A stretch of 64,000 nucleotides of DNA, taken from the NCBI GenBank assembly GCA_013215445.1, contig JABSRA010000013.1, forward strand, positions 5,722 to 69,721, in the 5' to 3' direction. Source of the stretch: Oceanospirillaceae bacterium (GTDB lineage: Bacteria; Pseudomonadota; Gammaproteobacteria; Pseudomonadales; Balneatricaceae). The first letter of the stretch is position 1. Every line of letters starts with the position of its first letter. Below the pieces are notes generated by a model. The model was not told the DNA's origin, ran no database searches, and saw only the letters and a program-made list of their open reading frames with translations. Shown piece after piece: positions 1-64,000 of the stretch. The translations under genes were made by a program, and so were the position numbers.

Positions 1-3000
1 ACAGCTAATACTTTAGCTTTATCGCCAGACATCGCATTGGCGGTCATCGCTAAAATTGGCAAATCGGCATACTGTGGCTGTTTACGTATTTCTCGGGTCG
101 CCTGATACCCGTCCATCACCGGCATTTGACAATCCATTAACACTAAATCAAAAGTTTGATGCTGCAATTGCTCTAATGCCTTTTGTCCATCCTCGGCCAA
201 GCTCACTTGAATGCCCGCGCTCTCTAGAATTTCCATGGCGAGTTCCTGATTTATCTCATTATCTTCAACCAACAATATCTTTAAGCCCACGAGGCGCCGC
301 TTGATGTCTGACAGCTGATCATCCTGACGGTGAGCACGGGTAGTGGTTTTGACCGTTTGCCCAATTCCCTCCAATATGGCATCGAGCAAGGCAGATTGCG
401 ATATAGGTTTGACTAAGTGCCCATGGAAGATAACATCGCCCACCTGATTCTCCACTTCATCCCTGGTGAAGGCGCTGGCTAAGATTATTTTTGGCGAGGC
501 CTCTAAACAGTTTTCCTGAATTATCTTCGCCGCATCGATACCATTTATCCCTGGCATTTTCCAGTCCATAAATACAATATCAAAGGGGGTGACATTGAGC
601 ATCTGAGTCACCCGATCAATTGCCTCAGTACCATTGACCACTGTTTCATGTCTGACGTTCATATTATGGAGCATGTCTGACATTATCTGGCGGGCAAGGC
701 GGTTATCATCAACAACCAGTACATTGAGCTGTTCGGGTAAGTGTAGGTTCTGATATGTCATTACTCGCGACTGCACACCCGACTTTATATCCAGTTTTAC
801 ACTGATGTTAAAGATTGAGCCCTCACCCGGAGTCGATTCCAACCAGATCTCACCGCCCATCAATTCAGTTAACTTTTTGGATATAGCGAGACCTAATCCC
901 GTGCCTCCATATTTTCGAGTAGTGGAGTTATCCGCCTGGGAAAAAGATTGGAACAATTTCTGTTGCTGCTCTTTGGTCATTCCAATACCCGAGTCTTGGA
1001 CACTGAAGTAAAATATCGCCTGCTGCTCCGCTAGTTCCTCATAGCGAACTTTGACGATAACTTCTCCAGATTCGGTAAATTTAACGGCATTGTTACCCAA
1101 ATTAATCAATATTTGCCCAAGTCGCAGCGGATCACCGATCAGCGATGTGGGTATATCGATCGGAATATCAAACAGTAGCTCTATGCCTTTCTCTGAAACT
1201 TTGAAACCCAGCAAATTGGCTAGATGATCCAGCACATCCTCCAAGTGGAACTCAATTTTTTCCAGTTCCATTTTACCCGCCTCAATTTTAGAAAAATCTA
1301 AAATGTCGTTGATAATACCCAGCAGGGACTCACCGGATTGATGGATTTTAGAGAGATAGTTGTGTTGTTTTTTATTCAAATTTGTATTTAATGCCAAACC
1401 AGACATGCCAATGATGGCATTCATTGGGGTACGAATTTCATGGGACATATTCGCCAGAAAATCTCCCTTTGCCCGGTTTGCCTCCTCGGCGACTTCACGG
1501 GCAGCCTGCATTGCCTGCTCGACCTCTTTACGCTCTTTGATGTCTCTGAAAACCAGTACTGCACCGGCCGCTTTTTCATCGCGGATGATAGGTACACAGG
1601 TGAATTCAACCGCTATTTCGCTGCCATCGCTGTGATAAAAACTGTGCTCTGCACTTTCTAACTGCCCGGCACCATTACAGCAGTCTATCAGCGCTTGTTC
1701 CCAATTTTCTGACTGCTGCCCGGCTGGAGCCGCCTGATACACTAGTTGATACAATTTTTTGCCGGTCATATCCCCGGGTTTACAACCTAAAAAATCATCT
1801 CCGGCCAAATTGGAAAAGGTCACGCAGGCAGTTGTATCTAAGCCTATGATGCCATCGTTGACCGATTGCAATAACAACCGACTGCGCATTTCGGTTTCCT
1901 GTAAAATCACCTCTGTCTCGTGGCGCAATTGTTCTGAGCGCAAACTTTGAATGCCTCTCGCCACGATTGCGGCAATTCGCTGTGCACTTTGCAGGTTCTG
2001 TTGATCGAAGTCGTCGACCAACTCCGAATAGAGATTAATCACACCGAAGGCGTCTCCCTGTAGAGACAGAGGGATTGCTAATAGTGAATTAAAACCTCGT
2101 TCCAGTGAGGCGGCCCGCCAGGGTCGGTAACTATCATCGGTATTAACATTTTTGACCACAGCGGCCTCTGCATTGCGAATCACCCAGCCAATAGGCCCCT
2201 TATTAGGCGAGTTTTTATCCCAGGAGTAAGCGGTTTCAGAGAGAAAGTTTTTTTCAAAGCCAGCTTGAGCCATTACTTTTATACTTTTAATATTGTCGTA
2301 TTGCTCGTAACCTATCCAGACAAAACGCTGCCCACCGCCCTCTACTAAATGACGACAGACATCTTTTAACAGCTGCTCTTCTGTAATGGCCAAACGCACG
2401 GCTTCGTTAATCAGTGACAGTGTTGACAGCTCTCGATTATTGCGTGAAATTCGTTCTTGGTCGGCGATGTGTTCACTGATATCCCTGATAGAGGCAGCGA
2501 TTAGCACCCCCTGCTCAGTGTAGATAGGGCTGAGGTTTAACTCCACTGGAAAATGACGACCACTTTTGTCTATCGCAGGCACTTTAATTGCCTCACCTTC
2601 TAATGCTATCAAGGCGCGCTGATCATTGACTAATTGGCTGATAGAGCGGTGCTCCCCTAAGACCTGAGTACTCATTAACAACTTGCTAATATTCTGCCCC
2701 TCCAACTCTGATTTACTAAAGCCGAAAAGTTTTTCTACCTGACTGTTGAGCTGTTCAATCTCACCGTGTTGATCGGTAAATAACATTGCCACCGGGGCGG
2801 ACTCCATCAGTGCTTTGACTCTAATTTCACTGTGTTTACGCTTAGTCACATCAATCAAGGTCAGGCGAATTTCCGAAACAGTCTCCTGTTCATAGATGGA
2901 GAGAGCCGTTAACAAAGCGTAAATGTTTTTCCCGTCTCTACGCTGCACCTTAACATCTATCTCTTTATTAACTTGATCAGAGGGAAATAGGTCTTCTTCA

Positions 3001-5216
3001 GCAGCGACAGTATCCAAGAGTAACATCGGCCAAGTCATGCTTTGCAACTCTTCATCAGAGTAACCGAGCAAGTCAGAAAAAGCCCGATTGTATTTCATAA
3101 AGGAATAGTGTTCTGGACTGAGTGACACATAGGCTACCGGGGCGTACTCATACAAACTTGAGAGGTGCTGTTCTCTGGTTTTTAACTCAACGGTACTTTG
3201 GTATAGCTCTTTAGTACGCTCTTTCACCTGCTGTTGCATTTGATCGTGAGCCAGACTGATCTTTCTGCTACTGGCCCTGCCGATGAAGACCGCCGCTGCC
3301 GCCAAAAGCAGAGACAAAGTTAATGTACAAGCTAAAACCATTAGAATTACATTACGAATTTCGTGATAGCTGGCCAGCACTTCAGCCTGATCAATCTCAC
3401 TGATAAAACCTACTCCCAGCAGACTATTCCAGCGCCAGGCACCGATAACCGGGACACCGCGATAGTCAGGATAGGCGTAATAATCACTACCGTCGCGCTG
3501 AACTTGAAGTTCTTTCACGGCTAAACTAACAATTTTGCTGTATACCGGATTAACTTGTTCTTGCAGCTTGAGCTGTTGGCTAAATCTGCTGCTGGTAATC
3601 ATCTCCCCTGCAGCATTGACCAAATATGTTTCTCCGGTTTCGCCTATGCGACCCATCAGCGCCAATTGATTAAAGGTTTCCCTGGGATCTAGCTCCAAAA
3701 TGAGTGCCGCTATGGCCTCTCCCTTTCCATTGGAAATAGGAGCAACCACCTGCATTCGAGCCGTTTTTCCGGCTAAACCACCATACTGAGTAGACAACCT
3801 TGGCGGTATCAATACGGTTTCCCCGGCAAAAACTCGACTTAACAGCCCAGCGGCTGACGCTTTTATCACACTCTCTTGCCCCATCTCTTGCTCGATAGAG
3901 TGGACTAAATTTATAGACTCTGCATCGATAATAGAAAAGCCTAAGTCTAAAGATGGTTGAGCCATTAAATAGGAGAGAATACTGTTCTGTGCACGCACTA
4001 ACTTAAATGGACTAGGCGTATTTTTTGCTGCTAATAGCTGTTGTGTAACTTGAGATATTTCCGGGGACTGAGCCAGTGAATTTACTTTACTCTCCCAGTT
4101 TCGGTACCAAATTAAATATCCTAATTCAGTGGTATTGACCACAGTGTTCAGTGCGTCATCGTTGGATAATCTATCCCGCAATTCCACTTGTTTAAGACCG
4201 ATGGTCGAGACCAGCGCCACCACAACCAGCACTAACACCACGACCGGGGCGGCGGTCATCAAACCAAAACCACCGTTAAATAAGCTCAATAGCCGTGCAG
4301 ACCTGACTAATTTAACGGCGACCAATAACAGACCAATCAACACAATTACGACGATGCCAAGGATGATCCAGAGTGTATTAGAGAGGTTTACAACATGACT
4401 ACTATTGCCTTTTGGCAGCTGTATTAACACTTCCTGCCACTGCTCAATTACCGTAGAAAAGTATGCTTTTTCTTGGATTAAATCATTAATAATTGACAGT
4501 AACGGCTGCCATGCCGAGGTAGTGGCGAACACATAATCAAATTGAAAACCACTTAAAATTATATTCAATTCGAGTGCCGCTGCTAGTTCAGTACTATTTA
4601 TTGATAGGGGATTGATCATTAACAGTGCTATTTGGCCATTCTCTAACGCCTGTTTCGCTGAAAAAAAATCGTCAAAGGCGATTATTTTGTTTTCATCCTC
4701 TTGGTTAATTAAGCGCCTGTGACTGAGCGATAGTCTAAGCACCCCGATGGATGCGGCACTGCGAATTAGTTTTCCCGAGTTCTGTTCGATACTTGCTTGG
4801 CTTATGATCAATTCTGGGACACTAAAAATGGCTTCGCTGTAGTGTAGATCCGTCTGGTGATTGACCTGTTTTATCACGATTCCAATGACATCAAAGTCAC
4901 TGCCACGTCCTTCAAGAGAAAGGATATTATCGTGACCTTTGGTTATTTCTATATCCTGAGGTCGCAGTGACAATTGCGTAAGCAGCTTGTTCACTTGCCG
5001 TTGCGCCGCGTTCAACACCTGAGAATCAACTGCTGCCTTGAGCACTATGTTGCGCACATCCGTGTGTTGCTGTAACCAAAGTTTCTGCAACACATTTACC
5101 GACGGCGCACCATTAGTGACCTCGACGTCTTTGACGACAGCACTGACAAAACCACACTGAACATAAAATAAAGCAAGTAAAACGAGCTTTAACCACTGTA
5201 TGTTAAGTTTTTTCAT
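1..5216 (-). CDS. Hybrid sensor histidine kinase (PBP-like, Cache, 3 PAS, GAF, HisKA/HATPase, 2 REC), 3' end beyond window
   Basis: The frame is open from an ATG at 5216 to the left edge, giving 1,738 residues and no stop. In order: a signal segment; a periplasmic binding-protein-like region (about 35-255); two membrane helices (about 282-303 and 320-343); a Cache-like extracytoplasmic region; a third helix (about 624-644); two PAS domains; a GAF domain (about 930-1085); a third PAS; HisKA with SHEIRTP, where His1259 is the expected autophosphorylation site; an HATPase domain with GGTGLGLAI; a first receiver with acceptor Asp1551 (MDWKMP) and a second with Asp1695 (MDCQMP). An Hpt domain could lie beyond the edge. 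It is an inner-membrane phosphorelay kinase with an unknown ligand. The divergent HD-GYP regulator is a plausible partner. The family is certain; the signal sensed is not. Confidence 0.93.
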   Translation of the reverse strand, partial: MKKLNIQWLKLVLLALFYVQCGFVSAVVKDVEVTNGAPSVNVLQKLWLQQHTDVRNIVLKAAVDSQVLNAAQRQVNKLLTQLSLRPQDIEITKGHDNILSLEGRGSDFDVIGIVIKQVNHQTDLHYSEAIFSVPELIISQASIEQNSGKLIRSAASIGVLRLSLSHRRLINQEDENKIIAFDDFFSAKQALENGQIALLMINPLSINSTELAAALELNIILSGFQFDYVFATTSAWQPLLSIINDLIQEKAYFSTVIEQWQEVLIQLPKGNSSHVVNLSNTLWIILGIVVIVLIGLLLVAVKLVRSARLLSLFNGGFGLMTAAPVVVLVLVVVALVSTIGLKQVELRDRLSNDDALNTVVNTTELGYLIWYRNWESKVNSLAQSPEISQVTQQLLAAKNTPSPFKLVRAQNSILSYLMAQPSLDLGFSIIDAESINLVHSIEQEMGQESVIKASAAGLLSRVFAGETVLIPPRLSTQYGGLAGKTARMQVVAPISNGKGEAIAALILELDPRETFNQLALMGRIGETGETYLVNAAGEMITSSRFSQQLKLQEQVNPVYSKIVSLAVKELQVQRDGSDYYAYPDYRGVPVIGAWRWNSLLGVGFISEIDQAEVLASYHEIRNVILMVLACTLTLSLLLAAAAVFIGRASSRKISLAHDQMQQQVKERTKELYQSTVELKTREQHLSSLYEYAPVAYVSLSPEHYSFMKYNRAFSDLLGYSDEELQSMTWPMLLLDTVAAEEDLFPSDQVNKEIDVKVQRRDGKNIYALLTALSIYEQETVSEIRLTLIDVTKRKHSEIRVKALMESAPVAMLFTDQHGEIEQLNSQVEKLFGFSKSELEGQNISKLLMSTQVLGEHRSISQLVNDQRALIALEGEAIKVPAIDKSGRHFPVELNLSPIYTEQGVLIAASIRDISEHIADQERISRNNRELSTLSLINEAVRLAITEEQLLKDVCRHLVEGGGQRFVWIGYEQYDNIKSIKVMAQAGFEKNFLSETAYSWDKNSPNKGPIGWVIRNAEAAVVKNVNTDDSYRPWRAASLERGFNSLLAIPLSLQGDAFGVINLYSELVDDFDQQNLQSAQRIAAIVARGIQSLRSEQLRHETEVILQETEMRSRLLLQSVNDGIIGLDTTACVTFSNLAGDDFLGCKPGDMTGKKLYQLVYQAAPAGQQSENWEQALIDCCNGAGQLESAEHSFYHSDGSEIAVEFTCVPIIRDEKAAGAVLVFRDIKERKEVEQAMQAAREVAEEANRAKGDFLANMSHEIRTPMNAIIGMSGLALNTNLNKKQHNYLSKIHQSGESLLGIINDILDFSKIEAGKMELEKIEFHLEDVLDHLANLLGFKVSEKGIELLFDIPIDIPTSLIGDPLRLGQILINLGNNAVKFTESGEVIVKVRYEELAEQQAIFYFSVQDSGIGMTKEQQQKLFQSFSQADNSTTRKYGGTGLGLAISKKLTELMGGEIWLESTPGEGSIFNISVKLDIKSGVQSRVMTYQNLHLPEQLNVLVVDDNRLARQIMSDMLHNMNVRHETVVNGTEAIDRVTQMLNVTPFDIVFMDWKMPGINGIDAAKIIQENCLEASPKIILASAFTRDEVENQVGDVIFHGHLVKPISQSALLDAILEGIGQTVKTTTRAHRQDDQLSDIKRRLVGLKILLVEDNEINQELAMEILESAGIQVSLAEDGQKALEQLQHQTFDLVLMDCQMPVMDGYQATREIRKQPQYADLPILAMTANAMSGDKAKVLA

Positions 5217-5296
5217 AGGCATACCCACCGATAATGATTAATCAAATAACCCTTATAGCCTAGTATGAAATTTCTGTTATTCCAGTGCCGGTAATG

Positions 5297-5386
5297 CAAA
5301 TAGTTCAAACACTGCAAACAGTGCAAATAGTTAAAATAATTAAAGTAGTTCAAACAGTTCAAACAGTTCAAACAGTGAAAACTGTT
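5297..5386. repeat. 9-bp imperfect tandem repeat, about 10 units
   Basis: Ten consecutive nonamers close to CAAACAGTT/CAAATAGTT run without a break between the divergent sensor kinase and the HD-GYP gene. Units 7 and 8 are identical and the others differ at one to three positions. The array lies upstream of both genes, so it could hold regulator sites, or it could be a slippage-prone microsatellite. The short cysteine- and asparagine-rich frame read across it on the minus strand is a by-product of the repeat. Confidence 0.85.
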
Positions 5387-5504
5387 ATTTTGACACTTTA
5401 TGATACCGGATAATATATTTTCCAATTGCCAAGTAAAAAAATAGCTGATAAGTAATTCTGGTCTATACTTTAATTAACTTGTGCTCTCATTGAGGTAATC
5501 TTAA

Positions 5505-6557
5505 GTGGTAGAAAACAACAAAGCTACTATATTGGTGGTCGACGATATTCCGGTTAATATCGATATTTTACGGGAGATACTCAAACATAAATATAAAATA
5601 AAAATCGCGACCAATGGGCCAAAAGCGATACAAATAGCCAGTTCTGAGACGCCTCCAGATCTCATTTTGCTCGATATTATGATGCCTGAAATGGATGGCT
5701 ACCAAGTCTGCAAATTGTTGAAAGAAGATTATAAAACCAGTAAAATCCCCATCATTTTTGTCTCATCAAAAAATGATACCGACGATGAAATATTAGGTTT
5801 CAAGATTGGTGCCGTCGATTATATAGCCAAGCCCGTTAGCCCCGCTATCGTCTTAAGCAGAATAAACACACATTTATCGCTCTACAACGAGAAGCGACTA
5901 CTAGATGATTTAGTCGCAGAGCGGACCCGGGAGTTAGACGAGACCCGTATGCAGATTATCTTGTGCCTTGGCCACGCGGCCGAGTACAAAGACAATGAGA
6001 CTGGCCTGCACGTGATACGAATGAGCCAATATTCAAAAGCTTTGGCATTGGCCAATGGCATGCCCAAAGGGGAAGCTGAAATGTTTTCGCACGCCTCTCC
6101 CATGCACGATATAGGTAAAATTGGCATTCCCGACAGCATCTTACTGAAACCTGGCAAACTCAACACCCAAGAGTGGGAAGTGATGCGTAAACACCCACAA
6201 ATTGGTGCGGATATATTAGGTGATACGAATTCGACTTTATTTAATATGGCCCGAGTAATAGCCCTCACCCATCACGAAAAATGGGATGGCAGCGGCTACC
6301 CAATGAGACTAAAAGGCAAGGACATCTCTATTTACGGCCGTATCTCAGCCATCGCCGATGTCTTTGACGCCTTGACAACCGAGCGCCCCTACAAAATCGC
6401 CTGGTCGGTAGAGAAAACTTTGGCGCTATTACACAGAGAATCCGGCGCGCATTTTGATCCACAATTAATCGAATTGTGGATGACCATTATGCCGCAAATT
6501 TTAGAGATTAAAGATCAATACTCTGAAGAGGTGCCCACAATGCAGGCGGTGTATTGA
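5505..6557 (+). CDS. Two-component response regulator with HD-GYP c-di-GMP phosphodiesterase domain (RpfG-like)
   Basis: A 350-residue cytoplasmic protein. It has an N-terminal receiver (about 8-125) with acidic pocket D13/D14, acceptor Asp57 (LLDIMMP) and a conserved K at VDYIAKP. A short helical linker leads to an HD-GYP domain (about 150-335) with HDIGKIG (His201, Asp202), the HHEKWDGSGYP block at 256-266 and a GRISAIADVFDALT block. All metal ligands I can check are present, so c-di-GMP hydrolysis to pGpG/GMP is likely. The start is a GTG preceded by GAGGT at a suitable distance. It is divergent from the giant hybrid kinase, suggesting a kinase/phosphodiesterase pair, although kinase-regulator specificity cannot be read from sequence. 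Confidence 0.93.
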   Translation: MVENNKATILVVDDIPVNIDILREILKHKYKIKIATNGPKAIQIASSETPPDLILLDIMMPEMDGYQVCKLLKEDYKTSKIPIIFVSSKNDTDDEILGFKIGAVDYIAKPVSPAIVLSRINTHLSLYNEKRLLDDLVAERTRELDETRMQIILCLGHAAEYKDNETGLHVIRMSQYSKALALANGMPKGEAEMFSHASPMHDIGKIGIPDSILLKPGKLNTQEWEVMRKHPQIGADILGDTNSTLFNMARVIALTHHEKWDGSGYPMRLKGKDISIYGRISAIADVFDALTTERPYKIAWSVEKTLALLHRESGAHFDPQLIELWMTIMPQILEIKDQYSEEVPTMQAVY

Positions 6558-6993
6558 GCCACAGTGGGTTAATTAAAGACGTGATGAGGTTACTCGAAAA
6601 TGCCAGTCGTGGCGACAACTCCTCTCCTCTGTGCATGAAAATCAACCCTTGATGATGTAGGCACCGCCTAATTCATCGCTATTGAAATGAGAGGGCCGGC
6701 TCAGCTTTTGATTTCTGATTTCTGATTTCTGATTTCTGATTTCTGATTTCGGGGCACAATCTGAGACAGGGTAACCCTATGAAGCCCCTCAGAGGTGTCG
6801 TTAAGATACAGGGCCCTAGCTCTGCCTATTTTATGCCCCTAGCAGGAGACCAGAATCAACCTATAAGGTGAAATTTGCCTACATTCATATAGCTGTGTTG
6901 GTTGTGGCTTAATACCAAGATTATAATTTTCCATTAAAACTTCCTGTTTATTCGACCATAACCGCGCATGATTTTTCTTATTTATAATTAGTC
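6558..6993. other. Intergenic region between convergent genes
   Basis: 436 bases between the 3' ends of the HD-GYP and FkbM genes. It contains the heptamer array at 6709-6750 and otherwise no convincing open frame, RNA gene or T-tailed hairpin. Confidence 0.7.
6709..6750. repeat. 7-bp perfect tandem repeat, 6 units of TGATTTC
   Basis: Six exact consecutive copies of TGATTTC between two convergent genes. A second heptamer array of different sequence lies at 9343. A unit of 7 bp would not preserve a reading frame, consistent with its non-coding position. Function unknown; replication slippage is the simplest origin. Confidence 0.95.
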
Positions 6994-7764
6994 TTAATCA
7001 GTAAAAACAAAAGAGCGGAAATTTTCTAAAGCATCCTGCGTCACTAACGTATTAATATCGATCAACTCTAGGTTTTCGTCTAAACATTTATCGTATATTG
7101 ACAGTACATCGATGATGCCCTGCATGCTAGACAGGCGTGTATCAGGGTCAAGTAATGGCGCATGGGTAGATAGATACAATACCGGTTTATGTTCTTGCAA
7201 ATAGGCTTTTAAGCTGGGCATTAGCTGGTATTCACCACCTTCGATATCTATTTTCATGAAATCTATGTGCTTAACCGGAGAGATATCCAAAAACTGTTGC
7301 CACGCCATGGTGAGTACATCAACGCCGCTGCTCTCATTGTCAAACAACAGACTGGTCATACTATCCCCAGGTTTACCTCGATGGCTAGCCATACGCGAAA
7401 TAGACATCGTCTCTGCCAGCGCTAAACTATATGAACTGACATTTTTAAGCTTATTTAAATCGATATTCCAACGCAAGTAACGATAGGCAGTTGGATCCGG
7501 TTCAAAACATATTACCTTTTTCGCCAACTGAGCCGCGTATAATACAGTGGGACCTATCCAGGCCCCTATGTCACAATAGTGACTATCTGCATGCAAATAA
7601 TGGGCGAGAATTTTGTAGGTATTAGGCTCCCAAGTGCCGGATGCTGCCTTGCGCCAAAAATCCACATGATAGGGATCTACTTTAAAATCATAACCTGCGA
7701 TATTTACATCCATATATCCTTTAACCAAATACCCATTTTGCAACGCAATTTCTCTATCGTCCAT
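6994..7764 (-). CDS. FkbM-family SAM-dependent methyltransferase
   Basis: A 256-residue class I methyltransferase. Motif I is CDIGAWIGP (about 64-72), followed by the acidic ribose-binding residue in CFEPDP (E88) and the FkbM signature KIDIEGGE (171-178). FkbM proteins usually O-methylate sugars or polyketides. No glycosyltransferase or polyketide gene lies nearby, so the substrate is unknown. AGGAG sits about 8 bases before the ATG, supporting this start. The gene appears monocistronic, flanked by tandem-repeat-bearing spacers. Confidence 0.85.
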   Translation of the reverse strand: MDDREIALQNGYLVKGYMDVNIAGYDFKVDPYHVDFWRKAASGTWEPNTYKILAHYLHADSHYCDIGAWIGPTVLYAAQLAKKVICFEPDPTAYRYLRWNIDLNKLKNVSSYSLALAETMSISRMASHRGKPGDSMTSLLFDNESSGVDVLTMAWQQFLDISPVKHIDFMKIDIEGGEYQLMPSLKAYLQEHKPVLYLSTHAPLLDPDTRLSSMQGIIDVLSIYDKCLDENLELIDINTLVTQDALENFRSFVFTD

Positions 7765-7950
7765 CCCTGGCTCCTAAATAACCCTGTCAATTAATAATTC
7801 TTCTAAAATACACGATAAAAACCTGGCCATTTAATCACAGGACTAACGTGTATAGCATTGATATTTAATCAGATATGTCTTACTCGCACAACCACCTAAA
7901 GTCCAATTATGAAGCCTTTACTATGTTAGTGCCACGCCATCTTTGCCCTA

Positions 7951-8964
7951 TCAATGAATTTGGGCTTCGCGGTACTTCAGTGGTGTCACCAAGGTCTGAT
8001 GTTTAAATGCTCTGGCAAAAGTGCTCGGTGAGCTATAACCTAACTGATAGGCGATTTGGGTCACTGCAATACTATTAGTGAGCAGGTATTGTTTGGCTAA
8101 AGCTGTCCTGAGGTTGTTCAGCAGTTGCGAATAAGAAACCCCTTCACTGTTCAACTTGCGCCGTAGGGTACGTTGACTCATATTCATTTTATAGGCAATA
8201 ATCTCTTCAGTCGGACAACCACTGGCCAGTAAATTGGTCACTAATCTGATCACTTTACTACTGACTTTTCCAGAGCCCATGCTCTGTATGTGCTTTTCGA
8301 CTGCCGCTTTATTGATTTTAACCAACTCTGCGTCTGAAGTTGGCAACGTCTCCTTTAATAAGTGTTTAGAAAAACTAATACCATCATAATTGCTATCACC
8401 GTATACCGGACACTGAAAAAACTCTTCGTAAATCGCCTGTGAATCACCAATGGAAAATCTAAAGAAAACCGCCGTGGCGGGAATGTTTTTTCCCGAGGCC
8501 AAACGGAACATTTTCAGAAAAAAACCCATGCCCAATTGCAATCCACACTGATGAGGTCTAATTTCGTGCAACATCGCTGGTTTTGGCTGGTAGGTAATCA
8601 TCAGCTCATCACCTTGTTCAATTAATTCGACTTTCATACCCGTATCAATTAATTGGATATTATCAGCAAAGTAACGCAACCCCTCTTCAAGGTTGGTGCT
8701 GACCATCCAGGCTAGACCTATGCCTTTCAAATAGGCCGGTTGAAACAATGAAGCCGCGACTAAACCCAACTCTGGGTTACCTGTCGCCTGTATACAGAGC
8801 TGCCAGAGTTGGTTCATTTTCGCTCTATCAACTCTGCTGTTTTCTATACCAACAGGAAAGAGCTCGATGCCTGCCTGTGCGAAGATAGGTTGTGACTCAA
8901 CTTCATAAATGCTGAGTACCTGAGACAATAACTTAGGAATTGTTAACAACACAGTATTGGGCAT
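7951..8964 (-). CDS. AraC-family transcriptional regulator (Arabinose_bd-type N-terminus), copy 1
   Basis: 337 residues. The N-terminal two thirds resemble the Arabinose_bd-like domain of OruR/ArgR-type regulators. The C-terminus (about 240-337) is a double helix-turn-helix with MSQRTLRRKL in the first and the family hallmark IAYQLGYSSPSTFARAFK in the second. It is clearly a paralogue of the next regulator at 9409-10416: the same LLTIPKLLSQVLS start, the same PAYLKGIGLAWM block and a near-identical C-terminus. Its own target is not visible; the four-gene efflux operon beyond its sister is one candidate. Confidence 0.9.
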   Translation of the reverse strand: MPNTVLLTIPKLLSQVLSIYEVESQPIFAQAGIELFPVGIENSRVDRAKMNQLWQLCIQATGNPELGLVAASLFQPAYLKGIGLAWMVSTNLEEGLRYFADNIQLIDTGMKVELIEQGDELMITYQPKPAMLHEIRPHQCGLQLGMGFFLKMFRLASGKNIPATAVFFRFSIGDSQAIYEEFFQCPVYGDSNYDGISFSKHLLKETLPTSDAELVKINKAAVEKHIQSMGSGKVSSKVIRLVTNLLASGCPTEEIIAYKMNMSQRTLRRKLNSEGVSYSQLLNNLRTALAKQYLLTNSIAVTQIAYQLGYSSPSTFARAFKHQTLVTPLKYREAQIH

Positions 8965-9408
8965 CGCAATTTTCTCTGTTTTTTGCGGCTAAAAGTGTAA
9001 TTATCACTCGGTATGCATTACTTAAGCCGCCACTATAAAATAACTTTATAGCATAATTAGTTACAAATTAATCAAGCACCTGGTCAAATACCAATGGTAC
9101 TCAAATCTGTATGACACTCTAGGAAATGCAGCATTTCCCGGCACTCGCTTAATAGACCACTCAATTACCCAAAAGATCAGTAGAAGATCAACCAGAGGCT
9201 ATTATTTTATGCCGCTAAGGAGACGGCTAATCGCTGTAGTAGTCTGACGTTTGGCTATCAACTGGTGAGACCTATTACCATCACTAGTTCCCATGCAAAA
9301 ACAGCTGCCTACTGTGGATGGCACGCTAACTCAATCTGCTCACGACTAACGACTAATGACTAATGACTAACGACTAACGACTAACGACTAACTAACCTCA
9401 TAAGTTTA
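8965..9408. other. Intergenic region between the two AraC genes
   Basis: 444 bases separating two co-directional paralogues. It includes the heptamer array at 9343-9391, directly past the stop codon of the upstream copy, and presumably the promoter of copy 1. I see no open frame of note and no clear T-tailed terminator. Confidence 0.6.
9343..9391. repeat. 7-bp tandem repeat, 7 units of (C/T)GACTAA
   Basis: Seven uninterrupted heptamers; five begin with C and two with T. The array ends about 18 bases past the stop codon of the AraC gene at 9409. This is the second heptamer array within 3 kb, with a different motif from the TGATTTC array. Confidence 0.95.
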
Positions 9409-10416
9409 TCAACGGTAAGCTTCTCGGTATTTGAGCGGCGAAATAGAGGTTTGTTGTTTAAATGCTCGCGCAAAGGTACTAGGTGAGCTATAGCCTAGTT
9501 GATAAGAAATTTCCGTCACGGCAATACTATTGCTGACCAGGTACTGCTTAGCTAAAGCCATTCGTGAGTTATTAAGCAGTTGTGAGTAAGATTGCTTTTC
9601 TCGCGCTAGCTTACGCTGTAGTGTGCGCTTACTCATGTGCATTTTAAAGGCGATGGTCTCCTCTGTAGGGCAACCACTGGCGAGTAATTCTACCACCAGT
9701 CTTAGCACTTTTTCGCTGCATTGCCCCGCGCCCATATTCTGTATATATTTTTCCACTACCGCTTCGTTTAGCGCGACCAATTCGAGATCGTGAGTCGGCA
9801 ACATTTCATTTAGAAGTGACTTGGAGAAGGCTATACCATTGAAATCGCTATCACCATACACTGGACACTGAAAATACTCTTCATAGACTGCCAGTGAATC
9901 ACCAATCGGGTAGCTAAAATACACAGCAGTCGCTGGAATGGTTTTGCCTGCGGCTAAACGAAATATTTTAAGAAAGAAGCCCACTCCTAATTGAATCGCA
10001 CACTGGTGACCTTTTTCTTTTAGCACGGCTTTTCCATGCTGATACTGAATCAGCAGCTGATCACCCTGCTCTATTAATTCCAACTGCATGGCGGTATTCA
10101 TTAGTTGACTGTTATCGACAAAACGACGTAGTCCATCTTCAAGATTGGCACTGGCCATCCACGCCAACCCTATACCTTTCAAGTATGCCGGTTGAAATAA
10201 TGAAGCCGCCACTAAGCCCAATTCGGTATTGCCGGTTGCCTGCACACAGAGTTGCCAGAGCTCTCTCATTTTCAACATATCGACTCTGTCATCTTTCAAA
10301 TCTTGGGGCGTCAAATCTATTCCAACCTGATCAAAGATCGGTTGCGGCTCAACTTCATACACACTAAGCACCTGCGACAGTAACTTAGGGATCGTTAATA
10401 AAGTGGTTACAGACAT
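9409..10416 (-). CDS. AraC-family transcriptional regulator (Arabinose_bd-type N-terminus), copy 2
   Basis: 335 residues from the ATG at 10416. That start gives MSVTTLLTIPKLL, which lines up with the N-terminus of the paralogue; an ATG 60 bases upstream is also in frame but would add an unmatched stretch. The domain plan is as in copy 1: Arabinose_bd-like N-terminus, then an AraC DNA-binding domain with MSKRTLQRKL and ISYQLGYSSPSTFARAFK. It is divergent from the DUF3313-RND efflux operon starting at 10772, so local control of efflux is a reasonable but untested idea. Confidence 0.9.
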   Translation of the reverse strand: MSVTTLLTIPKLLSQVLSVYEVEPQPIFDQVGIDLTPQDLKDDRVDMLKMRELWQLCVQATGNTELGLVAASLFQPAYLKGIGLAWMASANLEDGLRRFVDNSQLMNTAMQLELIEQGDQLLIQYQHGKAVLKEKGHQCAIQLGVGFFLKIFRLAAGKTIPATAVYFSYPIGDSLAVYEEYFQCPVYGDSDFNGIAFSKSLLNEMLPTHDLELVALNEAVVEKYIQNMGAGQCSEKVLRLVVELLASGCPTEETIAFKMHMSKRTLQRKLAREKQSYSQLLNNSRMALAKQYLVSNSIAVTEISYQLGYSSPSTFARAFKQQTSISPLKYREAYR

Positions 10417-10771
10417 AACTATTGTGTTGCTCCAAAGCCTTAAAGACAAAATTAGATAGTATGGCACATTATGCACTTAATATGGCACCCGCTGCCAAGT
10501 ATCAAAGCGACGCTCTCCTTACACTTCAATCACACATTAAGCCAGATAGCCAAGGGTAAAAAACCGTAGAACTGCTGTTGACGCCTACCAGCAATTCCTC
10601 TGGGCGTGCCTTTAGCAGACCTGCGTCAGCTGGGAAACCATTTAATGCTACTTGATAACGGCAGTTAACAACCCATTTATGATCAATATTAATAGATAAC
10701 CGAATGATAAATAGCGATTTTTTATGATGAAAGATTGTCAGTCACAGACCCCATAACCAGGTAATTTTAGT
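10417..10771. other. Divergent promoter region, AraC copy 2 / efflux operon
   Basis: 355 bases between the AraC start and the DUF3313 lipoprotein start. It should contain both promoters and any AraC operator. I could not assign a confident -35/-10 pair or a clear repeated operator by eye. An AGGTAA-like ribosome site precedes the lipoprotein ATG. Confidence 0.5.
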
Positions 10772-11488
10772 ATGTTCAACCGCTACAAACAGATATCCAC
10801 CGCACTTTTGGCTCTCGTTGTGCTCAGTGGCTGCGCAACAGCCACCCAGCAGAAAATCACAGGATTCCTCGGAAATTACCAGCAATTTGTCGATTCAAAA
10901 AAATACCCTTACACCAAGATCTACCGGGCACCCTCTTTCAACCCCGACGCTATCGCGCAGCTGACTGAGGTTAAATTAGAGCCTTTCGAGCTGTGGATCA
11001 ATACCCAGAATAATGATTTTTTTAACCCGCGCCAACTGACTGAACTCGTCAACCATTTCAATGCTCAATTGCGCCATCAACTACAGGCCCACGACTACCA
11101 ACTAGTTGATCGAATAGGCACTGAGACACTGACCCTCCGCGGTGCCTTCTCGGATGTTAAGTTTAGCGACCCTGAGCTATCGGTGACTGATTTTATCCCC
11201 TTCAGAATGGTCTTAAACGCTGGCAATGCAGCTTACTTGAATATCACCGATAAAAAAGACGTTATAACCACGGTCTCTATTGAAGTTGAGTTGTTACAGG
11301 GCCTAACACAAGAGCGTATATTTGCCCTGATAGCCACCAAGAAGATCGATACCACCATCGCCAATAGTGGTGCCGATAATGTTGCGGCAGTTAAAGACCT
11401 GCTGGATCTCTGGGTTAATAATTTTATTGTAAAGCTGACAAAAACCCGAGCTAATCAACACACCAACTCAGGGTTAAGAGATGTGTAA
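10772..11488 (+). CDS. DUF3313-family lipoprotein
   Basis: 238 residues with a lipoprotein signal ending in the lipobox LSGC (Cys about 21). The rest resembles DUF3313 proteins, small Gram-negative lipoproteins of unknown role. No catalytic motif is evident. It is the first gene of an operon whose next three genes encode a complete tripartite RND efflux pump, and it overlaps the longest adaptor frame by 8 bases. A role at the envelope as an accessory to the pump is an inference from position only. Confidence 0.75.
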   Translation: MFNRYKQISTALLALVVLSGCATATQQKITGFLGNYQQFVDSKKYPYTKIYRAPSFNPDAIAQLTEVKLEPFELWINTQNNDFFNPRQLTELVNHFNAQLRHQLQAHDYQLVDRIGTETLTLRGAFSDVKFSDPELSVTDFIPFRMVLNAGNAAYLNITDKKDVITTVSIEVELLQGLTQERIFALIATKKIDTTIANSGADNVAAVKDLLDLWVNNFIVKLTKTRANQHTNSGLRDV

Positions 11489-12599
11489 ATTTGGGATCCA
11501 GAAGCCAATCACCATGCAAATGAGTAGTGTAAATATTGCCAGCATCATCATGTTTATATTTGCCACTATATTACTGAGCGGCTGCTCAGACGATATAAAA
11601 AAACCCACCGACCAGCTGGTTAAAGTTAGACCCGCTAAAATATTGACCTTGCAACTAGCTCAATCCGAGCAATTTCTCAGCTACCCCGCTGTTATTGATT
11701 CGAACCAGTTATCGGAATTGAGTTTTGCCGTTGGGGGCAGGCTTGCTGAACTGAGGGGAGTAGCAGGTCAACGGGTACGAAAAGGTGACCTGTTGGCGAA
11801 ACTAGATCAGACGGATTTAAAGATTAAATTGCAATCGACTGCCGCTAAATACAACAACGCCAACAAAGAGTACCAACGCGCCGCTCGACTGATTAAATCC
11901 AAGGCTATCTCACGCAGTGAACTGGAAAAACGCAGATCAACCCGAGCGATTGATAAAGCCAGTTACCACTCAGCTAAACAAGCGCTGGCAGATTCATTAT
12001 TAGTCGCTCCCTTTACTGGCAGCATCGCCAAAGTAGCCGTAAAACTTCGCCAGGTAGTAACAGCTGGGGAACCGGTCGTGACTATTTTAGGCAGAGGCGG
12101 CTTAGAAGCTACTTTTAACCTACCTTCCAGTGTTATTGCCTCATCAACCACCAATGCCAGAGCAGCCACCGATTCTTACATCACCATTGACTCGGCACCA
12201 CACTTGCACATTCCCGCAATGTTTAAAGAGGCGAGCCTAGAAGCTGATGTCAGCTCTCAGACCCATGCAATTACTTTCTCATTTGCAGCCCCCGAAAAAA
12301 TGGTCATCTTGCCGGGAATGAACGCATTGGTCTGGTTTAAAGATCCAAGTATGGCTAATAACCAGCGGCACGTCCGAATTCCGCTGACAGCTATCGCCAT
12401 CGATGGCGAGCAACAGTACGTTTGGGTGGTAGCGGCTGACTCTATGCAGCTATCTCGTAGAGATATTAGCTTGATTAGTGGCGTAGGTGAAACCTTAGCC
12501 GTTGCAGGGGGATTAACGGCGGGGGAAATGATTGTGGTCGCAGGCGTGGCCAATCTATCCCAGGGTATGATCGTTCGCCCTTGGCTTCCATCGCATTAG
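11481..12599 (+). CDS. RND efflux periplasmic adaptor (membrane fusion protein)
   Basis: Up to 372 residues. A hydrophobic N-terminal helix ends in the lipobox LLSGC, so it is probably a lipid-anchored periplasmic adaptor. The lipoyl/barrel-sandwich halves are seen in the GGRLAELRGVAGQRVRKGD and APFTGSIAKVAV regions, flanking a helical hairpin (about 110-160); beta-barrel and membrane-proximal parts follow. The start is uncertain: ATG at 11481 overlaps the lipoprotein gene, and in-frame ATGs at 11514 and 11520 would also leave a normal signal. It links the inner-membrane pump of the next gene to the outer-membrane factor. Confidence 0.92.
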   Translation: MCKFGIQKPITMQMSSVNIASIIMFIFATILLSGCSDDIKKPTDQLVKVRPAKILTLQLAQSEQFLSYPAVIDSNQLSELSFAVGGRLAELRGVAGQRVRKGDLLAKLDQTDLKIKLQSTAAKYNNANKEYQRAARLIKSKAISRSELEKRRSTRAIDKASYHSAKQALADSLLVAPFTGSIAKVAVKLRQVVTAGEPVVTILGRGGLEATFNLPSSVIASSTTNARAATDSYITIDSAPHLHIPAMFKEASLEADVSSQTHAITFSFAAPEKMVILPGMNALVWFKDPSMANNQRHVRIPLTAIAIDGEQQYVWVVAADSMQLSRRDISLISGVGETLAVAGGLTAGEMIVVAGVANLSQGMIVRPWLPSH

Positions 12600-12617
12600 T
12601 CACTTAAGGATAAATTT

Positions 12618-15600
12618 ATGAATCTCGCAGAAATCTCGATTAAGAACCCGCTGCTTAGTCTCATCGTTATCTTGTTGGCCCTGTTCGGTGGGTGGAATGC
12701 CTACCAGGATATGCCCAGATTTGAAGACCCTGAGTTCACCATCAGAAACGCCATCATCTTTACCCAATACCCTGGTGCTAGCCCGGAGGAAGTTGCCCGA
12801 GAAGTTACCGAGCCGTTGGAAACAGCCCTGCAACAAATGCAGGAAGTAAAAAACATCAATACCAAATCTTCAGCGGGCATCTCTGAGATCACTGTCGAAA
12901 TTAAGTTTGAGTTTTCCAAAAGCAAGGAAGATTTACAAATCATTTGGACCAAGTTGCGCAACAAAATCAAAGATGCCGAAAGCGCTCTGCCGCAGGCGGC
13001 ACTTTCGCCGCGAGTCAAAGACGACTTTGGCGATTTATACGGGCTCTCTTACCTGATCACTGGTGATGACTATAGTTACGCAGAGTTGCGCGCCTATGCA
13101 AAACAACTACAAAAAGAGCTGCTGCAAGTTAAAGGGGTAGCTAAAGTGATTCTCGCAGGAGAGCGAGACGAGGCAATTTTTGTCGAAATATCTCGTGAAA
13201 CCTCCGCTGCGTTAGGTGTATCCATACAAAATCTCTACGATATACTGGCACAACAAAATTCTGTGGTGGCCGCGGGTAGCATCAATATTGGCGACCAGCG
13301 GATTGTGATTGATCCATCAGGTGCGATAAATTCGATCGATTCTATCAAAAATTTATTAGTCGCCAATGCCAGTGATGGAAAAATAATTTACCTAAAAGAT
13401 ATCGCTAAGATCTATCGAGGCTATCAATCACCGGCCACTAAAATCATCCGCTATAACGGTAAAAAAGCCATCGCCTTGGGTGTTGCTAATGTCTCAGGGG
13501 CCAATGTGGTGGTTATTGGCAAGGCTGTCGATAAAAAAATGCGCGAGTCAAAGAGCCGTAGACCCCTGGGCATTGAAGTGCATGAGTACTATCATCAAGG
13601 CAAAATTGTTGAAGCTTCTATTGACAACTTTGTCCTCAACGTCATCGCCGCGCTGTTGATAGTGGTAGTCTCATTGCTATTATTTATGGGTAGACACTCG
13701 GCGATAGTGATGGCCTTCATCTTATTAACCACGGTCGCTGCTACTTTGGCGACCATGAAAATCACCGGGGTACCCATCCACCGTATATCACTTGGGGCAC
13801 TGATCATTGCCCTTGGCATGATGGTCGATAACGCCGTGGTGATCACTGAAGCCATTTTAGTTGGGGTGAAAAATGGCAGAGACAAGTTAACCATCGCCAA
13901 AGAAATTGTCAGTCAAACCAAGTGGCCACTGTTAGCGGGAACCTTAGTAGGTATCATCGCGTTTGCCCCGATTGGGCTTGCCCCAGGCTCCACCGCTGAA
14001 TTCACCGGCGATCTTTTTCGGGTGGTTATGATCGCCCTGCTATTCAGCTGGCTGTTTGCCATGACCATCACACCATTGGCCTGTTACTGGATATTTCCCA
14101 ATAAGACCCTCAACAAAAAAAGTACCGCTAGCCCCCAGCAAAATCAATTTTTTGTCAGATACAAACGCCTAATACGCTGGGCGCTGAATTTTCGCTATCT
14201 GGTAATAGCCTTGGTGGTGGGCCTGTTTGCCCTCTCTATTTGGGGCGCTCAGTTTGTGACTAAAGGGTTTTTCCCCCAGTCAACGTCCCCACAGATGGTG
14301 ATTGATTACTGGTTGCCTGAAGGCACCCGCATTGAACGTACCGAGGAGGACATGCTAAAAATTGAGGATTTCCTGCAACAAATGCCCGGGGTAAATGCGG
14401 TGCAAACCTTAATTGGCGGGGGTGGTATCCGCTATATGCTGACCTATTCTTCGCAAACCGCTAACAGCGCTTACGGTCAGTTTTTAGTCCGGGTAGATGA
14501 CTACCGTGAGATCAATGCCATGATGCCAGTGGTGCAAAAGTTCATCGCCGATAACTTCCCAGAGGCGCAAGCCAAGGCCTGGCGCTTTGTCCTGGGCCCC
14601 GGTGGCGGCTCTAAAATTGAAGCTGAATTCAGCGGACCCGATCCAAAAATTTTGCGGCAACTGGCCAATCAAGCTAAGGCCATTATGGCTGCCGACGGCG
14701 GTGCATTATCAATCAAAGATGACTGGCGTGATCCGGTGAGTGTGATTGAGCCTATCTACTCAGAAATAAAAGGCCGCCGCGCCGGTATCTCCAGAAAAGA
14801 CTTAGCCACTGCCCTGCTTAACTATTACTCCGGTAAAAAGATTGGTGAATACCGGGAGGGCCAAGATTTAATTCCGATTATCTCCCGGCTACCTAACAGC
14901 CAACACGCCGGTATTGATGACATTCAGAAAATTCAGGTGGTGAGTAGCCTCAACGGCAATGTGGTACCCATCAGCCAAATAATCGATGGGTTTCGCACTG
15001 TGTGGCGCGATGGACAAATTCGCAGTAAAAACCGCATCTTTTTAATTAAGGCACAAACAGACCCCTACCCCGACGAGTTAGCGGCACAATTGTTACAGCG
15101 CATCGGCCCGCCAATAGCGGCGATTGAGCTGCCCGATGGTTACCAGTTTAGCTGGGGCGGCGAACAGGGTGATTCCAGCGAATCCAGTAGTGACTTAATG
15201 TCCACCATTCCACTGGGCTTCTTGGCGATGATCTTAGTCGTTGTGACTCTATTCGGCAAAATCCGCCAGCCACTGGTCATTTGGTTAGTGGTTCCACTGG
15301 CATCCATCGGCGTCGTATTTGGTTTGGTCGTCACCGGCATCCCGCTAGAGTTTATGGGTATTCTCGGGCTGTTATCCCTCTCTGGTTTGCTGATCCAAAA
15401 CGGTATTATTTTAGTAGATCAAATGGATTTAGAAATAGCCGAGGGCAAACCAAGATTCGACGCTATTGTCGACTCGGCCACCAGCAGAGTGCGCCCAGTG
15501 GTACTGGGCTCTTTCACCACTGCACTGGGGGTCATACCGCTATTTTTTGATGCTTTTTTTCAATCTATGGCGGTCGTCATCGTCTTTGGCTTAACCTTTG

Positions 15601-15689
15601 CCACACTACTGACCCTACTGGTCGTGCCCGTATTATACGCCGTGTTTATGCGCGTCAGCGCACAGGAGAGCCAATATGCAACGGAATAA
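12618..15689 (+). CDS. RND-type efflux pump, inner-membrane permease (AcrB/HAE1-like)
   Basis: 1,023 residues, the normal length for an HAE1 pump. It has an N-terminal transmembrane helix followed by FTQYPGASPEEVAREVTEPLE, typical of the family. Two large periplasmic loops alternate with two six-helix bundles; GMMVDNAVVITEAI in TM4 carries the proton-relay Asp, with the second position Asn rather than the Asp-Asp pair of classical AcrB. It uses the proton gradient to drive substrate to the outside through the adaptor and outer-membrane factor. AAGGA lies upstream of the ATG. The substrate cannot be deduced. The next gene overlaps its end by 14 bases. Confidence 0.95.
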   Translation: MNLAEISIKNPLLSLIVILLALFGGWNAYQDMPRFEDPEFTIRNAIIFTQYPGASPEEVAREVTEPLETALQQMQEVKNINTKSSAGISEITVEIKFEFSKSKEDLQIIWTKLRNKIKDAESALPQAALSPRVKDDFGDLYGLSYLITGDDYSYAELRAYAKQLQKELLQVKGVAKVILAGERDEAIFVEISRETSAALGVSIQNLYDILAQQNSVVAAGSINIGDQRIVIDPSGAINSIDSIKNLLVANASDGKIIYLKDIAKIYRGYQSPATKIIRYNGKKAIALGVANVSGANVVVIGKAVDKKMRESKSRRPLGIEVHEYYHQGKIVEASIDNFVLNVIAALLIVVVSLLLFMGRHSAIVMAFILLTTVAATLATMKITGVPIHRISLGALIIALGMMVDNAVVITEAILVGVKNGRDKLTIAKEIVSQTKWPLLAGTLVGIIAFAPIGLAPGSTAEFTGDLFRVVMIALLFSWLFAMTITPLACYWIFPNKTLNKKSTASPQQNQFFVRYKRLIRWALNFRYLVIALVVGLFALSIWGAQFVTKGFFPQSTSPQMVIDYWLPEGTRIERTEEDMLKIEDFLQQMPGVNAVQTLIGGGGIRYMLTYSSQTANSAYGQFLVRVDDYREINAMMPVVQKFIADNFPEAQAKAWRFVLGPGGGSKIEAEFSGPDPKILRQLANQAKAIMAADGGALSIKDDWRDPVSVIEPIYSEIKGRRAGISRKDLATALLNYYSGKKIGEYREGQDLIPIISRLPNSQHAGIDDIQKIQVVSSLNGNVVPISQIIDGFRTVWRDGQIRSKNRIFLIKAQTDPYPDELAAQLLQRIGPPIAAIELPDGYQFSWGGEQGDSSESSSDLMSTIPLGFLAMILVVVTLFGKIRQPLVIWLVVPLASIGVVFGLVVTGIPLEFMGILGLLSLSGLLIQNGIILVDQMDLEIAEGKPRFDAIVDSATSRVRPVVLGSFTTALGVIPLFFDAFFQSMAVVIVFGLTFATLLTLLVVPVLYAVFMRVSAQESQYATE

Positions 15690-17052
15690 ACTACCCTTAT
15701 TATTAATACTAGTGACCATGACCACGGCTTGCTCGTCACTCAAGAGCACAACGTACCACCCCATCCCTAGCACAGCACAAATGTCTATTCCCACTACTTG
15801 GTCTGCCAACAGTACCAATCAACAGCCGGTCAACATAACATGGTTAAAAAGCTTCAATGATCCACTGCTATTAGCGTTGATCAAAGAGGGGCAAAAGAAT
15901 AATATTGATCTACAACTGACCTCAGCCAAGATGAATAGAGCTTGGCTGCTCGCCGCAAAGTCAGCCACTGCCCTAAAACCGACGGTTAATTTATCGATCG
16001 GTCAAAGTCAATCGGGTAATTTCTCCTCTAACGATACCAAGTCAAACAGCAGCGTGGGGTTAAATGGCAGTTGGGAAATTGACCTCTGGGGACGTTTACA
16101 AGCCGGTATAGATGCCTCTCAAGCCAGTGCGCTAAGTGCGCAGGCAGATCATCGCTACGCTATTCACTCTCTGAGCGCCAACCTTGCCAAATCTTATTTC
16201 AAGGTCATAGAAAGTAAACGACAGGTAATTATTTCTCAGCAGAACAGCAGCTTACTGCAACAAATATTAATAATCACGCAAGCCAAATACGACCATGGAC
16301 TCAGCTCAGCTCAAGATCTGGCGGTCAACAAAGCCAATTTAGCTTCAGCTAAAGATCAATATATCAGTTTACAGGGCTCACAGCGTAATGCTTTACGGGC
16401 CTTGGAGTTACTCTTGGGTCGCTACCCCAGCGCCAGCTCTGAGATCCCCGATCAACTGCCTCCACTACCCGCGCCACCGCCTGCGGGTATCCCCTCTAAT
16501 ATGCTGGAACGACGCCCTGATATGGTGTCAGCAGAACGACAAATAGCCGCCGCTTTCCATATCGTTAAGCAGACCAGGGCAGCGCAGTTACCTAAATTCT
16601 CACTGACCAGCAATATCAATGGTGCCTCATCTTCTCTCGAGGATGTACTCAATCCTGCCAACATGGCCTGGCAACTGGCCGCTAATCTATTGGTGCCGTT
16701 ACTGGATGCCGGTCAAGGAAAAATTGAAATTGACCTGGCCAATATAGATCAGCAACAAGCGGTGGCTAATTATCGACAAAAAGCCCTGAACGCCTTCGCC
16801 GACGTAGAAAAAAATCTTGACCTAGGGTTGGTACTTGCTCAGCGAGAACGACAATTATATGAAGCCTTAACCCAGAGCCAACAGGCAAAAAAAATTGCGA
16901 CACTGCGTTATGCTGAGGGTGAAATCGGACTTTTAGATACCTTAAACCTGCAGCAGCAGGCAATTTCTGCCCAGAGTAAATTAACCTCGTTACAGCGAAT
17001 GGCCCTTGAGCAGCGGGTCAATCTCTATCTCGCACTCGGCGGTGCTTGGTAA
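15676..17052 (+). CDS. RND efflux outer-membrane factor lipoprotein (NodT/TolC-like)
   Basis: 458 residues. The signal ends in a lipobox-like MTTAC. Two repeated outer-membrane-efflux (OEP) halves follow, with GLNGSWEIDLWGRL, the central LPPLPAPPPAGIPSNMLERRPDM segment and a C-terminus ending in LALGGAW, all characteristic of NodT-family channel proteins. Its start lies inside the pump gene (14-base overlap), indicating translational coupling. It completes the tripartite pump. Confidence 0.93.
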   Translation: MQRNKLPLLLILVTMTTACSSLKSTTYHPIPSTAQMSIPTTWSANSTNQQPVNITWLKSFNDPLLLALIKEGQKNNIDLQLTSAKMNRAWLLAAKSATALKPTVNLSIGQSQSGNFSSNDTKSNSSVGLNGSWEIDLWGRLQAGIDASQASALSAQADHRYAIHSLSANLAKSYFKVIESKRQVIISQQNSSLLQQILIITQAKYDHGLSSAQDLAVNKANLASAKDQYISLQGSQRNALRALELLLGRYPSASSEIPDQLPPLPAPPPAGIPSNMLERRPDMVSAERQIAAAFHIVKQTRAAQLPKFSLTSNINGASSSLEDVLNPANMAWQLAANLLVPLLDAGQGKIEIDLANIDQQQAVANYRQKALNAFADVEKNLDLGLVLAQRERQLYEALTQSQQAKKIATLRYAEGEIGLLDTLNLQQQAISAQSKLTSLQRMALEQRVNLYLALGGAW

Positions 17053-17214
17053 CATTTAGCCGCATCGATCTATGGAGTTTAGTATTCAATTTGTATGGAG
17101 CGAAAGTTGTCACCTGAAGAATATAAGTTGGCGGCAATTGTACAGAGATCGCAGCCGGCTTCTTTTAAAATTAACTCATACATTAACCAGTAAACATTTA
17201 AAAGAGGCTAGGCA

Positions 17215-17568
17215 ATGCTCAAAAATATTCTTCTAACACTCACAGTTGCATGCTCACTATTAATCCCAGCGACTCAGTCGCTGGCAGCGGGCATTCAACA
17301 CAACAACCAACGCCTACACACACCTGTCTTGGGTAAACCTTTCGTCGCACCGCGTAGAGTGGTGCTTAGACGTGCACATTGGAGCAATCATAGTTACAAC
17401 CGCGGTTATTATGTTGCCGCTGGCATAATATTAGGTTTAGTCATTGCCGATATCAAAACAGTGCCGGAGACTAGTGTGGTATCTTTTGTTGAAAATGGGG
17501 TGACCTACTTTGTGGTCAATGGCCGCAAGAGCGTCATAGTCGCTGGGCAGTTCATCGCTGTTAACTAG
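17215..17568 (+). CDS. Small exported protein of unknown function
   Basis: 117 residues with a clear Sec signal peptide (about 1-24, cut after SLAA). It has a basic, Arg-rich middle (VAPRRVVLRRAH), a short hydrophobic stretch (YYVAAGIILGLVIAD) and a C-terminus with FVENGVTYFVVNGRKSVIV. That ending recalls the repeated V-N-G-V-Y-Y units of small surface-associated proteins in other gammaproteobacteria, but I do not recognise a named family. AGAGGC precedes the ATG and an intrinsic terminator follows, so it looks like a single-gene unit. Confidence 0.65.
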   Translation: MLKNILLTLTVACSLLIPATQSLAAGIQHNNQRLHTPVLGKPFVAPRRVVLRRAHWSNHSYNRGYYVAAGIILGLVIADIKTVPETSVVSFVENGVTYFVVNGRKSVIVAGQFIAVN

Positions 17569-17956
17569 TACAAAAATTTGCCTGATGGTAACTAGGCCTC
17601 AATATCTCCCCCTATTGAGGTTTTTTTGGATAGGCTGTCAATAACCAGCTCTCGATCAAGAAAGGTTGATTATAAATACTAATCCTCGGGGAAGACCTAT
17701 ACCCCTGCTAAGCATTACCGGTCCAGGTAAATCACCAGCGCTGCCCACCCTTGTTTAGATAAAAAATAGCCTATAAACAAAATATATTTTCCAGCCACGC
17801 TACACTCTCTGTAAAACAATGGTTAAATGCTGTTATTCATCTCGAATTTATAGCCAATTGATAAACAATGGTGATTTTATAATTACCAGACCAGAGAAAT
17901 ACATTATCATTCTCAGTCAACACCAATAAACACCAACAACAGAGGTAATAACGACG
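17569..17956. other. Intergenic region before gltS
   Basis: 388 bases. It contains the terminator at 17597-17627 and, after it, an AT-rich stretch that should hold the gltS promoter. No reading frame or RNA gene is visible. Confidence 0.6.
17597..17627 (+). terminator. Intrinsic terminator of the small exported-protein gene
   Basis: A perfect 8-bp stem (CCTCAATA / TATTGAGG) with an 8-base loop, followed directly by seven T residues. It begins 28 bases after the stop codon. Confidence 0.9.
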
Positions 17957-19150
17957 ATGGAGTTCACTGCAAGACAGACTGTCATAGTCGCAGTATTAGT
18001 ATTGTTTTTGGGTAGACTTCTAACCAAGCGTATTGGTGTACTAAAAGAATACAACATTCCTGAACCCGTCAGTGGCGGCATTATTGTCTCTCTATTGCTT
18101 ACCTTACTTTATTTGCTATTTGATTACAGCATTAGCTTTTCACTGGGGCAGCGTGATGCACTACTGATTATATTTTTCACTACCATTGGTTTGAATTCTA
18201 AATTCAGCACGTTATTGGAGGGTGGCAAAACGCTGGTGCTATTATTGGTATTGGCAATTATATATCTATTCCTACAAAACTTAACCGGCATTGGCGTTAC
18301 TTTGGTCACTGAGTTGCCCACAGTGGTAGGTTTGCTTGGCGGATCCGTTTCTCTCAGCGGAGGCCACGGCACTGCAATCGCCTGGTCACCGATTTTCAAA
18401 GAGCAATATGGTATTGAAAATGCCATCGAAATTGGCATAGCTTGTGCTACCTTTGGCTTAGTTCTAGGAGGGTTGATAGGCGGACCTATCGCGAAATACT
18501 TAATCAACAAAAACAACTTAAGCTCCTCCATCCCAGATCCTATTACCGTTGGCATAGCGGATGAAGCTAAGCAAAAAATTGATGTCGACTCGGTATTAAC
18601 CTTACTATTGGTGTTGAGTTTCGCGATAGGCCTGGGGCTATACCTGCATGAATTGTTAGCCTACCTAGGGGTAAAACTACCTTTATTTGTACCTTGTTTG
18701 TTTGGCGGAATTCTATTAACCAATAGTATTCCGCTATTGTTTAAGAAAGTTTCTTGGCCAAGTAATACCCCAACATTAGCCCTGGTTTCGGATTTAAGTT
18801 TAAGTTTGTTCCTATCAATGTCACTAATGAGTTTACAACTATGGACTCTAGTTGATTTGGCAGCCCCTATATTATTATTACTCTTAGCCCAGCTAGTACT
18901 GACGGTACTTTTTACCGTATTTGTAGTGTTCAAATTATTGGGTAGCGACTACGATGCCGCGGTTATATCCTCAGGTTATGCAGGGCTGGCACTAGGTGCC
19001 ACACCCACCGCGATCGCAAATATGACAGCGGTCACCAAGAAATTTGGCGCATCACCCAAGGCATTTATTGTCATCCCATTGATAGGCGCTTTTTTTATCG
19101 ATATCGCCAATGCAGTCATCATTCAATCCATGCTAGGGTGGTTAACCTAG
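17957..19150 (+). CDS. gltS: Sodium/glutamate symporter GltS
   Basis: 397 residues, the normal length of the ESS family, almost entirely hydrophobic with about ten membrane helices. Hallmarks are the start MEFTARQTVIVAVLVLFLGR, the pore-loop SLSGGHGTAIAW (about 133-144) and its internal-repeat counterpart GATPTAIANM (about 342). It imports glutamate with sodium across the inner membrane. AGAGGT lies about 10 bases before the ATG. It stands alone, preceded by a terminator. Confidence 0.93.
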   Translation: MEFTARQTVIVAVLVLFLGRLLTKRIGVLKEYNIPEPVSGGIIVSLLLTLLYLLFDYSISFSLGQRDALLIIFFTTIGLNSKFSTLLEGGKTLVLLLVLAIIYLFLQNLTGIGVTLVTELPTVVGLLGGSVSLSGGHGTAIAWSPIFKEQYGIENAIEIGIACATFGLVLGGLIGGPIAKYLINKNNLSSSIPDPITVGIADEAKQKIDVDSVLTLLLVLSFAIGLGLYLHELLAYLGVKLPLFVPCLFGGILLTNSIPLLFKKVSWPSNTPTLALVSDLSLSLFLSMSLMSLQLWTLVDLAAPILLLLLAQLVLTVLFTVFVVFKLLGSDYDAAVISSGYAGLALGATPTAIANMTAVTKKFGASPKAFIVIPLIGAFFIDIANAVIIQSMLGWLT

Positions 19151-19429
19151 TGATTTTTAGGCTTGGCTTGCTTGATAATCAAGAGAGTGATCGAGAAAAC
19201 ACTCAATACCAAGAGACTCGCAGCAACTGTATCCCCTATCAGGGAATCATGGAGCAACCACTAGTGGAGCGAATCTCATGTTTGGGTCTATGTGTGAGTA
19301 TTACCCAAGAGGCATAAAGAGAAGGTAGTTAAATCGCTAGTATTTTTTCTCTGCTAAAGCAGAAATTATTAGACCAGTTATATTGATTGATGCCCATTAA
19401 CTAGTGCCTCTTACCAAACTAAGTTCACC

Positions 19430-19885
19430 TTACCCGTTCATTTTCACATACAAGTAGGCTGTAAACTTAACGGCTATTTTCCGCTCATTCATCACCACCA
19501 CTTGCAGTTCTAATCGTGCCTTAGCTGATTGCGCCAGTTGTTCTAGCAATCCTTGGCTTTGCTCCTGACTGATAACCGCCTCTGCCACTATTTGTCCTCT
19601 GACCGGTCGCAAATATTCGATACTGGCTTTTTCCATCACCAGCGAGCAGTTATCTGGGAGTTTTGAGTAGGTCAGCCCCCATGCGGCCAAGGTACAAATA
19701 GCATAGAGTGATCCGGCGAAGGCGGTCTGGTGCACGTTGATATTTTCCAGGGCACCGCCTGATACTTCGATGTTTTGCGCGGTTAATTCACGCACTCTAA
19801 AATCCATGTGAGCGCTAATCGGAATGCCCGAACGGATTGATGCCTCTAACTCAGAAGCTTGCATAGGGATGTTTAAATTATTCAC
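19430..19885 (-). CDS. Hotdog-fold thioesterase-like protein (YiiD C-terminal family)
   Basis: 151 residues. The segment with GALENINVHQTAFAGS followed by YAICTLAAWG matches the thioesterase (YiiD_C) family, where the N-x-x-x-T-A-F-A-G-S block forms the active site of the hotdog fold. The protein has no acetyltransferase half, unlike E. coli YiiD. The acyl-CoA substrate is unknown. It is transcribed alone, convergent with gltS. Confidence 0.75.
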   Translation of the reverse strand: MNNLNIPMQASELEASIRSGIPISAHMDFRVRELTAQNIEVSGGALENINVHQTAFAGSLYAICTLAAWGLTYSKLPDNCSLVMEKASIEYLRPVRGQIVAEAVISQEQSQGLLEQLAQSAKARLELQVVVMNERKIAVKFTAYLYVKMNG

Positions 19886-19990
19886 AGTAGTGATCTCTCA
19901 ATGGTGCTTTTAAACGTTGTCGATGACATTATAGGTCAATTGAGCTGTTAAATAGTCAGTAGAATAAGCGATAGTAGGACAGCCGCCCTA

Positions 19991-20722
19991 TTAAATAATG
20001 CGATAAAACATCAGTGAAGTGAGCAACATTTTCACGGCCAACAAGCTTAATAAAATTTTAATAACTAAAATCAAACGGTCATTATCTGCAGCCAGCCTTA
20101 ACTTGGTACCGATAAAAGAGCCGAGTACTGACCCAAAAATCATGGTCAGCAATAAATTAGTATGCTCTAAAAACGATACTCCTATCACCATAAACACCGG
20201 GATTTTTGCTAGATGGCTAATGGTCATAAACATTGAGCTAGTGGCGATTATCTGATCTTTAGAACTTAACTGCTTAGTTAAAACAGTGAGTGACAATGGC
20301 CCTGTCGCGCCAACAATCAAGCCCAAACCGGTTTGCAGTACACCGATAAGATAATAATTTTCATAGCGTTTAATGAATTTAGAAAAACGCGGGCTCCATA
20401 AACTGCATAGAATATACAGGCCTATAGCAATGGGGACATATTCAGTGGATATACTCGACAATAAGAAGCCAAATATCAACACACCGACCAGCGAGCCAAG
20501 CAAAAACTTGGGCAGTAGTGACCATTGCACACTTTTTAGGGAAAAGACCATCCGCGAAGCGTTGCTGGCTAATTGCGTAATGCCGTGGATGGGAATGATC
20601 AAATTAGCACTTATAAACAAAGGCAATATTGCTATTAGTAACATACCTCCCCCAAAACCGATAAGCCCGGCAATGACTGAAGTAAAGAATGAGATTAATC
20701 CCAGAGAATATTCGATTTGCAA
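19991..20722 (-). CDS. TSUP-family (TauE/SafE) membrane permease
   Basis: 243 residues with about eight hydrophobic helices. The family's repeated signature appears twice: GLIGFGGGMLLIAILP near the N-terminus and GLIVGATGPLSLTVL in the second half. TSUP proteins move sulfite, sulfoacetate or other small organosulfur anions across the inner membrane. No sulfur gene lies adjacent, so the substrate is open. Confidence 0.85.
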   Translation of the reverse strand: MQIEYSLGLISFFTSVIAGLIGFGGGMLLIAILPLFISANLIIPIHGITQLASNASRMVFSLKSVQWSLLPKFLLGSLVGVLIFGFLLSSISTEYVPIAIGLYILCSLWSPRFSKFIKRYENYYLIGVLQTGLGLIVGATGPLSLTVLTKQLSSKDQIIATSSMFMTISHLAKIPVFMVIGVSFLEHTNLLLTMIFGSVLGSFIGTKLRLAADNDRLILVIKILLSLLAVKMLLTSLMFYRII

Positions 20723-20980
20723 ATGGATTCCTTAGTGCTAAAACTGGTCGATAGATACGTTACAAACATTCTCACAGCCGATGTTGGTTAATAATCAGCT
20801 TAAGAACTGGCTGATTTTTGCTTTTTTTGCATTTACCCATCATCCGCAGACAGTTACCCTAACCATGTTGTTACAAACATTTATACACATAGCTCAGCAC
20901 CCGATTTTCGACGACTTTATTACTACATTTAAAATCATATTGGGCCACAGCTGCGAAGCCAAAATTCTGATAACGACCGC

Positions 20981-23326
20981 TCATTCAAACAAGCCAATCT
21001 GCAAACCAACCAACTGCTCAAAGGTACGCCCTTTGACCGATAATAACGCGTCGAGAGCGGGTTTTAACTGGCGCTCAATATAGTGATCATAATCCAGACG
21101 TGAATGGTGACACTCTATAGGTTCCGGTCCATTGATGGTCATGTAGTAACGTATCGTCTGGCCACGAAGCACCTGTTGATTAATGTTTTGCTGGCGATAA
21201 TACTGCTGTAATTTGAGGGCGGCCTGGGCGTGGGGTGGTCGGTTTTTTTGATAGTCTTCAATGTTTTGCCGCAGCTTGCGGTGATAGAGCAGCTGGGCAT
21301 CGCGCTTGCCGCTGCGCACTTCTTCGACAGTCTCTTTAATATAGTCTTCATAGGGTAGATCATTGAAGGCACATTGAAAGACGCGTTGCTGCATAGCTTT
21401 AGCCAGCTCGGTCCAGTCGGAGCGCACATTCTCCATACCTTTAAAGACCATTTCGGTGCGGTTGTCTTTAAAGTGCTGTAACCCGGCATAGCGCTTTTTG
21501 GTGCCCACTTCAGAATCGCGCATGGTCGGCATTAAAAACTTGCTGTAGTGCGTTTCGTATTCAAGCTCTAAATGGCTTTCGATTTGGTAGCGCTCGGTCA
21601 AATGCCGCTGCCACCACAAGGTGAGCTCTCTAGACATCTTTTCACCGATTTCATGTGCCTCGCGATTGGGACAATCTTCGCCCAACCAGACAAACACGGA
21701 ATCGGTATCACCGTAGATAACTTTGTAACCGTATTGCAACTCTATCTGCTTGGCCGTGGTGGTGAGTATTTCATGACCGCGCAAAGTGATCGACCCCGAG
21801 AGTCGGTGATCAAAGAAGCGACAGGCGTTGGACCCCAACACGCCGTACATAGAGCTCATCAATATCTTAATCGCCTGTGACATGGCTTTGTTATTGGCCG
21901 CTTTAGCCTTGTCGCGGGCGCGCCATAGATCATCCATGATCTCGGGCAAGATGTTATCGGTCTTGGTAAAAAAAGCGCCATTAAAACCCGGCACCAGTTG
22001 CTCCTTATCTTTTATGATAGCGCTCTGGGCTAAGCCCTGGGGGTCTATTTTAAAAGTGCGAATAATACTGGGGTACAAGCTTTTAAAGTCGAGCACTAAG
22101 ATGTGTTGATAGAGGCCGGGGATAGAATCCATTACGTAGCCGCCGGGTGAGGCCATATCACTAACACCAGAGGCATATTCTGGTGCCACATAACCACTGC
22201 GGTGCAGTCTGGGCAGGTATAGATTATCGAAGGCACTCGACCAGCCGCCAATTTTATCCAGTGCTAAGCCAGTGAGTGCAGTGCGCTCTACCAAGTAGTC
22301 GATCAGTTTGGCGTGCTCAAATATCTCCAGCACTAGTTCACAGTCCATCAAGTTATATTTAGCCAGCGCCGCCTGATCTGTGTCATACATGTCGATGATC
22401 TCATCACCGCGATGCACCACGCTCTCCACCAGCTTGCCTTTATTGAGTAACTGCCTCGATACATTTTCTAGTGAGTAGCTAGCAAATTGATAGGTAGCCC
22501 CCTTTAAGACGTCGATGCCGTCGAGGACAATGCGTCCCTCTATGCGCAAATACAGTTTACCGCGCGCCGATTCATGCAAGACACAGGCACTGCCATCGCG
22601 ACCTATGTTGAGTTCGATTTGTTGTTGTTCAGCGCACTTGCCAATCACTTTGAAATCAAAACCTATCACGTTCCAGCCAATGATGATGTCTGGGTCGGCA
22701 ATATTAATCAATGCTACATAGGCGAGCAGCAGCGCTTTTGCATCGCCGCAGTATTGAATAGTATCGCTATCACTGCCCTCACCCAACATTAATACCCGTT
22801 TAAAACCCTCGGAGTCTTGCACCCCAATACAGAGTATCTCGCCGCTGTGCATGTTGGTTTCTATGTCGAGTGACAATATTTTAAAGTGGGGTTGATAGGG
22901 GCGCGGGGCTATTTTTTGACTATTTTGCGGATCAAAACAAACCGCACCGCGAATAAATCGCTCCATTAAATAGCGATCACAGGGGCGGATATCTTCCTCT
23001 ATCATCACGATGTGGGCGTGATGGAGTTTGTTGATAATGGCGCGCGTCACTTTTAGACTCGTACAGTACAAGCCCATTACCGGCTGTTGTTTTAAGTCTT
23101 TTAAGGCTAAATATTGCAGCCGCCAGTCACTAAAACCGCGCAGTAAAAAACGGATATCCTCTTCATTTTCTCGCAGTACAAAAAACACCTGTTCTTGAGC
23201 GGGTATTTCGATGTACTGCGGCAGGTGCTGGGTCACTAGCCAGTAGCTAAGTGCGATGCCCTGTGGCGTATCACGCTGATTGGCACAGAGCACAAAACCA
23301 CTCAACAGGTCGTTAGCCAGCACCAT
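20981..23326 (-). CDS. polB: DNA polymerase II (family B)
   Basis: 781 residues, close to the 783 of E. coli Pol II. The exonuclease motifs are intact: SLDIETNMHSGEI (Exo I), GWNVIGFDFK (Exo II) and YNLMDCELV (Exo III). Polymerase motif A is LDFKSLYPSII and motif C is YGDTDSV. Motif B reads KILMSSMYG where the usual consensus is KxxxN(S/A)xYG, so the conserved Asn is a Ser. The ATG shares one base with the mvaD stop (TAATG), placing it as the last gene of the mevalonate operon. It is a repair/bypass polymerase; I see no LexA box immediately upstream because the start lies inside the operon. Confidence 0.95.
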   Translation of the reverse strand: MVLANDLLSGFVLCANQRDTPQGIALSYWLVTQHLPQYIEIPAQEQVFFVLRENEEDIRFLLRGFSDWRLQYLALKDLKQQPVMGLYCTSLKVTRAIINKLHHAHIVMIEEDIRPCDRYLMERFIRGAVCFDPQNSQKIAPRPYQPHFKILSLDIETNMHSGEILCIGVQDSEGFKRVLMLGEGSDSDTIQYCGDAKALLLAYVALINIADPDIIIGWNVIGFDFKVIGKCAEQQQIELNIGRDGSACVLHESARGKLYLRIEGRIVLDGIDVLKGATYQFASYSLENVSRQLLNKGKLVESVVHRGDEIIDMYDTDQAALAKYNLMDCELVLEIFEHAKLIDYLVERTALTGLALDKIGGWSSAFDNLYLPRLHRSGYVAPEYASGVSDMASPGGYVMDSIPGLYQHILVLDFKSLYPSIIRTFKIDPQGLAQSAIIKDKEQLVPGFNGAFFTKTDNILPEIMDDLWRARDKAKAANNKAMSQAIKILMSSMYGVLGSNACRFFDHRLSGSITLRGHEILTTTAKQIELQYGYKVIYGDTDSVFVWLGEDCPNREAHEIGEKMSRELTLWWQRHLTERYQIESHLELEYETHYSKFLMPTMRDSEVGTKKRYAGLQHFKDNRTEMVFKGMENVRSDWTELAKAMQQRVFQCAFNDLPYEDYIKETVEEVRSGKRDAQLLYHRKLRQNIEDYQKNRPPHAQAALKLQQYYRQQNINQQVLRGQTIRYYMTINGPEPIECHHSRLDYDHYIERQLKPALDALLSVKGRTFEQLVGLQIGLFE

Positions 23327-24333
23327 TAATCACCGAAGGGCACAATGATATCCAGCTGCGAAAACTCTGTCTCTAGCAACGCCTGAGACGATTGCTCAAA
23401 CAATAGCTTTAAGTTGGGCCCTGCATCCATGGTGAAATAAACCGCGACGCCTGATTCACGCAGTTGCCAAACCCGCTGCATCACGGCGAGTGATTCAGGT
23501 AGCCAATATACTAGGGGTGGCCAGGCCGAGATCATGGTGGCATGCATCGACATGGCATTGTGTTCGGCGCAGGCAGCCATGGCGTGAAAATCGCGCTGCT
23601 TAATCGCGTTATCTAAGGTGATTAAATCGGCCGCTGCTTGTGCGGGCCAGTTTTGATAGAGGTTAGAGGTGGCTGTGGTACGATCCATACCCGTGCGCGA
23701 ATCGACCGGCTTTTGCGCACTGCTGACTTTAATTAAGCCGATCCGCAGATTGGGCCACTGAGTATCTAGTTGATGGGCAACACTGTCCATACCATCTAGT
23801 TGCTCACCCATTTCCCAGTGCACAAAACCGCTGTAGATAGAACGTGAGGCACTACCACTGCCCATTCTGGCAAAGGCAGAGAGCTGTTGATCTGCAAGTT
23901 GCAAATCAAAAAAATCATCGAGCGCCAACATCAGTGCCGCAAAACCTGAGGCAGATGAAGCGAGCCCCGCGGCGGTTGGAATAGTATTACGGGTATCGAT
24001 AATCAGCCCTATCGTTTGACTGCGCCGAAATAAATTAACAAAGGCGATCACTTTAAGATGAAAACTACTCTGTGGGTCCTGTACTTTGTTATTTAACCTG
24101 ACGATATCAATATTTGAGTGACTGTGGCTAATCTGAGTGTGCGAGCCCAAGTGCCCCAGTGAGATCGATAAACTCGAGTTGGTGGGTAAATTGAGTTCGG
24201 TATCGCGCTTGCCCCAGTACTTACACAGGGCAATATTACTCGGCGCAAAGGCAGTTGCGTGCTCTTTAGCCGTCAGCGTTGCGGGTAAATAACGGTTGAT
24301 TACCTGCGCTTTACTTAAACAATTCTCAATCAT
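23326..24333 (-). CDS. mvaD: Diphosphomevalonate decarboxylase
   Basis: 335 residues, a GHMP-superfamily enzyme. It has the decarboxylase signature ALCKYWGKRD (35-44) with LPTNSSLSIS just after, the glycine/serine ATP loop in TAAGLASSASG, and the catalytic Asp region YFTMDAGPN near the C-terminus. It converts mevalonate 5-diphosphate, with ATP, to isopentenyl diphosphate, CO2 and phosphate. It lies 9 bases after pmk and is coupled to polB by a TAATG overlap. Confidence 0.95.
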   Translation of the reverse strand: MIENCLSKAQVINRYLPATLTAKEHATAFAPSNIALCKYWGKRDTELNLPTNSSLSISLGHLGSHTQISHSHSNIDIVRLNNKVQDPQSSFHLKVIAFVNLFRRSQTIGLIIDTRNTIPTAAGLASSASGFAALMLALDDFFDLQLADQQLSAFARMGSGSASRSIYSGFVHWEMGEQLDGMDSVAHQLDTQWPNLRIGLIKVSSAQKPVDSRTGMDRTTATSNLYQNWPAQAAADLITLDNAIKQRDFHAMAACAEHNAMSMHATMISAWPPLVYWLPESLAVMQRVWQLRESGVAVYFTMDAGPNLKLLFEQSSQALLETEFSQLDIIVPFGD

Positions 24334-24342
24334 TAAGCTTAC

Positions 24343-25263
24343 TCACTTCAAGCTAACGCCCTGTTTGGCGACCGTCAGTTTTATTTGTTGAAAACCTGCT
24401 AGATCTATCTCGGCACCCAGCGAGATCACACAATCGCCCAGGCCTGATCCCGATATTTTGGCCCCTTGAACCCGCGGATCTTGTCGTAGTGTATAAATCA
24501 TCTCGCAGAGATTAGCATCGCTGACACCTAAACTGTCCATCTGTCCCTGATAGATATTCATCAACTCACCAAGGTTCTGCCAGTCTTGTTGTTTAACCGC
24601 CGAAATAGCCGCACAAGTGACGCTGCCCATCATTTTGTAGATGTCTCGATAAATGTGGGGGTGGCGCTTGGCCCTTTTCGCCACCATCGATAACACAGTA
24701 GGGGTGGTAGTTTTATACCCCACATAGTGCAAACAAATAACCGGCAGTCCAGACAGGGGTATGACTTCGCAGGGATCGATTTTATAGGCAATCACACCGC
24801 CGTAGATGCTCGCTGCCAAATCAGTCCCTGAGCCACGTCCCTGCACTGCATGAACCACGGCGAGTGATTTTTGTAAATGTGCTGCACGGCTCAAGGGGGT
24901 GTTGGTATATTCTGTGAGTACTTTAATCGTGGCGACCGTCACTGCTGCAGAGGAACCCAGTCCCAAGGTATGTGAAAACTCGGCGTGGATATCTAGCTCA
25001 AAACCCGCGGTTAGCGCTGGTAATTGTAATTGAATTGCCTTTAACACAAAACTGAGTCTGTTTTCGCTTATCAAGTGGTCTAAACTGGCACTGTAAGTTG
25101 CCAATTCTGAGCGAATATAAATTTTCCGATCTGTTCTGGGGGTTAAGGTAACGCTAATATTTTTATCCAGAGCACAGGCGATTGCCCAATACCCTTTAAC
25201 CACGGCATGCTCACCCATCAGCATCACACTGCCCGGAGCACTGGCGGTTATTTTTTTAGTCAT
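24343..25263 (-). CDS. Phosphomevalonate kinase (GHMP family)
   Basis: 306 residues from the ATG at 25263, which overlaps the mvk stop in the string ATGACTAA; an in-frame ATG at 25299 would add 12 residues. GHMP motifs are SAPGSVMLMGEHAVV, LGLGSSAAVTVA and GRGSGTDLAASIYGG, with C-terminal ISGSGLGDCVI. These blocks match my recollection of Pmk from the Paracoccus zeaxanthinifaciens mevalonate cluster, where the gene holds the same place. It phosphorylates mevalonate 5-phosphate with ATP. The sequence also has MVK-like features (GEH, LGVSD), so the two kinases could be swapped; position and motif match favour this assignment. Confidence 0.8.
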   Translation of the reverse strand: MTKKITASAPGSVMLMGEHAVVKGYWAIACALDKNISVTLTPRTDRKIYIRSELATYSASLDHLISENRLSFVLKAIQLQLPALTAGFELDIHAEFSHTLGLGSSAAVTVATIKVLTEYTNTPLSRAAHLQKSLAVVHAVQGRGSGTDLAASIYGGVIAYKIDPCEVIPLSGLPVICLHYVGYKTTTPTVLSMVAKRAKRHPHIYRDIYKMMGSVTCAAISAVKQQDWQNLGELMNIYQGQMDSLGVSDANLCEMIYTLRQDPRVQGAKISGSGLGDCVISLGAEIDLAGFQQIKLTVAKQGVSLK

Positions 25264-26260
25264 TTTTGAATACCTTAGCGCCTTGTGTATCTTGCTCAAC
25301 TTTGCCCCATTTCATATTAAAGCCTGCAAATAGCGCTTCGGGGGTAATATCTTTTGCGTAAACCAACAGTAAACCATTTGAATCGCCAATATAAGCACCC
25401 GCGCCAGAAACCTTGGCAACGGCGCCTCGCGTTTTGAGGGTGGCTATTAGCTGTTGAGTACGGGTTGAAACGATGCCGATATGAGTCAATAATCGCTGAT
25501 TTTCTAGCAGGGTGTCACTCGGATCAGACCCTGTCGACAACTGACTGATTAAACTTTCGGTACAGGCGCTAAAATCTTGCCACAGAGCATGATCTGTCCC
25601 ATGGTGCTCTGCCACAAAACTCACACACTCTCCCGTTGAGCACTGTGGAGTGCCGGTAAATAACCAGTACCAATGCTCGTCCAACCTCAATGGCAGCTTA
25701 GTCACGCTCTGCTCTTGCACTTGCACTACACCGCCTAAAATAACCGTGGCGGCATCAATCAGACTGCCCTTACCGTGTTGCAAACGCTCGCAGTGTTTGA
25801 CCAATTGATAGCGCTCTACCGGGGATAGTGGCTTTTTATTAATGGCTTCAACAAGCACCACCGCCGCGGCAATAATAGAGGCAGAGGAGCCCATCCCGGC
25901 GCCTATCGGTAACTGGCTATCGCCGTTAAAGTGAGCGCTCAGTGAGTGGCTGGGTAATTGCGAAGCAAGTACATAAAGGACTAATTGCACTGGCGAGTTG
26001 AGAATTTTATCGACTTGGATGGCACCATCGACAAACTTTTGAAATTGCCGATCAAGAAAAGCAACCAGTGGTGATAATTTTGCGATGGGATGGTTAGAGT
26101 GTACTTTAATACCGACAAATTCGGCAATCAACTCTGAGCCCTTTATCGGCGTGTAATCGATATAGCTATACAGTTGTATCGCAGTGGCAATAGCGGGCGC
26201 TCCGTATACCACTGAGTGCTCGCCACTTAATATTATTTTACCCGGAGCACGCCCCTGCAT
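25256..26260 (-). CDS. Mevalonate kinase (GHMP family)
   Basis: 334 residues. GRAPGKIILSGEHSVVYG (3-20) forms the first GHMP motif, PIGAGMGSSAS (118-128) the ATP loop, and HGKGSLIDAAT carries the putative catalytic Asp169. Later blocks STGECVSFVAEHHG and ENQRLLTHIG resemble the Mvk of the Paracoccus zeaxanthinifaciens cluster as I recall it. It makes mevalonate 5-phosphate. The ATG shares one base with the mvaS stop (TAATG), and the gene's end overlaps the pmk start by 8 bases. Swapping roles with the following kinase cannot be fully excluded. Confidence 0.8.
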   Translation of the reverse strand: MQGRAPGKIILSGEHSVVYGAPAIATAIQLYSYIDYTPIKGSELIAEFVGIKVHSNHPIAKLSPLVAFLDRQFQKFVDGAIQVDKILNSPVQLVLYVLASQLPSHSLSAHFNGDSQLPIGAGMGSSASIIAAAVVLVEAINKKPLSPVERYQLVKHCERLQHGKGSLIDAATVILGGVVQVQEQSVTKLPLRLDEHWYWLFTGTPQCSTGECVSFVAEHHGTDHALWQDFSACTESLISQLSTGSDPSDTLLENQRLLTHIGIVSTRTQQLIATLKTRGAVAKVSGAGAYIGDSNGLLLVYAKDITPEALFAGFNMKWGKVEQDTQGAKVFKND

Positions 26261-27429
26261 TACCGTGCAACGTACTCTCGTTTATGATTGGCAATGCCAG
26301 CCAATCTAAATTTACCCGTGCTATCTTCAGCGATGGTGACGCTCTCACCGCGCTGTGGATCTGGGGTATTGTACAGTACTATATACTGCTCATAATCAAG
26401 CGCTTGGCGACTTTCAAGCATGCTCTGATGCTGTTCTTTAAACAGATACTGCTGGTAACCAGCGACCACTGTGCCGCTAAAAAATTCGGCAACACAGCCA
26501 GATCCGTAGCTAAAAAAGCCAATTTTTTTACCACCCAGATCACTGCTACCTTTTTCTAACAGTGAGATAAAACCAATAAATAACGCCGCGGCATAACTAT
26601 TGCCAATAAGCTTGTTATAAAACAGCGAGTCTGCAATCTGTGCCTCAATTTGCGCCGGCTCTAGATTACTTTTATTGACCCTAGATAGATGTTTATGGGC
26701 CTTTTGCGCCATCCGCGAGAATGGCAGGTGATAACAGAAATGACTAAGGTCAGCGAAACCTAAATCACTGGCTTGGGTGAAATTAAGCCAGGCCTTTTTC
26801 AGTGATTGCAAATAGATTTTGGTCGAATACTTACCGTCAACTATCGCTGTTTTTAGATAATTTGGACGCCAAAAATCCATCACATCTTCAGTATGATTAC
26901 CGACTTCTGCGTCAATTTCTAATATTCTCGGATTGGCTTTAATCAGCATAGCAACGGCGCCACAGCCCTGGGTAGCTTCCCCTGGTGAGTCGAGCTCATA
27001 CTTGGCGACATCGGAGGCAATCACCAACACAGAGGTTTCAGGTTGACGCGCGACCAGCGCACAGGCCATTTGTACCGCAGCGGTGGCCGAATAACAGGCT
27101 TGTTTAAGCTCCACTACACGGCAATTTTGATTGAGACCCAATAAGCGGTGCACATAAATACCGGCTGATTTAGATTGATCAATACCCGATTCTGTGGCAA
27201 ATAATAAGGTTGAAATGTGCTTGCTTTGCTCATCTTCAAACAGTGGATAAGCGGCGCTAGCAGCCATTGTCACCACGTCTTCATCATGGGCAGGCATGCC
27301 CATTTTTTCCTGCCCTATACCTACATAATACTTTTCTGGATCCGTACCTTGGGCACAGGCTAAGGTTCTTAAATCTAAATAATAGTTAGATGTATAAAAG
27401 CTGATTTTATCAATACCAACAGGTAACAT
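26260..27429 (-). CDS. mvaS: Hydroxymethylglutaryl-CoA synthase
   Basis: About 389 residues from the ATG at 27429 (MLPVGIDKISFY). A TTG 18 bases upstream is also in frame, but an AGGA motif lies between the two and fits the ATG better. The thiolase-fold enzyme has the nucleophile Cys in LKQACYSATAAV (position 112 of the short form), an upstream Glu in ATESGID and the His region FCYHLPFSRMAQKAH. It condenses acetoacetyl-CoA with acetyl-CoA to HMG-CoA, the committed carbon step of the pathway. It follows fni by 58 bases and is coupled to mvk. Confidence 0.95.
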   Translation of the reverse strand: MLPVGIDKISFYTSNYYLDLRTLACAQGTDPEKYYVGIGQEKMGMPAHDEDVVTMAASAAYPLFEDEQSKHISTLLFATESGIDQSKSAGIYVHRLLGLNQNCRVVELKQACYSATAAVQMACALVARQPETSVLVIASDVAKYELDSPGEATQGCGAVAMLIKANPRILEIDAEVGNHTEDVMDFWRPNYLKTAIVDGKYSTKIYLQSLKKAWLNFTQASDLGFADLSHFCYHLPFSRMAQKAHKHLSRVNKSNLEPAQIEAQIADSLFYNKLIGNSYAAALFIGFISLLEKGSSDLGGKKIGFFSYGSGCVAEFFSGTVVAGYQQYLFKEQHQSMLESRQALDYEQYIVLYNTPDPQRGESVTIAEDSTGKFRLAGIANHKREYVAR

Positions 27430-27487
27430 ACTAGGTTTGTTCCTCAACGCTCGTTTAATAACCAGCTATCTAAAGAGTTTATTAACT

Positions 27488-28519
27488 CTATTTTAAGATT
27501 AGCGATTGGTTATTAAAGAGGCTCTTTATATCTTTCATTCCTAAAAGAAACATAGCTGTAGTGAATTCTCGACGTAGCCTTTCAATCTCATTGACTACCG
27601 CCGCGGTGGATTCCATCGCCGGCGTTAAAAAGGGTGCAGCCAAGCCGCAAATCGAGGCGCCGAGTATAACAGACTTAACCATATCAATCCCATTTCTAAG
27701 TCCACCGCTACTAATTAAAGTTGCCCTATCTGTATAGTTGTTTAACAGCCGCAACGATGTAACCGTATCGATACCCCAATCTTGAAAACACAGCCCTAAA
27801 TCATTGCCACGACCGCGGTTTTGATTGCGATGATGCTCAATACGACTCCAGGATGTGCCCCCTTTACCCGCGACATCATAATAGCGAACCCCGGCAGAGA
27901 GGCCGTTCTCTATATCTTGACGGCTAAAGCCGGAGCCGACTTCTTTTAACAAGACCGGTTTTGATAAGCCCGTTACTATCTGAGCTATTTTTGCAGATAA
28001 ATTTGAAAAATCAGTATCACCTTCAAGCTGCACCGCCTCTTGCAGAGGGTTGAGATGCAGGTAGAGGCCATCGGCATCTAAAATATCAACGGCGGCGCGC
28101 GCCTCCTCTATGCCAAAACCTTTATTTAACTGTACCGCACCTAAGTTAGCTAAAAGCACAGTGGTGGGTGCAAACTGGCGTAGTCTAAAGCTCTCCGCCG
28201 CCTGTGGGTGGCTAAACATGACCCGTTGCGAGCCAACCGCTAATGCAACTTGGCACTGTTCAGCGGCTTCAGCCAGATGTTTATTAATGCGCCGGATAAG
28301 CTGATGGTCGCCTCCGGTCATAGAGGAAATCAGTAATGGAAAAGACAATTTTTTACCGAGAAACTCGCAACTAGTATCGATTTCACTGAGCGAAATTTCA
28401 GGCAGTGCGCGGTGCACTAGTTTTACCGCGTCAAAATAGTGGCCTTGGCGATCGGTTAATTGATCGTTTTGGATTACCTGAATATGCTCGATCTTTCGAT
28501 CGTTAGTGCGATCTGTCAT
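27488..28519 (-). CDS. fni: Type 2 isopentenyl-diphosphate delta-isomerase (FMN-dependent)
   Basis: 343 residues, a TIM-barrel flavoprotein. Recognisable blocks are LLISSMTGGD, AVGSQRVM, LLKEVGSGFS, DVAGKGGTSWSRIE and SSGGLRNGID, all typical of type 2 (not type 1 Nudix) isomerases. It interconverts IPP and DMAPP, the starters for isoprenoid synthesis, with reduced FMN. Start and preceding stop overlap as ATGA with mvaA, so the two are translationally coupled. Confidence 0.95.
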   Translation of the reverse strand: MTDRTNDRKIEHIQVIQNDQLTDRQGHYFDAVKLVHRALPEISLSEIDTSCEFLGKKLSFPLLISSMTGGDHQLIRRINKHLAEAAEQCQVALAVGSQRVMFSHPQAAESFRLRQFAPTTVLLANLGAVQLNKGFGIEEARAAVDILDADGLYLHLNPLQEAVQLEGDTDFSNLSAKIAQIVTGLSKPVLLKEVGSGFSRQDIENGLSAGVRYYDVAGKGGTSWSRIEHHRNQNRGRGNDLGLCFQDWGIDTVTSLRLLNNYTDRATLISSGGLRNGIDMVKSVILGASICGLAAPFLTPAMESTAAVVNEIERLRREFTTAMFLLGMKDIKSLFNNQSLILK

Positions 28520-29553
28520 GATCTTTCCAAGTTTATATGCGCCTGCATTAGCTCACCCGGATTAGTTTGTGCAGCCAATAGTGATAATTCACCACAGAGC
28601 ACAGTGGCGCCACAGATTGCCGCTAGGCGGCGAGCATTATCACCGCTGGGGCGGGATTCTCTACAACCTAATTTTTCTAAATTTTCTGCAACGAATGCTA
28701 TTCCCTTACCATTACCTACGGTGCCTACGATCAGGTTGGGTATAGTACATGAAAAATATAAATCATCGCCGCGCACTTCTGCGTGCACTACCCCTTGCGA
28801 ACCCTCAATAATATTGGCCGCGTCTTGCCCAGTAGCCAGATAAAAAGCCAGCAACATATTGGCATAATGCGCGTTAGCACTGCGCAAGCCACCGGCAATC
28901 ATAGTCCCTATTAGGTTCTTTTTAATATTTAGATCAACCATTTTCTCCGGGGTGGTGTTTAACTTTCGCGTGCATAAGTCCCTGGAGATAATAATTTCGG
29001 TGACAACATTTTTACCTCGACCCAAAATCCCATTGACGGCAGTGGCTTTTTTATCCGAGCAGTAATTAGCCGATATTGATGAATAACGCAAATAGGGGTA
29101 TTGGGTGAGTATCCAGGGAAATAACTGATCGGCAGCATTCGTCACCATGTTATGCCCAGAGGCGTCACCAGTGGTAAATTCTAAACGCAAATAAAGTAAA
29201 TTCCCGACAATCTGGGCATTTATATCGATGAGTTTGGCGAAGCGACTCGACTGAGCGACCACTACATTTAACTCATCAAAACGAGATTTTATCGACTGCA
29301 GTGCCTGCAGTGCCATTTGTGCATTGTCGGCCTCCAGCAGAATTGAACGGCTCATTCGCTCATCGATAATTGTCGTGAGGATGCCATCTGTTAGGGTAGA
29401 AACGCGCGCCCCTCTACCTACAGAATGCCAAAGTGGTGTTTCATAAGTGGCCAGTGGTACTGTTACTTTTTCTTCGAGAGTACTACCTGATATTTTAATC
29501 GGCCCGACCCAGCGCATCGGGATAGGAGCTTCAAGTATTTTATGTTTCTTCAT
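28516..29553 (-). CDS. mvaA: Hydroxymethylglutaryl-CoA reductase
   Basis: 345 residues, the catalytic domain only, without membrane anchor. It has PIPMRWVGPI, the Glu region LATYETPLW, FTTGDASGHNM, NYCSDKK with the catalytic Lys, and GLRSANAHYANML followed by TGQDAAN, a class I-like motif pattern. It reduces HMG-CoA to mevalonate. It is the first gene of the mevalonate operon. A terminator-like hairpin ends 10 bases before the ATG, and the ribosome site (GGA) sits between the T-tract and the start. Confidence 0.93.
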   Translation of the reverse strand: MKKHKILEAPIPMRWVGPIKISGSTLEEKVTVPLATYETPLWHSVGRGARVSTLTDGILTTIIDERMSRSILLEADNAQMALQALQSIKSRFDELNVVVAQSSRFAKLIDINAQIVGNLLYLRLEFTTGDASGHNMVTNAADQLFPWILTQYPYLRYSSISANYCSDKKATAVNGILGRGKNVVTEIIISRDLCTRKLNTTPEKMVDLNIKKNLIGTMIAGGLRSANAHYANMLLAFYLATGQDAANIIEGSQGVVHAEVRGDDLYFSCTIPNLIVGTVGNGKGIAFVAENLEKLGCRESRPSGDNARRLAAICGATVLCGELSLLAAQTNPGELMQAHINLERS

Positions 29554-29562
29554 TCTAGATCC

Positions 29563-29591
29563 AAAAAAAGGCTGCTCGCAGGCAACCTTTT
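29563..29591 (-). promoter_or_regulatory. Terminator-like hairpin (candidate attenuator) in the mvaA leader
   Basis: Read on the minus strand: a 10-bp stem, AAAAGGTTGC paired with GCAGCCTTTT (one G-U), a 6-base loop, and a T-tract of seven counting from the stem's end. The T-tract stops 10 bases before the mvaA ATG. Any transcript carrying a normal ribosome site must pass through it, so it is better placed for attenuation than for ending an upstream gene. No antiterminator fold was identified by eye. Confidence 0.6.
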
Positions 29592-29915
29592 ATATTTATT
29601 TTGCAGTCACTTTAATGAGATGTCGGCAATAGGTCACTAATCAGGGCAAGACCGGTCTAACATTGACGCTATAGCAGGGCCTGTGAGCCGCTACTTGTTG
29701 AGTCTTGAGCCGGTTTTTAACGCTATGTGTTCGAGCGTCGTTTGCATGCCCTATGGCGAGTTATGCTGAGATCTCTTAATTTTAATCGGCAATAAAAAAA
29801 TAACCCAACGATTAACCGAGCCGCTTTGATATAACCAAGTAGCTCAAATTATAGGGTCAAACCCATTATTCTTTATATATTAACTAGCTAGATTAAGATT
29901 TGCAATGCAGTAAGG

Positions 29916-29965
29916 CTAATTCAACTTTAGCGGGAAGTTATAACTCCGACTAAAGTTGGATTAAG
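29916..29965. repeat. Long imperfect inverted repeat downstream of the TolC-like gene
   Basis: Arms of about 14 bp (CTAATTCAACTTTAG against CTAAAGTTGGATTAG, one mismatch) flank an 18-base centre that itself holds the palindrome AGTTATAACT. It could end transcription of the secretion operon, but lacks a T-tract on either strand. Confidence 0.5.
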
Positions 29966-30014
29966 TTAGACCTAGCATGGATTTAAATACTGAATAGGCT
30001 GCATCGGTGCAGGG

Positions 30015-31334
30015 CTACTGCGTTACATTGTTAAACGAGTTTACCTCTAAAGTAGATAAATCCAATTCCAATACGTCTAGCAGTTCACCCATACCACTGA
30101 GTAGGCGATATTGCGCGAGCATGTGGTCGTAGATAGCTTCAGTAAAGGCATTTTGCGAAGAAAAGACTTCGTTCTCGGTATCTAGTAAATCCAGTAATGA
30201 GCGCTGACCAATATTGAATTGCTGTACGTAAGCATCTCTGGTGCTCTCTGTGGATGTCACGTGCTGCTCTAAATAATCAAGCTGACGACCCAGGATTTGG
30301 TAGGCATTCCAAGACAGGTCGACACTTTGTAACGTCTGTCTGGCCGCATCTGATCGAATGTTGGTAGCTTCATCAATTTGATGACGAGTCTGACGAAGAC
30401 GCGCTTTATCAGCACCACCGTTATACAAGTTATACCGCATCCGAATCATCGCCGTTAAATCTTCATTGGGCCCCTCGATGCCATCGATGTTGTCATTCCA
30501 AGTACGATTCACCTCTAAATTTAAGGTGGGGAACATTAAGCTGCGCGCTGCTTCATATTGGGCACGGGCCGCATCGACATCGGACGATGCTAGTTTTAAG
30601 GTAGGATGCTTAGCGTAGGCTCGTTCTATTGCCTGTTCAAAAGTATCGGGAATCCAAGTTGTATCAATATCTGGATCTTCTAGATTATCAGGTACTTTAT
30701 TACCGGTAACCCGCTCATAGGAAGATTTTGCATCTAACAAGTTATTGTCTGCCGATAGTACATTGACTTCAGCTAGTGCCAGACGACCCTCAGCCTGTTT
30801 GATAGAGGCGATGGTGCCTACCCCAGATTCTGAGCGACGCTTAATTTGATCAAAGATGCGCACATGCGTTAACAAGGTATCTTTGGCCTGTAATACTAGC
30901 GTTTGGCGCTTTAAAATTTCAAGATAAGCTCGTGCTGCTTCCAGTGCTGTCTCTTCAGAAATTTCTCTCAAGCGGTAATTAATCGAAGCCAATCGCGATG
31001 ATTGCCTATCGACTTCACTAGAGACCCTAAACCCATCAAACAGCATTTGATTTAAGCTTAAGTTTGCCTCCGAGCGTTTAAGCTCTGCATCATCTCCGGG
31101 GAAAACTTTGGTTTTCTCGTAACCTACGCCCGCTCCGATATCAATTTTTGGGCGGTAGCCGGCATTTGCCTGCTTAACTTCTTCAATGACAGCATTACGT
31201 GCATTCATGACAGATTGTACTTGTGGGTTAGAAAGTACCGCCTCTGCGACAACAGCATTTAAGGACTGTGCATATGTTAATGAATAAGGCGCAGCTGCCA
31301 TCGCCAAAGCCATCATTGTTAGTCTAATTTTCAC
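30015..31334 (-). CDS. TolC-family outer-membrane channel of a type I secretion system (AggA/LapE-like)
   Basis: 439 residues from a GTG, preceded by AAGGAG at 7 bases. It has a signal peptide ending near LTYAQS, then two OEP halves with NAGYRPKIDIGAGVGYE, a repeated helical-coil region and FNIGQRSLLDLLDTENEVF near the C-terminus. The last is characteristic of TolC-type exporters that partner HlyD/ABC systems rather than RND pumps. It is the terminal gene of the operon running from the ABC transporter at 35649. Confidence 0.9.
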   Translation of the reverse strand: MKIRLTMMALAMAAAPYSLTYAQSLNAVVAEAVLSNPQVQSVMNARNAVIEEVKQANAGYRPKIDIGAGVGYEKTKVFPGDDAELKRSEANLSLNQMLFDGFRVSSEVDRQSSRLASINYRLREISEETALEAARAYLEILKRQTLVLQAKDTLLTHVRIFDQIKRRSESGVGTIASIKQAEGRLALAEVNVLSADNNLLDAKSSYERVTGNKVPDNLEDPDIDTTWIPDTFEQAIERAYAKHPTLKLASSDVDAARAQYEAARSLMFPTLNLEVNRTWNDNIDGIEGPNEDLTAMIRMRYNLYNGGADKARLRQTRHQIDEATNIRSDAARQTLQSVDLSWNAYQILGRQLDYLEQHVTSTESTRDAYVQQFNIGQRSLLDLLDTENEVFSSQNAFTEAIYDHMLAQYRLLSGMGELLDVLELDLSTLEVNSFNNVTQ

Positions 31335-31365
31335 TTGAGTTCTCCTTGAGCCTGTTAACTACCAG

Positions 31366-31974
31366 CTACTTACTATCTTTTAATTTTATAATTAACGATA
31401 CTCGATCCGTCGTTTCCGTCTTATGTAAAATAGAGCTAACATGGGCTTTAACCGTTCTTTCTGTTATCCCTAACTTACGTCCAATTTCCTTATTACTGGC
31501 ACCAGTGATTAATATGTCAATCGTCTCAGTTTCCCTGTTACTCAAATTAAAGGGAGTCAAATTTATACTGTACTCCATATCGGACTGCTGCAAGAGCCTC
31601 TTCAACATTTTTTGTACGATACTGGTACCCGCCCAAATATCTCCCTTGGCGACTGAGACCAGTAACTGTTCAAAAATCGACCGCGTAACAAAAGTATTAA
31701 TATAGCCTTTGAAACCGCGCAATAATAATTCTATACCTTGATTATCATTGGGATTATCTGAAAAGCCAATTAAATTTACTTTATTCCAATAAGTACAGAG
31801 TAATGTGAGTTCATCTTTGCTAAATGAATCAATATGCACTAGCAAACTACAATCGGTAGTAAAGGTGAATTCAGCTAACTCTGTCGTTGCTATCTGTTGG
31901 GTACGATTATCCCCCGCGATATCACGCCAGCGGTGTGCTACATTGTCTCTTGCCGTTAATATGTATAAATTCAT
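31366..31974 (-). CDS. LuxR-type regulator with degenerate receiver (CsgD-like architecture)
   Basis: 202 residues. The C-terminus (about 138-202) is a LuxR/FixJ helix-turn-helix: NLSNRETETIDILITGASNKEIGRKLG, then ITERTVKAHVSSIL. The N-terminal part has receiver-like secondary structure (LLLRGFKGYINTF... helix) but its first strand lacks the acidic pair and no DxxMP follows the putative acceptor, so phosphorylation is doubtful. CsgD, the curli/biofilm regulator, shows the same plan. It sits between the HlyD and TolC genes of the secretion operon, suggesting it controls adhesin export or biofilm genes. That role is inference. Confidence 0.8.
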   Translation of the reverse strand: MNLYILTARDNVAHRWRDIAGDNRTQQIATTELAEFTFTTDCSLLVHIDSFSKDELTLLCTYWNKVNLIGFSDNPNDNQGIELLLRGFKGYINTFVTRSIFEQLLVSVAKGDIWAGTSIVQKMLKRLLQQSDMEYSINLTPFNLSNRETETIDILITGASNKEIGRKLGITERTVKAHVSSILHKTETTDRVSLIIKLKDSK

Positions 31975-32184
31975 TATCTGCTTCTATTAAGACTTAATTT
32001 GATCATGCTGCGCCTAGCGCACATTAGAAGAAAAATCGTTACAAATCAAAATCCAATGGTATAGGTCGCTAATTTAACACGTATTCAGCTTGCATACATT
32101 ACTCTTCGCTAATTAACTAACCAATAGTGCTTTATCGTACTTTTTGCATAACATTGCTTAACCACAGCCAAACAAGTTTATTAT

Positions 32185-33510
32185 CTATCGCTCAGTTAAA
32201 GCCTTCTGTCGCGCTTTTAAGATAGGTTTAAGCAAGTAGTCCATCACCGTCTTTTTACCCGTCATTATATCTACTGACACTGTCATGCCGGCAATTAAGG
32301 GTAAGTGAGCACCATCCTTTTCAATATAAGGTTTTTCTGTGGTTAAGCGCACGATATAAAAAGGCTCTCCCTTTTCATTGGTAACCGTACTTGGCGAAAC
32401 ATTTGACACAACAGCATCAACCCCCCCATAAATCCCGAAATCATAAGCAGATACTTTTATCACAGCGCTCTGCCCAACTTGTACTTTAGCAATATCTGAA
32501 GGCCGCAATTTCGCCTCAACCAATAAAGTATCTTCCCAGGGAACTATATTGAGTATTTCATCGCCTGGTTGCACGACCCCATTAACCGTATTAAAAAGTA
32601 ATTCTTTGATGACGCCTTTCACCGGAGAGGTAACTTCAGTCCTACTCAACTTATCTTGCATGCCAGTTAGCGCTTCTCTAAGTCTAGCAGCTTCTGACAA
32701 TGTCTCATTTAATTCTGATCGGGCAATACTCTGAAATTTTAGCTTCGCCTCTCTCAGCATGCCCCTAGTTTCTGCTAAAGATGATTCAATGCGTGGTAGA
32801 CTTAACCGAATATTGCTCAATTCTCCCGATAAATCAACAACCTGCCTCTTTAAACGCAAATACTCCACCTCTGAAACCACCCCGTCTCTGACTAGCGGAG
32901 CTGTCATATCTCTCTCTTGTCGCAGTAAACTATAACTTCGGCTCAACTGCGATGCTTTACTTTTTGCCTGCACTAGCTCCTGTAGCTTTTGTTGCAACTG
33001 CTGTTCAAAAACCACTACATTTGCGTTTAACTCCCGCTGTCTTGCCTCATATAAACTACGCTCTTGACGAATCAGAGCTTCAAACTCATAGGGAAAGTCT
33101 GTAGGGGCCAAAAACTCGAGCCCAGCGGATTCTGCTCGCAAGCGAACAGCTTTGGCGATTAGCTCTAGCTCTCTTACTTTATTTTCCTTAAATGAACTGG
33201 AAAAACGGGTATCATCAATACGTAATAACAACTGTCCTTTTTCGACTAACTGCCCCTCTTGAACTAATATTTCTGCGACAATACCGCCTTCTAAGTTTTG
33301 AATAACTTGCAACTGTTTAGAGGGAATAATTTCTCCCTCGCCGCGACTCAACTCATCCAACTGAGCCCAGTTCGCCCACAAAATCGCTAATAATATAAAG
33401 AAAGCCACGCTCCATAACAGGTATTTTGCACCTGTTGGGGCCTGTTCCAGCATCGCTTCACTAACGCTGGACATATAGCGTAAATCTTTAATCTCAACCT
33501 TCGAACTCAT
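32185..33510 (-). CDS. HlyD-family type I secretion periplasmic adaptor (LapC-like)
   Basis: 441 residues. One membrane helix near residue 30 (YLLWSVAFFILLAILWANW) is followed by the lipoyl half GGIVAEILVQEGQLVEKGQLLLRID, a long coiled-coil hairpin (about 110-290), the second lipoyl half SPVKGVIKELLFNTVNG, and the HlyD C-terminal signature PLIAGMTVSVDIMTGKKTV. It bridges the inner-membrane ABC exporter and the TolC-like channel. GAGGTG precedes the ATG, 9 bases after the ABC gene. Confidence 0.93.
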   Translation of the reverse strand: MSSKVEIKDLRYMSSVSEAMLEQAPTGAKYLLWSVAFFILLAILWANWAQLDELSRGEGEIIPSKQLQVIQNLEGGIVAEILVQEGQLVEKGQLLLRIDDTRFSSSFKENKVRELELIAKAVRLRAESAGLEFLAPTDFPYEFEALIRQERSLYEARQRELNANVVVFEQQLQQKLQELVQAKSKASQLSRSYSLLRQERDMTAPLVRDGVVSEVEYLRLKRQVVDLSGELSNIRLSLPRIESSLAETRGMLREAKLKFQSIARSELNETLSEAARLREALTGMQDKLSRTEVTSPVKGVIKELLFNTVNGVVQPGDEILNIVPWEDTLLVEAKLRPSDIAKVQVGQSAVIKVSAYDFGIYGGVDAVVSNVSPSTVTNEKGEPFYIVRLTTEKPYIEKDGAHLPLIAGMTVSVDIMTGKKTVMDYLLKPILKARQKALTER

Positions 33511-33519
33511 TCATTCACC

Positions 33520-35649
33520 TCAACGCTGTATGTGCAATCGACCTTGTTTTAACGCATCTAAAACCACTTCTTTAGGACCATCTGCGACGACACGACCCGC
33601 ATCCATTACCACGATTCTATCTACCAGCGACAATAGTGACATCTTATGAGTCACTAATATCAAGGTACGCTCTTTACAGTATGCACTTAATTGCTTGCGC
33701 AAATAATCTTCAGACGAGTTATCCATGGAATTGGTCGGCTCATCTAATATTAAGATATTCGGTGAGTGTATCAAAGCTCTGGCGATAGCAATTGCCTGCT
33801 TTTGCCCCCCCGATAATCTGGCGCCCCTCTCTCCCACTGGCATTTCAAACCCTTGAGGATGCTTATTGACAAATTGATCGACGCCAGCAACCGCCGCCGC
33901 TTTGATTAGAGACCGATCATCTATTTCTGGCGAACCCATAATAATATTATCCCTGACCGTGCCGTCAAACAACATCAACTCTTGAGGCACGTAACCAATA
34001 TTACCTCGCAAATCTATCGGGTCGATTTGATTGAGGTCGATACCATCGATACGTATTGAACCTTCATCGGGTTTATACAGGCCGAGCAATAACTTTTCGA
34101 TGGTCGATTTGCCAGAGCCAATCCGTCCAATTAAGGCCACTTTTTCGCCACTTTTAATGGTAAAGCTCACTTTGTCTAACGAAATCTGTTCGGCTTCAGG
34201 GTAGCTAAATTTTACTGAGTTGAATTCAATGCTGCCGCGCAATTCTGGGCGATGAACATAATTTTTACCCTCTGCACGCTCATCGGGTAATAACATAATT
34301 TGATTGAGAGACTGTAACGCTGTTTTGGATTGAAAGAAACTAGTCACTAAACCAGTGACTTGCGCCATAGGTTGCAAGACTCGTCCCGAGAGGATATTGG
34401 CTGCGATTAACGCCCCCATCGTCAACTCTCGCTCTGATATCAGATAGACACCGACGATCACTAAACACACCGAACTCATCTGCGTCACAAATCCGGCAAA
34501 ATTGGTGACGGATGAAGAGATCATCTTACTTTTCAAACTCCACTTGGCAATAAAACCTTCAGCTTGCTCCCAGCGCAATTGTAAGACCGAGGATGCCCGC
34601 TGAGTTTTCACCGTTTCCATCGCCGTTAAACATTCAATCAAGGTCGAGTTTTTCTGTGCGGATGCGGCGAAGGTTTGCTCAATAGTCACTTTTAATTTTC
34701 GACTGGCAATCAGTGAATAAATCAAAATTATTGGAATAGCCACTAAAGGCACATAAACCAGTGGTCCACCAATCAAAAACATCACGATAAGAAAGATAAC
34801 CGCAAAGGGAATATCGATTAATAAAGTGGTAGTAGTAGAGCTTAAAAAACCTCTGATACTTTCAAATTCGCGCAAATTACTGGCAAACGAGCCCACTGAT
34901 TTTGGCATGTGCGCATACTGCATACTCATCACTTTTTCAAACAGCATCGCCGACATGAGTATGTCTGCTTTTTTCCCTGCTATCTCTAAAAAATATGACC
35001 GCAACATTTTTAAACCAAAGTCGAAGCTATAAACCACAAATACGCCAATTGCTAAGACCCAGAGCGTCTCAATGGCGGAGTTAGGCACCACCCGATCGTA
35101 GACATTCATGACGAACAGAGGGTTGGCAAGCACGAATAAATTAATTAAAAACGAGGCGATCAATACATCACGGTATATTTTAGCCGAGCGCCAAATAGTC
35201 CCCCAGAACCAGTGCCCCTCTTTTTGATCTAACACTTTTGAGACACGTTCAGTAAAGTGATATTCTAAGTTGAGGTAAATAGCGATACCGCTGTAGCTTT
35301 TTTGCAGCATCTCCATCGAGGTTCTCTTCATACCACTATCGGGGAAGATCAAAATAGCTTCGCCACTATGCTCATCAATTTCTTGAAGGATACAAGCGTC
35401 ATCATTTTCCAGCAGCAATACTGCCGGCAGGGTTAATGGACTGATATCTAAGAGTGGCCGCTCAACTATTTTGGCGGAGAAACCGGCGCGTTTGGCTGCG
35501 CGAACAAATAATTTTGGTGTCAGCCTGTCATGTTCTAACGGAAGCCCTTCACGGAGGGCCTGAGCAGAAAGGGGACGGTGATTCTGCTGTGTTAAATGCA
35601 TTAAGCACTGTAATAAAGGATCTTGTATTACATCCATTTCCTTGACCAT
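33520..35649 (-). CDS. Type I secretion ABC transporter with C39-like domain (LapB/RtxB-like)
   Basis: Up to 709 residues; an in-frame ATG at 35637 (MDVIQDP) is an alternative start. An N-terminal C39-like domain (about 1-140) begins DPLLQCLMHL and lacks the catalytic CGxA arrangement of bacteriocin peptidases, as expected for exporters of uncleaved RTX adhesins. Six transmembrane helices (about 160-440) follow, then the ATPase with Walker A GRIGSGKST, signature LSGGQKQAIAIARA and Walker B ILILDEPT. It powers export of a large adhesin through the HlyD and TolC partners. The adhesin gene is not in this window. Confidence 0.93.
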   Translation of the reverse strand: MVKEMDVIQDPLLQCLMHLTQQNHRPLSAQALREGLPLEHDRLTPKLFVRAAKRAGFSAKIVERPLLDISPLTLPAVLLLENDDACILQEIDEHSGEAILIFPDSGMKRTSMEMLQKSYSGIAIYLNLEYHFTERVSKVLDQKEGHWFWGTIWRSAKIYRDVLIASFLINLFVLANPLFVMNVYDRVVPNSAIETLWVLAIGVFVVYSFDFGLKMLRSYFLEIAGKKADILMSAMLFEKVMSMQYAHMPKSVGSFASNLREFESIRGFLSSTTTTLLIDIPFAVIFLIVMFLIGGPLVYVPLVAIPIILIYSLIASRKLKVTIEQTFAASAQKNSTLIECLTAMETVKTQRASSVLQLRWEQAEGFIAKWSLKSKMISSSVTNFAGFVTQMSSVCLVIVGVYLISERELTMGALIAANILSGRVLQPMAQVTGLVTSFFQSKTALQSLNQIMLLPDERAEGKNYVHRPELRGSIEFNSVKFSYPEAEQISLDKVSFTIKSGEKVALIGRIGSGKSTIEKLLLGLYKPDEGSIRIDGIDLNQIDPIDLRGNIGYVPQELMLFDGTVRDNIIMGSPEIDDRSLIKAAAVAGVDQFVNKHPQGFEMPVGERGARLSGGQKQAIAIARALIHSPNILILDEPTNSMDNSSEDYLRKQLSAYCKERTLILVTHKMSLLSLVDRIVVMDAGRVVADGPKEVVLDALKQGRLHIQR

Positions 35650-35706
35650 TTTATATTTTTATTCATACTATCAGGTAAATCATCCTGTTATAGACGAGTT
35701 ACCACC

Positions 35707-36069
35707 ATGTTATACGCCATACGCAACCAAGAAGGTAAAATTACGGCTATCTCCGATGCCTCATCTGGCTCCAGCGAAGCTATCGATAATAACCACCCCG
35801 ATGTCAGGGAATTTTTCTCAATCCACAACGAGAACTTCTCACCCGATTCGTTTTTGGATGAATCCGACATTGGTATCGCCCGTATTCTCGACGATTTAGT
35901 AGAACTTTTAGTTAAAAAGAACCTTATCATGTTTACCGATCTACCCGACGGTGCTCAGAAAAAGTTGCTTTCGCGCCGTGTTGTGAGATCTTTAATTTCA
36001 ACCAATCCCGACAATGACGCACCAGCAGAAAACGCTTCCTTTTTATCCGACGAAGACACATTATTATAA
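35707..36069 (+). CDS. Conserved small protein of unknown function next to type I secretion genes
   Basis: 120 residues from the ATG at 35707 (MLYAIRNQEGKI); a longer frame reaches back to 35623 but would overlap the start of the divergent ABC gene. It is acidic, with a core LDDLVELLVKKNLIMFTDLPDGAQKKLLSRRVVRS. I recall relatives labelled 'tryptophan synthase subunit beta-like' in Pseudomonas-type genomes, a label that says nothing about function. No signal peptide or catalytic motif. It is divergent from the secretion operon, with only about 57 bases for both promoters. Confidence 0.7.
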   Translation: MLYAIRNQEGKITAISDASSGSSEAIDNNHPDVREFFSIHNENFSPDSFLDESDIGIARILDDLVELLVKKNLIMFTDLPDGAQKKLLSRRVVRSLISTNPDNDAPAENASFLSDEDTLL

Positions 36070-36422
36070 TTAGAGATTTAATTCCCTACTATTTAATTAC
36101 TTATAGGTATAGCAGGAATATTAGAATAAAGTTAAGAGTTATTTTTTTATAATAATTATCGACATACATTATATTTTTAGTACAAAACAGCCCTCGTTTA
36201 ATTAACCCGCAGAAACTAACACAAGTTTCTGTTTTTAAACAGTAAAGCTACCAAGCTAAGGTTAAACTCCTCCCCTGAGTGATTATAGGAATTTATCCTA
36301 TAGATAAAACTTTAGTATCAAGTGCAGGTAGCCGCACAAAAACAGACAAAGGTGAATAATAAACGCTTCTTCGTGAAAAAAGGGTAATAAAAAGCCCGCT
36401 TGCGCAGGCTTAAAAGTTCTTT
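36070..36422. other. Intergenic region between convergent genes
   Basis: 353 AT-rich bases. Apart from the argG terminator at 36385-36411, I see no gene, repeat or RNA structure that I can support. Confidence 0.6.
36385..36411 (-). terminator. Intrinsic terminator of argG
   Basis: On the minus strand, AAGCCTGC pairs with GCGGGCTT around a 4-base GCAA loop (8 bp with one U-G), followed by TTTTTATT. It lies 12 bases past the argG stop. Confidence 0.9.
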
Positions 36423-37649
36423 TTAATCTTCCAGAAGATTTCGGCCTTTGGCTGCCGCGATGCGCATTCTAAGGGCATTTAGCTTAATAAACCCTTCCGC
36501 ATCTTGCTGATTATAAGAACCCGCATCATCTTCCATTGTCGCTATATTCTCGTCAAACAAACTGTCATCAGAACGACGCCCCACGACACTAATATTGCCT
36601 TTATATAATTTGATGCGCACTTCACCATTGACATTACGCTGGCTATAATCAATAGATTGTTGCAACATTTTGCGCTCTTCAGACCACCAAAAGCCGTTGT
36701 AGATCATTTTGGCGTAACGGGGCATCATCTCATCTTTTAAGTGTGCCGCTTCACGGTCTAAAGTAATAGATTCTATCGCGCGATGAGCTTTTAGCATAAT
36801 GCTGCCACCCGGGGTTTCATAACAACCGCGCGCTTTCATACCGACAAAACGGTTCTCAACAATATCTAATCGACCCACCCCATGCTCCCCGCCAATTTGA
36901 TTCAGGGTTGCCAATACCGTAGCTGGTGACATCTTCTCACCGTCTATGGCGATTATGTCGCCTTTTTCATAGCTTATCTCGAGGTATCTCGCCTCATCCG
37001 GAGCCGCTTCGGGAGAGACTGTCCAACGCCACATTTCTTCATCCGCTTCGACCCAAGGATCTTCTAAAATTCCCGACTCATAAGAGATGTGTAATAGATT
37101 AGCATCCATTGAATAAGGTGATTTTTTCTTGTTTTTTGCGTAATCAACCGCAATATCATGCGCTTCACAATAAGCCATTAATGACTCGCGAGAAGTAAGA
37201 TCCCACTCGCGCCAAGGGGCAATAATTTCTACTCCAGGCTTAAGTGCATAGGCGCCTAACTCGAATCTAACTTGATCATTGCCTTTGCCGGTCGCACCGT
37301 GAGAGATTGCATCTGCACCGGTTTCGTTGGCTATTTCAATCAATCTTTTAGCGATTAATGGCCGCGCAATAGCGGTACCTAATAAATACTCGCCTTCATA
37401 AACGGTGTTGGCGCGGAACATAGGATAAACGAAATCACGCACAAACTCTTCACGCAAATCATCAATATATATTTCCTTAATGCCTAAGGCCTGTGCCTTA
37501 AGACGCGCGGGTTCAACCTCTTCACCTTGACCTATATCTGCGGTAAAAGTTACCACTTCACAATTATATGTTTCCTGTAACCAGCGGATGATAACGGAGG
37601 TATCTAAACCACCTGAATATGCCAGCACGACCTTTTTAATATCGGACAT
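36423..37649 (-). CDS. argG: Argininosuccinate synthase
   Basis: 408 residues, the usual length of the short bacterial type. It has the ATP pyrophosphatase loop AYSGGLDTS (9-17), [15 protein letters not shown], and the [11 protein letters not shown] block. It joins citrulline and aspartate to argininosuccinate using ATP, the seventh step of arginine synthesis. argF lies 3.4 kb away on the other strand, so two arginine genes share this neighbourhood. The argG-motY-rnt-peroxiredoxin-grxD order resembles Pseudomonas. Confidence 0.97.
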
Positions 37650-37838
37650 CTACCCTGCTCCAAACCAAAAACTTGATACGTATTTATCAAGCTCAACATT
37701 ATAAATAATAGGTAACGGTGTATGGCGGTACAACTTAGCCACTAAACCTCCGTTAATTCCCCTGCAAAAATTGTCAATCAATACTGATCAAACCATCAGC
37801 CAACAATTATCCTCTCCACTGTTGGCGGTAGTTTCAAC

Positions 37839-38693
37839 TTACTCTTTGTCCAAACGAATAGTCACCCGACGATTTCGAGCCCGATTAGTTTTAGAGGTAT
37901 TCGGCACAACGGGATAGCGCTCACCATGATACCGCGTCGTTATCATCGATTCGTCTATTCCCAATAATTTCAAATAGCGAGTAACTTCCTCGGCACGCTG
38001 TTTAGAGAGATCACGGTTAAGTAATCGCCTGCCGCCACTATCCGAGTGACCGTCAATATAAATAGCGGTAACACTTTTATCTTCTTGAACATAAAAAGCA
38101 ATTAATTCTAGCCGCTCTCGCGTTGCATCAGATAACATCCATGCGGCCGGTGGAAACAGTACTGCGGTACGGGCAACTTGACGATAATTTGCCGGCAACA
38201 GCCCCGCGACACAGACGATATAATCACTGTAAGCAGCTTTAAAGTTCGCTGCAGATAACGCAACTCTCAATTGATCGGATGAATTCATCCAGCGATCTAC
38301 GGTAAACGTTGGCGACATTCCCTTGTACAGTGAAACCAACATCTCACCGGCGTAGACAGCATTGGTTTTTAAAACTCTACCCGCCTCAAGTGGACCTATC
38401 ACTTTGGTGGGCATACCAGGCTGCCACGGGGATGCTTCAACGACTAACATTGCCTTGCGTTTAATCGCTAGGCGCTGAGTGGGCTTCAAGGTAAAAAGAG
38501 GCTCGAGTCCCGCCTCGTGTAAAAACTCGCCTATACCGAAAGCCGGTATAGTTTGCGATAGCTTACATTCAAATTTAGACGACTCTAATACCCACTCCGA
38601 CTCGTCTATAGAGGGGCGAAACGTAATAGCCTGCGCGGTATTGATAACAGTTGTAATAACAAACAGGATACTCAGTTTAGTACTAGCTCTCAT
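37839..38693 (-). CDS. motY: MotY-like sodium-driven flagellar motor protein (OmpA-like C-terminus)
   Basis: 284 residues with a signal peptide ending near NTAQA. The N-terminal half contains FRPSIDESEWVLESSKFECKLSQ, typical of the MotY T-ring domain. The C-terminal OmpA-like peptidoglycan-binding domain has IYIDGHSDSGGRRLLNRDLSKQRAEEV and ends NRARNRRVTIRL. MotY anchors the stator ring around the flagellar basal body in the periplasm. It sits next to argG and rnt as in Pseudomonas, although no pyrC lies between motY and rnt here. Confidence 0.88.
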   Translation of the reverse strand: MRASTKLSILFVITTVINTAQAITFRPSIDESEWVLESSKFECKLSQTIPAFGIGEFLHEAGLEPLFTLKPTQRLAIKRKAMLVVEASPWQPGMPTKVIGPLEAGRVLKTNAVYAGEMLVSLYKGMSPTFTVDRWMNSSDQLRVALSAANFKAAYSDYIVCVAGLLPANYRQVARTAVLFPPAAWMLSDATRERLELIAFYVQEDKSVTAIYIDGHSDSGGRRLLNRDLSKQRAEEVTRYLKLLGIDESMITTRYHGERYPVVPNTSKTNRARNRRVTIRLDKE

Positions 38694-38733
38694 GATTTAA
38701 ATCCGCTCGCTACCAAAGACACGATGAGTTTTA

Positions 38734-39435
38734 TTACTGATCATCAAGAACCATAGCCCAACCACCTAAATCTTTCCACCGATTAACGATAGAACAAAAC
38801 AAATCTGCGGTTTTTTCTGTGTCGTATAAAGCGGAGTGGGCTTTTTTACCGTCAAAGGGAATACCGGCAACGTCACAACCACGCGCTAATACTGTCTGCC
38901 CATAGGCCAAGCCCGATAAGGTTGCAGTATCAAAGGTTGAAAAGGGGTGGAAAGGATTTCGCTTGAGTTCACAGCGCTCTGCCGCCTGCATTACAAAGCC
39001 ATGATCAAAAGAGGCGTTGTGACCCACTAAAATTGCCCGTTTACAACCATGTGCTTTTACCGCTTTGCGCACGGCTTTAAAAATCATTTCCATCGCTTCG
39101 AGCTCACCGACAGCTCCTCGCTCAGGATCGGTGGGGTCTATGCCGGTAAAGTCTAAAGCAGACTGTTCTAAATTAGCCCCTGCAAAAGGCTCTACACGGG
39201 CTTCAAAGCTTTGATCGACAATTAAATACCCCTGTTCATCCATCGTTAAAGTAACGGCTGCAATCTCAAGTAACGCATCTGTATTTGCGTTAAACCCTCC
39301 AGTTTCAACATCGATAACGACGGGCAAATAGCCCCGAAACCTTTCCTTCATTAACTCTGTAATAGTACTATTGGCCAAAAGATGTTCCTTAATCATACGT
39401 CGTGTATGTCTATAGAATATGTCAATGAACGCCAT
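38734..39435 (-). CDS. rnt: Ribonuclease T
   Basis: Up to 233 residues. The DEDD exonuclease motifs are [11 protein letters not shown] (Exo I), [13 protein letters not shown] (Exo II) and [14 protein letters not shown] (Exo III, DEDDh type). It trims 3' ends of tRNA and other stable RNAs. The start is uncertain: in-frame ATGs at 39396 and 39351 would give shorter proteins, the last beginning [10 protein letters not shown]. Pseudomonas homologues carry roughly 20 residues before RFRGYLP, which favours one of the two upstream ATGs. Confidence 0.93.
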
Positions 39436-39738
39436 ATTCTGTCTTTAATTATGGGCGTATTCTAACAGTGCAGCGCACAAAAGCATCTAGATTATGATCG
39501 ATAAGTAAAAATAAACCAGTGAGACCTCAGCAGAACCACTGCGCTCAGCGATACGGCGTTAAAACGACCCGCATAATACTCATCTATAACCATCACTGCC
39601 AACCAGAGAAACCTACGGACGGCACTTTTCAGCGGCTTTTTATCTACTTTTATTCACTCTTTTCCCGGGACATAGACCTTTGTGAGCTTTTTTAGACCAA
39701 AAAAAACCGGCTATTGCCGGTTTTTTAAATACTATTTT
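39436..39738. other. Intergenic region between peroxiredoxin gene and rnt
   Basis: 303 bases. It contains the terminator hairpin at 39701-39726 just past the peroxiredoxin stop. The remainder should include the rnt promoter; nothing else stands out. Confidence 0.6.
39701..39726. terminator. Strong symmetrical intrinsic terminator
   Basis: A perfect 11-bp stem, AAAAAACCGGC / GCCGGTTTTTT, around a 4-base loop. The A and T runs make it active in either direction; its position 12 bases past the peroxiredoxin stop indicates it ends that minus-strand gene. Confidence 0.93.
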
Positions 39739-40341
39739 CTACAGCTTATCAGATTCAGTTGCAAGGTAAGCGGCAACGCCATCGGGAGATGCATCCATTC
39801 CCTTGTCGCCTTTACTCCAACCTGCTGGGCAAACTTCACCATGTTCTTCGTGATGCTGAAGCGCTTCAAACAAACGGATCAATTCGTCCATGTTGCGACC
39901 TAGTGGTAGATCGTTAACAATTTGTGAGCGCACATCACCATTTTTATCGATGATAAATGCACCGCGATAAGCAACGCCGCCTTCACTTTCAACGTCGTAA
40001 GCCTTACAAATTGCATGAGTCATATCAGCGACTAGCGTGTAGTTAACTTGACCGATACCGCCTTTATCTACCGAAGTATTTCTCCAGGCGTTATGGGTAA
40101 AGTGGGAATCAATTGAAACACCAACAACTTCAACATTAAGCGCCTTAAACGCTTCAATGCGGTGATCCAGAGCAATTAGCTCAGAGGGACATACAAACGT
40201 AAAATCTAATGGATAAAAGAATACTAAAGCATACTTACCCTTGGTGGCTTCTGCAAAGTTATAACCATCGACAATCTGACCGTCAGCCAATACTGCAGAT
40301 GCTGTAAAATCCGGTGCTTTTTTTCCTACTAATACGCCCAT
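39739..40341 (-). CDS. 2-Cys peroxiredoxin (AhpC/TSA family)
   Basis: 200 residues. The peroxidatic Cys lies in FTFVCPSELIAL and the resolving Cys in HGEVCPAGWSKG, with a long C-terminal tail typical of Prx1/AhpC-type enzymes. It reduces hydrogen peroxide and organic peroxides in the cytoplasm at the expense of thioredoxin or AhpF. GGAG precedes the ATG by 7 bases. It lies next to the monothiol glutaredoxin gene, as in Pseudomonas. Confidence 0.95.
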   Translation of the reverse strand: MGVLVGKKAPDFTASAVLADGQIVDGYNFAEATKGKYALVFFYPLDFTFVCPSELIALDHRIEAFKALNVEVVGVSIDSHFTHNAWRNTSVDKGGIGQVNYTLVADMTHAICKAYDVESEGGVAYRGAFIIDKNGDVRSQIVNDLPLGRNMDELIRLFEALQHHEEHGEVCPAGWSKGDKGMDASPDGVAAYLATESDKL

Positions 40342-40413
40342 TTAACTTCTCCATCATTATTAAATATTCATTAAATTCTATCGAGGATTCACTCTCTCAA
40401 CAGCAACAATCAA

Positions 40414-40755
40414 CTATTCACTGTCTTCTTTACTTTCAGCAGCTTTCGCAGCAGCCGATACCATTTCTTTCAACTCACCAGACTCAGCTAGCTCGCAGAC
40501 AATATCGCAACCGCCCACTAACTCACCATTGATCCACAGTTGTGGAAAGGTTGGCCAATTGGCAATTTTTGGTAGCTCTGTCCGTATATCTTGATTTTCT
40601 AAAATATTAACAAAGGCAAATCGCTCTTCACAGGCAGTCAAGGCCTCAACGGTGCGAGAGGAAAAACCGCACTGTGGAAAACGCGGTGTACCCTTCATGT
40701 AAAGTAGAATAGCATTTGATTCAATTTGGTCTTTAATAGTATCGGCAACACTCAT
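40414..40755 (-). CDS. grxD: Monothiol glutaredoxin (Grx4 type)
   Basis: 113 residues from the ATG at 40755 (MSVADTIKDQI); six further residues are possible upstream, but GAGAG lies properly spaced before this one. The active site is FPQCGFSSRT, the CGFS monothiol motif, with the WPTFPQLWINGELVGGCDI glutathione-binding region. These proteins carry [2Fe-2S] clusters with glutathione and BolA and deliver them for iron-sulfur assembly. It lies upstream of the peroxiredoxin on the same strand with 72 bases between. Confidence 0.95.
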   Translation of the reverse strand: MSVADTIKDQIESNAILLYMKGTPRFPQCGFSSRTVEALTACEERFAFVNILENQDIRTELPKIANWPTFPQLWINGELVGGCDIVCELAESGELKEMVSAAAKAAESKEDSE

Positions 40756-41076
40756 ATTTTTTCTCTCATACAACCTTTGGTGACTGCAAAATATATGCAG
40801 TTAACACCCATTAATTTATGGCACGATATTAACATAGCCGAAGTACTTTTCTTAGACTTATTTAACACACCACTTAGCTCTACTTCTTATATGCGATCAA
40901 TAATGGCGTTATCAAGCCCTAGCCGCCAGCTATTTTACATGTTATATATACTTAAATGTATTTCTAACTTTCTCAACATTATCCCGCCTTTGCACTAAAC
41001 AAACTCTTCTGAAATAACTGCTATCACTTGTGAACGCGATTGTTTTTGCTATTGGCCGTCAATAATAGAAACTTCT
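40756..41076. other. Divergent promoter region grxD / argF
   Basis: 321 AT-rich bases between the two starts. A small inverted repeat (CTGCA / TGCAG, 40784-40800) lies close to grxD. I could not identify a convincing ARG box by eye. Confidence 0.5.
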
Positions 41077-41991
41077 ATGAAACAGATAAGACATTTTTTA
41101 ACCCTTTTGGATCTTTCCAAAACCGAATTTCAGCAAATCATCGAACGCGCTATTGAGCTCAAGGCAATGCGTAAAGCCGGTGAGATCTACGCACCCTTCC
41201 CGCACAAAGTGCTGGCGATGATTTTTGAGAAATCATCAACCCGAACCCGGGTTTCTTTTGAAGCGGGCATGGCACAGTTCGGTGGTCACGCGCTGTTCTT
41301 ATCCTCTCGCGATACCCAGCTCGGACGAGGCGAACCCATTGAAGACTCTGCCAAGGTTATCTCCAGCATGGTCGACATCGTGATGATCAGAACCTTTGCT
41401 CACCAAAAAATTGTAGATTTCGCCAAACACTCTAGTGTCCCTGTCATCAATGCGTTAACCGATGACTATCACCCCTGCCAACTATTGGCCGATATGCAGA
41501 CCTACTGGGAGCACCGTGGTAATATCCAAGGCAAAACGGTCACTTGGGTAGGTGATGGCAATAACATGTGCCACTCTTATATCAACGCCGCTAAAGTACT
41601 AGATTTTCAGCTAAACATTGCCTGCCCTGAAGGCTATGACCCGGACTCAGATTTGGTTGCCAAGAATGCCGAGCGTGTCACTATTTTTAGGGATATAAAA
41701 GACGCCGTGCACAATAGCGATTTAATCGTCACCGACGTATGGGCCTCTATGGGTCAGGAAGAAGAGCAAAAAGCCAGAGAAAAGAGTTTTGTTAATTTCC
41801 AAGTAAACCCTGCGGTGATGAGTTTGGCCAATACCGATGCGTTATTCATGCATTGCCTGCCAGCACATCGCGGTGAAGAAATCAGCGAGAATATGCTAGA
41901 TGATCCCAGTAGCGTGGTTTTCGATGAAGCAGAAAATAGATTACACGCGCAAAAAGCACTGATGGAATTTTTGCTAAACGCCAGCCAATAA
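41077..41991 (+). CDS. argF: Ornithine carbamoyltransferase
   Basis: 304 residues. It has the carbamoyl-phosphate loop [37 protein letters not shown] and the ornithine-binding [10 protein letters not shown], all standard for anabolic OTCases. It makes citrulline from ornithine and carbamoyl phosphate; ArgG, encoded nearby, uses the product. A strong terminator follows. Confidence 0.96.
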
Positions 41992-42006
41992 TCCCAGCCA
42001 ACCATC

Positions 42007-42043
42007 AAACCCAGTTTATAGGTTGCTATACTGGGTTTTTTTA
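42007..42043 (+). terminator. Intrinsic terminator of argF
   Basis: AAACCCAGT pairs with ACTGGGTTT, extended inside by ATAG/CTAT after a two-base bulge, followed by a run of seven T residues. It begins 16 bases past the stop. Confidence 0.93.
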
Positions 42044-42127
42044 CCTTTAAACACCGAACAAGCTGCAAACCACTATTATTTTTCTGTTACTCTGGGCATA
42101 ACCAATATTTAGACAAATGGATATGAA

Positions 42128-43045
42128 ATGATAGAGCTGAGACATTTAAAAACCCTTTCTGCACTTCGAGACTCAGGCTCTCTCGTCGAAGCCGCTGAGC
42201 GCATCCATTTAACGCAGTCGGCGCTATCACATCAAATCAAAGATTTGGAAGACAGACTTAATTGTTCGCTATTTGTCAGAAAAACCAAACCGATCAGTTT
42301 TACCGCTGCCGGTAGACGTATCTTGGCCCTGGCAGATAACATTCTGCCGATGATCAAAAATACCGAGCGTGAAATAGTTCGTTTAGCCTGTGGAGAGGCC
42401 GGTAGACTCAATATCAGCATCGACTGCCACAGTTGCTTTGAATGGCTGATGCCCACCATCGATTGTTTTCGCAAAAACTGGCCTGAGATAGAAATGGATC
42501 TCGCCAATGGATTCACCTTTGCCCCGATACCGGCATTGACTAAGGGCGATATTGATCTAGTCATCACCTCGGACCCTGTACCGCGTACTGGGATTTTTTA
42601 CACCCCACTATTTAGCTATGAATCATTGATTGTATTGAGTAAAGACCACCCGTTGGCAGACCAAAAGTACATCAAAGCGAGTGACTTTCTCAATGAAACA
42701 CTGATCACCTACCCGGTCAATCAAGACCGTCTCGATATTTTCACGCGCTTTTTAGACCCAGCAGCCATTGAGCCAAAAGAAGTACGCACTGCAGATCTCA
42801 CTTTAATGATGCTGCAGTTAGTGGCAAGTGGCAGGGGTATTGCCGCCCTTCCCAACTGGGCCATTGATGAGTATTTACAAAAGAATTATATCATTGCCAG
42901 ACCCATCGGCGAGAGGGGTCAGTGGTGTACTCTGTATGCCGCAATCCGCGAAGAACAGAAAAATGCGGAATTCATGAATGACTTTTTAGATACCGCCAGA
43001 GAAGTCTCTTTTGCCAATTTAGCCGGCATCAAAGCCGCCCAGTGA
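42128..43045 (+). CDS. metR: LysR-family regulator MetR
   Basis: 305 residues. The N-terminal winged helix-turn-helix (MIELRHLKTLSALRDSGSL, then TQSALSHQIKDLE) and the LysR effector domain with VITSDPV and LVASGRGIAALPNW closely follow MetR of enteric bacteria and Pseudomonas. MetR activates methionine genes, usually with homocysteine as co-inducer. No metE or other methionine gene is in view, so it acts at a distance here or has taken other targets. Confidence 0.85.
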   Translation: MIELRHLKTLSALRDSGSLVEAAERIHLTQSALSHQIKDLEDRLNCSLFVRKTKPISFTAAGRRILALADNILPMIKNTEREIVRLACGEAGRLNISIDCHSCFEWLMPTIDCFRKNWPEIEMDLANGFTFAPIPALTKGDIDLVITSDPVPRTGIFYTPLFSYESLIVLSKDHPLADQKYIKASDFLNETLITYPVNQDRLDIFTRFLDPAAIEPKEVRTADLTLMMLQLVASGRGIAALPNWAIDEYLQKNYIIARPIGERGQWCTLYAAIREEQKNAEFMNDFLDTAREVSFANLAGIKAAQ

Positions 43046-43214
43046 GTCACCCTTAAAAAAAATTAAAACATTTCAGCCACAGTTCTTTGTTTATCTGTGT
43101 TGATCACTTAAACTGTCACCTCAATCAACCCCATTAACGGCAATGTCAGGCGTAGAGACAAACTCTAGCTTTTACACTGCTGCGTAATATTCACACTAGG
43201 CAAATAGACTTAAC

Positions 43215-44567
43215 ATGGAAATCTGGACACCGCAAAGCTGGCGCAGCAAACCTATCCTTCAGCAACCTACCTACCAAGATGCAGCACAAGTAAGCGCAGT
43301 GGAAGCGCAGCTAGGTAAATTACCGCCACTGGTTTTTGCCGGTGAAATTAGAGATTTACACCGTCAATTAGCGGAGGTAGCTCAAGGTAAAGCGTTTTTA
43401 TTGCAAGGCGGTGATTGCGCAGAGACATTTGCTGAATTTAATGCCAACAAAATCCGTGACACTTTCCAAGTATTACTGCAAATGGCAGTGGTAATGACCT
43501 TTGCCGGTGGCAGCCCAGTGGTTAAGATCGGCCGTATGGCTGGTCAGTTTGCCAAGCCACGCTCCAGCGATCTAGAAACCATTGGCGATGTCTCTCTGCC
43601 GAGTTATCGCGGTGATATTATCAATGGCAACGAATTCACTGCTGCTGCCCGCACACCTGATCCAGAGCGCATGATCAAAGCTTATCATCAGTCCTCATCT
43701 ACTTTGAACTTGTTGCGCGCCTTTGCCCAGGGCGGTTTTGCCGACTTGCATAAAGTACACCGCTGGAATTTAAGCTTCGTTAAAAACAGCCCTCTGGGTG
43801 AGCGCTACCAACACCTTTCAGATCAGATAGATCAAGCTCTGACCTTTATGGAAGCCTGTGGCATAAATTCAACCACCACGCCGCAAATTCGTTCCACTGC
43901 TCTATATACCTCTCACGAGGCATTATTATTGGGTTACGAAGAGGCCCTAACCCGTAAAGACAGCTTAACCGATGACTGGTACAACTGTTCCGCGCACATG
44001 ATATGGATAGGAGATAGAACTCGTCAAACTGACCACGCCCACGTCGAATTTTTACGCGGCGTTAAAAACCCGATTGGCATCAAGGTTGGCCCCACTACCT
44101 CCTCTGAAGATCTAATCAAATTATTAGATATCTTAAATCCAGAGAATTTAGCGGGCCGAATCACCTTAATTGCCCGCATGGGTGCCACGCAAATCACTGA
44201 GAAATTACCGCCACTGGTGCAGTTAGTCCAACGCGAAGGGCGCAGCGTGGTCTGGAGTTCTGATCCAATGCACGGTAATACCATTACCGCCTCCAGCGGC
44301 TACAAGACGCGCAGTGTCGATGCGATTTTGCAAGAGATCAAAGGTTTCTTCCAAGTACACAGCGCCGAGGGCACCCATGCCGGTGGGGTACATTTAGAAA
44401 TGACTGGGCACAACGTGACAGAGTGCATTGGCGGCGCCTACCAAATCACCGAAGAGGGACTAGCTGATCGCTACGATACTTTCTGTGATCCTCGCTTAAA
44501 TGGCGAGCAGGCACTAGAGCTAGCCTTTTTAATCGCAGATACCCTGAAATCCGCCCGAGGCAAATAG
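43215..44567 (+). CDS. Class II 3-deoxy-7-phosphoheptulonate synthase (DAHP synthase)
   Basis: 450 residues. The plant-like class II enzyme is recognised by [31 protein letters not shown], the METHGG-like substrate loops and [19 protein letters not shown]. It condenses PEP with erythrose 4-phosphate, the first step of aromatic amino acid synthesis. It is distinct from the class I AroF/G/H enzymes of E. coli. The YqcC-like gene starts 5 bases after its stop, so they are probably co-transcribed. Confidence 0.95.
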
Positions 44568-44572
44568 CAGCG

Positions 44573-44890
44573 ATGAAACACCAACAGATTGCAACCACCT
44601 TGGCTGCCATCACGGCACAAATGCAACAGACAAATCTCTGGCAAGATGAGTCACCTAGTGATAGAGAACTGTCGAGCAAACTACCTTTTTGCGTCGACAC
44701 TTTGACCTTCAGCCAGTGGTTGCAGTGGGTAATGTTTCCCAAGCTGTTTGTTATCGTTGAGACCAAGGCAGCACTGTCGAGCAAAAGTAATATGGCAGTG
44801 ATGGCCGAACAGGCCTTTAAAGCTGAAAGTGTCGATACTAAAGTGCTATTGGCTTTAATAAAACAGCTAGACAAACAAATTTCGGGGTAA
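44573..44890 (+). CDS. YqcC-family small protein
   Basis: 105 residues, acidic to neutral and all-helical by appearance. The core TFSQWLQWVMFPKLFVIVE matches the YqcC family, cytoplasmic proteins of unknown function that in many gammaproteobacteria lie beside truC. Here the neighbour is the class II DAHP synthase gene, only 5 bases upstream. Confidence 0.8.
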   Translation: MKHQQIATTLAAITAQMQQTNLWQDESPSDRELSSKLPFCVDTLTFSQWLQWVMFPKLFVIVETKAALSSKSNMAVMAEQAFKAESVDTKVLLALIKQLDKQISG

Positions 44891-44929
44891 TCACTCACCC
44901 CGGATATTTGATCCGATGTGGTGAAGTTA

Positions 44930-44949
44930 GCATACCAGCTGAGGTATGC
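44930..44949. repeat. Perfect 7-bp inverted repeat
   Basis: GCATACC and GGTATGC separated by AGCTGA, between the YqcC and DUF3549 genes. There is no T-tract, so it is a candidate operator or mRNA hairpin rather than a terminator. Confidence 0.5.
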
Positions 44950-44999
44950 AATCTTCGGCTTATCCTTATTATCTTTAAAAACATCCATTTGAGAGCCAC

Positions 45000-46043
45000 A
45001 TGTCATCACTAACTACCCTGACTGAATTATTGCAACAGAGCGGTGTACAATTTCGCATTCACGATTTAGGCAGGCAGATCAAGAAAATAAGCCCCGCACA
45101 GTTCGCCCTGATCGAAACGGGACAAAAAATCTACCCAAGTCCCTATTTACGCCATGCATGGCTTGCACTCACTTTATGGAACCCCAAGAAAAAACTGCAA
45201 AATGTGGTGTGGTTTTTAAAATTTCCACTCGATGAACAAGGTTATTTAGTCCAGACAGTGCGGGATGATTTTATTAATAGACTGATGCTCAATATCAATC
45301 AAATGCTGGATGCCAGCGAGCTATCAGAGGCGGAAGACGCCCTCAAAGACAACCCTTTCTCATTTACCCCAGACAACGAAAAAATGGCCATGTATCACGC
45401 CATTATCAGCCGCACTGTCGGGGGCGAAAAATCTAATTTTTATCCACTGTGTCAGCAGTACTTTAACGGTGAACGCGAGTGGAGTCACTGGCAAGACTTA
45501 GGGTTACAGGGCATTGCCGAGATCGCCGTCAATCTCGACAACAATCTCACCAGCATCAATAGACACTTTAATGCTTATCAGCCACAGCCATTGAGTGCAT
45601 TGTGTAACGCGCTAGAGCACGGCACTATCGAACACTCGCTCAGTGTAAAAATCGCTGACAAGTTACAGACCTCAATCAATAGCAGTGAACTGGATATCAC
45701 CCTTTGCTGCTCGCTGCTGCGAGCGCTACACGCCAGTCCCAATCAGGCGCAATTGCAAGACTCGATCATGACGGTTTTGCACACAAGCATTGGCACTAAC
45801 CCTGAAATACTCACCACTATTGCAGTTAAATTATCAGCGCAATTAACCACAGAGCCAGTGCTAAATTTATTCTTAGAAAAACTGGCAATTTCAGAGATAG
45901 GTGAGCGGGGATTTTCCAAAATTTTGGCCGAGTTAATGTTTAATAATGAGTTGCGTATCGCCATTCTACAAGCCTTTCGCAATCCACAGCGCTCGACAGC
46001 TCTGAGCAGCGCCATCGGGGCGATGTTTGGCAGCAAATTTTAG
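45000..46043 (+). CDS. DUF3549-family protein
   Basis: 347 residues, no signal peptide or membrane helix. The start TLTELLQQSGVQFRIHDLGRQIKKIS and FALIETGQKIYPSPYLRHAWLAL correspond to DUF3549, a conserved gammaproteobacterial family of unknown role. The C-terminal half is helical with repeat-like, ARM/HEAT-like character by eye. It is preceded by a 7-bp inverted repeat and a separate 110-base gap from the yqcC-like gene. Confidence 0.8.
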   Translation: MSSLTTLTELLQQSGVQFRIHDLGRQIKKISPAQFALIETGQKIYPSPYLRHAWLALTLWNPKKKLQNVVWFLKFPLDEQGYLVQTVRDDFINRLMLNINQMLDASELSEAEDALKDNPFSFTPDNEKMAMYHAIISRTVGGEKSNFYPLCQQYFNGEREWSHWQDLGLQGIAEIAVNLDNNLTSINRHFNAYQPQPLSALCNALEHGTIEHSLSVKIADKLQTSINSSELDITLCCSLLRALHASPNQAQLQDSIMTVLHTSIGTNPEILTTIAVKLSAQLTTEPVLNLFLEKLAISEIGERGFSKILAELMFNNELRIAILQAFRNPQRSTALSSAIGAMFGSKF

Positions 46044-46179
46044 CTCCACTGCATTGATACCCTCTGATAAGCTTTATACTCTGCACCAACCATGGGCATA
46101 GTGCTTATCAGCCACTCAACCTCTTAACCTCTTAACCATACTATTCACCAACCTATTTGGTCGCTCGATTAGCGCCCAT

Positions 46180-46572
46180 TTACCGCGATAATTTTTTAAT
46201 CAAGGTGTCCACGATAGGACAAGAGAGCTTTGATGTATTACCCGCACACTGTGTTACTAACTCCTCAAGCACTGTTTCAAGACGATTCAAGTCGGCAATT
46301 TTAGCTTTTACATTCGCCAATTTTTGCTGCGCAATCTGCTGGACAGAGAGACAATCCTCTTCGCCAAGTGACAGTAAATTAGCTATTTCTTGTAAACTAA
46401 AGCCTAACTCTTTAGCGCGCTTGATAAAAACCACTCTCTCGAGGGTTTCCTCTGGGTAGTTTCTAACTCCCTGATCAGGTCTGACTGGCTGATTGATCAA
46501 CCCCCGGCGAGTGTAATAGCGGATGGTTTCAACATTGACAGCGGCGGCTCTGGCCAATTGGCTGATTTTCAT
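46180..46572 (-). CDS. MerR-family regulator with mercury-type cysteine triad
   Basis: 130 residues. An N-terminal MerR helix-turn-helix with NVETIRYYTRRGLI is followed by a dimerisation coil. Cysteines lie at 74, 109 and 118 (EEDCLSV, TQCAGNTSKLSCPI); the spacings of 35 and 9 are the same as between Cys82, Cys117 and Cys126 of Tn501 MerR, the Hg(II) ligands. A metal-responsive activator is therefore likely, mercury first, with lead or another soft metal possible. No merT/P/A or other metal-resistance gene is in the window. Confidence 0.85.
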   Translation of the reverse strand: MKISQLARAAAVNVETIRYYTRRGLINQPVRPDQGVRNYPEETLERVVFIKRAKELGFSLQEIANLLSLGEEDCLSVQQIAQQKLANVKAKIADLNRLETVLEELVTQCAGNTSKLSCPIVDTLIKKLSR

Positions 46573-46979
46573 ACTAGCTCCCGACTAATGCACTCTGCTA
46601 ATGCATAAGTCTTGAATAAATGTGATGGATTATACTCACTAGGAAAAAGTAAACTAAAGCCATAATAGCACATAGTTTTTACAGCAAGGACAAGCATAAT
46701 TCTGACAAAAATACTGCGCTACTTCTCTAGAAAAACACCGCACTTTAGCAGAGGTTATCTAGGGATTTCGACATTGACTACAAAGGTAATGGTATCGCAC
46801 CCTCTTCCCTATCTGCCTCTGTTGGGCAAAAATAAATATGCAATTTCATTTAAAAGCAGGCATCTGATTTTAATTTACTAAAACAAACAACTAGCGAGTT
46901 CGCCCCAACATTAAATAGGATAGAGCCCTCAGGGAATGAAACCCCAACACTCAACTTAATATTCACCAGAGTCAACGGT
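46573..46979. other. Intergenic region between FAH-family and merR-like genes
   Basis: 407 bases with no supported gene. It holds the candidate merR promoter near 46629-46634. I found no remnant of transport or reductase genes that would explain an orphan MerR. Confidence 0.55.
46629..46634 (-). promoter_or_regulatory. Candidate -10 box (TATAAT) for the merR-like gene
   Basis: A consensus TATAAT on the minus strand about 57 bases before the merR-like ATG. A weak dyad (TACT...AGTA) lies immediately upstream, where MerR-type operators normally sit, but no good -35 could be fixed. Confidence 0.35.
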
Positions 46980-48119
46980 TTACAAAAGCTTACGCGCCGC
47001 TAAATTACGCATCAAGTGACTGGCAGAAAATACCCAAGGCGCACACAAGGTTGATAAATTCACAGTGTTGCTCAAACAACCAAATTTTTCACTACTGATA
47101 TGTACCTGATCACCCAGCTTATGAGTAAAGCCTTCTCCCACTTTATCTCTGTCTTGCGTGGGGGAGAATAAGGTGCCTAAAAACAGCATAAATCCATCGG
47201 GGTACTGGTGATGATCGCCGCAGGTCTGCTTAACTAAGTCCAGTGGATCGCGACTAATTTGAGACATGCAACTGTGCCCTTTAAGCTCAAAGCCATCCAC
47301 ACCTTTAACAGTTAAAGCTAGCTCGGCATTTCGCACATCTTCAATGCTGAAGTGTTGATCAAACAGACGAATAAAGGGGCCTATCGAGCAAGAGGCATTG
47401 TTATCTTTTGCTTTACCTAACAGCAACGCTGAGCGCCCTTCAATATCCCTTAAATTAACATCATTGCCCAGCGTAGCCCCTTGCACTTTTCCTTGCGAAT
47501 TAACCGCCAATACCACCTCAGGTTCTGGATTATTCCAATGCGAGCTGGGATGCAAACCAACTTCTGCGCCTGAACCTACGGCAGAAAGCGGCTGGGATTT
47601 TGTGAAAACCTCAGCATCTGGGCCTATCCCCACCTCCAAATATTGAGACCAAAGACCCTCGCCAATCAGCGCTTTTTTTACCCGCTGTGCCTGCTCACTG
47701 CCCGGGACTGTATCACTTAAGTTGCTACCTATTAATGCCGTAATACGGGAGCGTATTTTGGTCGCTTGGGCTGGATCTCCGCCCGCCCGCTCTTCAATCA
47801 TTCGCTCGATCATAGAGTTTGCAAACGTCACCCCACAAGCCTTAATCGCTTGTAAATCACAGGGGGCTAATAATCTAACCCCTTGCACCTTTGCCTTACA
47901 AATCTGTTCAACATCACCGAGATCTTCTCCACCGGCAGCTTTTAGATAGGAGACAGGATCATCAAGCTCCAGTAAATCTCTGACGGTAGGTACCTCAGGC
48001 GAGGTAATATCAAACATCCGAGCACTGCGAATTACACAGAGGCTAGGTCCTTTTAAATCCTCTCTAAATACACGGGCGATTAGATTCGCACTTTCGCTGT
48101 CTAAAGGTAAGCTACTCAT
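46980..48119 (-). CDS. FAH-family dehydratase, XylX-like (2-keto-3-deoxy-pentonate dehydratase candidate)
   Basis: 379 residues from the ATG at 48119 (MSSLPLDSES), which has AAGG 7 bases upstream; the frame extends nine codons further. The core SHWNNPEPEVVL, TLGNDVNLRDIEGRSALLL and KAKDNNASCSIGPF carries the FAH metal-binding acidic residues, and the end LMRNLAARKLL matches Caulobacter XylX as I recall it. XylX converts 2-keto-3-deoxy-D-xylonate to 2-oxoglutarate semialdehyde in the Weimberg pathway. It is the last gene of the block that begins with the amidohydrolase and ABC transporter. No other Weimberg gene is here, so the exact substrate is open. Confidence 0.75.
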   Translation of the reverse strand: MSSLPLDSESANLIARVFREDLKGPSLCVIRSARMFDITSPEVPTVRDLLELDDPVSYLKAAGGEDLGDVEQICKAKVQGVRLLAPCDLQAIKACGVTFANSMIERMIEERAGGDPAQATKIRSRITALIGSNLSDTVPGSEQAQRVKKALIGEGLWSQYLEVGIGPDAEVFTKSQPLSAVGSGAEVGLHPSSHWNNPEPEVVLAVNSQGKVQGATLGNDVNLRDIEGRSALLLGKAKDNNASCSIGPFIRLFDQHFSIEDVRNAELALTVKGVDGFELKGHSCMSQISRDPLDLVKQTCGDHHQYPDGFMLFLGTLFSPTQDRDKVGEGFTHKLGDQVHISSEKFGCLSNTVNLSTLCAPWVFSASHLMRNLAARKLL

Positions 48120-48155
48120 TTTTAAACCTTCTTTATTCATGAACATTGAACATTA

Positions 48156-48953
48156 CTAGGAAAATATTATATCAACTAGCTCAGAGCGCGGCTCTGCCAG
48201 TGGCTGTAACACACTTATATGATGAGCAGCTTTTACTACGGTTAATTTCCCACCACTGCAGGATTTCATCATTTGGGCTTGGCGATGAAACTCTGCGCTC
48301 TCATTTTCGCCCACCACTAAATGCAATTTAAAAGGTAATTGCTCAGCAGCTTTTACCAGTGAATAATGCTCTATTTCGGCTGTAGTTAACTTAAGCTGCT
48401 GTTGCAAAAAAGAAAATTTTAGCGGTGCTAAGTCATAGAGGCCACTAATACTGACCACCGAATGTAGCTGCTCACTGATCTCTGCCTGTAACGCACCCGC
48501 AATTGCCAAATGACCGCCTGCGGAGTGGCCTATCAATAACAGTTTTGCCCCGCTCTGACAGTACTTTTCAACTAAAAAAGACAGCGCGCGAGCCACATCG
48601 TCAACCACTTCGGCCAAACGCACTTCCGGCATTAACCGGTATTCGACATTCGCCACCAGCGATCCTATATGCTGCAAGCCCGGTATGGTAAATCTATGCT
48701 CAGACGCCTCAAGTGCTCGCCAGTATCCGCCATGAATAAATACCGGAATAATAGCGGTACCACTCTCGCCAAATGTTTCAACAAACTGCCGCGGATGAGC
48801 TGCGTATGGATGATGGGTCGCACGCTGATTTCTACTTAACAGCGCACTTTGCTGCTTATTCCAATCCAGACTCTGCTCAAAATCTTGCAAGATGGCGGAA
48901 AATTTAAATTGGCTGTCCCAGTAGGATATTTTTTGCTCATTCACGATTTTCAC
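48156..48953 (-). CDS. Alpha/beta hydrolase (kynurenine-formamidase-like)
   Basis: 265 residues from a GTG at 48953, overlapping the IclR-type gene by 17 bases. It has the oxyanion motif HGGYW and the nucleophile elbow LIGHSAGGH, with the His in VKAAHHISVL near the end; this HGGYW/GHSAGG pair is typical of the arylformamidase-like esterases. Catalytic Ser, Asp and His look complete. The natural ester or amide is unknown, but placement between regulator and FAH-family gene suggests it acts in the same catabolic route as the transporter. Confidence 0.8.
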   Translation of the reverse strand: MKIVNEQKISYWDSQFKFSAILQDFEQSLDWNKQQSALLSRNQRATHHPYAAHPRQFVETFGESGTAIIPVFIHGGYWRALEASEHRFTIPGLQHIGSLVANVEYRLMPEVRLAEVVDDVARALSFLVEKYCQSGAKLLLIGHSAGGHLAIAGALQAEISEQLHSVVSISGLYDLAPLKFSFLQQQLKLTTAEIEHYSLVKAAEQLPFKLHLVVGENESAEFHRQAQMMKSCSGGKLTVVKAAHHISVLQPLAEPRSELVDIIFS

Positions 48954-49581
48954 TCTGCTCTAGTACCTCTTTTAAACGCTGCTGTGCTTCTTGCAGCCAC
49001 TGGGTCACATTGAGCGCACAAGCTTTATTGATCAACACCCCCACTACCACCCACTCACCTTGAAGGTTTTTCTCTATGGGCAAATACAGACAGTTAAAGG
49101 CGGGAGTTACTTCAAAATCTGCACTGTTAAGCACTAAGCTGAGTTTTGATAACTCACCTTCTCGGCTGCTGCGACTGATCACATAACCACTGCTATTTCC
49201 CGGGTATAAGTAGTTTGCTCCCCTTCCCAAAGAAAAGGGCCCTACCCACAATTTTCCCAGTTGCAGAGCCCCTATAAACGCAGTGCACTGGCTGTTTTGT
49301 CGCAGCCGATTTAATACCGGTTCACTGGCATAACCCAGCCCCCCGACGCCCCATGCGTTTAATCCCACTTGTAGCACCTGTGCACCTCTCACCCATTCTC
49401 CCGCACCATCTCGGTTGAGAAAGCCCTGGGTTTCCATTGCTTTAATCATCCGATAACCACTACTAGGTGACAGCTGGCAAGCTTTTGAAAGCGAGCGCGC
49501 ACTTTGATGCGGGTAGCGCACCACTTCCTCTAACACCCGGGTAATTTGTGCGATTGCCTTAGTATAAGGATCACTCGTCAT
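48937..49581 (-). CDS. IclR-type transcriptional regulator, short form
   Basis: 214 residues. The N-terminal winged helix (about 8-75) reads SARSLSKACQLSPSSGYRMIKAMETQGFL. The remaining 140 residues resemble a shortened IclR effector domain (FNCLYLPIEKNLQGEWVVVGVLI). IclR proteins normally have about 250-280 residues, so this one is compact. It lies 47 bases after the chimeric regulator and overlaps the hydrolase gene. Regulation of the local operon is likely. Confidence 0.75.
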   Translation of the reverse strand: MTSDPYTKAIAQITRVLEEVVRYPHQSARSLSKACQLSPSSGYRMIKAMETQGFLNRDGAGEWVRGAQVLQVGLNAWGVGGLGYASEPVLNRLRQNSQCTAFIGALQLGKLWVGPFSLGRGANYLYPGNSSGYVISRSSREGELSKLSLVLNSADFEVTPAFNCLYLPIEKNLQGEWVVVGVLINKACALNVTQWLQEAQQRLKEVLEQSENRE

Positions 49582-49628
49582 CTGTTGCTCCTACCTCAAG
49601 TTAAATGGCATTAACTTCACTATGGATG

Positions 49629-51035
49629 TTAATTTAAAGGCCACAAAATATCGCCACCGGTTAATACGTCTCGCAAATATTTATCGTTATATATCTTTAA
49701 ACTCGGTCCTTGAGAGAGCACAACATCGTCTGGCAAATCCCAGCGCACATGTCGTTCTGCCCATTCATCGGCCTTGATTGAGGCTGTTTCGCAGTGCCTT
49801 GAGGCGACAAAGTTCAACGCCACTTCCAAGCGTTTAGGCACTACCTTTCCCGCTAAGATAGACAGTGCAATCTCTATCGCTCTGCCGCCCATCGCCGCTG
49901 GGTAGTCCGCCGCAAAAAAAGGTATTTTATGGTGAATTGCCAACTTATACATTTTGTTTAAATCGCCACCCGTATGGGCAGGAACGCCCTGTCGATGTTC
50001 AACAAACGCCGCAATAGAACCGACACCTTGCAAACCACTATCACACCAGACACCGTCTGGAATTTGAGCTTTATCCTGCAGCAATTGCCGCACATGCTCT
50101 CGACCAGCGCTCTCATCCCATTGACTATTAATAACTGCCTCTAAATGAATATCGGGGTAGCGGGCAAAGACTTCCAGCGCCGCGCTCTGCCTTTTCATCG
50201 CCGGACTCGCTTGGGCAGGACCAGACATCATCCACACCCGACCACTGCCCTGTAAATGCTCTGCAAGCCACTGCGCACTGCTACGTCCAATGGTCGAATC
50301 AGATGCTGTCACAAAGCTGACAAATGCCTTGGGATCTACCGGTCTTCGGTCAACCGCAACTACCGCAATACCCATTTGAATGGCAGCGCGCAACTGCTTG
50401 GCCAGTACTTCATCATCTGACTGCGCTGGGCTGACCAACAAAATATCGATCCCCGATGTTATTAATTGTTCGATTTGCTGCACTTGGCGCACTGCGCTAT
50501 CTTCGGCGTGTTTCACTTCCAAACTGGCAATTTCTGCACTGTGCAAGTTAGCGGCATACAAGGTATTACACACCAACGCCACTCGCCACGCATTGGACAT
50601 AGAGGCATTTGAAAAACCAATTTTGTAGGGAGGCGCTTTTACAAATTGCTCGGTGGTGACAGATTCCAAAAGATCTCGACTCCACTCGCCAGTTTCCATG
50701 TGGGTGCGACCAGCATAGATATTTTCAGCTACAGCTTGAGTGCTGAACGAGCGCCCTTGAAAACGAATTCCCAAAGGGCTGAACATTAACGCTTTCGCCC
50801 CCGGCCCCAACTTGACCCACCCCTGATCAACTCGCTCTAACAAGGCCGCTTTTACCAAGTGACGGATCAGCGCAAACCCAGTGGTTCTACCTATCCCAGT
50901 ACTGGCAAGTAATGCATGCACCGCCAGTGGTCTATTGGCATGGTCAAAGGCGGCCAATATCGCCATTATCCGCTCCACATTAGAGCATGGTAACAGCGCT
51001 TTAACACTTTGATCTTTACTCACTATTGATGACAT
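49629..51035 (-). CDS. Chimeric regulator: IclR-like HTH fused to a sugar-binding-protein domain
   Basis: 468 residues, no signal peptide, so cytoplasmic. Residues about 17-85 form an IclR-like winged helix (NVERIMAILAAFDHANRPLAV, TGFALIRHLVKAALLERV). From about 137 to 445 it is a type 1 periplasmic-binding domain that aligns without large gaps to the operon's own binding protein: YKIGFSNASMSNAWRVA against YTIGFSNASISNPWRVA, SFVTASD in both, PAHTGGDLNKMYKL against PPHTGGDFNAMYQL. It probably represses or activates the operon on binding the transported ligand. It lies 7 bases after the second permease gene. I know of no named family with this order of domains. Confidence 0.88.
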   Translation of the reverse strand: MSSIVSKDQSVKALLPCSNVERIMAILAAFDHANRPLAVHALLASTGIGRTTGFALIRHLVKAALLERVDQGWVKLGPGAKALMFSPLGIRFQGRSFSTQAVAENIYAGRTHMETGEWSRDLLESVTTEQFVKAPPYKIGFSNASMSNAWRVALVCNTLYAANLHSAEIASLEVKHAEDSAVRQVQQIEQLITSGIDILLVSPAQSDDEVLAKQLRAAIQMGIAVVAVDRRPVDPKAFVSFVTASDSTIGRSSAQWLAEHLQGSGRVWMMSGPAQASPAMKRQSAALEVFARYPDIHLEAVINSQWDESAGREHVRQLLQDKAQIPDGVWCDSGLQGVGSIAAFVEHRQGVPAHTGGDLNKMYKLAIHHKIPFFAADYPAAMGGRAIEIALSILAGKVVPKRLEVALNFVASRHCETASIKADEWAERHVRWDLPDDVVLSQGPSLKIYNDKYLRDVLTGGDILWPLN

Positions 51036-51042
51036 CGTTTGC

Positions 51043-52014
51043 TTAATCTCTAGATTTAGACAAGTACACTGCGGCCGCGAGAATAATCAAGGTCCCTTTG
51101 ATGACTAACTGAAACTCAACCGATAACCCCAGTATCACTACGATATTGAACAGCGACACTAAAATCAAGGTCGCCAACAATACCCCGGCCACACTCCCTT
51201 TACCGCCACGCAGTGAAGCGCCGCCAATAACCGCAGCGGCAATGCTATCTAACGCGTATCCCTGCCCGGTCCAGTTATCGACAATACCGACATAACCCAC
51301 TAAAAATAACCCCGCCAGCGCGGCCAACACTCCAGATATCACAAACACGATCATTTGTATTTTGCGCACAGGGACGCCGCTCATGTAAGCACTTTGTGGG
51401 TTATCGCCAAACAGGCGTATCTGATAGCCAAATTTGCTGCGCATTAACAGCCAGTAAATAGCCACTGCCACGACAGCCAGTATTATCAGGGAGACGGGTA
51501 TCCCCGCTATATCTCCAGTGGCCAACCAGCGGAAGGTCTCTGGCAGAGACCCTCCAGGTGCACCTTTGGTGTAGGCAAAGCGAATCCCCTGTAACACAAT
51601 CATGGTCGCCAGCGTCGCCAAAAATGGGGTCACACCGCGATATGCCACTAAATAGCCATTCACGGCACCCACCACAAAACCTACGCCCAGCGCGAGTATC
51701 ACAATACTGACAATGCTGTCATTGGCACCAATGGAAAGCACTGCGGCTGTCGCCATAATAGAAGCAACCGATAAGTCTAAGCCACGCACCACAATAACTA
51801 ACATCTGACCTAGCACCACAAAACCTAAAGGTGCCGCTTGCACTAAGATATCACTGAGATTATCCAGTGATAAGAAACGTGGCGATAACAGTGCGGTCAC
51901 CCCCCAAATCAGCACTAAGAACACAGTTAACAACAACAGCTCTCTAAGCTGGCGCCCCGCGACTGTTTGTGTTCGTAGCAGATCAAGAAAACTATTATTT
52001 AAAAGCGCTTTCAT
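51043..52014 (-). CDS. Sugar-type ABC transporter permease (RbsC/XylH-like), second
   Basis: 323 residues from the ATG at 52014, which overlaps the previous stop as ATGA; a longer frame to 52077 would lie inside the first permease gene. About ten membrane helices; the family block AAVIGGASLRGGKGSVAGVLLA is clear. It forms, with the first permease, the inner-membrane channel of the importer. Confidence 0.92.
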   Translation of the reverse strand: MKALLNNSFLDLLRTQTVAGRQLRELLLLTVFLVLIWGVTALLSPRFLSLDNLSDILVQAAPLGFVVLGQMLVIVVRGLDLSVASIMATAAVLSIGANDSIVSIVILALGVGFVVGAVNGYLVAYRGVTPFLATLATMIVLQGIRFAYTKGAPGGSLPETFRWLATGDIAGIPVSLIILAVVAVAIYWLLMRSKFGYQIRLFGDNPQSAYMSGVPVRKIQMIVFVISGVLAALAGLFLVGYVGIVDNWTGQGYALDSIAAAVIGGASLRGGKGSVAGVLLATLILVSLFNIVVILGLSVEFQLVIKGTLIILAAAVYLSKSRD

Positions 52015-52994
52015 TTTTTTGATCTCCCCACTAACACCGATACGGCACAGATAATGATCAAGCCCTCGACAATCCACTGATAAAAGCTCGATACGTTCAT
52101 CAAATTGAGTGCATTGGCCAGCAATGACAACAAAATAACCGCCAGCGCGGTACCTAGTACCCCGCCAAAACCTCCCGCCAGTAAAGTGCCACCGACAATC
52201 ACCGGGGTGATAGAGCGCAAGTCAAAACCCACCCCTGCTCTGGGATCCCCGACGCCAAAGCGACCCACCATGTAAATAGCCGCGAGGGCTGCAAGCAGAC
52301 CGGACACTGCGTAGACTAGCACTTTGGTCTGTTTAACCGGCACTCCCGAAATTTGTGCCGCCACTTCATTGTTGCCAATCGCATAGAGACGTATCCCAAA
52401 ATTACTGCGCCAAAGCATAAAGGCCGTCAGTGCATATAGGCAGATCACAAAAATAAAGCCACAGGGGACACCTGCTATGCGTGCGTAAACCACATCTTCA
52501 AAAAACAGCGCCACAGATCCACTGGGCTGATTAGAATGAAGCAGCGCAAGGCCGGTAAGAACAGTCGAGGTGCCTAGTGTGACAATAAATGGATGTACTC
52601 CAACATAGGCGGTGATAACACCGTTAATCCCCCCTAAGAACGCACCAAGCGCCAAAGTCGCCGCTATCGCCAGCGCCAGCGTCTGTGTATCTTGCGCATT
52701 GAAACCCGCAAAAAATACACAGAGTAATCCAAGCATCCCCGCGAACGACAGATCTATGCCACCACTTAGTATCACTAGTGTCTGTGCCAGCGCTATTATC
52801 GCCAGTACCACTAACTGATCTTGTACATTGAAAATATTGGCGAGCGTGGCAAAGCGTTCTGAACCAATACTGCCCAGCGCAAATACCATTAAAATCAAGC
52901 CGATGATCACCCAGTGCAGCGACTCAAACCGCGTCGCCCTCGCCCACGTTTTTAGTGTCGCTTTAAAGCTGCGACCTTGATCTATACTGATCAT
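52011..52994 (-). CDS. Sugar-type ABC transporter permease (RbsC/XylH-like), first
   Basis: 327 residues, nine to ten hydrophobic helices. Family blocks are LVILSGGIDLSFAGMLGL, YAIGNNEVAAQISGVPV (coupling helix) and PVIVGGTLLAGGFGGVLGTALA. It lies 19 bases after the ATPase gene and is coupled to the second permease by ATGA. Two different permeases point to a heterodimeric channel, as in several sugar-acid and autoinducer-type importers. Confidence 0.93.
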   Translation of the reverse strand: MISIDQGRSFKATLKTWARATRFESLHWVIIGLILMVFALGSIGSERFATLANIFNVQDQLVVLAIIALAQTLVILSGGIDLSFAGMLGLLCVFFAGFNAQDTQTLALAIAATLALGAFLGGINGVITAYVGVHPFIVTLGTSTVLTGLALLHSNQPSGSVALFFEDVVYARIAGVPCGFIFVICLYALTAFMLWRSNFGIRLYAIGNNEVAAQISGVPVKQTKVLVYAVSGLLAALAAIYMVGRFGVGDPRAGVGFDLRSITPVIVGGTLLAGGFGGVLGTALAVILLSLLANALNLMNVSSFYQWIVEGLIIICAVSVLVGRSKK

Positions 52995-53013
52995 GATATA
53001 CCTCTATCGGTTG

Positions 53014-54582
53014 TCATATCGGAGCCTGCGTACTGCTTATGGATTTTACATTCACGCATTGAACCTCGATATCTAATGGCTGCTGTTCGCTATCATCTGC
53101 AGCGGCAACCGACATAATGTTATCTTCACTGATTTCATCTGCTTGTAACTGCGCGGCAATGGCACCATCGCGCATTACACAAACACGATCGCAGAGCCCA
53201 ACTATTTCTATCAGCTCCGAAGAGATTACTAAAATAGCCAAGCCACTATTGGCCAGAGCACGTAAATGACGGTAAATTTCCGCCTTAGCGCCAACGTCCA
53301 CACCACGGGTAGGCTCATCCAAAATCAACACCTTAGGCTGGTTTTCCAGTAACCGACCCAATAATATTTTTTGCTGATTGCCACCGGAGAGATGACTGAT
53401 AGGTAAACCTAAGTCGTCGACCACTACATTAAATTGTGCTACCACTGTTGCACTGCGCTGCGCCGCTAAGTCAGTCGCTATGTTAAAGTCACTCGCCCCT
53501 TTACTAATGGTGCTACTTATATAGTTGTGTGCCACACTAGATTGAGCAAACAGCCCGTCGGTTTTTCGCCCTTCGGTCAACATGGCTATCCCGGCTGAAA
53601 GACACTTGCTAGGCGTGCGTTTGCCAAGTTCCCTGCCCTCTAATAACACTCTGCCAGTAGCCGCTCTAGCGCCGTATATAGATTGGGCCAGTTCAGTGCG
53701 CCCAGAGCCTACCAAACCGGCAATGCCCAGTATTTCGCCGCGGTACAAACTCAAATCTACCGCTTGATCAAAGCTATTATTGCGTAGTTGTTGCAGCTCT
53801 AAAACCACTTCGCTAAGACGCTCAATGGACGCTTTTGGCGGAAACATATCGCCCAGTTCACGCCCCACCATTGCCGCAATAATCTTTTGCTGGTCATAAT
53901 CAGCAATCGGACCCGCAGAAGTCACCACACCGTCTTTGATGACCGCTATATCGGTACATATTTCGAATATTTCGTCCAAGCGGTGAGATACATAGACGAT
54001 TGCCAAGCCTTTTAATCGCAAAGCATTAATGATTTTAAATAAGTGCTGGGTCTCCAGTTGCGAGAGCACCGCCGATGGCTCATCCAATATCAATACTTTG
54101 GCACTTGTGCGCAATGCCTTAGCAATTTCAACCATCTGAGATTGCGCAACACTCAACTGCGCCACTATTTGATCCGGGTCCAGTTGAATCTCTAACGAGT
54201 CCAGCAAATTGACAGTCTGAACACGTAGCTTTTTTCTATCGATGAGTCCCCATCGAGTGCGAGGCAGTGCCTCGATAAAGATGTTTTCGGCGACACTCAG
54301 AGCGCTCATGGTAGAAAATTCTTGATGCACTACCGCCACACCGGCATCAATCCCCTCGCTTGGGGTGCGCCAATTAACTTTCTCTGAGCAGAACTCAATA
54401 TGTCCCGAACTAGGCTGATAGAGCCCTGTCATCAATTTTATTAAGGTGGATTTACCGGCGCCGTTTTCCCCGCACAGCGCCACCGCAGCACCGGGATGCA
54501 CTTCAAACTCAATATCGCTGAGCACCTGGTTAGTACCAAATGACTTTGAGAGTTTGCGAGCGGCAAGAATGGCTTTAGACAT
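53014..54582 (-). CDS. Sugar-type ABC transporter ATPase (RbsA/XylG-like, two NBDs)
   Basis: 522 residues from the ATG at 54582; GGAG lies 6 bases before it, so the ATG four codons upstream is less likely. The first ATPase half has Walker A GENGAGKST, a signature-like LSVAQSQMVEIAKAL and Walker B VLILDEPS. The second half has the weak loop GLVGSGRTEL, then LSGGNQQKILLGRLL and VLILDEPTRGVDVG. This asymmetric tandem layout is typical of ribose, xylose and galactose importers. It energises the two permeases. Confidence 0.93.
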   Translation of the reverse strand: MSKAILAARKLSKSFGTNQVLSDIEFEVHPGAAVALCGENGAGKSTLIKLMTGLYQPSSGHIEFCSEKVNWRTPSEGIDAGVAVVHQEFSTMSALSVAENIFIEALPRTRWGLIDRKKLRVQTVNLLDSLEIQLDPDQIVAQLSVAQSQMVEIAKALRTSAKVLILDEPSAVLSQLETQHLFKIINALRLKGLAIVYVSHRLDEIFEICTDIAVIKDGVVTSAGPIADYDQQKIIAAMVGRELGDMFPPKASIERLSEVVLELQQLRNNSFDQAVDLSLYRGEILGIAGLVGSGRTELAQSIYGARAATGRVLLEGRELGKRTPSKCLSAGIAMLTEGRKTDGLFAQSSVAHNYISSTISKGASDFNIATDLAAQRSATVVAQFNVVVDDLGLPISHLSGGNQQKILLGRLLENQPKVLILDEPTRGVDVGAKAEIYRHLRALANSGLAILVISSELIEIVGLCDRVCVMRDGAIAAQLQADEISEDNIMSVAAADDSEQQPLDIEVQCVNVKSISSTQAPI

Positions 54583-54676
54583 AGCGTTCTCCAAACTTTT
54601 CAGGCAACTATCAGCGTATATTTCACACTGATAGTATTAATACGGCTCGCCTAGGCAAGCCGTTGATACACTATGC

Positions 54677-55840
54677 TTAGCGTGGATAGTCTGCTGAAAA
54701 AGTCGCTGGATCGTAATCTTTGCCGACACCACTAGACATAATCACTGAGGCCGGTTTATCCATTAGCGCGTAATCTACAACATAGATATCTGCTTGCACA
54801 GAAGCGGTCTCGAATCCTTTGGAGACAACTACTTGTTGATTCACTTCGATGCGCTTAGGTACGCCTTTACCGCGCAAAATATCAAACAGTATATCGAAGG
54901 CTTTAGCCCCCATCGCCGGAGGGTAATCTACTCCAATCATTGGTACACTATGTTTTACCGACAACTGATACATCGCATTAAAATCACCCCCCGTATGCGG
55001 TGGAATTTCACCTTTGCCAAAACCCGCTGCTTCAAATGCCTCTATAGATCCAGAACCTTGTAAACCCGAATCAGCCCACACACCACTGATGTCTTTACCG
55101 TACTTTTGAATCAGTGCCGACATGATGGATTTTCCTTTTGCAGGAGACCAAGAGGTATACTGCGTCTCCACTACTTCAAGGTCCGGAAATTGGTCGAACA
55201 CTTCCATGGCCGCTTTAATGCGATTTTCAGCGGGGGAGGCTCCCGCCAAACCACCGAGCATTATGACTTTTCCCTCTCCTTTAAGCGTCTCGGCTAACCA
55301 CTGCGCCGAAATACGTCCAAGCGCCTGATCGGAGGCAGTCACAAATGAAATATAGTTGTCTTTAGATTTAACTTCTCGGTCAACTAGCACCACCGGAATG
55401 CCCTGTCGTTTTGCACGACGCACCACAGGATCTAGCGCTTCAGCAGTAGAGGGGCTAATTAACAATATATCTACTTGCTGGGTAATCAAATCTTGAATAT
55501 CCGCCGCCTGCTTAGAGGGGTTATCGTTGGCATCGGTAATAATTAAACGTTTAAGATCAACCTTGTGTCTCTCTGCTGCCGCCTCAATACCGTGCAACAT
55601 AGCCACTCGCCAAGGGTTGGAAATAGAGGCATTAGAAAAACCTATGGTATAGGGCCCCTCTTTTTTATAAGCCGTGGTATCTGTTATTTCAGTATTACCA
55701 GGGTTCCATAAAAACGTCCGAGGGACCCCTTGGTAGTCAGCCGTTGCTGTTCCAACAATACCCAGAGCCCCCACTGTGATTGACATTACAGTTATCAAGG
55801 CTCTGTTGATAGATGATTTTTTTCTTGCAGTTTTTTTCAT
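54677..55840 (-). CDS. Sugar-type ABC transporter periplasmic binding protein
   Basis: 387 residues with a signal peptide (about 1-35, hydrophobic ALITVMSITVGALGIVG). The mature part is a type 1 binding protein of the RbsB/XylF kind: YTIGFSNASISNPWRVA, VDILLISPSTAEAL, VVLVDREV, GVWADSGLQGSG and PPHTGGDFNAMYQ. It captures the substrate for the adjacent importer. Its whole mature region is matched by the C-terminal three quarters of the chimeric regulator encoded four genes downstream. The ligand is not known; pentose-like or related hydroxy compounds are possible given the XylX-like enzyme. Confidence 0.93.
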   Translation of the reverse strand: MKKTARKKSSINRALITVMSITVGALGIVGTATADYQGVPRTFLWNPGNTEITDTTAYKKEGPYTIGFSNASISNPWRVAMLHGIEAAAERHKVDLKRLIITDANDNPSKQAADIQDLITQQVDILLISPSTAEALDPVVRRAKRQGIPVVLVDREVKSKDNYISFVTASDQALGRISAQWLAETLKGEGKVIMLGGLAGASPAENRIKAAMEVFDQFPDLEVVETQYTSWSPAKGKSIMSALIQKYGKDISGVWADSGLQGSGSIEAFEAAGFGKGEIPPHTGGDFNAMYQLSVKHSVPMIGVDYPPAMGAKAFDILFDILRGKGVPKRIEVNQQVVVSKGFETASVQADIYVVDYALMDKPASVIMSSGVGKDYDPATFSADYPR

Positions 55841-55962
55841 GATTGTTCCTTTATTTTTTTAATAATCATTGTGAATTGTCGGTTTTAAACTGCGCTTGCA
55901 GCTATCCAAACACTTCTCACTCACCGACCTGTCATGAGATATATTGTTGTTTGAAGTCGGTT

Positions 55963-57222
55963 TTAGTGAGCCAGCATCACTCTTGGATCTTTGTAGAGCA
56001 CGCCATCTTTCATAATCATGCGAAGATTCTCGCGCTGCTGTAGCAGCGAGACATCTTGTGTAGGATCGCCTTTCACCAACAGCAAATCCGCCAAAAATCC
56101 TGGTTTAACTTGGCCTAAACGGGTACTTTCTCCCATCAATGCAGCGCCATTTAACGTGGCACACTGCAGCGCCTCAACGGGGGAGTATCCAAAGTAGCGG
56201 ACAAAGTGCTCAATATCGCGGGCGTTTTGCCCCATGGGAGTGACAGCAAAGCCATAATCACCGCCGACCACTAAACGCATCTTGCGCTCGCGCATCTTGT
56301 GGTAGGTGGCACAGCAAGTTTCAAATTTTCGGTACAGATCAAGTTGATTGCAAAGTTCGACACTAATCCCGGCCACTTCCCCTTCGTGCACACAATTGTG
56401 CACTAAGCCAAAAGCAGGGCCGACAAAGCAACTATCGCGAACCGACTCAAGCATATCTAGGGCTTCTTCGTCGGCAAAATCACAGTGGTAGATACACTCA
56501 ATGCCACTGCGTACCGCCATTTTTACGCTTTTAGAAGATCGCGCATGTGCGGCAATAGTCTTGCCGAAAGTTTTGGCAACACTGACCAGAGCACTGAGTT
56601 CATCCTCTTCCATCGGGGTAACTTCAGCGCGGGCGTGAGAGACAAACTCATCACCCGAGATATTGATTTTAATATTATCCACCCCGTCGCGGACACACTC
56701 GCGGGCAATACGGCGCATCTCTATGGGGCCATCCCCAATCAAACCAAAGCTCTCTTGATGCATAAAGCGACGTCGCTCGTCACCCAGACCTGCAGTAGTG
56801 GTGATTTCAGGGCTGGCAGCTCGCATCCGGGGCCCGATAATTAAGCCGCTCTCTATCGCATTTCTGGCCGTGACCCCCAGCAGCGGTTTAGCGGATGCCG
56901 CTTCAAAGACGGAAGTGAAACCGTGAGATAACAGCAACTCTAAATTTTTGGCTGTCAATAACATATGCTCTTCACTGGAGATACGCCCCAACTCAGCGGG
57001 CTCATTGATACCCACAAAACTTGGGTGCGCGTGACCTTCGACTAAACCCGGCATTAGCGTTAATCCATCCGCTTCAATGACTTCGCCCACAAAATCTAAA
57101 TCAGGCTGGCTCCCATCGCGAACACTGAGAATTTTATTACCCTCAATAATCACTGTGGCAGCATAAGTATCAGCTCTTATTCCATCCCAAACTTTAGCCC
57201 CCTGAATACATATTTTCGACAT
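55963..57222 (-). CDS. Metal-dependent amidohydrolase (imidazolonepropionase/prolidase-like)
   Basis: 419 residues. The amidohydrolase HxH pair is in VEGHAHPSF, later ligands in IAAHARSS and CIYHCDF, and the closing Asp in VVGGDYGFAVTP; composite beta-sandwich ends (KVWDG..., FLADLLLVKGDP) complete the fold. Such enzymes hydrolyse cyclic amides, dipeptides or lactone-like rings. It is the first gene of the minus-strand block, 122 bases before the binding-protein gene, so it probably acts on the imported compound or a product of it. Confidence 0.85.
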   Translation of the reverse strand: MSKICIQGAKVWDGIRADTYAATVIIEGNKILSVRDGSQPDLDFVGEVIEADGLTLMPGLVEGHAHPSFVGINEPAELGRISSEEHMLLTAKNLELLLSHGFTSVFEAASAKPLLGVTARNAIESGLIIGPRMRAASPEITTTAGLGDERRRFMHQESFGLIGDGPIEMRRIARECVRDGVDNIKINISGDEFVSHARAEVTPMEEDELSALVSVAKTFGKTIAAHARSSKSVKMAVRSGIECIYHCDFADEEALDMLESVRDSCFVGPAFGLVHNCVHEGEVAGISVELCNQLDLYRKFETCCATYHKMRERKMRLVVGGDYGFAVTPMGQNARDIEHFVRYFGYSPVEALQCATLNGAALMGESTRLGQVKPGFLADLLLVKGDPTQDVSLLQQRENLRMIMKDGVLYKDPRVMLAH

Positions 57223-57670
57223 GACAAGCTCCCGCTGTTTTTTAACAATGAGTAGAGGCTAACACGCAGAAAATAACTAAATAACGGGCAAACTCACGAA
57301 CCTGGCCCTTATACTGAACAAGTCCAAATTGTGGATCACATAAGTAGGGTTTTTACTGATTTATAATTTTTCATAGCACTACAGCAGGTAATATTTGACT
57401 CATATATCGGACTTATAAAAGACCAGAAAGGAAGAATGAGGATGCCTTTTGTTATGAGGTGATAACCCTGGAACTATCAATAAGCGCTTACTAGAATCAT
57501 CAATAAACCAATAATTTCACAACTAAGGAGTGATTAACCCACAGCGGTCAGATCGCTGAAAACAAGCCATTATGTAAATCACCAGTTCATCTTTATCAAT
57601 GTACAAACTAAGCAATTGATAGCTGGCAGTTCTAAATACCCCCTAGGATATTGGAGTATTGTTTGTGATT

Positions 57671-57694
57671 CCTAACAGCTACGACGCTGTTAGG
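57671..57694. repeat. Perfect 9-bp inverted repeat
   Basis: CCTAACAGC and GCTGTTAGG around a 6-base loop. No T-tract follows, so it is not a typical terminator. It lies 14 bases before a ribosome-site-bearing short frame. Confidence 0.7.
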
Positions 57695-57708
57695 TTGAAA
57701 AGGAAAAG

Positions 57709-57894
57709 ATGCTACTCTCGACAACTAAGAATTACTTGAAATCTGTGCATAGTCTAAGAAACTTCCAAAGCTCGTCAAAAAGAGGCTCTTCAGAAAATGT
57801 TCTTCCATTGTCCAATATCCATGTGAGTTGTAAACCTCTGGGACCTAGACAAGTTTATGCAGCAATAAAAAGAGACTGTCCTCTATCAGCATAG
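57709..57894 (+). CDS. Possible small protein, unsupported by homology
   Basis: 61 codons, basic and serine-rich, with AGGA correctly placed before the ATG. It ends 5 bases from the end of the convergent gene. I recognise no family and the composition is unremarkable; it may be chance. Confidence 0.2.
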   Translation: MLLSTTKNYLKSVHSLRNFQSSSKRGSSENVLPLSNIHVSCKPLGPRQVYAAIKRDCPLSA

Positions 57895-57899
57895 TAATG

Positions 57900-58682
57900 C
57901 TACTTTTTAATGACCTCTTGATAGAGTTTATTTAGCGCCATTTCAAAGGTTAAGTTATCGTCTTGAGTGCAATATTTTTCGACTGTGCGCATTACAAATT
58001 TAATATTTTGCTGATGCTGTAGAGCAAAACTGGCGCATGCTGCTTTTAATTTTTTGTCCAGATTTTTTCGTGTAAATTTTTCATGGAAGCTATTAATCGC
58101 GGTATCAAAACAATTGTTGTGCTCAGTGAATAATTCTAACAGTTTAGCTTTTGGGATCCGGTAGGCTTTGCTGGCATAGTCTAGCGCATCCCGAAAGCTA
58201 GCGAATTTTTCCCCGAAAACCAAGAACACTACATTTTTAACAAAATGGGCACGGTGCTTGACCCCATCAGCCTCAAAATCAAAGCCGCTAAATGCCACCC
58301 GTTGACAGGACTCTTTACCCAACCTCATACCTGCGTTAACACTATGTTTTAATTGGTAAGCCAAATCTTCAATCTCCTCTGGATTCCAGACTTCATAGAT
58401 GCGAATGGCTCTTTTATATTTACGGGCTAAGCTACCTTTTGCCACCGTTACACGCTGCTCTAATAAAGCACTGTTATCCTCTCTTAAAAAGTAACAGCAC
58501 TCCCTGCAAGCTGGCACTTTATAAAAATCAGCTTCTTCACGGGTTTTTAGATAGAACTCAGCATATTTTAGCGGTGGTATAAAGTCATATTCAGTGGCGA
58601 TACAACCACAGAAAAAGCAGGTATTGAAATTTTTAGCCTGCAATGCACTCATTTGACGATATAGATCTGTTTCACGATGCAT
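57900..58682 (-). CDS. Unknown protein with degenerate HNH-like zinc site
   Basis: 260 residues, basic and lysine-rich. Near the N-terminus Cys22-x-x-Cys25 (TCFFCG) and Cys59-x-x-Cys62 (ACRECC) enclose EYDFIPPLKYAEF. This resembles the C-x-x-C / (D/H)H-x-x-P / C-x-x-C frame of HNH nucleases, but the catalytic His position reads Phe (YDFIPP), so it is likely a zinc-binding, non-nucleolytic derivative. The rest is helical with no motif I know. It stands alone between two gene-poor spacers. Confidence 0.7.
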   Translation of the reverse strand: MHRETDLYRQMSALQAKNFNTCFFCGCIATEYDFIPPLKYAEFYLKTREEADFYKVPACRECCYFLREDNSALLEQRVTVAKGSLARKYKRAIRIYEVWNPEEIEDLAYQLKHSVNAGMRLGKESCQRVAFSGFDFEADGVKHRAHFVKNVVFLVFGEKFASFRDALDYASKAYRIPKAKLLELFTEHNNCFDTAINSFHEKFTRKNLDKKLKAACASFALQHQQNIKFVMRTVEKYCTQDDNLTFEMALNKLYQEVIKK

Positions 58683-59048
58683 AATTAGCGTTCTTCTTCC
58701 ATTTTTTAGAGATTATGCATAACCATACAGTCTTTAAAAGACTATCACTGATTTCTTTTTTGAGAGTTAACAGTAATATATTCACCTACCTTAATTTTGC
58801 AAAATTGCAACGGCTCAAAAACTCGACATGGGGAGGATTGCCAGTTTTGTCAGTGGTGATGTAAATAACCCTATCACTGCCGCCCAGAACCAGCGCCGAT
58901 ACCGGTATCGATGCTCTAACTCATGGAATGGAAGCTATCTACCACTCACACTGTTAAATATAAAGTAAGTAGCCGTCCGGTTATTGCATGTATATGCGGG
59001 CTATGTTCAACTTCGTACTGTATTTTAACCGACCACTAAAGAGACGCT
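58683..59048. other. Divergent promoter region, HNH-like gene / IclR gene
   Basis: 366 bases. A short palindrome (AGTCTTT-A-AAAGACT, 58729-58743) lies about 50 bases from the HNH-like start. Otherwise no supported feature. Confidence 0.5.
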
Positions 59049-59840
59049 ATGAGCAATACCACCAGGGAAAAGGGTTCTTCAATTACCCGCGTATTACAGA
59101 TTATTGAGATAGTCTCTAAAGCTGATCGCCCAATGTCCCCCGCTGACTTGGCCTTCCACCTAAACATCCCCAAGCCCAGCATTCACCGTCTGCTCAATCA
59201 ACTGCAAGCTGAGAACTTCCTGCAGCTCAACATGCGTGGTTTGGTGGTGCCTGGCAATCGTATGCAGAGTATTGCCTTAGGCGTACTTTACAACAACCGC
59301 TTTAAAGCACTACGCCAGGCTATCTTAGCCCAACTAACCGATAAAATTGGCGAGACCTGCGGCATTTCCATCCCCAATGGCGCCGATATGATTTATTACG
59401 ACAGAGTACAAAATGCCAGTCCAGTCCAAGTACATCTACCCATTGGTAGTCATACCCCTATCGGCGCCACCGCCAGCGGTAAACTCTATTTGAGCACACT
59501 GTCTAAAACACGCTGTCAAAAAATCATTGAAAAAATGCCACTACAGCGCTACGCGAGAAACACTATTACCCAAGTTGATGTATTACACGCACAGATACAA
59601 CAGATAAAAGACGCTGGTATCGCCACTGATAATGAAGAGTTTATAGATGGGATGGTGGCTATTGCCGTGCCTATTCAAAATGCCCAGGGAAAATTATTTG
59701 CCTGTCTGTTTAGCCATGCACCGGTGATTCGGATGAGCTTAGCGCAATTACTTGAATTTTCCCCAGTGCTAAAACAGGCCGCTATCGAACTTGCTGAATT
59801 ACTCGATGATAGCTCTGCCAACCCTGAACAGCTCAACTAA
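59049..59840 (+). CDS. IclR-family transcriptional regulator
   Basis: 263 residues, the normal family length. The N-terminal winged helix (about 10-75) contains SPADLAFHLNIPKPSIHRLLNQLQ. The effector domain shows HLPIGSHTPIGATASGKLYLS and DNEEFIDGMVAIAVPIQN, the usual ligand-pocket blocks. It is convergent with the DadA-like gene and separated from the HNH-like gene by a divergent spacer. Targets unknown. Confidence 0.92.
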   Translation: MSNTTREKGSSITRVLQIIEIVSKADRPMSPADLAFHLNIPKPSIHRLLNQLQAENFLQLNMRGLVVPGNRMQSIALGVLYNNRFKALRQAILAQLTDKIGETCGISIPNGADMIYYDRVQNASPVQVHLPIGSHTPIGATASGKLYLSTLSKTRCQKIIEKMPLQRYARNTITQVDVLHAQIQQIKDAGIATDNEEFIDGMVAIAVPIQNAQGKLFACLFSHAPVIRMSLAQLLEFSPVLKQAAIELAELLDDSSANPEQLN

Positions 59841-59994
59841 CTTTTTAATCGGGCGAGCGGCGACAAGTCTCTCTCTGGTTGAGCATTACTCAGCTAAATG
59901 AATAAGTTTAGTCTACTCGTAACACGCCCTGTTCCAGCGCCCCTAGCAGGCACTGTAGCGAGGTGATGCCGAGGGCTATGATGGTTAATTCAAC

Positions 59995-61245
59995 TTAGAT
60001 TCGCAACAGATCCATGCTGATCTGTGGCGTTTTATTGGCGATGATATCAGCCACTATTTTTGCTGTCCCACAGGAGAGCGTCCATCCCAAATTGCCATGA
60101 CCTACATTTAGGAATAAATTTGGGATGGCAGAAGCGCCGAGTATCGGCAATGATGTCGGTGTCATGGGCCGCAACCCCGCCCAGTATTTGACATCACTAT
60201 AATCGGCCACATCGGGGAGTATTTCTTTGGCTAACTGCAAAATAGCTTTAAAATCTTGTTGGCGATGACTAATGTCGAAACCATCAAAAACGGCCGATGA
60301 AACAATCCGCAGACGATCTCCCATAACCGACAACGCGACTAATTTATCAGTATCATCAAAGCCCGGCATTGACTGCATTTGTGTATCGTACAGCGGTGCC
60401 GTTATCGAAAAACCTTTGATCGGGTAGATTGGCAAATTAATACCTAAGGGTTTTGCTAAAATACTGCTGTGGGCACCCGCTGCCAATACGTATGCATCTG
60501 CTTTAAACTCGCCTTTAGAAGTTAATATACGCGATATTTTATTATTCTCTTGAAGAATACTTTCAACTGAAGCTCCCCAGATAAATTGACAATTTGTATT
60601 ATTGATACACCATTGCGCTAGTTCGCGAGTAAATTTGGTGGAATCGCCGGTTTTACAATTAGGTGAGAAAACAGCCCCAGCGTATACCTGACTATTGCCT
60701 TGAAGCATCGGCAGTTTGTGGTGTAGCGCATCTCGGTCAAGTAATTCTAGCTGCAGCCCCCGCTCTTGCAAAAAATTAAAATGATGACTCAATTTTTTCA
60801 ATTCACTGGCGCTTCTACTCGCATAGACAATACCTTGATCACTGGCATCAAAATTTATCTGGGTAGCCTGTCGCAAGTCTGCCAACATATCTATCGAATA
60901 TTGGGCTAATTTATATTTACAATCTGAGTTTTGCATCCACTTGCTACGCCGGCATTGATATAAAAATGATGCTGTCCAACGCCATAGTGCCGGATCCATA
61001 TGGAATTTATACTTTACGCCCAACTCAGGGTTTAACAGGGATTTAATCGCCAGTTTTAAAGCGGACGGTGATGCCCAAGCAAAGGCATCACTGGGACTTA
61101 AAAAACCCGCATTTCCGGCGGTCGCACCAAAATCTCCCTGTTGTTGCTGCGCCTCTAAAACAGTGACATTCGCGCCTGCTTGAGCCAGATAATAAGCAGT
61201 TGTCACACCGACAACACCTCCACCAATAACTACTACGTTCATCAT
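59995..61245 (-). CDS. D-amino-acid dehydrogenase-like FAD oxidoreductase (DadA family)
   Basis: 416 residues; a second ATG follows immediately, so the start is known within one codon. The N-terminal Rossmann loop is VVIGGGVVGVTTAYYLAQAG, followed by the E of VLEAQ. The C-terminal FAD block is LRPMTPTSLPILG and NVGHGNLGWTLSCG, as in DadA. It would oxidise D-amino acids, or a related imino/amino acid, to 2-oxo acids at the membrane. Its divergent neighbour is an RpiR regulator followed by a peptide/opine-type binding protein, suggesting use of imported amino-acid derivatives. Confidence 0.88.
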   Translation of the reverse strand: MMNVVVIGGGVVGVTTAYYLAQAGANVTVLEAQQQQGDFGATAGNAGFLSPSDAFAWASPSALKLAIKSLLNPELGVKYKFHMDPALWRWTASFLYQCRRSKWMQNSDCKYKLAQYSIDMLADLRQATQINFDASDQGIVYASRSASELKKLSHHFNFLQERGLQLELLDRDALHHKLPMLQGNSQVYAGAVFSPNCKTGDSTKFTRELAQWCINNTNCQFIWGASVESILQENNKISRILTSKGEFKADAYVLAAGAHSSILAKPLGINLPIYPIKGFSITAPLYDTQMQSMPGFDDTDKLVALSVMGDRLRIVSSAVFDGFDISHRQQDFKAILQLAKEILPDVADYSDVKYWAGLRPMTPTSLPILGASAIPNLFLNVGHGNLGWTLSCGTAKIVADIIANKTPQISMDLLRI

Positions 61246-61709
61246 ATTACTCAGATAATAAATTTATAAATAACTCTGTGTGACCGGTATGAAATCACTC
61301 CACAACAATTCTCCACTCGCGACCAATGCCGCTATCAAGCACCAAATAAGACACTGCTTAGCGCAGCCAGACAAAACCAGCATTGACGATATTGCAATGG
61401 CTACGTAAGCGATTGACGGCTGTATGCTACATTTTCAAATCGCCGTCTAAATCAACTTGGGGCAGCATGCAATACATCCGGTTAATCAGCGCTGATTCAT
61501 CAACAGACTTCAGCCTCGAGCATTTTACCCGACGCTTTTCTCCAAGAATCTGCGGTACTACATGATGGAATTGTTTTTAACTGGGGCTATTTAAGCATTG
61601 ATTGAAGATTCAATGCAAGAAAAATAAAATGGTTTACTTTGTGAAAGTTTTATAACATTATGGCCGCATAATTAATGATATGCATATCAAAAATTTCTAG
61701 GAAATAACT
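61246..61709. other. Divergent promoter region, dadA-like / rpiR-like
   Basis: 464 bases. AT-rich towards the RpiR gene, with the palindrome at 61677-61688. A 60-codon frame at 61383-61565 has no ribosome site or recognisable sequence, and is not called. Confidence 0.5.
61677..61688. promoter_or_regulatory. Perfect 12-bp palindrome, candidate operator
   Basis: GATATGCATATC centred about 27 bases before the RpiR-type ATG and just upstream of its AGGAAA ribosome site. It could be an autoregulatory operator. Short AT-rich palindromes do arise by chance. Confidence 0.35.
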
Positions 61710-62642
61710 ATGTCGAGACCACTGCGCGAGCGTCTGGAAGAAGCACTATCCTCGGCTTCAAAAGCTGATCGAGTGATAGCCACTTACATGTTAGCAGAAA
61801 TGAGCTCACTGCCCTTTGAAACAGCGGCAAGTTTAGCGGCCAAGGTTGAAGTAAGTGAACCCACAGTCGGGCGGTTTTGCAAGACTATTGGCTACAACGG
61901 TTTTAAAGATTTTAAAAGTAACTTGAAAAAAGAAACAGGGGATGCCCCCTGGTTAATCGGCGAGCGTTTGAGCGATTTGCAAGATCGTACAAAAGCGGGT
62001 GAGGATCAGTTAACGCGAGGCTTAGAGCTGGAAATGGCATCGTTAATAGCCGTTTACGAAATGGCCCACAGCCCAGAGTGGGACCGCGTTGTTAAGCGTT
62101 TAGCCAAGAGTAAAAATGTCTATGCGACAGGTTTTCAAACAGAGCGCGGCATGGCGCAAATATTTGTCAATCAATTGCAATACCTGCGCGAGGGGGTGCA
62201 TTTAGTCGACCTTGCCAATGGCAGTTTTGCCGAGGTACTCGCCAGTGATGATCCGGATGCAACCTTAATTATTTTCGAGGCACGCAGGTATTCACGCAGT
62301 GCTCAAAAACTGGCCAAAGAGGCAAAAGCAATAGGTATTCCCGTCACTTTAGTCACCGATCCCTACTGTGATTGGGGGCATGAAGTGACCGATGAAATTT
62401 TTGTGGTACCCACTTCATTCAATTTATTTTGGGAATCCACCGCACAAATGGCAAGTTTAGCTAACTTATTAGTCAATGGTGTGTTCATTGAGTTGGGACC
62501 GCAAGTTGAAAAACGTATGAATAAAATCGCCAAGCTCTATGGCTCCTTCACGGGCCATGTCGGCGATCCAGAATTTTCTCGAGCTGAGGGATTAAATAAG
62601 CCCTCGAAAAATAACCATAATAAAAGTAAGAAGGAAGTGTAA
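61710..62642 (+). CDS. MurR/RpiR-family transcriptional regulator
   Basis: 310 residues. The RpiR helix-turn-helix (about 15-80) reads ETAASLAAKVEVSEPTVGRFCKTIGYNGFKDFK. The C-terminal SIS domain (about 120-260) has VYATGFQTERGMA and ARRYSRSAQKLAKEAKAIG. SIS domains usually bind phosphosugars, but RpiR members also control amino-acid and opine uptake. It starts the operon with the binding-protein gene 2 bases downstream, so it probably controls that transporter. Confidence 0.92.
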   Translation: MSRPLRERLEEALSSASKADRVIATYMLAEMSSLPFETAASLAAKVEVSEPTVGRFCKTIGYNGFKDFKSNLKKETGDAPWLIGERLSDLQDRTKAGEDQLTRGLELEMASLIAVYEMAHSPEWDRVVKRLAKSKNVYATGFQTERGMAQIFVNQLQYLREGVHLVDLANGSFAEVLASDDPDATLIIFEARRYSRSAQKLAKEAKAIGIPVTLVTDPYCDWGHEVTDEIFVVPTSFNLFWESTAQMASLANLLVNGVFIELGPQVEKRMNKIAKLYGSFTGHVGDPEFSRAEGLNKPSKNNHNKSKKEV

Positions 62643-62644
62643 TA

Positions 62645-64000
62645 ATGCATTCTACCAAAAGAAAATTTTTATCTGCTTCACTCACTGTTGCAGCTACCTT
62701 GTTAGCTAGCAGTATCGCTCTGGCACAGCAGGCAACTATCGCACTACCGATGAGCGAGTTGGGGGCCACCTCCTATGACCCCGTGACAGCCAATTCGCTC
62801 AACTCTGCGACGTCTTTAATCTACGATCGCCTAGTTGAACAAGATGCCGACCAATCTTACCACCCTCACTTAGCGACTTCATGGGAAGAGAGCAGTGACG
62901 GTATGAACTGGACGTTTAAGCTTAAAGCGGGTGTTACATTTCACGATGGCAGTGAATTTAATGCACAGACCATCGCCGATTGGATTCCCGATTTTGCCGG
63001 CACCGATAATGCTTATTTAGTTGCTGCGATTGAATCGGTTGAAGTCGTTGATAACTTAACCTTTAAATTCATCATGAAGCGCCCTGAACCCAACTTACTG
63101 TATAACTTAGCCAGTACTTTTATGGGAGTTCCCGGACAGGCAGCTGTGGATAGGTTAGGCGATAAATTTGGTATTACCGAGGCAATTGGAACGGGGCCTT
63201 TCAAGCTAGATAAGTTTGAGATTGGTTTAGAAACCGTACTGACTAAGAATGAAGACTATGCATGGGGTTCTGATTTATCAGAAAATCAAGGCGCGCCTTA
63301 TTTAGATAAAGTGATATTTCGAGAGATTGCCGATCAATCGACCGCTTTTCTAGAAATGAAAACCGGCGGAGTTGACCTTTTATTAGGCGTGCCAACTGAC
63401 TTCCTTGAAATACTGGGAAAGCAAAGTAATGTGCAAATCATTCAGATGGCTGGCACCGGCATTCACTATATGCCAATCAATACCACCTCAGCGCCTTTTG
63501 ATGACATCTTAGTGCGTCAAGCGACAGGTTTAGCCATCAACCAACAAATCATCTTAGATGCGATTTATAAAGGTGTCGGCAGTGTTGCTAAAAACTTTTT
63601 GATCTCCTCTCTACCAGAAGCGGAAGTTGATGCTAAATTGAACTTTAGCTACAACCCTGAAAAAGCCGCAGAGCTGCTTGATCAGGCGGGCTGGAAAATG
63701 GGCGATAACGGTATCCGAATGAAGGGAGATAAGCCTTTACAAGTTAAACTCTTTACTTCAAACAGCACCGAATTCAAACGTTTAACGCAAGTGGTACAAG
63801 CGCAGCTAAAAGAGATCGGTATGGATGCAATCATTACTGTTTTCGATAGTTCAACCATTCGCGATGAGTACAAACGCAACCAGCATCAGTTAGCTGTGCG
63901 CAGCTATGATTGGAATAACTCCGATATTTTGGATTGGTTTTTCTCCGGTGAACGAATTGGCTATCCCAACGTTTCTATGTGGAAAGATGAAAAAGGTCAG
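62645..64000 (+). CDS. ABC transporter binding protein, family 5 (peptide/opine type), 3' end beyond window
   Basis: 452 codons open to the right edge, from the ATG at 62645. A signal peptide (about 1-27, ending ALAQQ) precedes the extracytoplasmic solute-binding family 5 core: DRLVEQDADQSYHPHLATSWE, TFKLKAGVTFHDGSEFNA, GTGPFKLDKFEIG and FLEMKTGGVDLLLG. The usual length is about 500-530, so only the C-terminus is missing. It would bind oligopeptides, opines or glutathione-like ligands for an importer encoded beyond the window. It begins 2 bases after the RpiR gene, with AAGGAAG spanning the boundary. Confidence 0.93.
   Translation, partial: MHSTKRKFLSASLTVAATLLASSIALAQQATIALPMSELGATSYDPVTANSLNSATSLIYDRLVEQDADQSYHPHLATSWEESSDGMNWTFKLKAGVTFHDGSEFNAQTIADWIPDFAGTDNAYLVAAIESVEVVDNLTFKFIMKRPEPNLLYNLASTFMGVPGQAAVDRLGDKFGITEAIGTGPFKLDKFEIGLETVLTKNEDYAWGSDLSENQGAPYLDKVIFREIADQSTAFLEMKTGGVDLLLGVPTDFLEILGKQSNVQIIQMAGTGIHYMPINTTSAPFDDILVRQATGLAINQQIILDAIYKGVGSVAKNFLISSLPEAEVDAKLNFSYNPEKAAELLDQAGWKMGDNGIRMKGDKPLQVKLFTSNSTEFKRLTQVVQAQLKEIGMDAIITVFDSSTIRDEYKRNQHQLAVRSYDWNNSDILDWFFSGERIGYPNVSMWKDEKGQ

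Follow-up and report, generated by a model that had tools for sequence, protein, structure and literature searches.

Several bacterial transcription factors are known that sense their ligands through a domain with the fold of a transport-associated binding protein, among them LacI, XylR, Btr, and SgrR. In the LacI/GalR repressors an N-terminal helix-turn-helix (HTH) precedes a cytoplasmic type-1 binding-protein sensor, and the LacI type is thought to have arisen long ago, when an HTH became joined to a binding protein. Escherichia coli XylR, the regulator of a sugar operon, carries a LacI/GalR-like sensor and a C-terminal AraC DNA-binding domain; Bacillus subtilis Btr combines an AraC domain with a FeuA-like domain, its sensor being a homolog of the binding protein that serves the transporter under its control; and E. 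coli SgrR joins an N-terminal winged helix to the solute-binding domain SBP_bac_5. Artificial counterparts have also been made: DNA-binding domains, including that of the IclR-family protein TtgV, have been fused to binding proteins to make benzoate sensors (PMC6079105).

Here, we analyze a 64,000-nucleotide stretch of DNA from an Oceanospirillaceae bacterium (herein referred to as the window) that encodes a different combination, an IclR-type winged helix (residues 20–69) followed by a linker (residues 70–125) and an RbsB-type solute-binding protein (SBP) domain (residues about 125–442). The gene lies in a minus-strand operon that begins with an amidohydrolase, a binding protein, an ATPase, and two permeases and continues past the regulator through a second winged-helix protein (wHTH2), an alpha/beta hydrolase, and an FAH-family protein (table 1). 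The plus strand is closed across the regulator gene, and the true start of the second permease is probably internal to its longest open reading frame. The complete operon recurs with the same gene order on a plasmid of Peteryoungia desertarenae, where the regulator is 50% identical to that of the window.

Table 1. Features of the regulator operon, in window coordinates.
Feature	Coordinates	Strand	Evidence
HTH-SBP regulator, 468 aa	49629–51035	minus	ORF, BLASTP, Pfam, hydropathy, AlphaFold2, hhalign, Foldseek
Partner wHTH2, 214 aa: IclR-like winged helix and linker with a shortened effector part	48937–49581	minus	Pfam, NCBIfam, hhalign; locus comparison
Periplasmic binding protein: signal peptide, Peripla_BP_4, hydrophobic N-terminus, 387 aa	54677–55840	minus	Pfam, hydropathy
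ABC ATPase, sugar-type (CUT2/RbsA-like)	53014–54594	minus	Pfam, NCBIfam
CUT2 permease 1	52011–52994	minus	Pfam, NCBIfam
CUT2 permease 2	51043–52077	minus	Pfam, NCBIfam; longest-ORF start overlaps permease 1
Amidohydrolase, Xaa-Pro dipeptidase / carboxypeptidase-like	55963–57222	minus	Pfam, NCBIfam
Alpha/beta hydrolase, esterase / kynurenine formamidase-like	48156–48953	minus	Pfam, NCBIfam
FAH-family protein, near 9kkt; distant 2-keto-3-deoxy-D-arabinonate dehydratase	46980–48146	minus	Pfam

The domain reading proposed by a first-pass annotation of this DNA, an IclR-like winged helix joined to a domain that aligns with the transporter's own binding protein, is borne out. Pfam places HTH_IclR (PF09339) on the N-terminal segment with 23.7 bits (cut-off 22) and Peripla_BP_4 (PF13407) at residues 139–397 (E 7e-35). 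Residues 117–442 are identical to the operon's binding protein at 144 of 329 aligned positions (44%; BLASTP E 3e-90), a similarity that, judged from the alignment, is far above chance and that spans all of the shared blocks previously pointed out (FSNAS-SN-WRVA, SFVTASD, DSGLQG-GSI-AF, HTGGD-N-MY, and DYP-AMG). The predicted loss of the secretion signal also holds: the HTH occupies the N-terminus, and no stretch resembling a signal peptide was found there, the maximal 15-residue Kyte-Doolittle hydropathy over the first 60 residues being 1.25, whereas the binding protein reaches 2.29. AlphaFold2, run on a four-row alignment, modeled the SBP domain with confidence (pLDDT mostly 70–95 over residues about 125–410), and its best solved structural matches in Foldseek are ribose-type binding proteins, 2ioy first. 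The same four-row model has low confidence in the N-terminal region, which follows the helix-helix-helix-strand-strand order of a winged helix. In hhalign, the fusions match the HTH of the E. coli IclR family over their N-terminal parts (96.6%).

The regulator is related to several described families without belonging to them. Like the IclR family (IclR, KdgR, and AllR) it possesses a winged helix, but the SBP domain replaces the IclR effector domain: IclR_C (PF01614) has no match in the regulator and Peripla_BP_4 stands in its place. A separate, full-length ordinary IclR-family gene (HTH_IclR plus IclR_C in Pfam) lies near the operon on the plus strand of the window (59049–59840). The regulator shares its domain order and cytoplasmic type-1 sensor with the LacI/GalR repressors but lacks their HTH and hinge, no LacI-type HTH model being among its Pfam matches. 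It shares a sensor of binding-protein fold with XylR, from which it differs in having an RbsB-type SBP and an N-terminal IclR HTH; no AraC HTH is among its Pfam matches either. Btr, with its siderophore-binding fold and AraC HTH, contrasts with the type-1 fold and IclR HTH found here. SgrR is similar in placing a winged helix ahead of a solute-binding domain, but that domain, SBP_bac_5, finds no match in the regulator, and we know of no wHTH2 partner of SgrR.

Protein and profile searches recovered 17 intact fusions, mostly alphaproteobacterial, including that of the window; the others come from Peteryoungia, Paracoccus pantotrophus, P. yeei, and 13 further genomes (G847, G1190, G1382, G1250, G1431, G1698, G1705, G1464, G1573, G1470, G1429, G1593, and G1510). 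With 1878 genomes sampled, the family counts at least 17 members. They are rare: the fusion of the window is the only one among 369 genomes of the window's own class, and nine were found among 397 genomes of one order. Each fusion scanned with Pfam has Peripla_BP_4 and, as its best HTH model, HTH_IclR, at modest scores of 14.9 to 31 bits, some of them under the cut-off. The viral collections contain no relative, and a scan of the genome contigs yielded as its sole match a distant Paenibacillus SBP.

The breadth of this set bears on whether the gene is dead or nonregulatory, for instance a binding protein in the cytosol whose HTH is decaying. One relative does show decay: genome G828 retains the transporter (SBP 82% identical) and the amidohydrolase, but its regulator is reduced to an HTH remnant (L043:2401–2868), at the expected site after the permease and with transposase sequence nearby. 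However, 17 intact members spread across several families, conservation of both pocket and operon position, and a dN/dS of 0.24 in one pair all speak against a dead or nonregulatory fusion, which we regard as very improbable.

The partner wHTH2 is encoded directly downstream of the regulator, or fused to it, in 17/17 loci. The two open reading frames can overlap by exactly 4 nt in eight of the 14 loci measured and lie within 14 nt in the others; the pair in the window is separated by 47 nt. On two Paracoccus plasmids, regulator and wHTH2 form a single 665-residue protein with two HTH_IclR matches; the nearest relative of this protein, in G1190, consists of two overlapping genes that are 60% and 46% identical to its halves. 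With a dN/dS of 0.24 between the two Paracoccus species, the fused frame is under purifying selection. The wHTH2 protein resembles the IclR HTH, linker, and start of the effector domain, and in hhalign it matches the IclR profile (97.6%) over these parts only, the match stopping about 110 residues in; its AlphaFold2 model has a pLDDT of 35. It is absent from operons of the same SBP family that lack the fusion, one of which (L030) has just an ordinary IclR gene.

Gene fusion and linkage are strong evidence that the regulator and wHTH2 work together, and we infer that they form one complex. Alternatively, the HTH-SBP protein could be the whole regulator, a homo-oligomer like LacI, with wHTH2 an independent IclR-type regulator that serves a different promoter and simply accompanies it. 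Each protein does have a winged helix of its own, and IclR-family proteins are usually self-sufficient homo-oligomers; we nonetheless consider this rather unlikely, since wHTH2 is adjacent in every locus, usually with overlap, is covalently fused in Paracoccus, and has a shortened effector part. A two-subunit IclR-type regulator of an unnamed class, in which the sensor on one winged helix is a binding protein captured from a transporter and the other winged helix carries a shortened IclR body, the two forming a coupled pair that becomes a single pseudo-dimeric chain in Paracoccus, is a more specific proposal that might prove right or wrong with about equal chance.

Phylogenetic analysis places the origin of the sensor among transporter proteins. 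In a tree that took 16 of the 17 intact regulators, their SBP domains form one clade (support 97/99), nested in the window-type binding-protein subfamily (100/99) and distinct from PurR, RbsR, and another LacI-type protein; smaller sequence sets agree. Common origin with the clade of cognate binding proteins was not rejected by the approximately unbiased (AU) test (p 0.33). The sensor lies nearer to the binding proteins of this transporter than to LacI, which bears out that part of the earlier suggestion. Membership in the LacI family was rejected on the missing LacI HTH, the placement in the tree, and the AU test of a grouping with LacI-type proteins (p 0.0095).

The same annotation went further and called the sensor a copy of the binding protein encoded in the operon itself, or its recent relative, and here the tree disagrees. 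A recent duplication onto an HTH would agree with the 44% identity and shared blocks, but an AU test rejected a sister pairing of the window's regulator with its binding protein (p 9e-9), the 16 regulators form one clade, and relatives occur that have no such SBP nearby. The duplication is accordingly barely credible, being refuted by the tree barring strong rate artefacts. The single clade and the AU results point instead to one old fusion and no fresh copy, and on the tree topology the regulators are best described as having diversified from that single event.

A second, different fusion adjoins sister operons of the window-type binding-protein family: a protein of about 580 residues with a winged helix and SBP_bac_1 (MalE-type), on the minus strand of a Rhizobium indicum plasmid (L031:5877–7622), annotated as an extracellular solute-binding protein. 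It has homologs at L063:8694–10436, L065:4973–6754, and L066:5271–7094, was found in 34 plasmid records including Phaeobacter, and looks like an independent conversion of a binding protein into a regulator.

The first-pass annotation had also supposed that importer and gene switch recognize the same ligand through homologous pockets. We mapped through the alignment 15 positions that we take to be the ligand site of E. coli RbsB. At 14 of them the window regulator has the same residue as the window binding protein, compared with 42% of positions elsewhere, and the two pockets likewise agree at 14/15 in Peteryoungia, so that a shared ligand is the simplest reading in both operons. The supposition does not extend to a general rule. 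Window-type (class A) transporters occur at two of the 17 loci, a class-B SBP at about eight, CUT1-like transporters at about three, and none nearby at about four, the class at some loci being judged from BLAST matches or ORF reading. Class-B binding proteins match the window pocket at 7–9/15 positions, those of the class found beside the Paracoccus, G1190, G1698, and G1464 regulators at 8–9/15, and binding proteins of sister operons at 8–14/15, whereas the pockets of 14 of the 16 regulators equal that of the window binding protein at 12–15. These counts indicate that the regulators kept one pocket while the neighboring transporters changed.

Conservation of the regulator pocket whatever the neighboring SBP, together with retention of the amidohydrolase, the most constant enzyme neighbor (12/17 loci), as transporters vary, is also what would be seen if the regulator sensed a metabolite of the amidohydrolase pathway and not the transporter ligand, its likeness to the window SBP reflecting common ancestry. 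The pocket agreement in the window and Peteryoungia counts against this, and we rate it as possible, if on the doubtful side. Given the constancy of the amidohydrolase, its pathway may include the ligand, and the FAH-type dehydratases and sugar-type transporters suggest a sugar or sugar-acid derivative; similarity to the ribose, galactofuranose, and xylose binding proteins is distant in every case.

A search for an operator motif common to the loci found none. A clear array occurs only in G1190, where three exact copies of GAATATTC and one of GACTATTC are spaced 18–22 bp apart in the intergenic region L059:10743–10918, with the regulator on one side and a divergent aldehyde dehydrogenase/transport operon on the other; none of 20,000 mononucleotide shuffles reached three copies. 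In G1382, a 28-bp near-perfect palindrome, CCATATTTCGGATTAGTCCGAAATATGG, lies between a divergent LacI-type regulator and the amidohydrolase (L060, about 7724–7751). The array and the palindrome are single-locus observations. The window itself has a pair of imperfect direct repeats, 16 nt each and 23 bp apart (57468–57506), roughly 250–285 bp upstream of the amidohydrolase start.

We think it probable that the HTH-SBP protein acts in the cytoplasm as a ligand-responsive transcription factor that, with its wHTH2 partner, controls the catabolic and uptake operon. An ancestral RbsB-type binding protein would have lost its signal peptide and been joined once to an IclR-type winged helix, after which the regulator would have diversified as a family of its own. 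It would be co-produced with wHTH2, a shortened IclR-family protein, the pair probably acting as one regulator (a hetero-oligomer, or one polypeptide in Paracoccus). The cleft of the SBP domain would bind a small molecule that the operon handles, probably a sugar or sugar-acid derivative, and closure of the cleft would shift the paired winged helices and alter their grip on an operator, with a sign of control that might be either. This operator would govern the amidohydrolase/transporter/hydrolase operon and, with it, the genes for the regulator itself; their position inside the operon that they likely control suggests autoregulation.

Since it lacks the HTH and the tree position that define LacI and the IclR_C domain that defines IclR, we class the protein among the one-component regulators with a binding-protein sensor. 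Pfam has no named family for the combination of an IclR HTH with Peripla_BP_4, in NCBIfam neither the regulator nor the binding protein falls in a named family (every match is far under cut-off), and no description of such a regulator was found in the open-access papers searched. The family, with its wHTH2 partner, hence appears to be undescribed, as first suspected. We propose to define it by an IclR HTH joined to a window-type SBP domain with an adjacent or fused wHTH2, a combination found in 17/17 loci. Three features set it apart from the LacI/GalR repressors: its HTH, a sensor in a transporter-SBP subfamily and not with LacI, PurR, and RbsR, and the constant wHTH2 neighbor. It represents a joining separate from that of LacI and apparently younger.

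The HTH-SBP family offers a probable example of a transport protein turned gene switch, and because relatives of the ancestral binding protein survive (44% identical, and encoded in the same operon in two genomes), the path from importer to switch is open to direct study. Heteromeric action, which is not usual for IclR proteins, is suggested by the invariable presence of a second winged helix. Engineering of fusions between DNA-binding domains and binding proteins has been found hard (PMC6079105); in contrast to those synthetic chimeras, the HTH-SBP regulators are natural, evolved, and accompanied by a partner protein, and they provide natural models for biosensors of this design.
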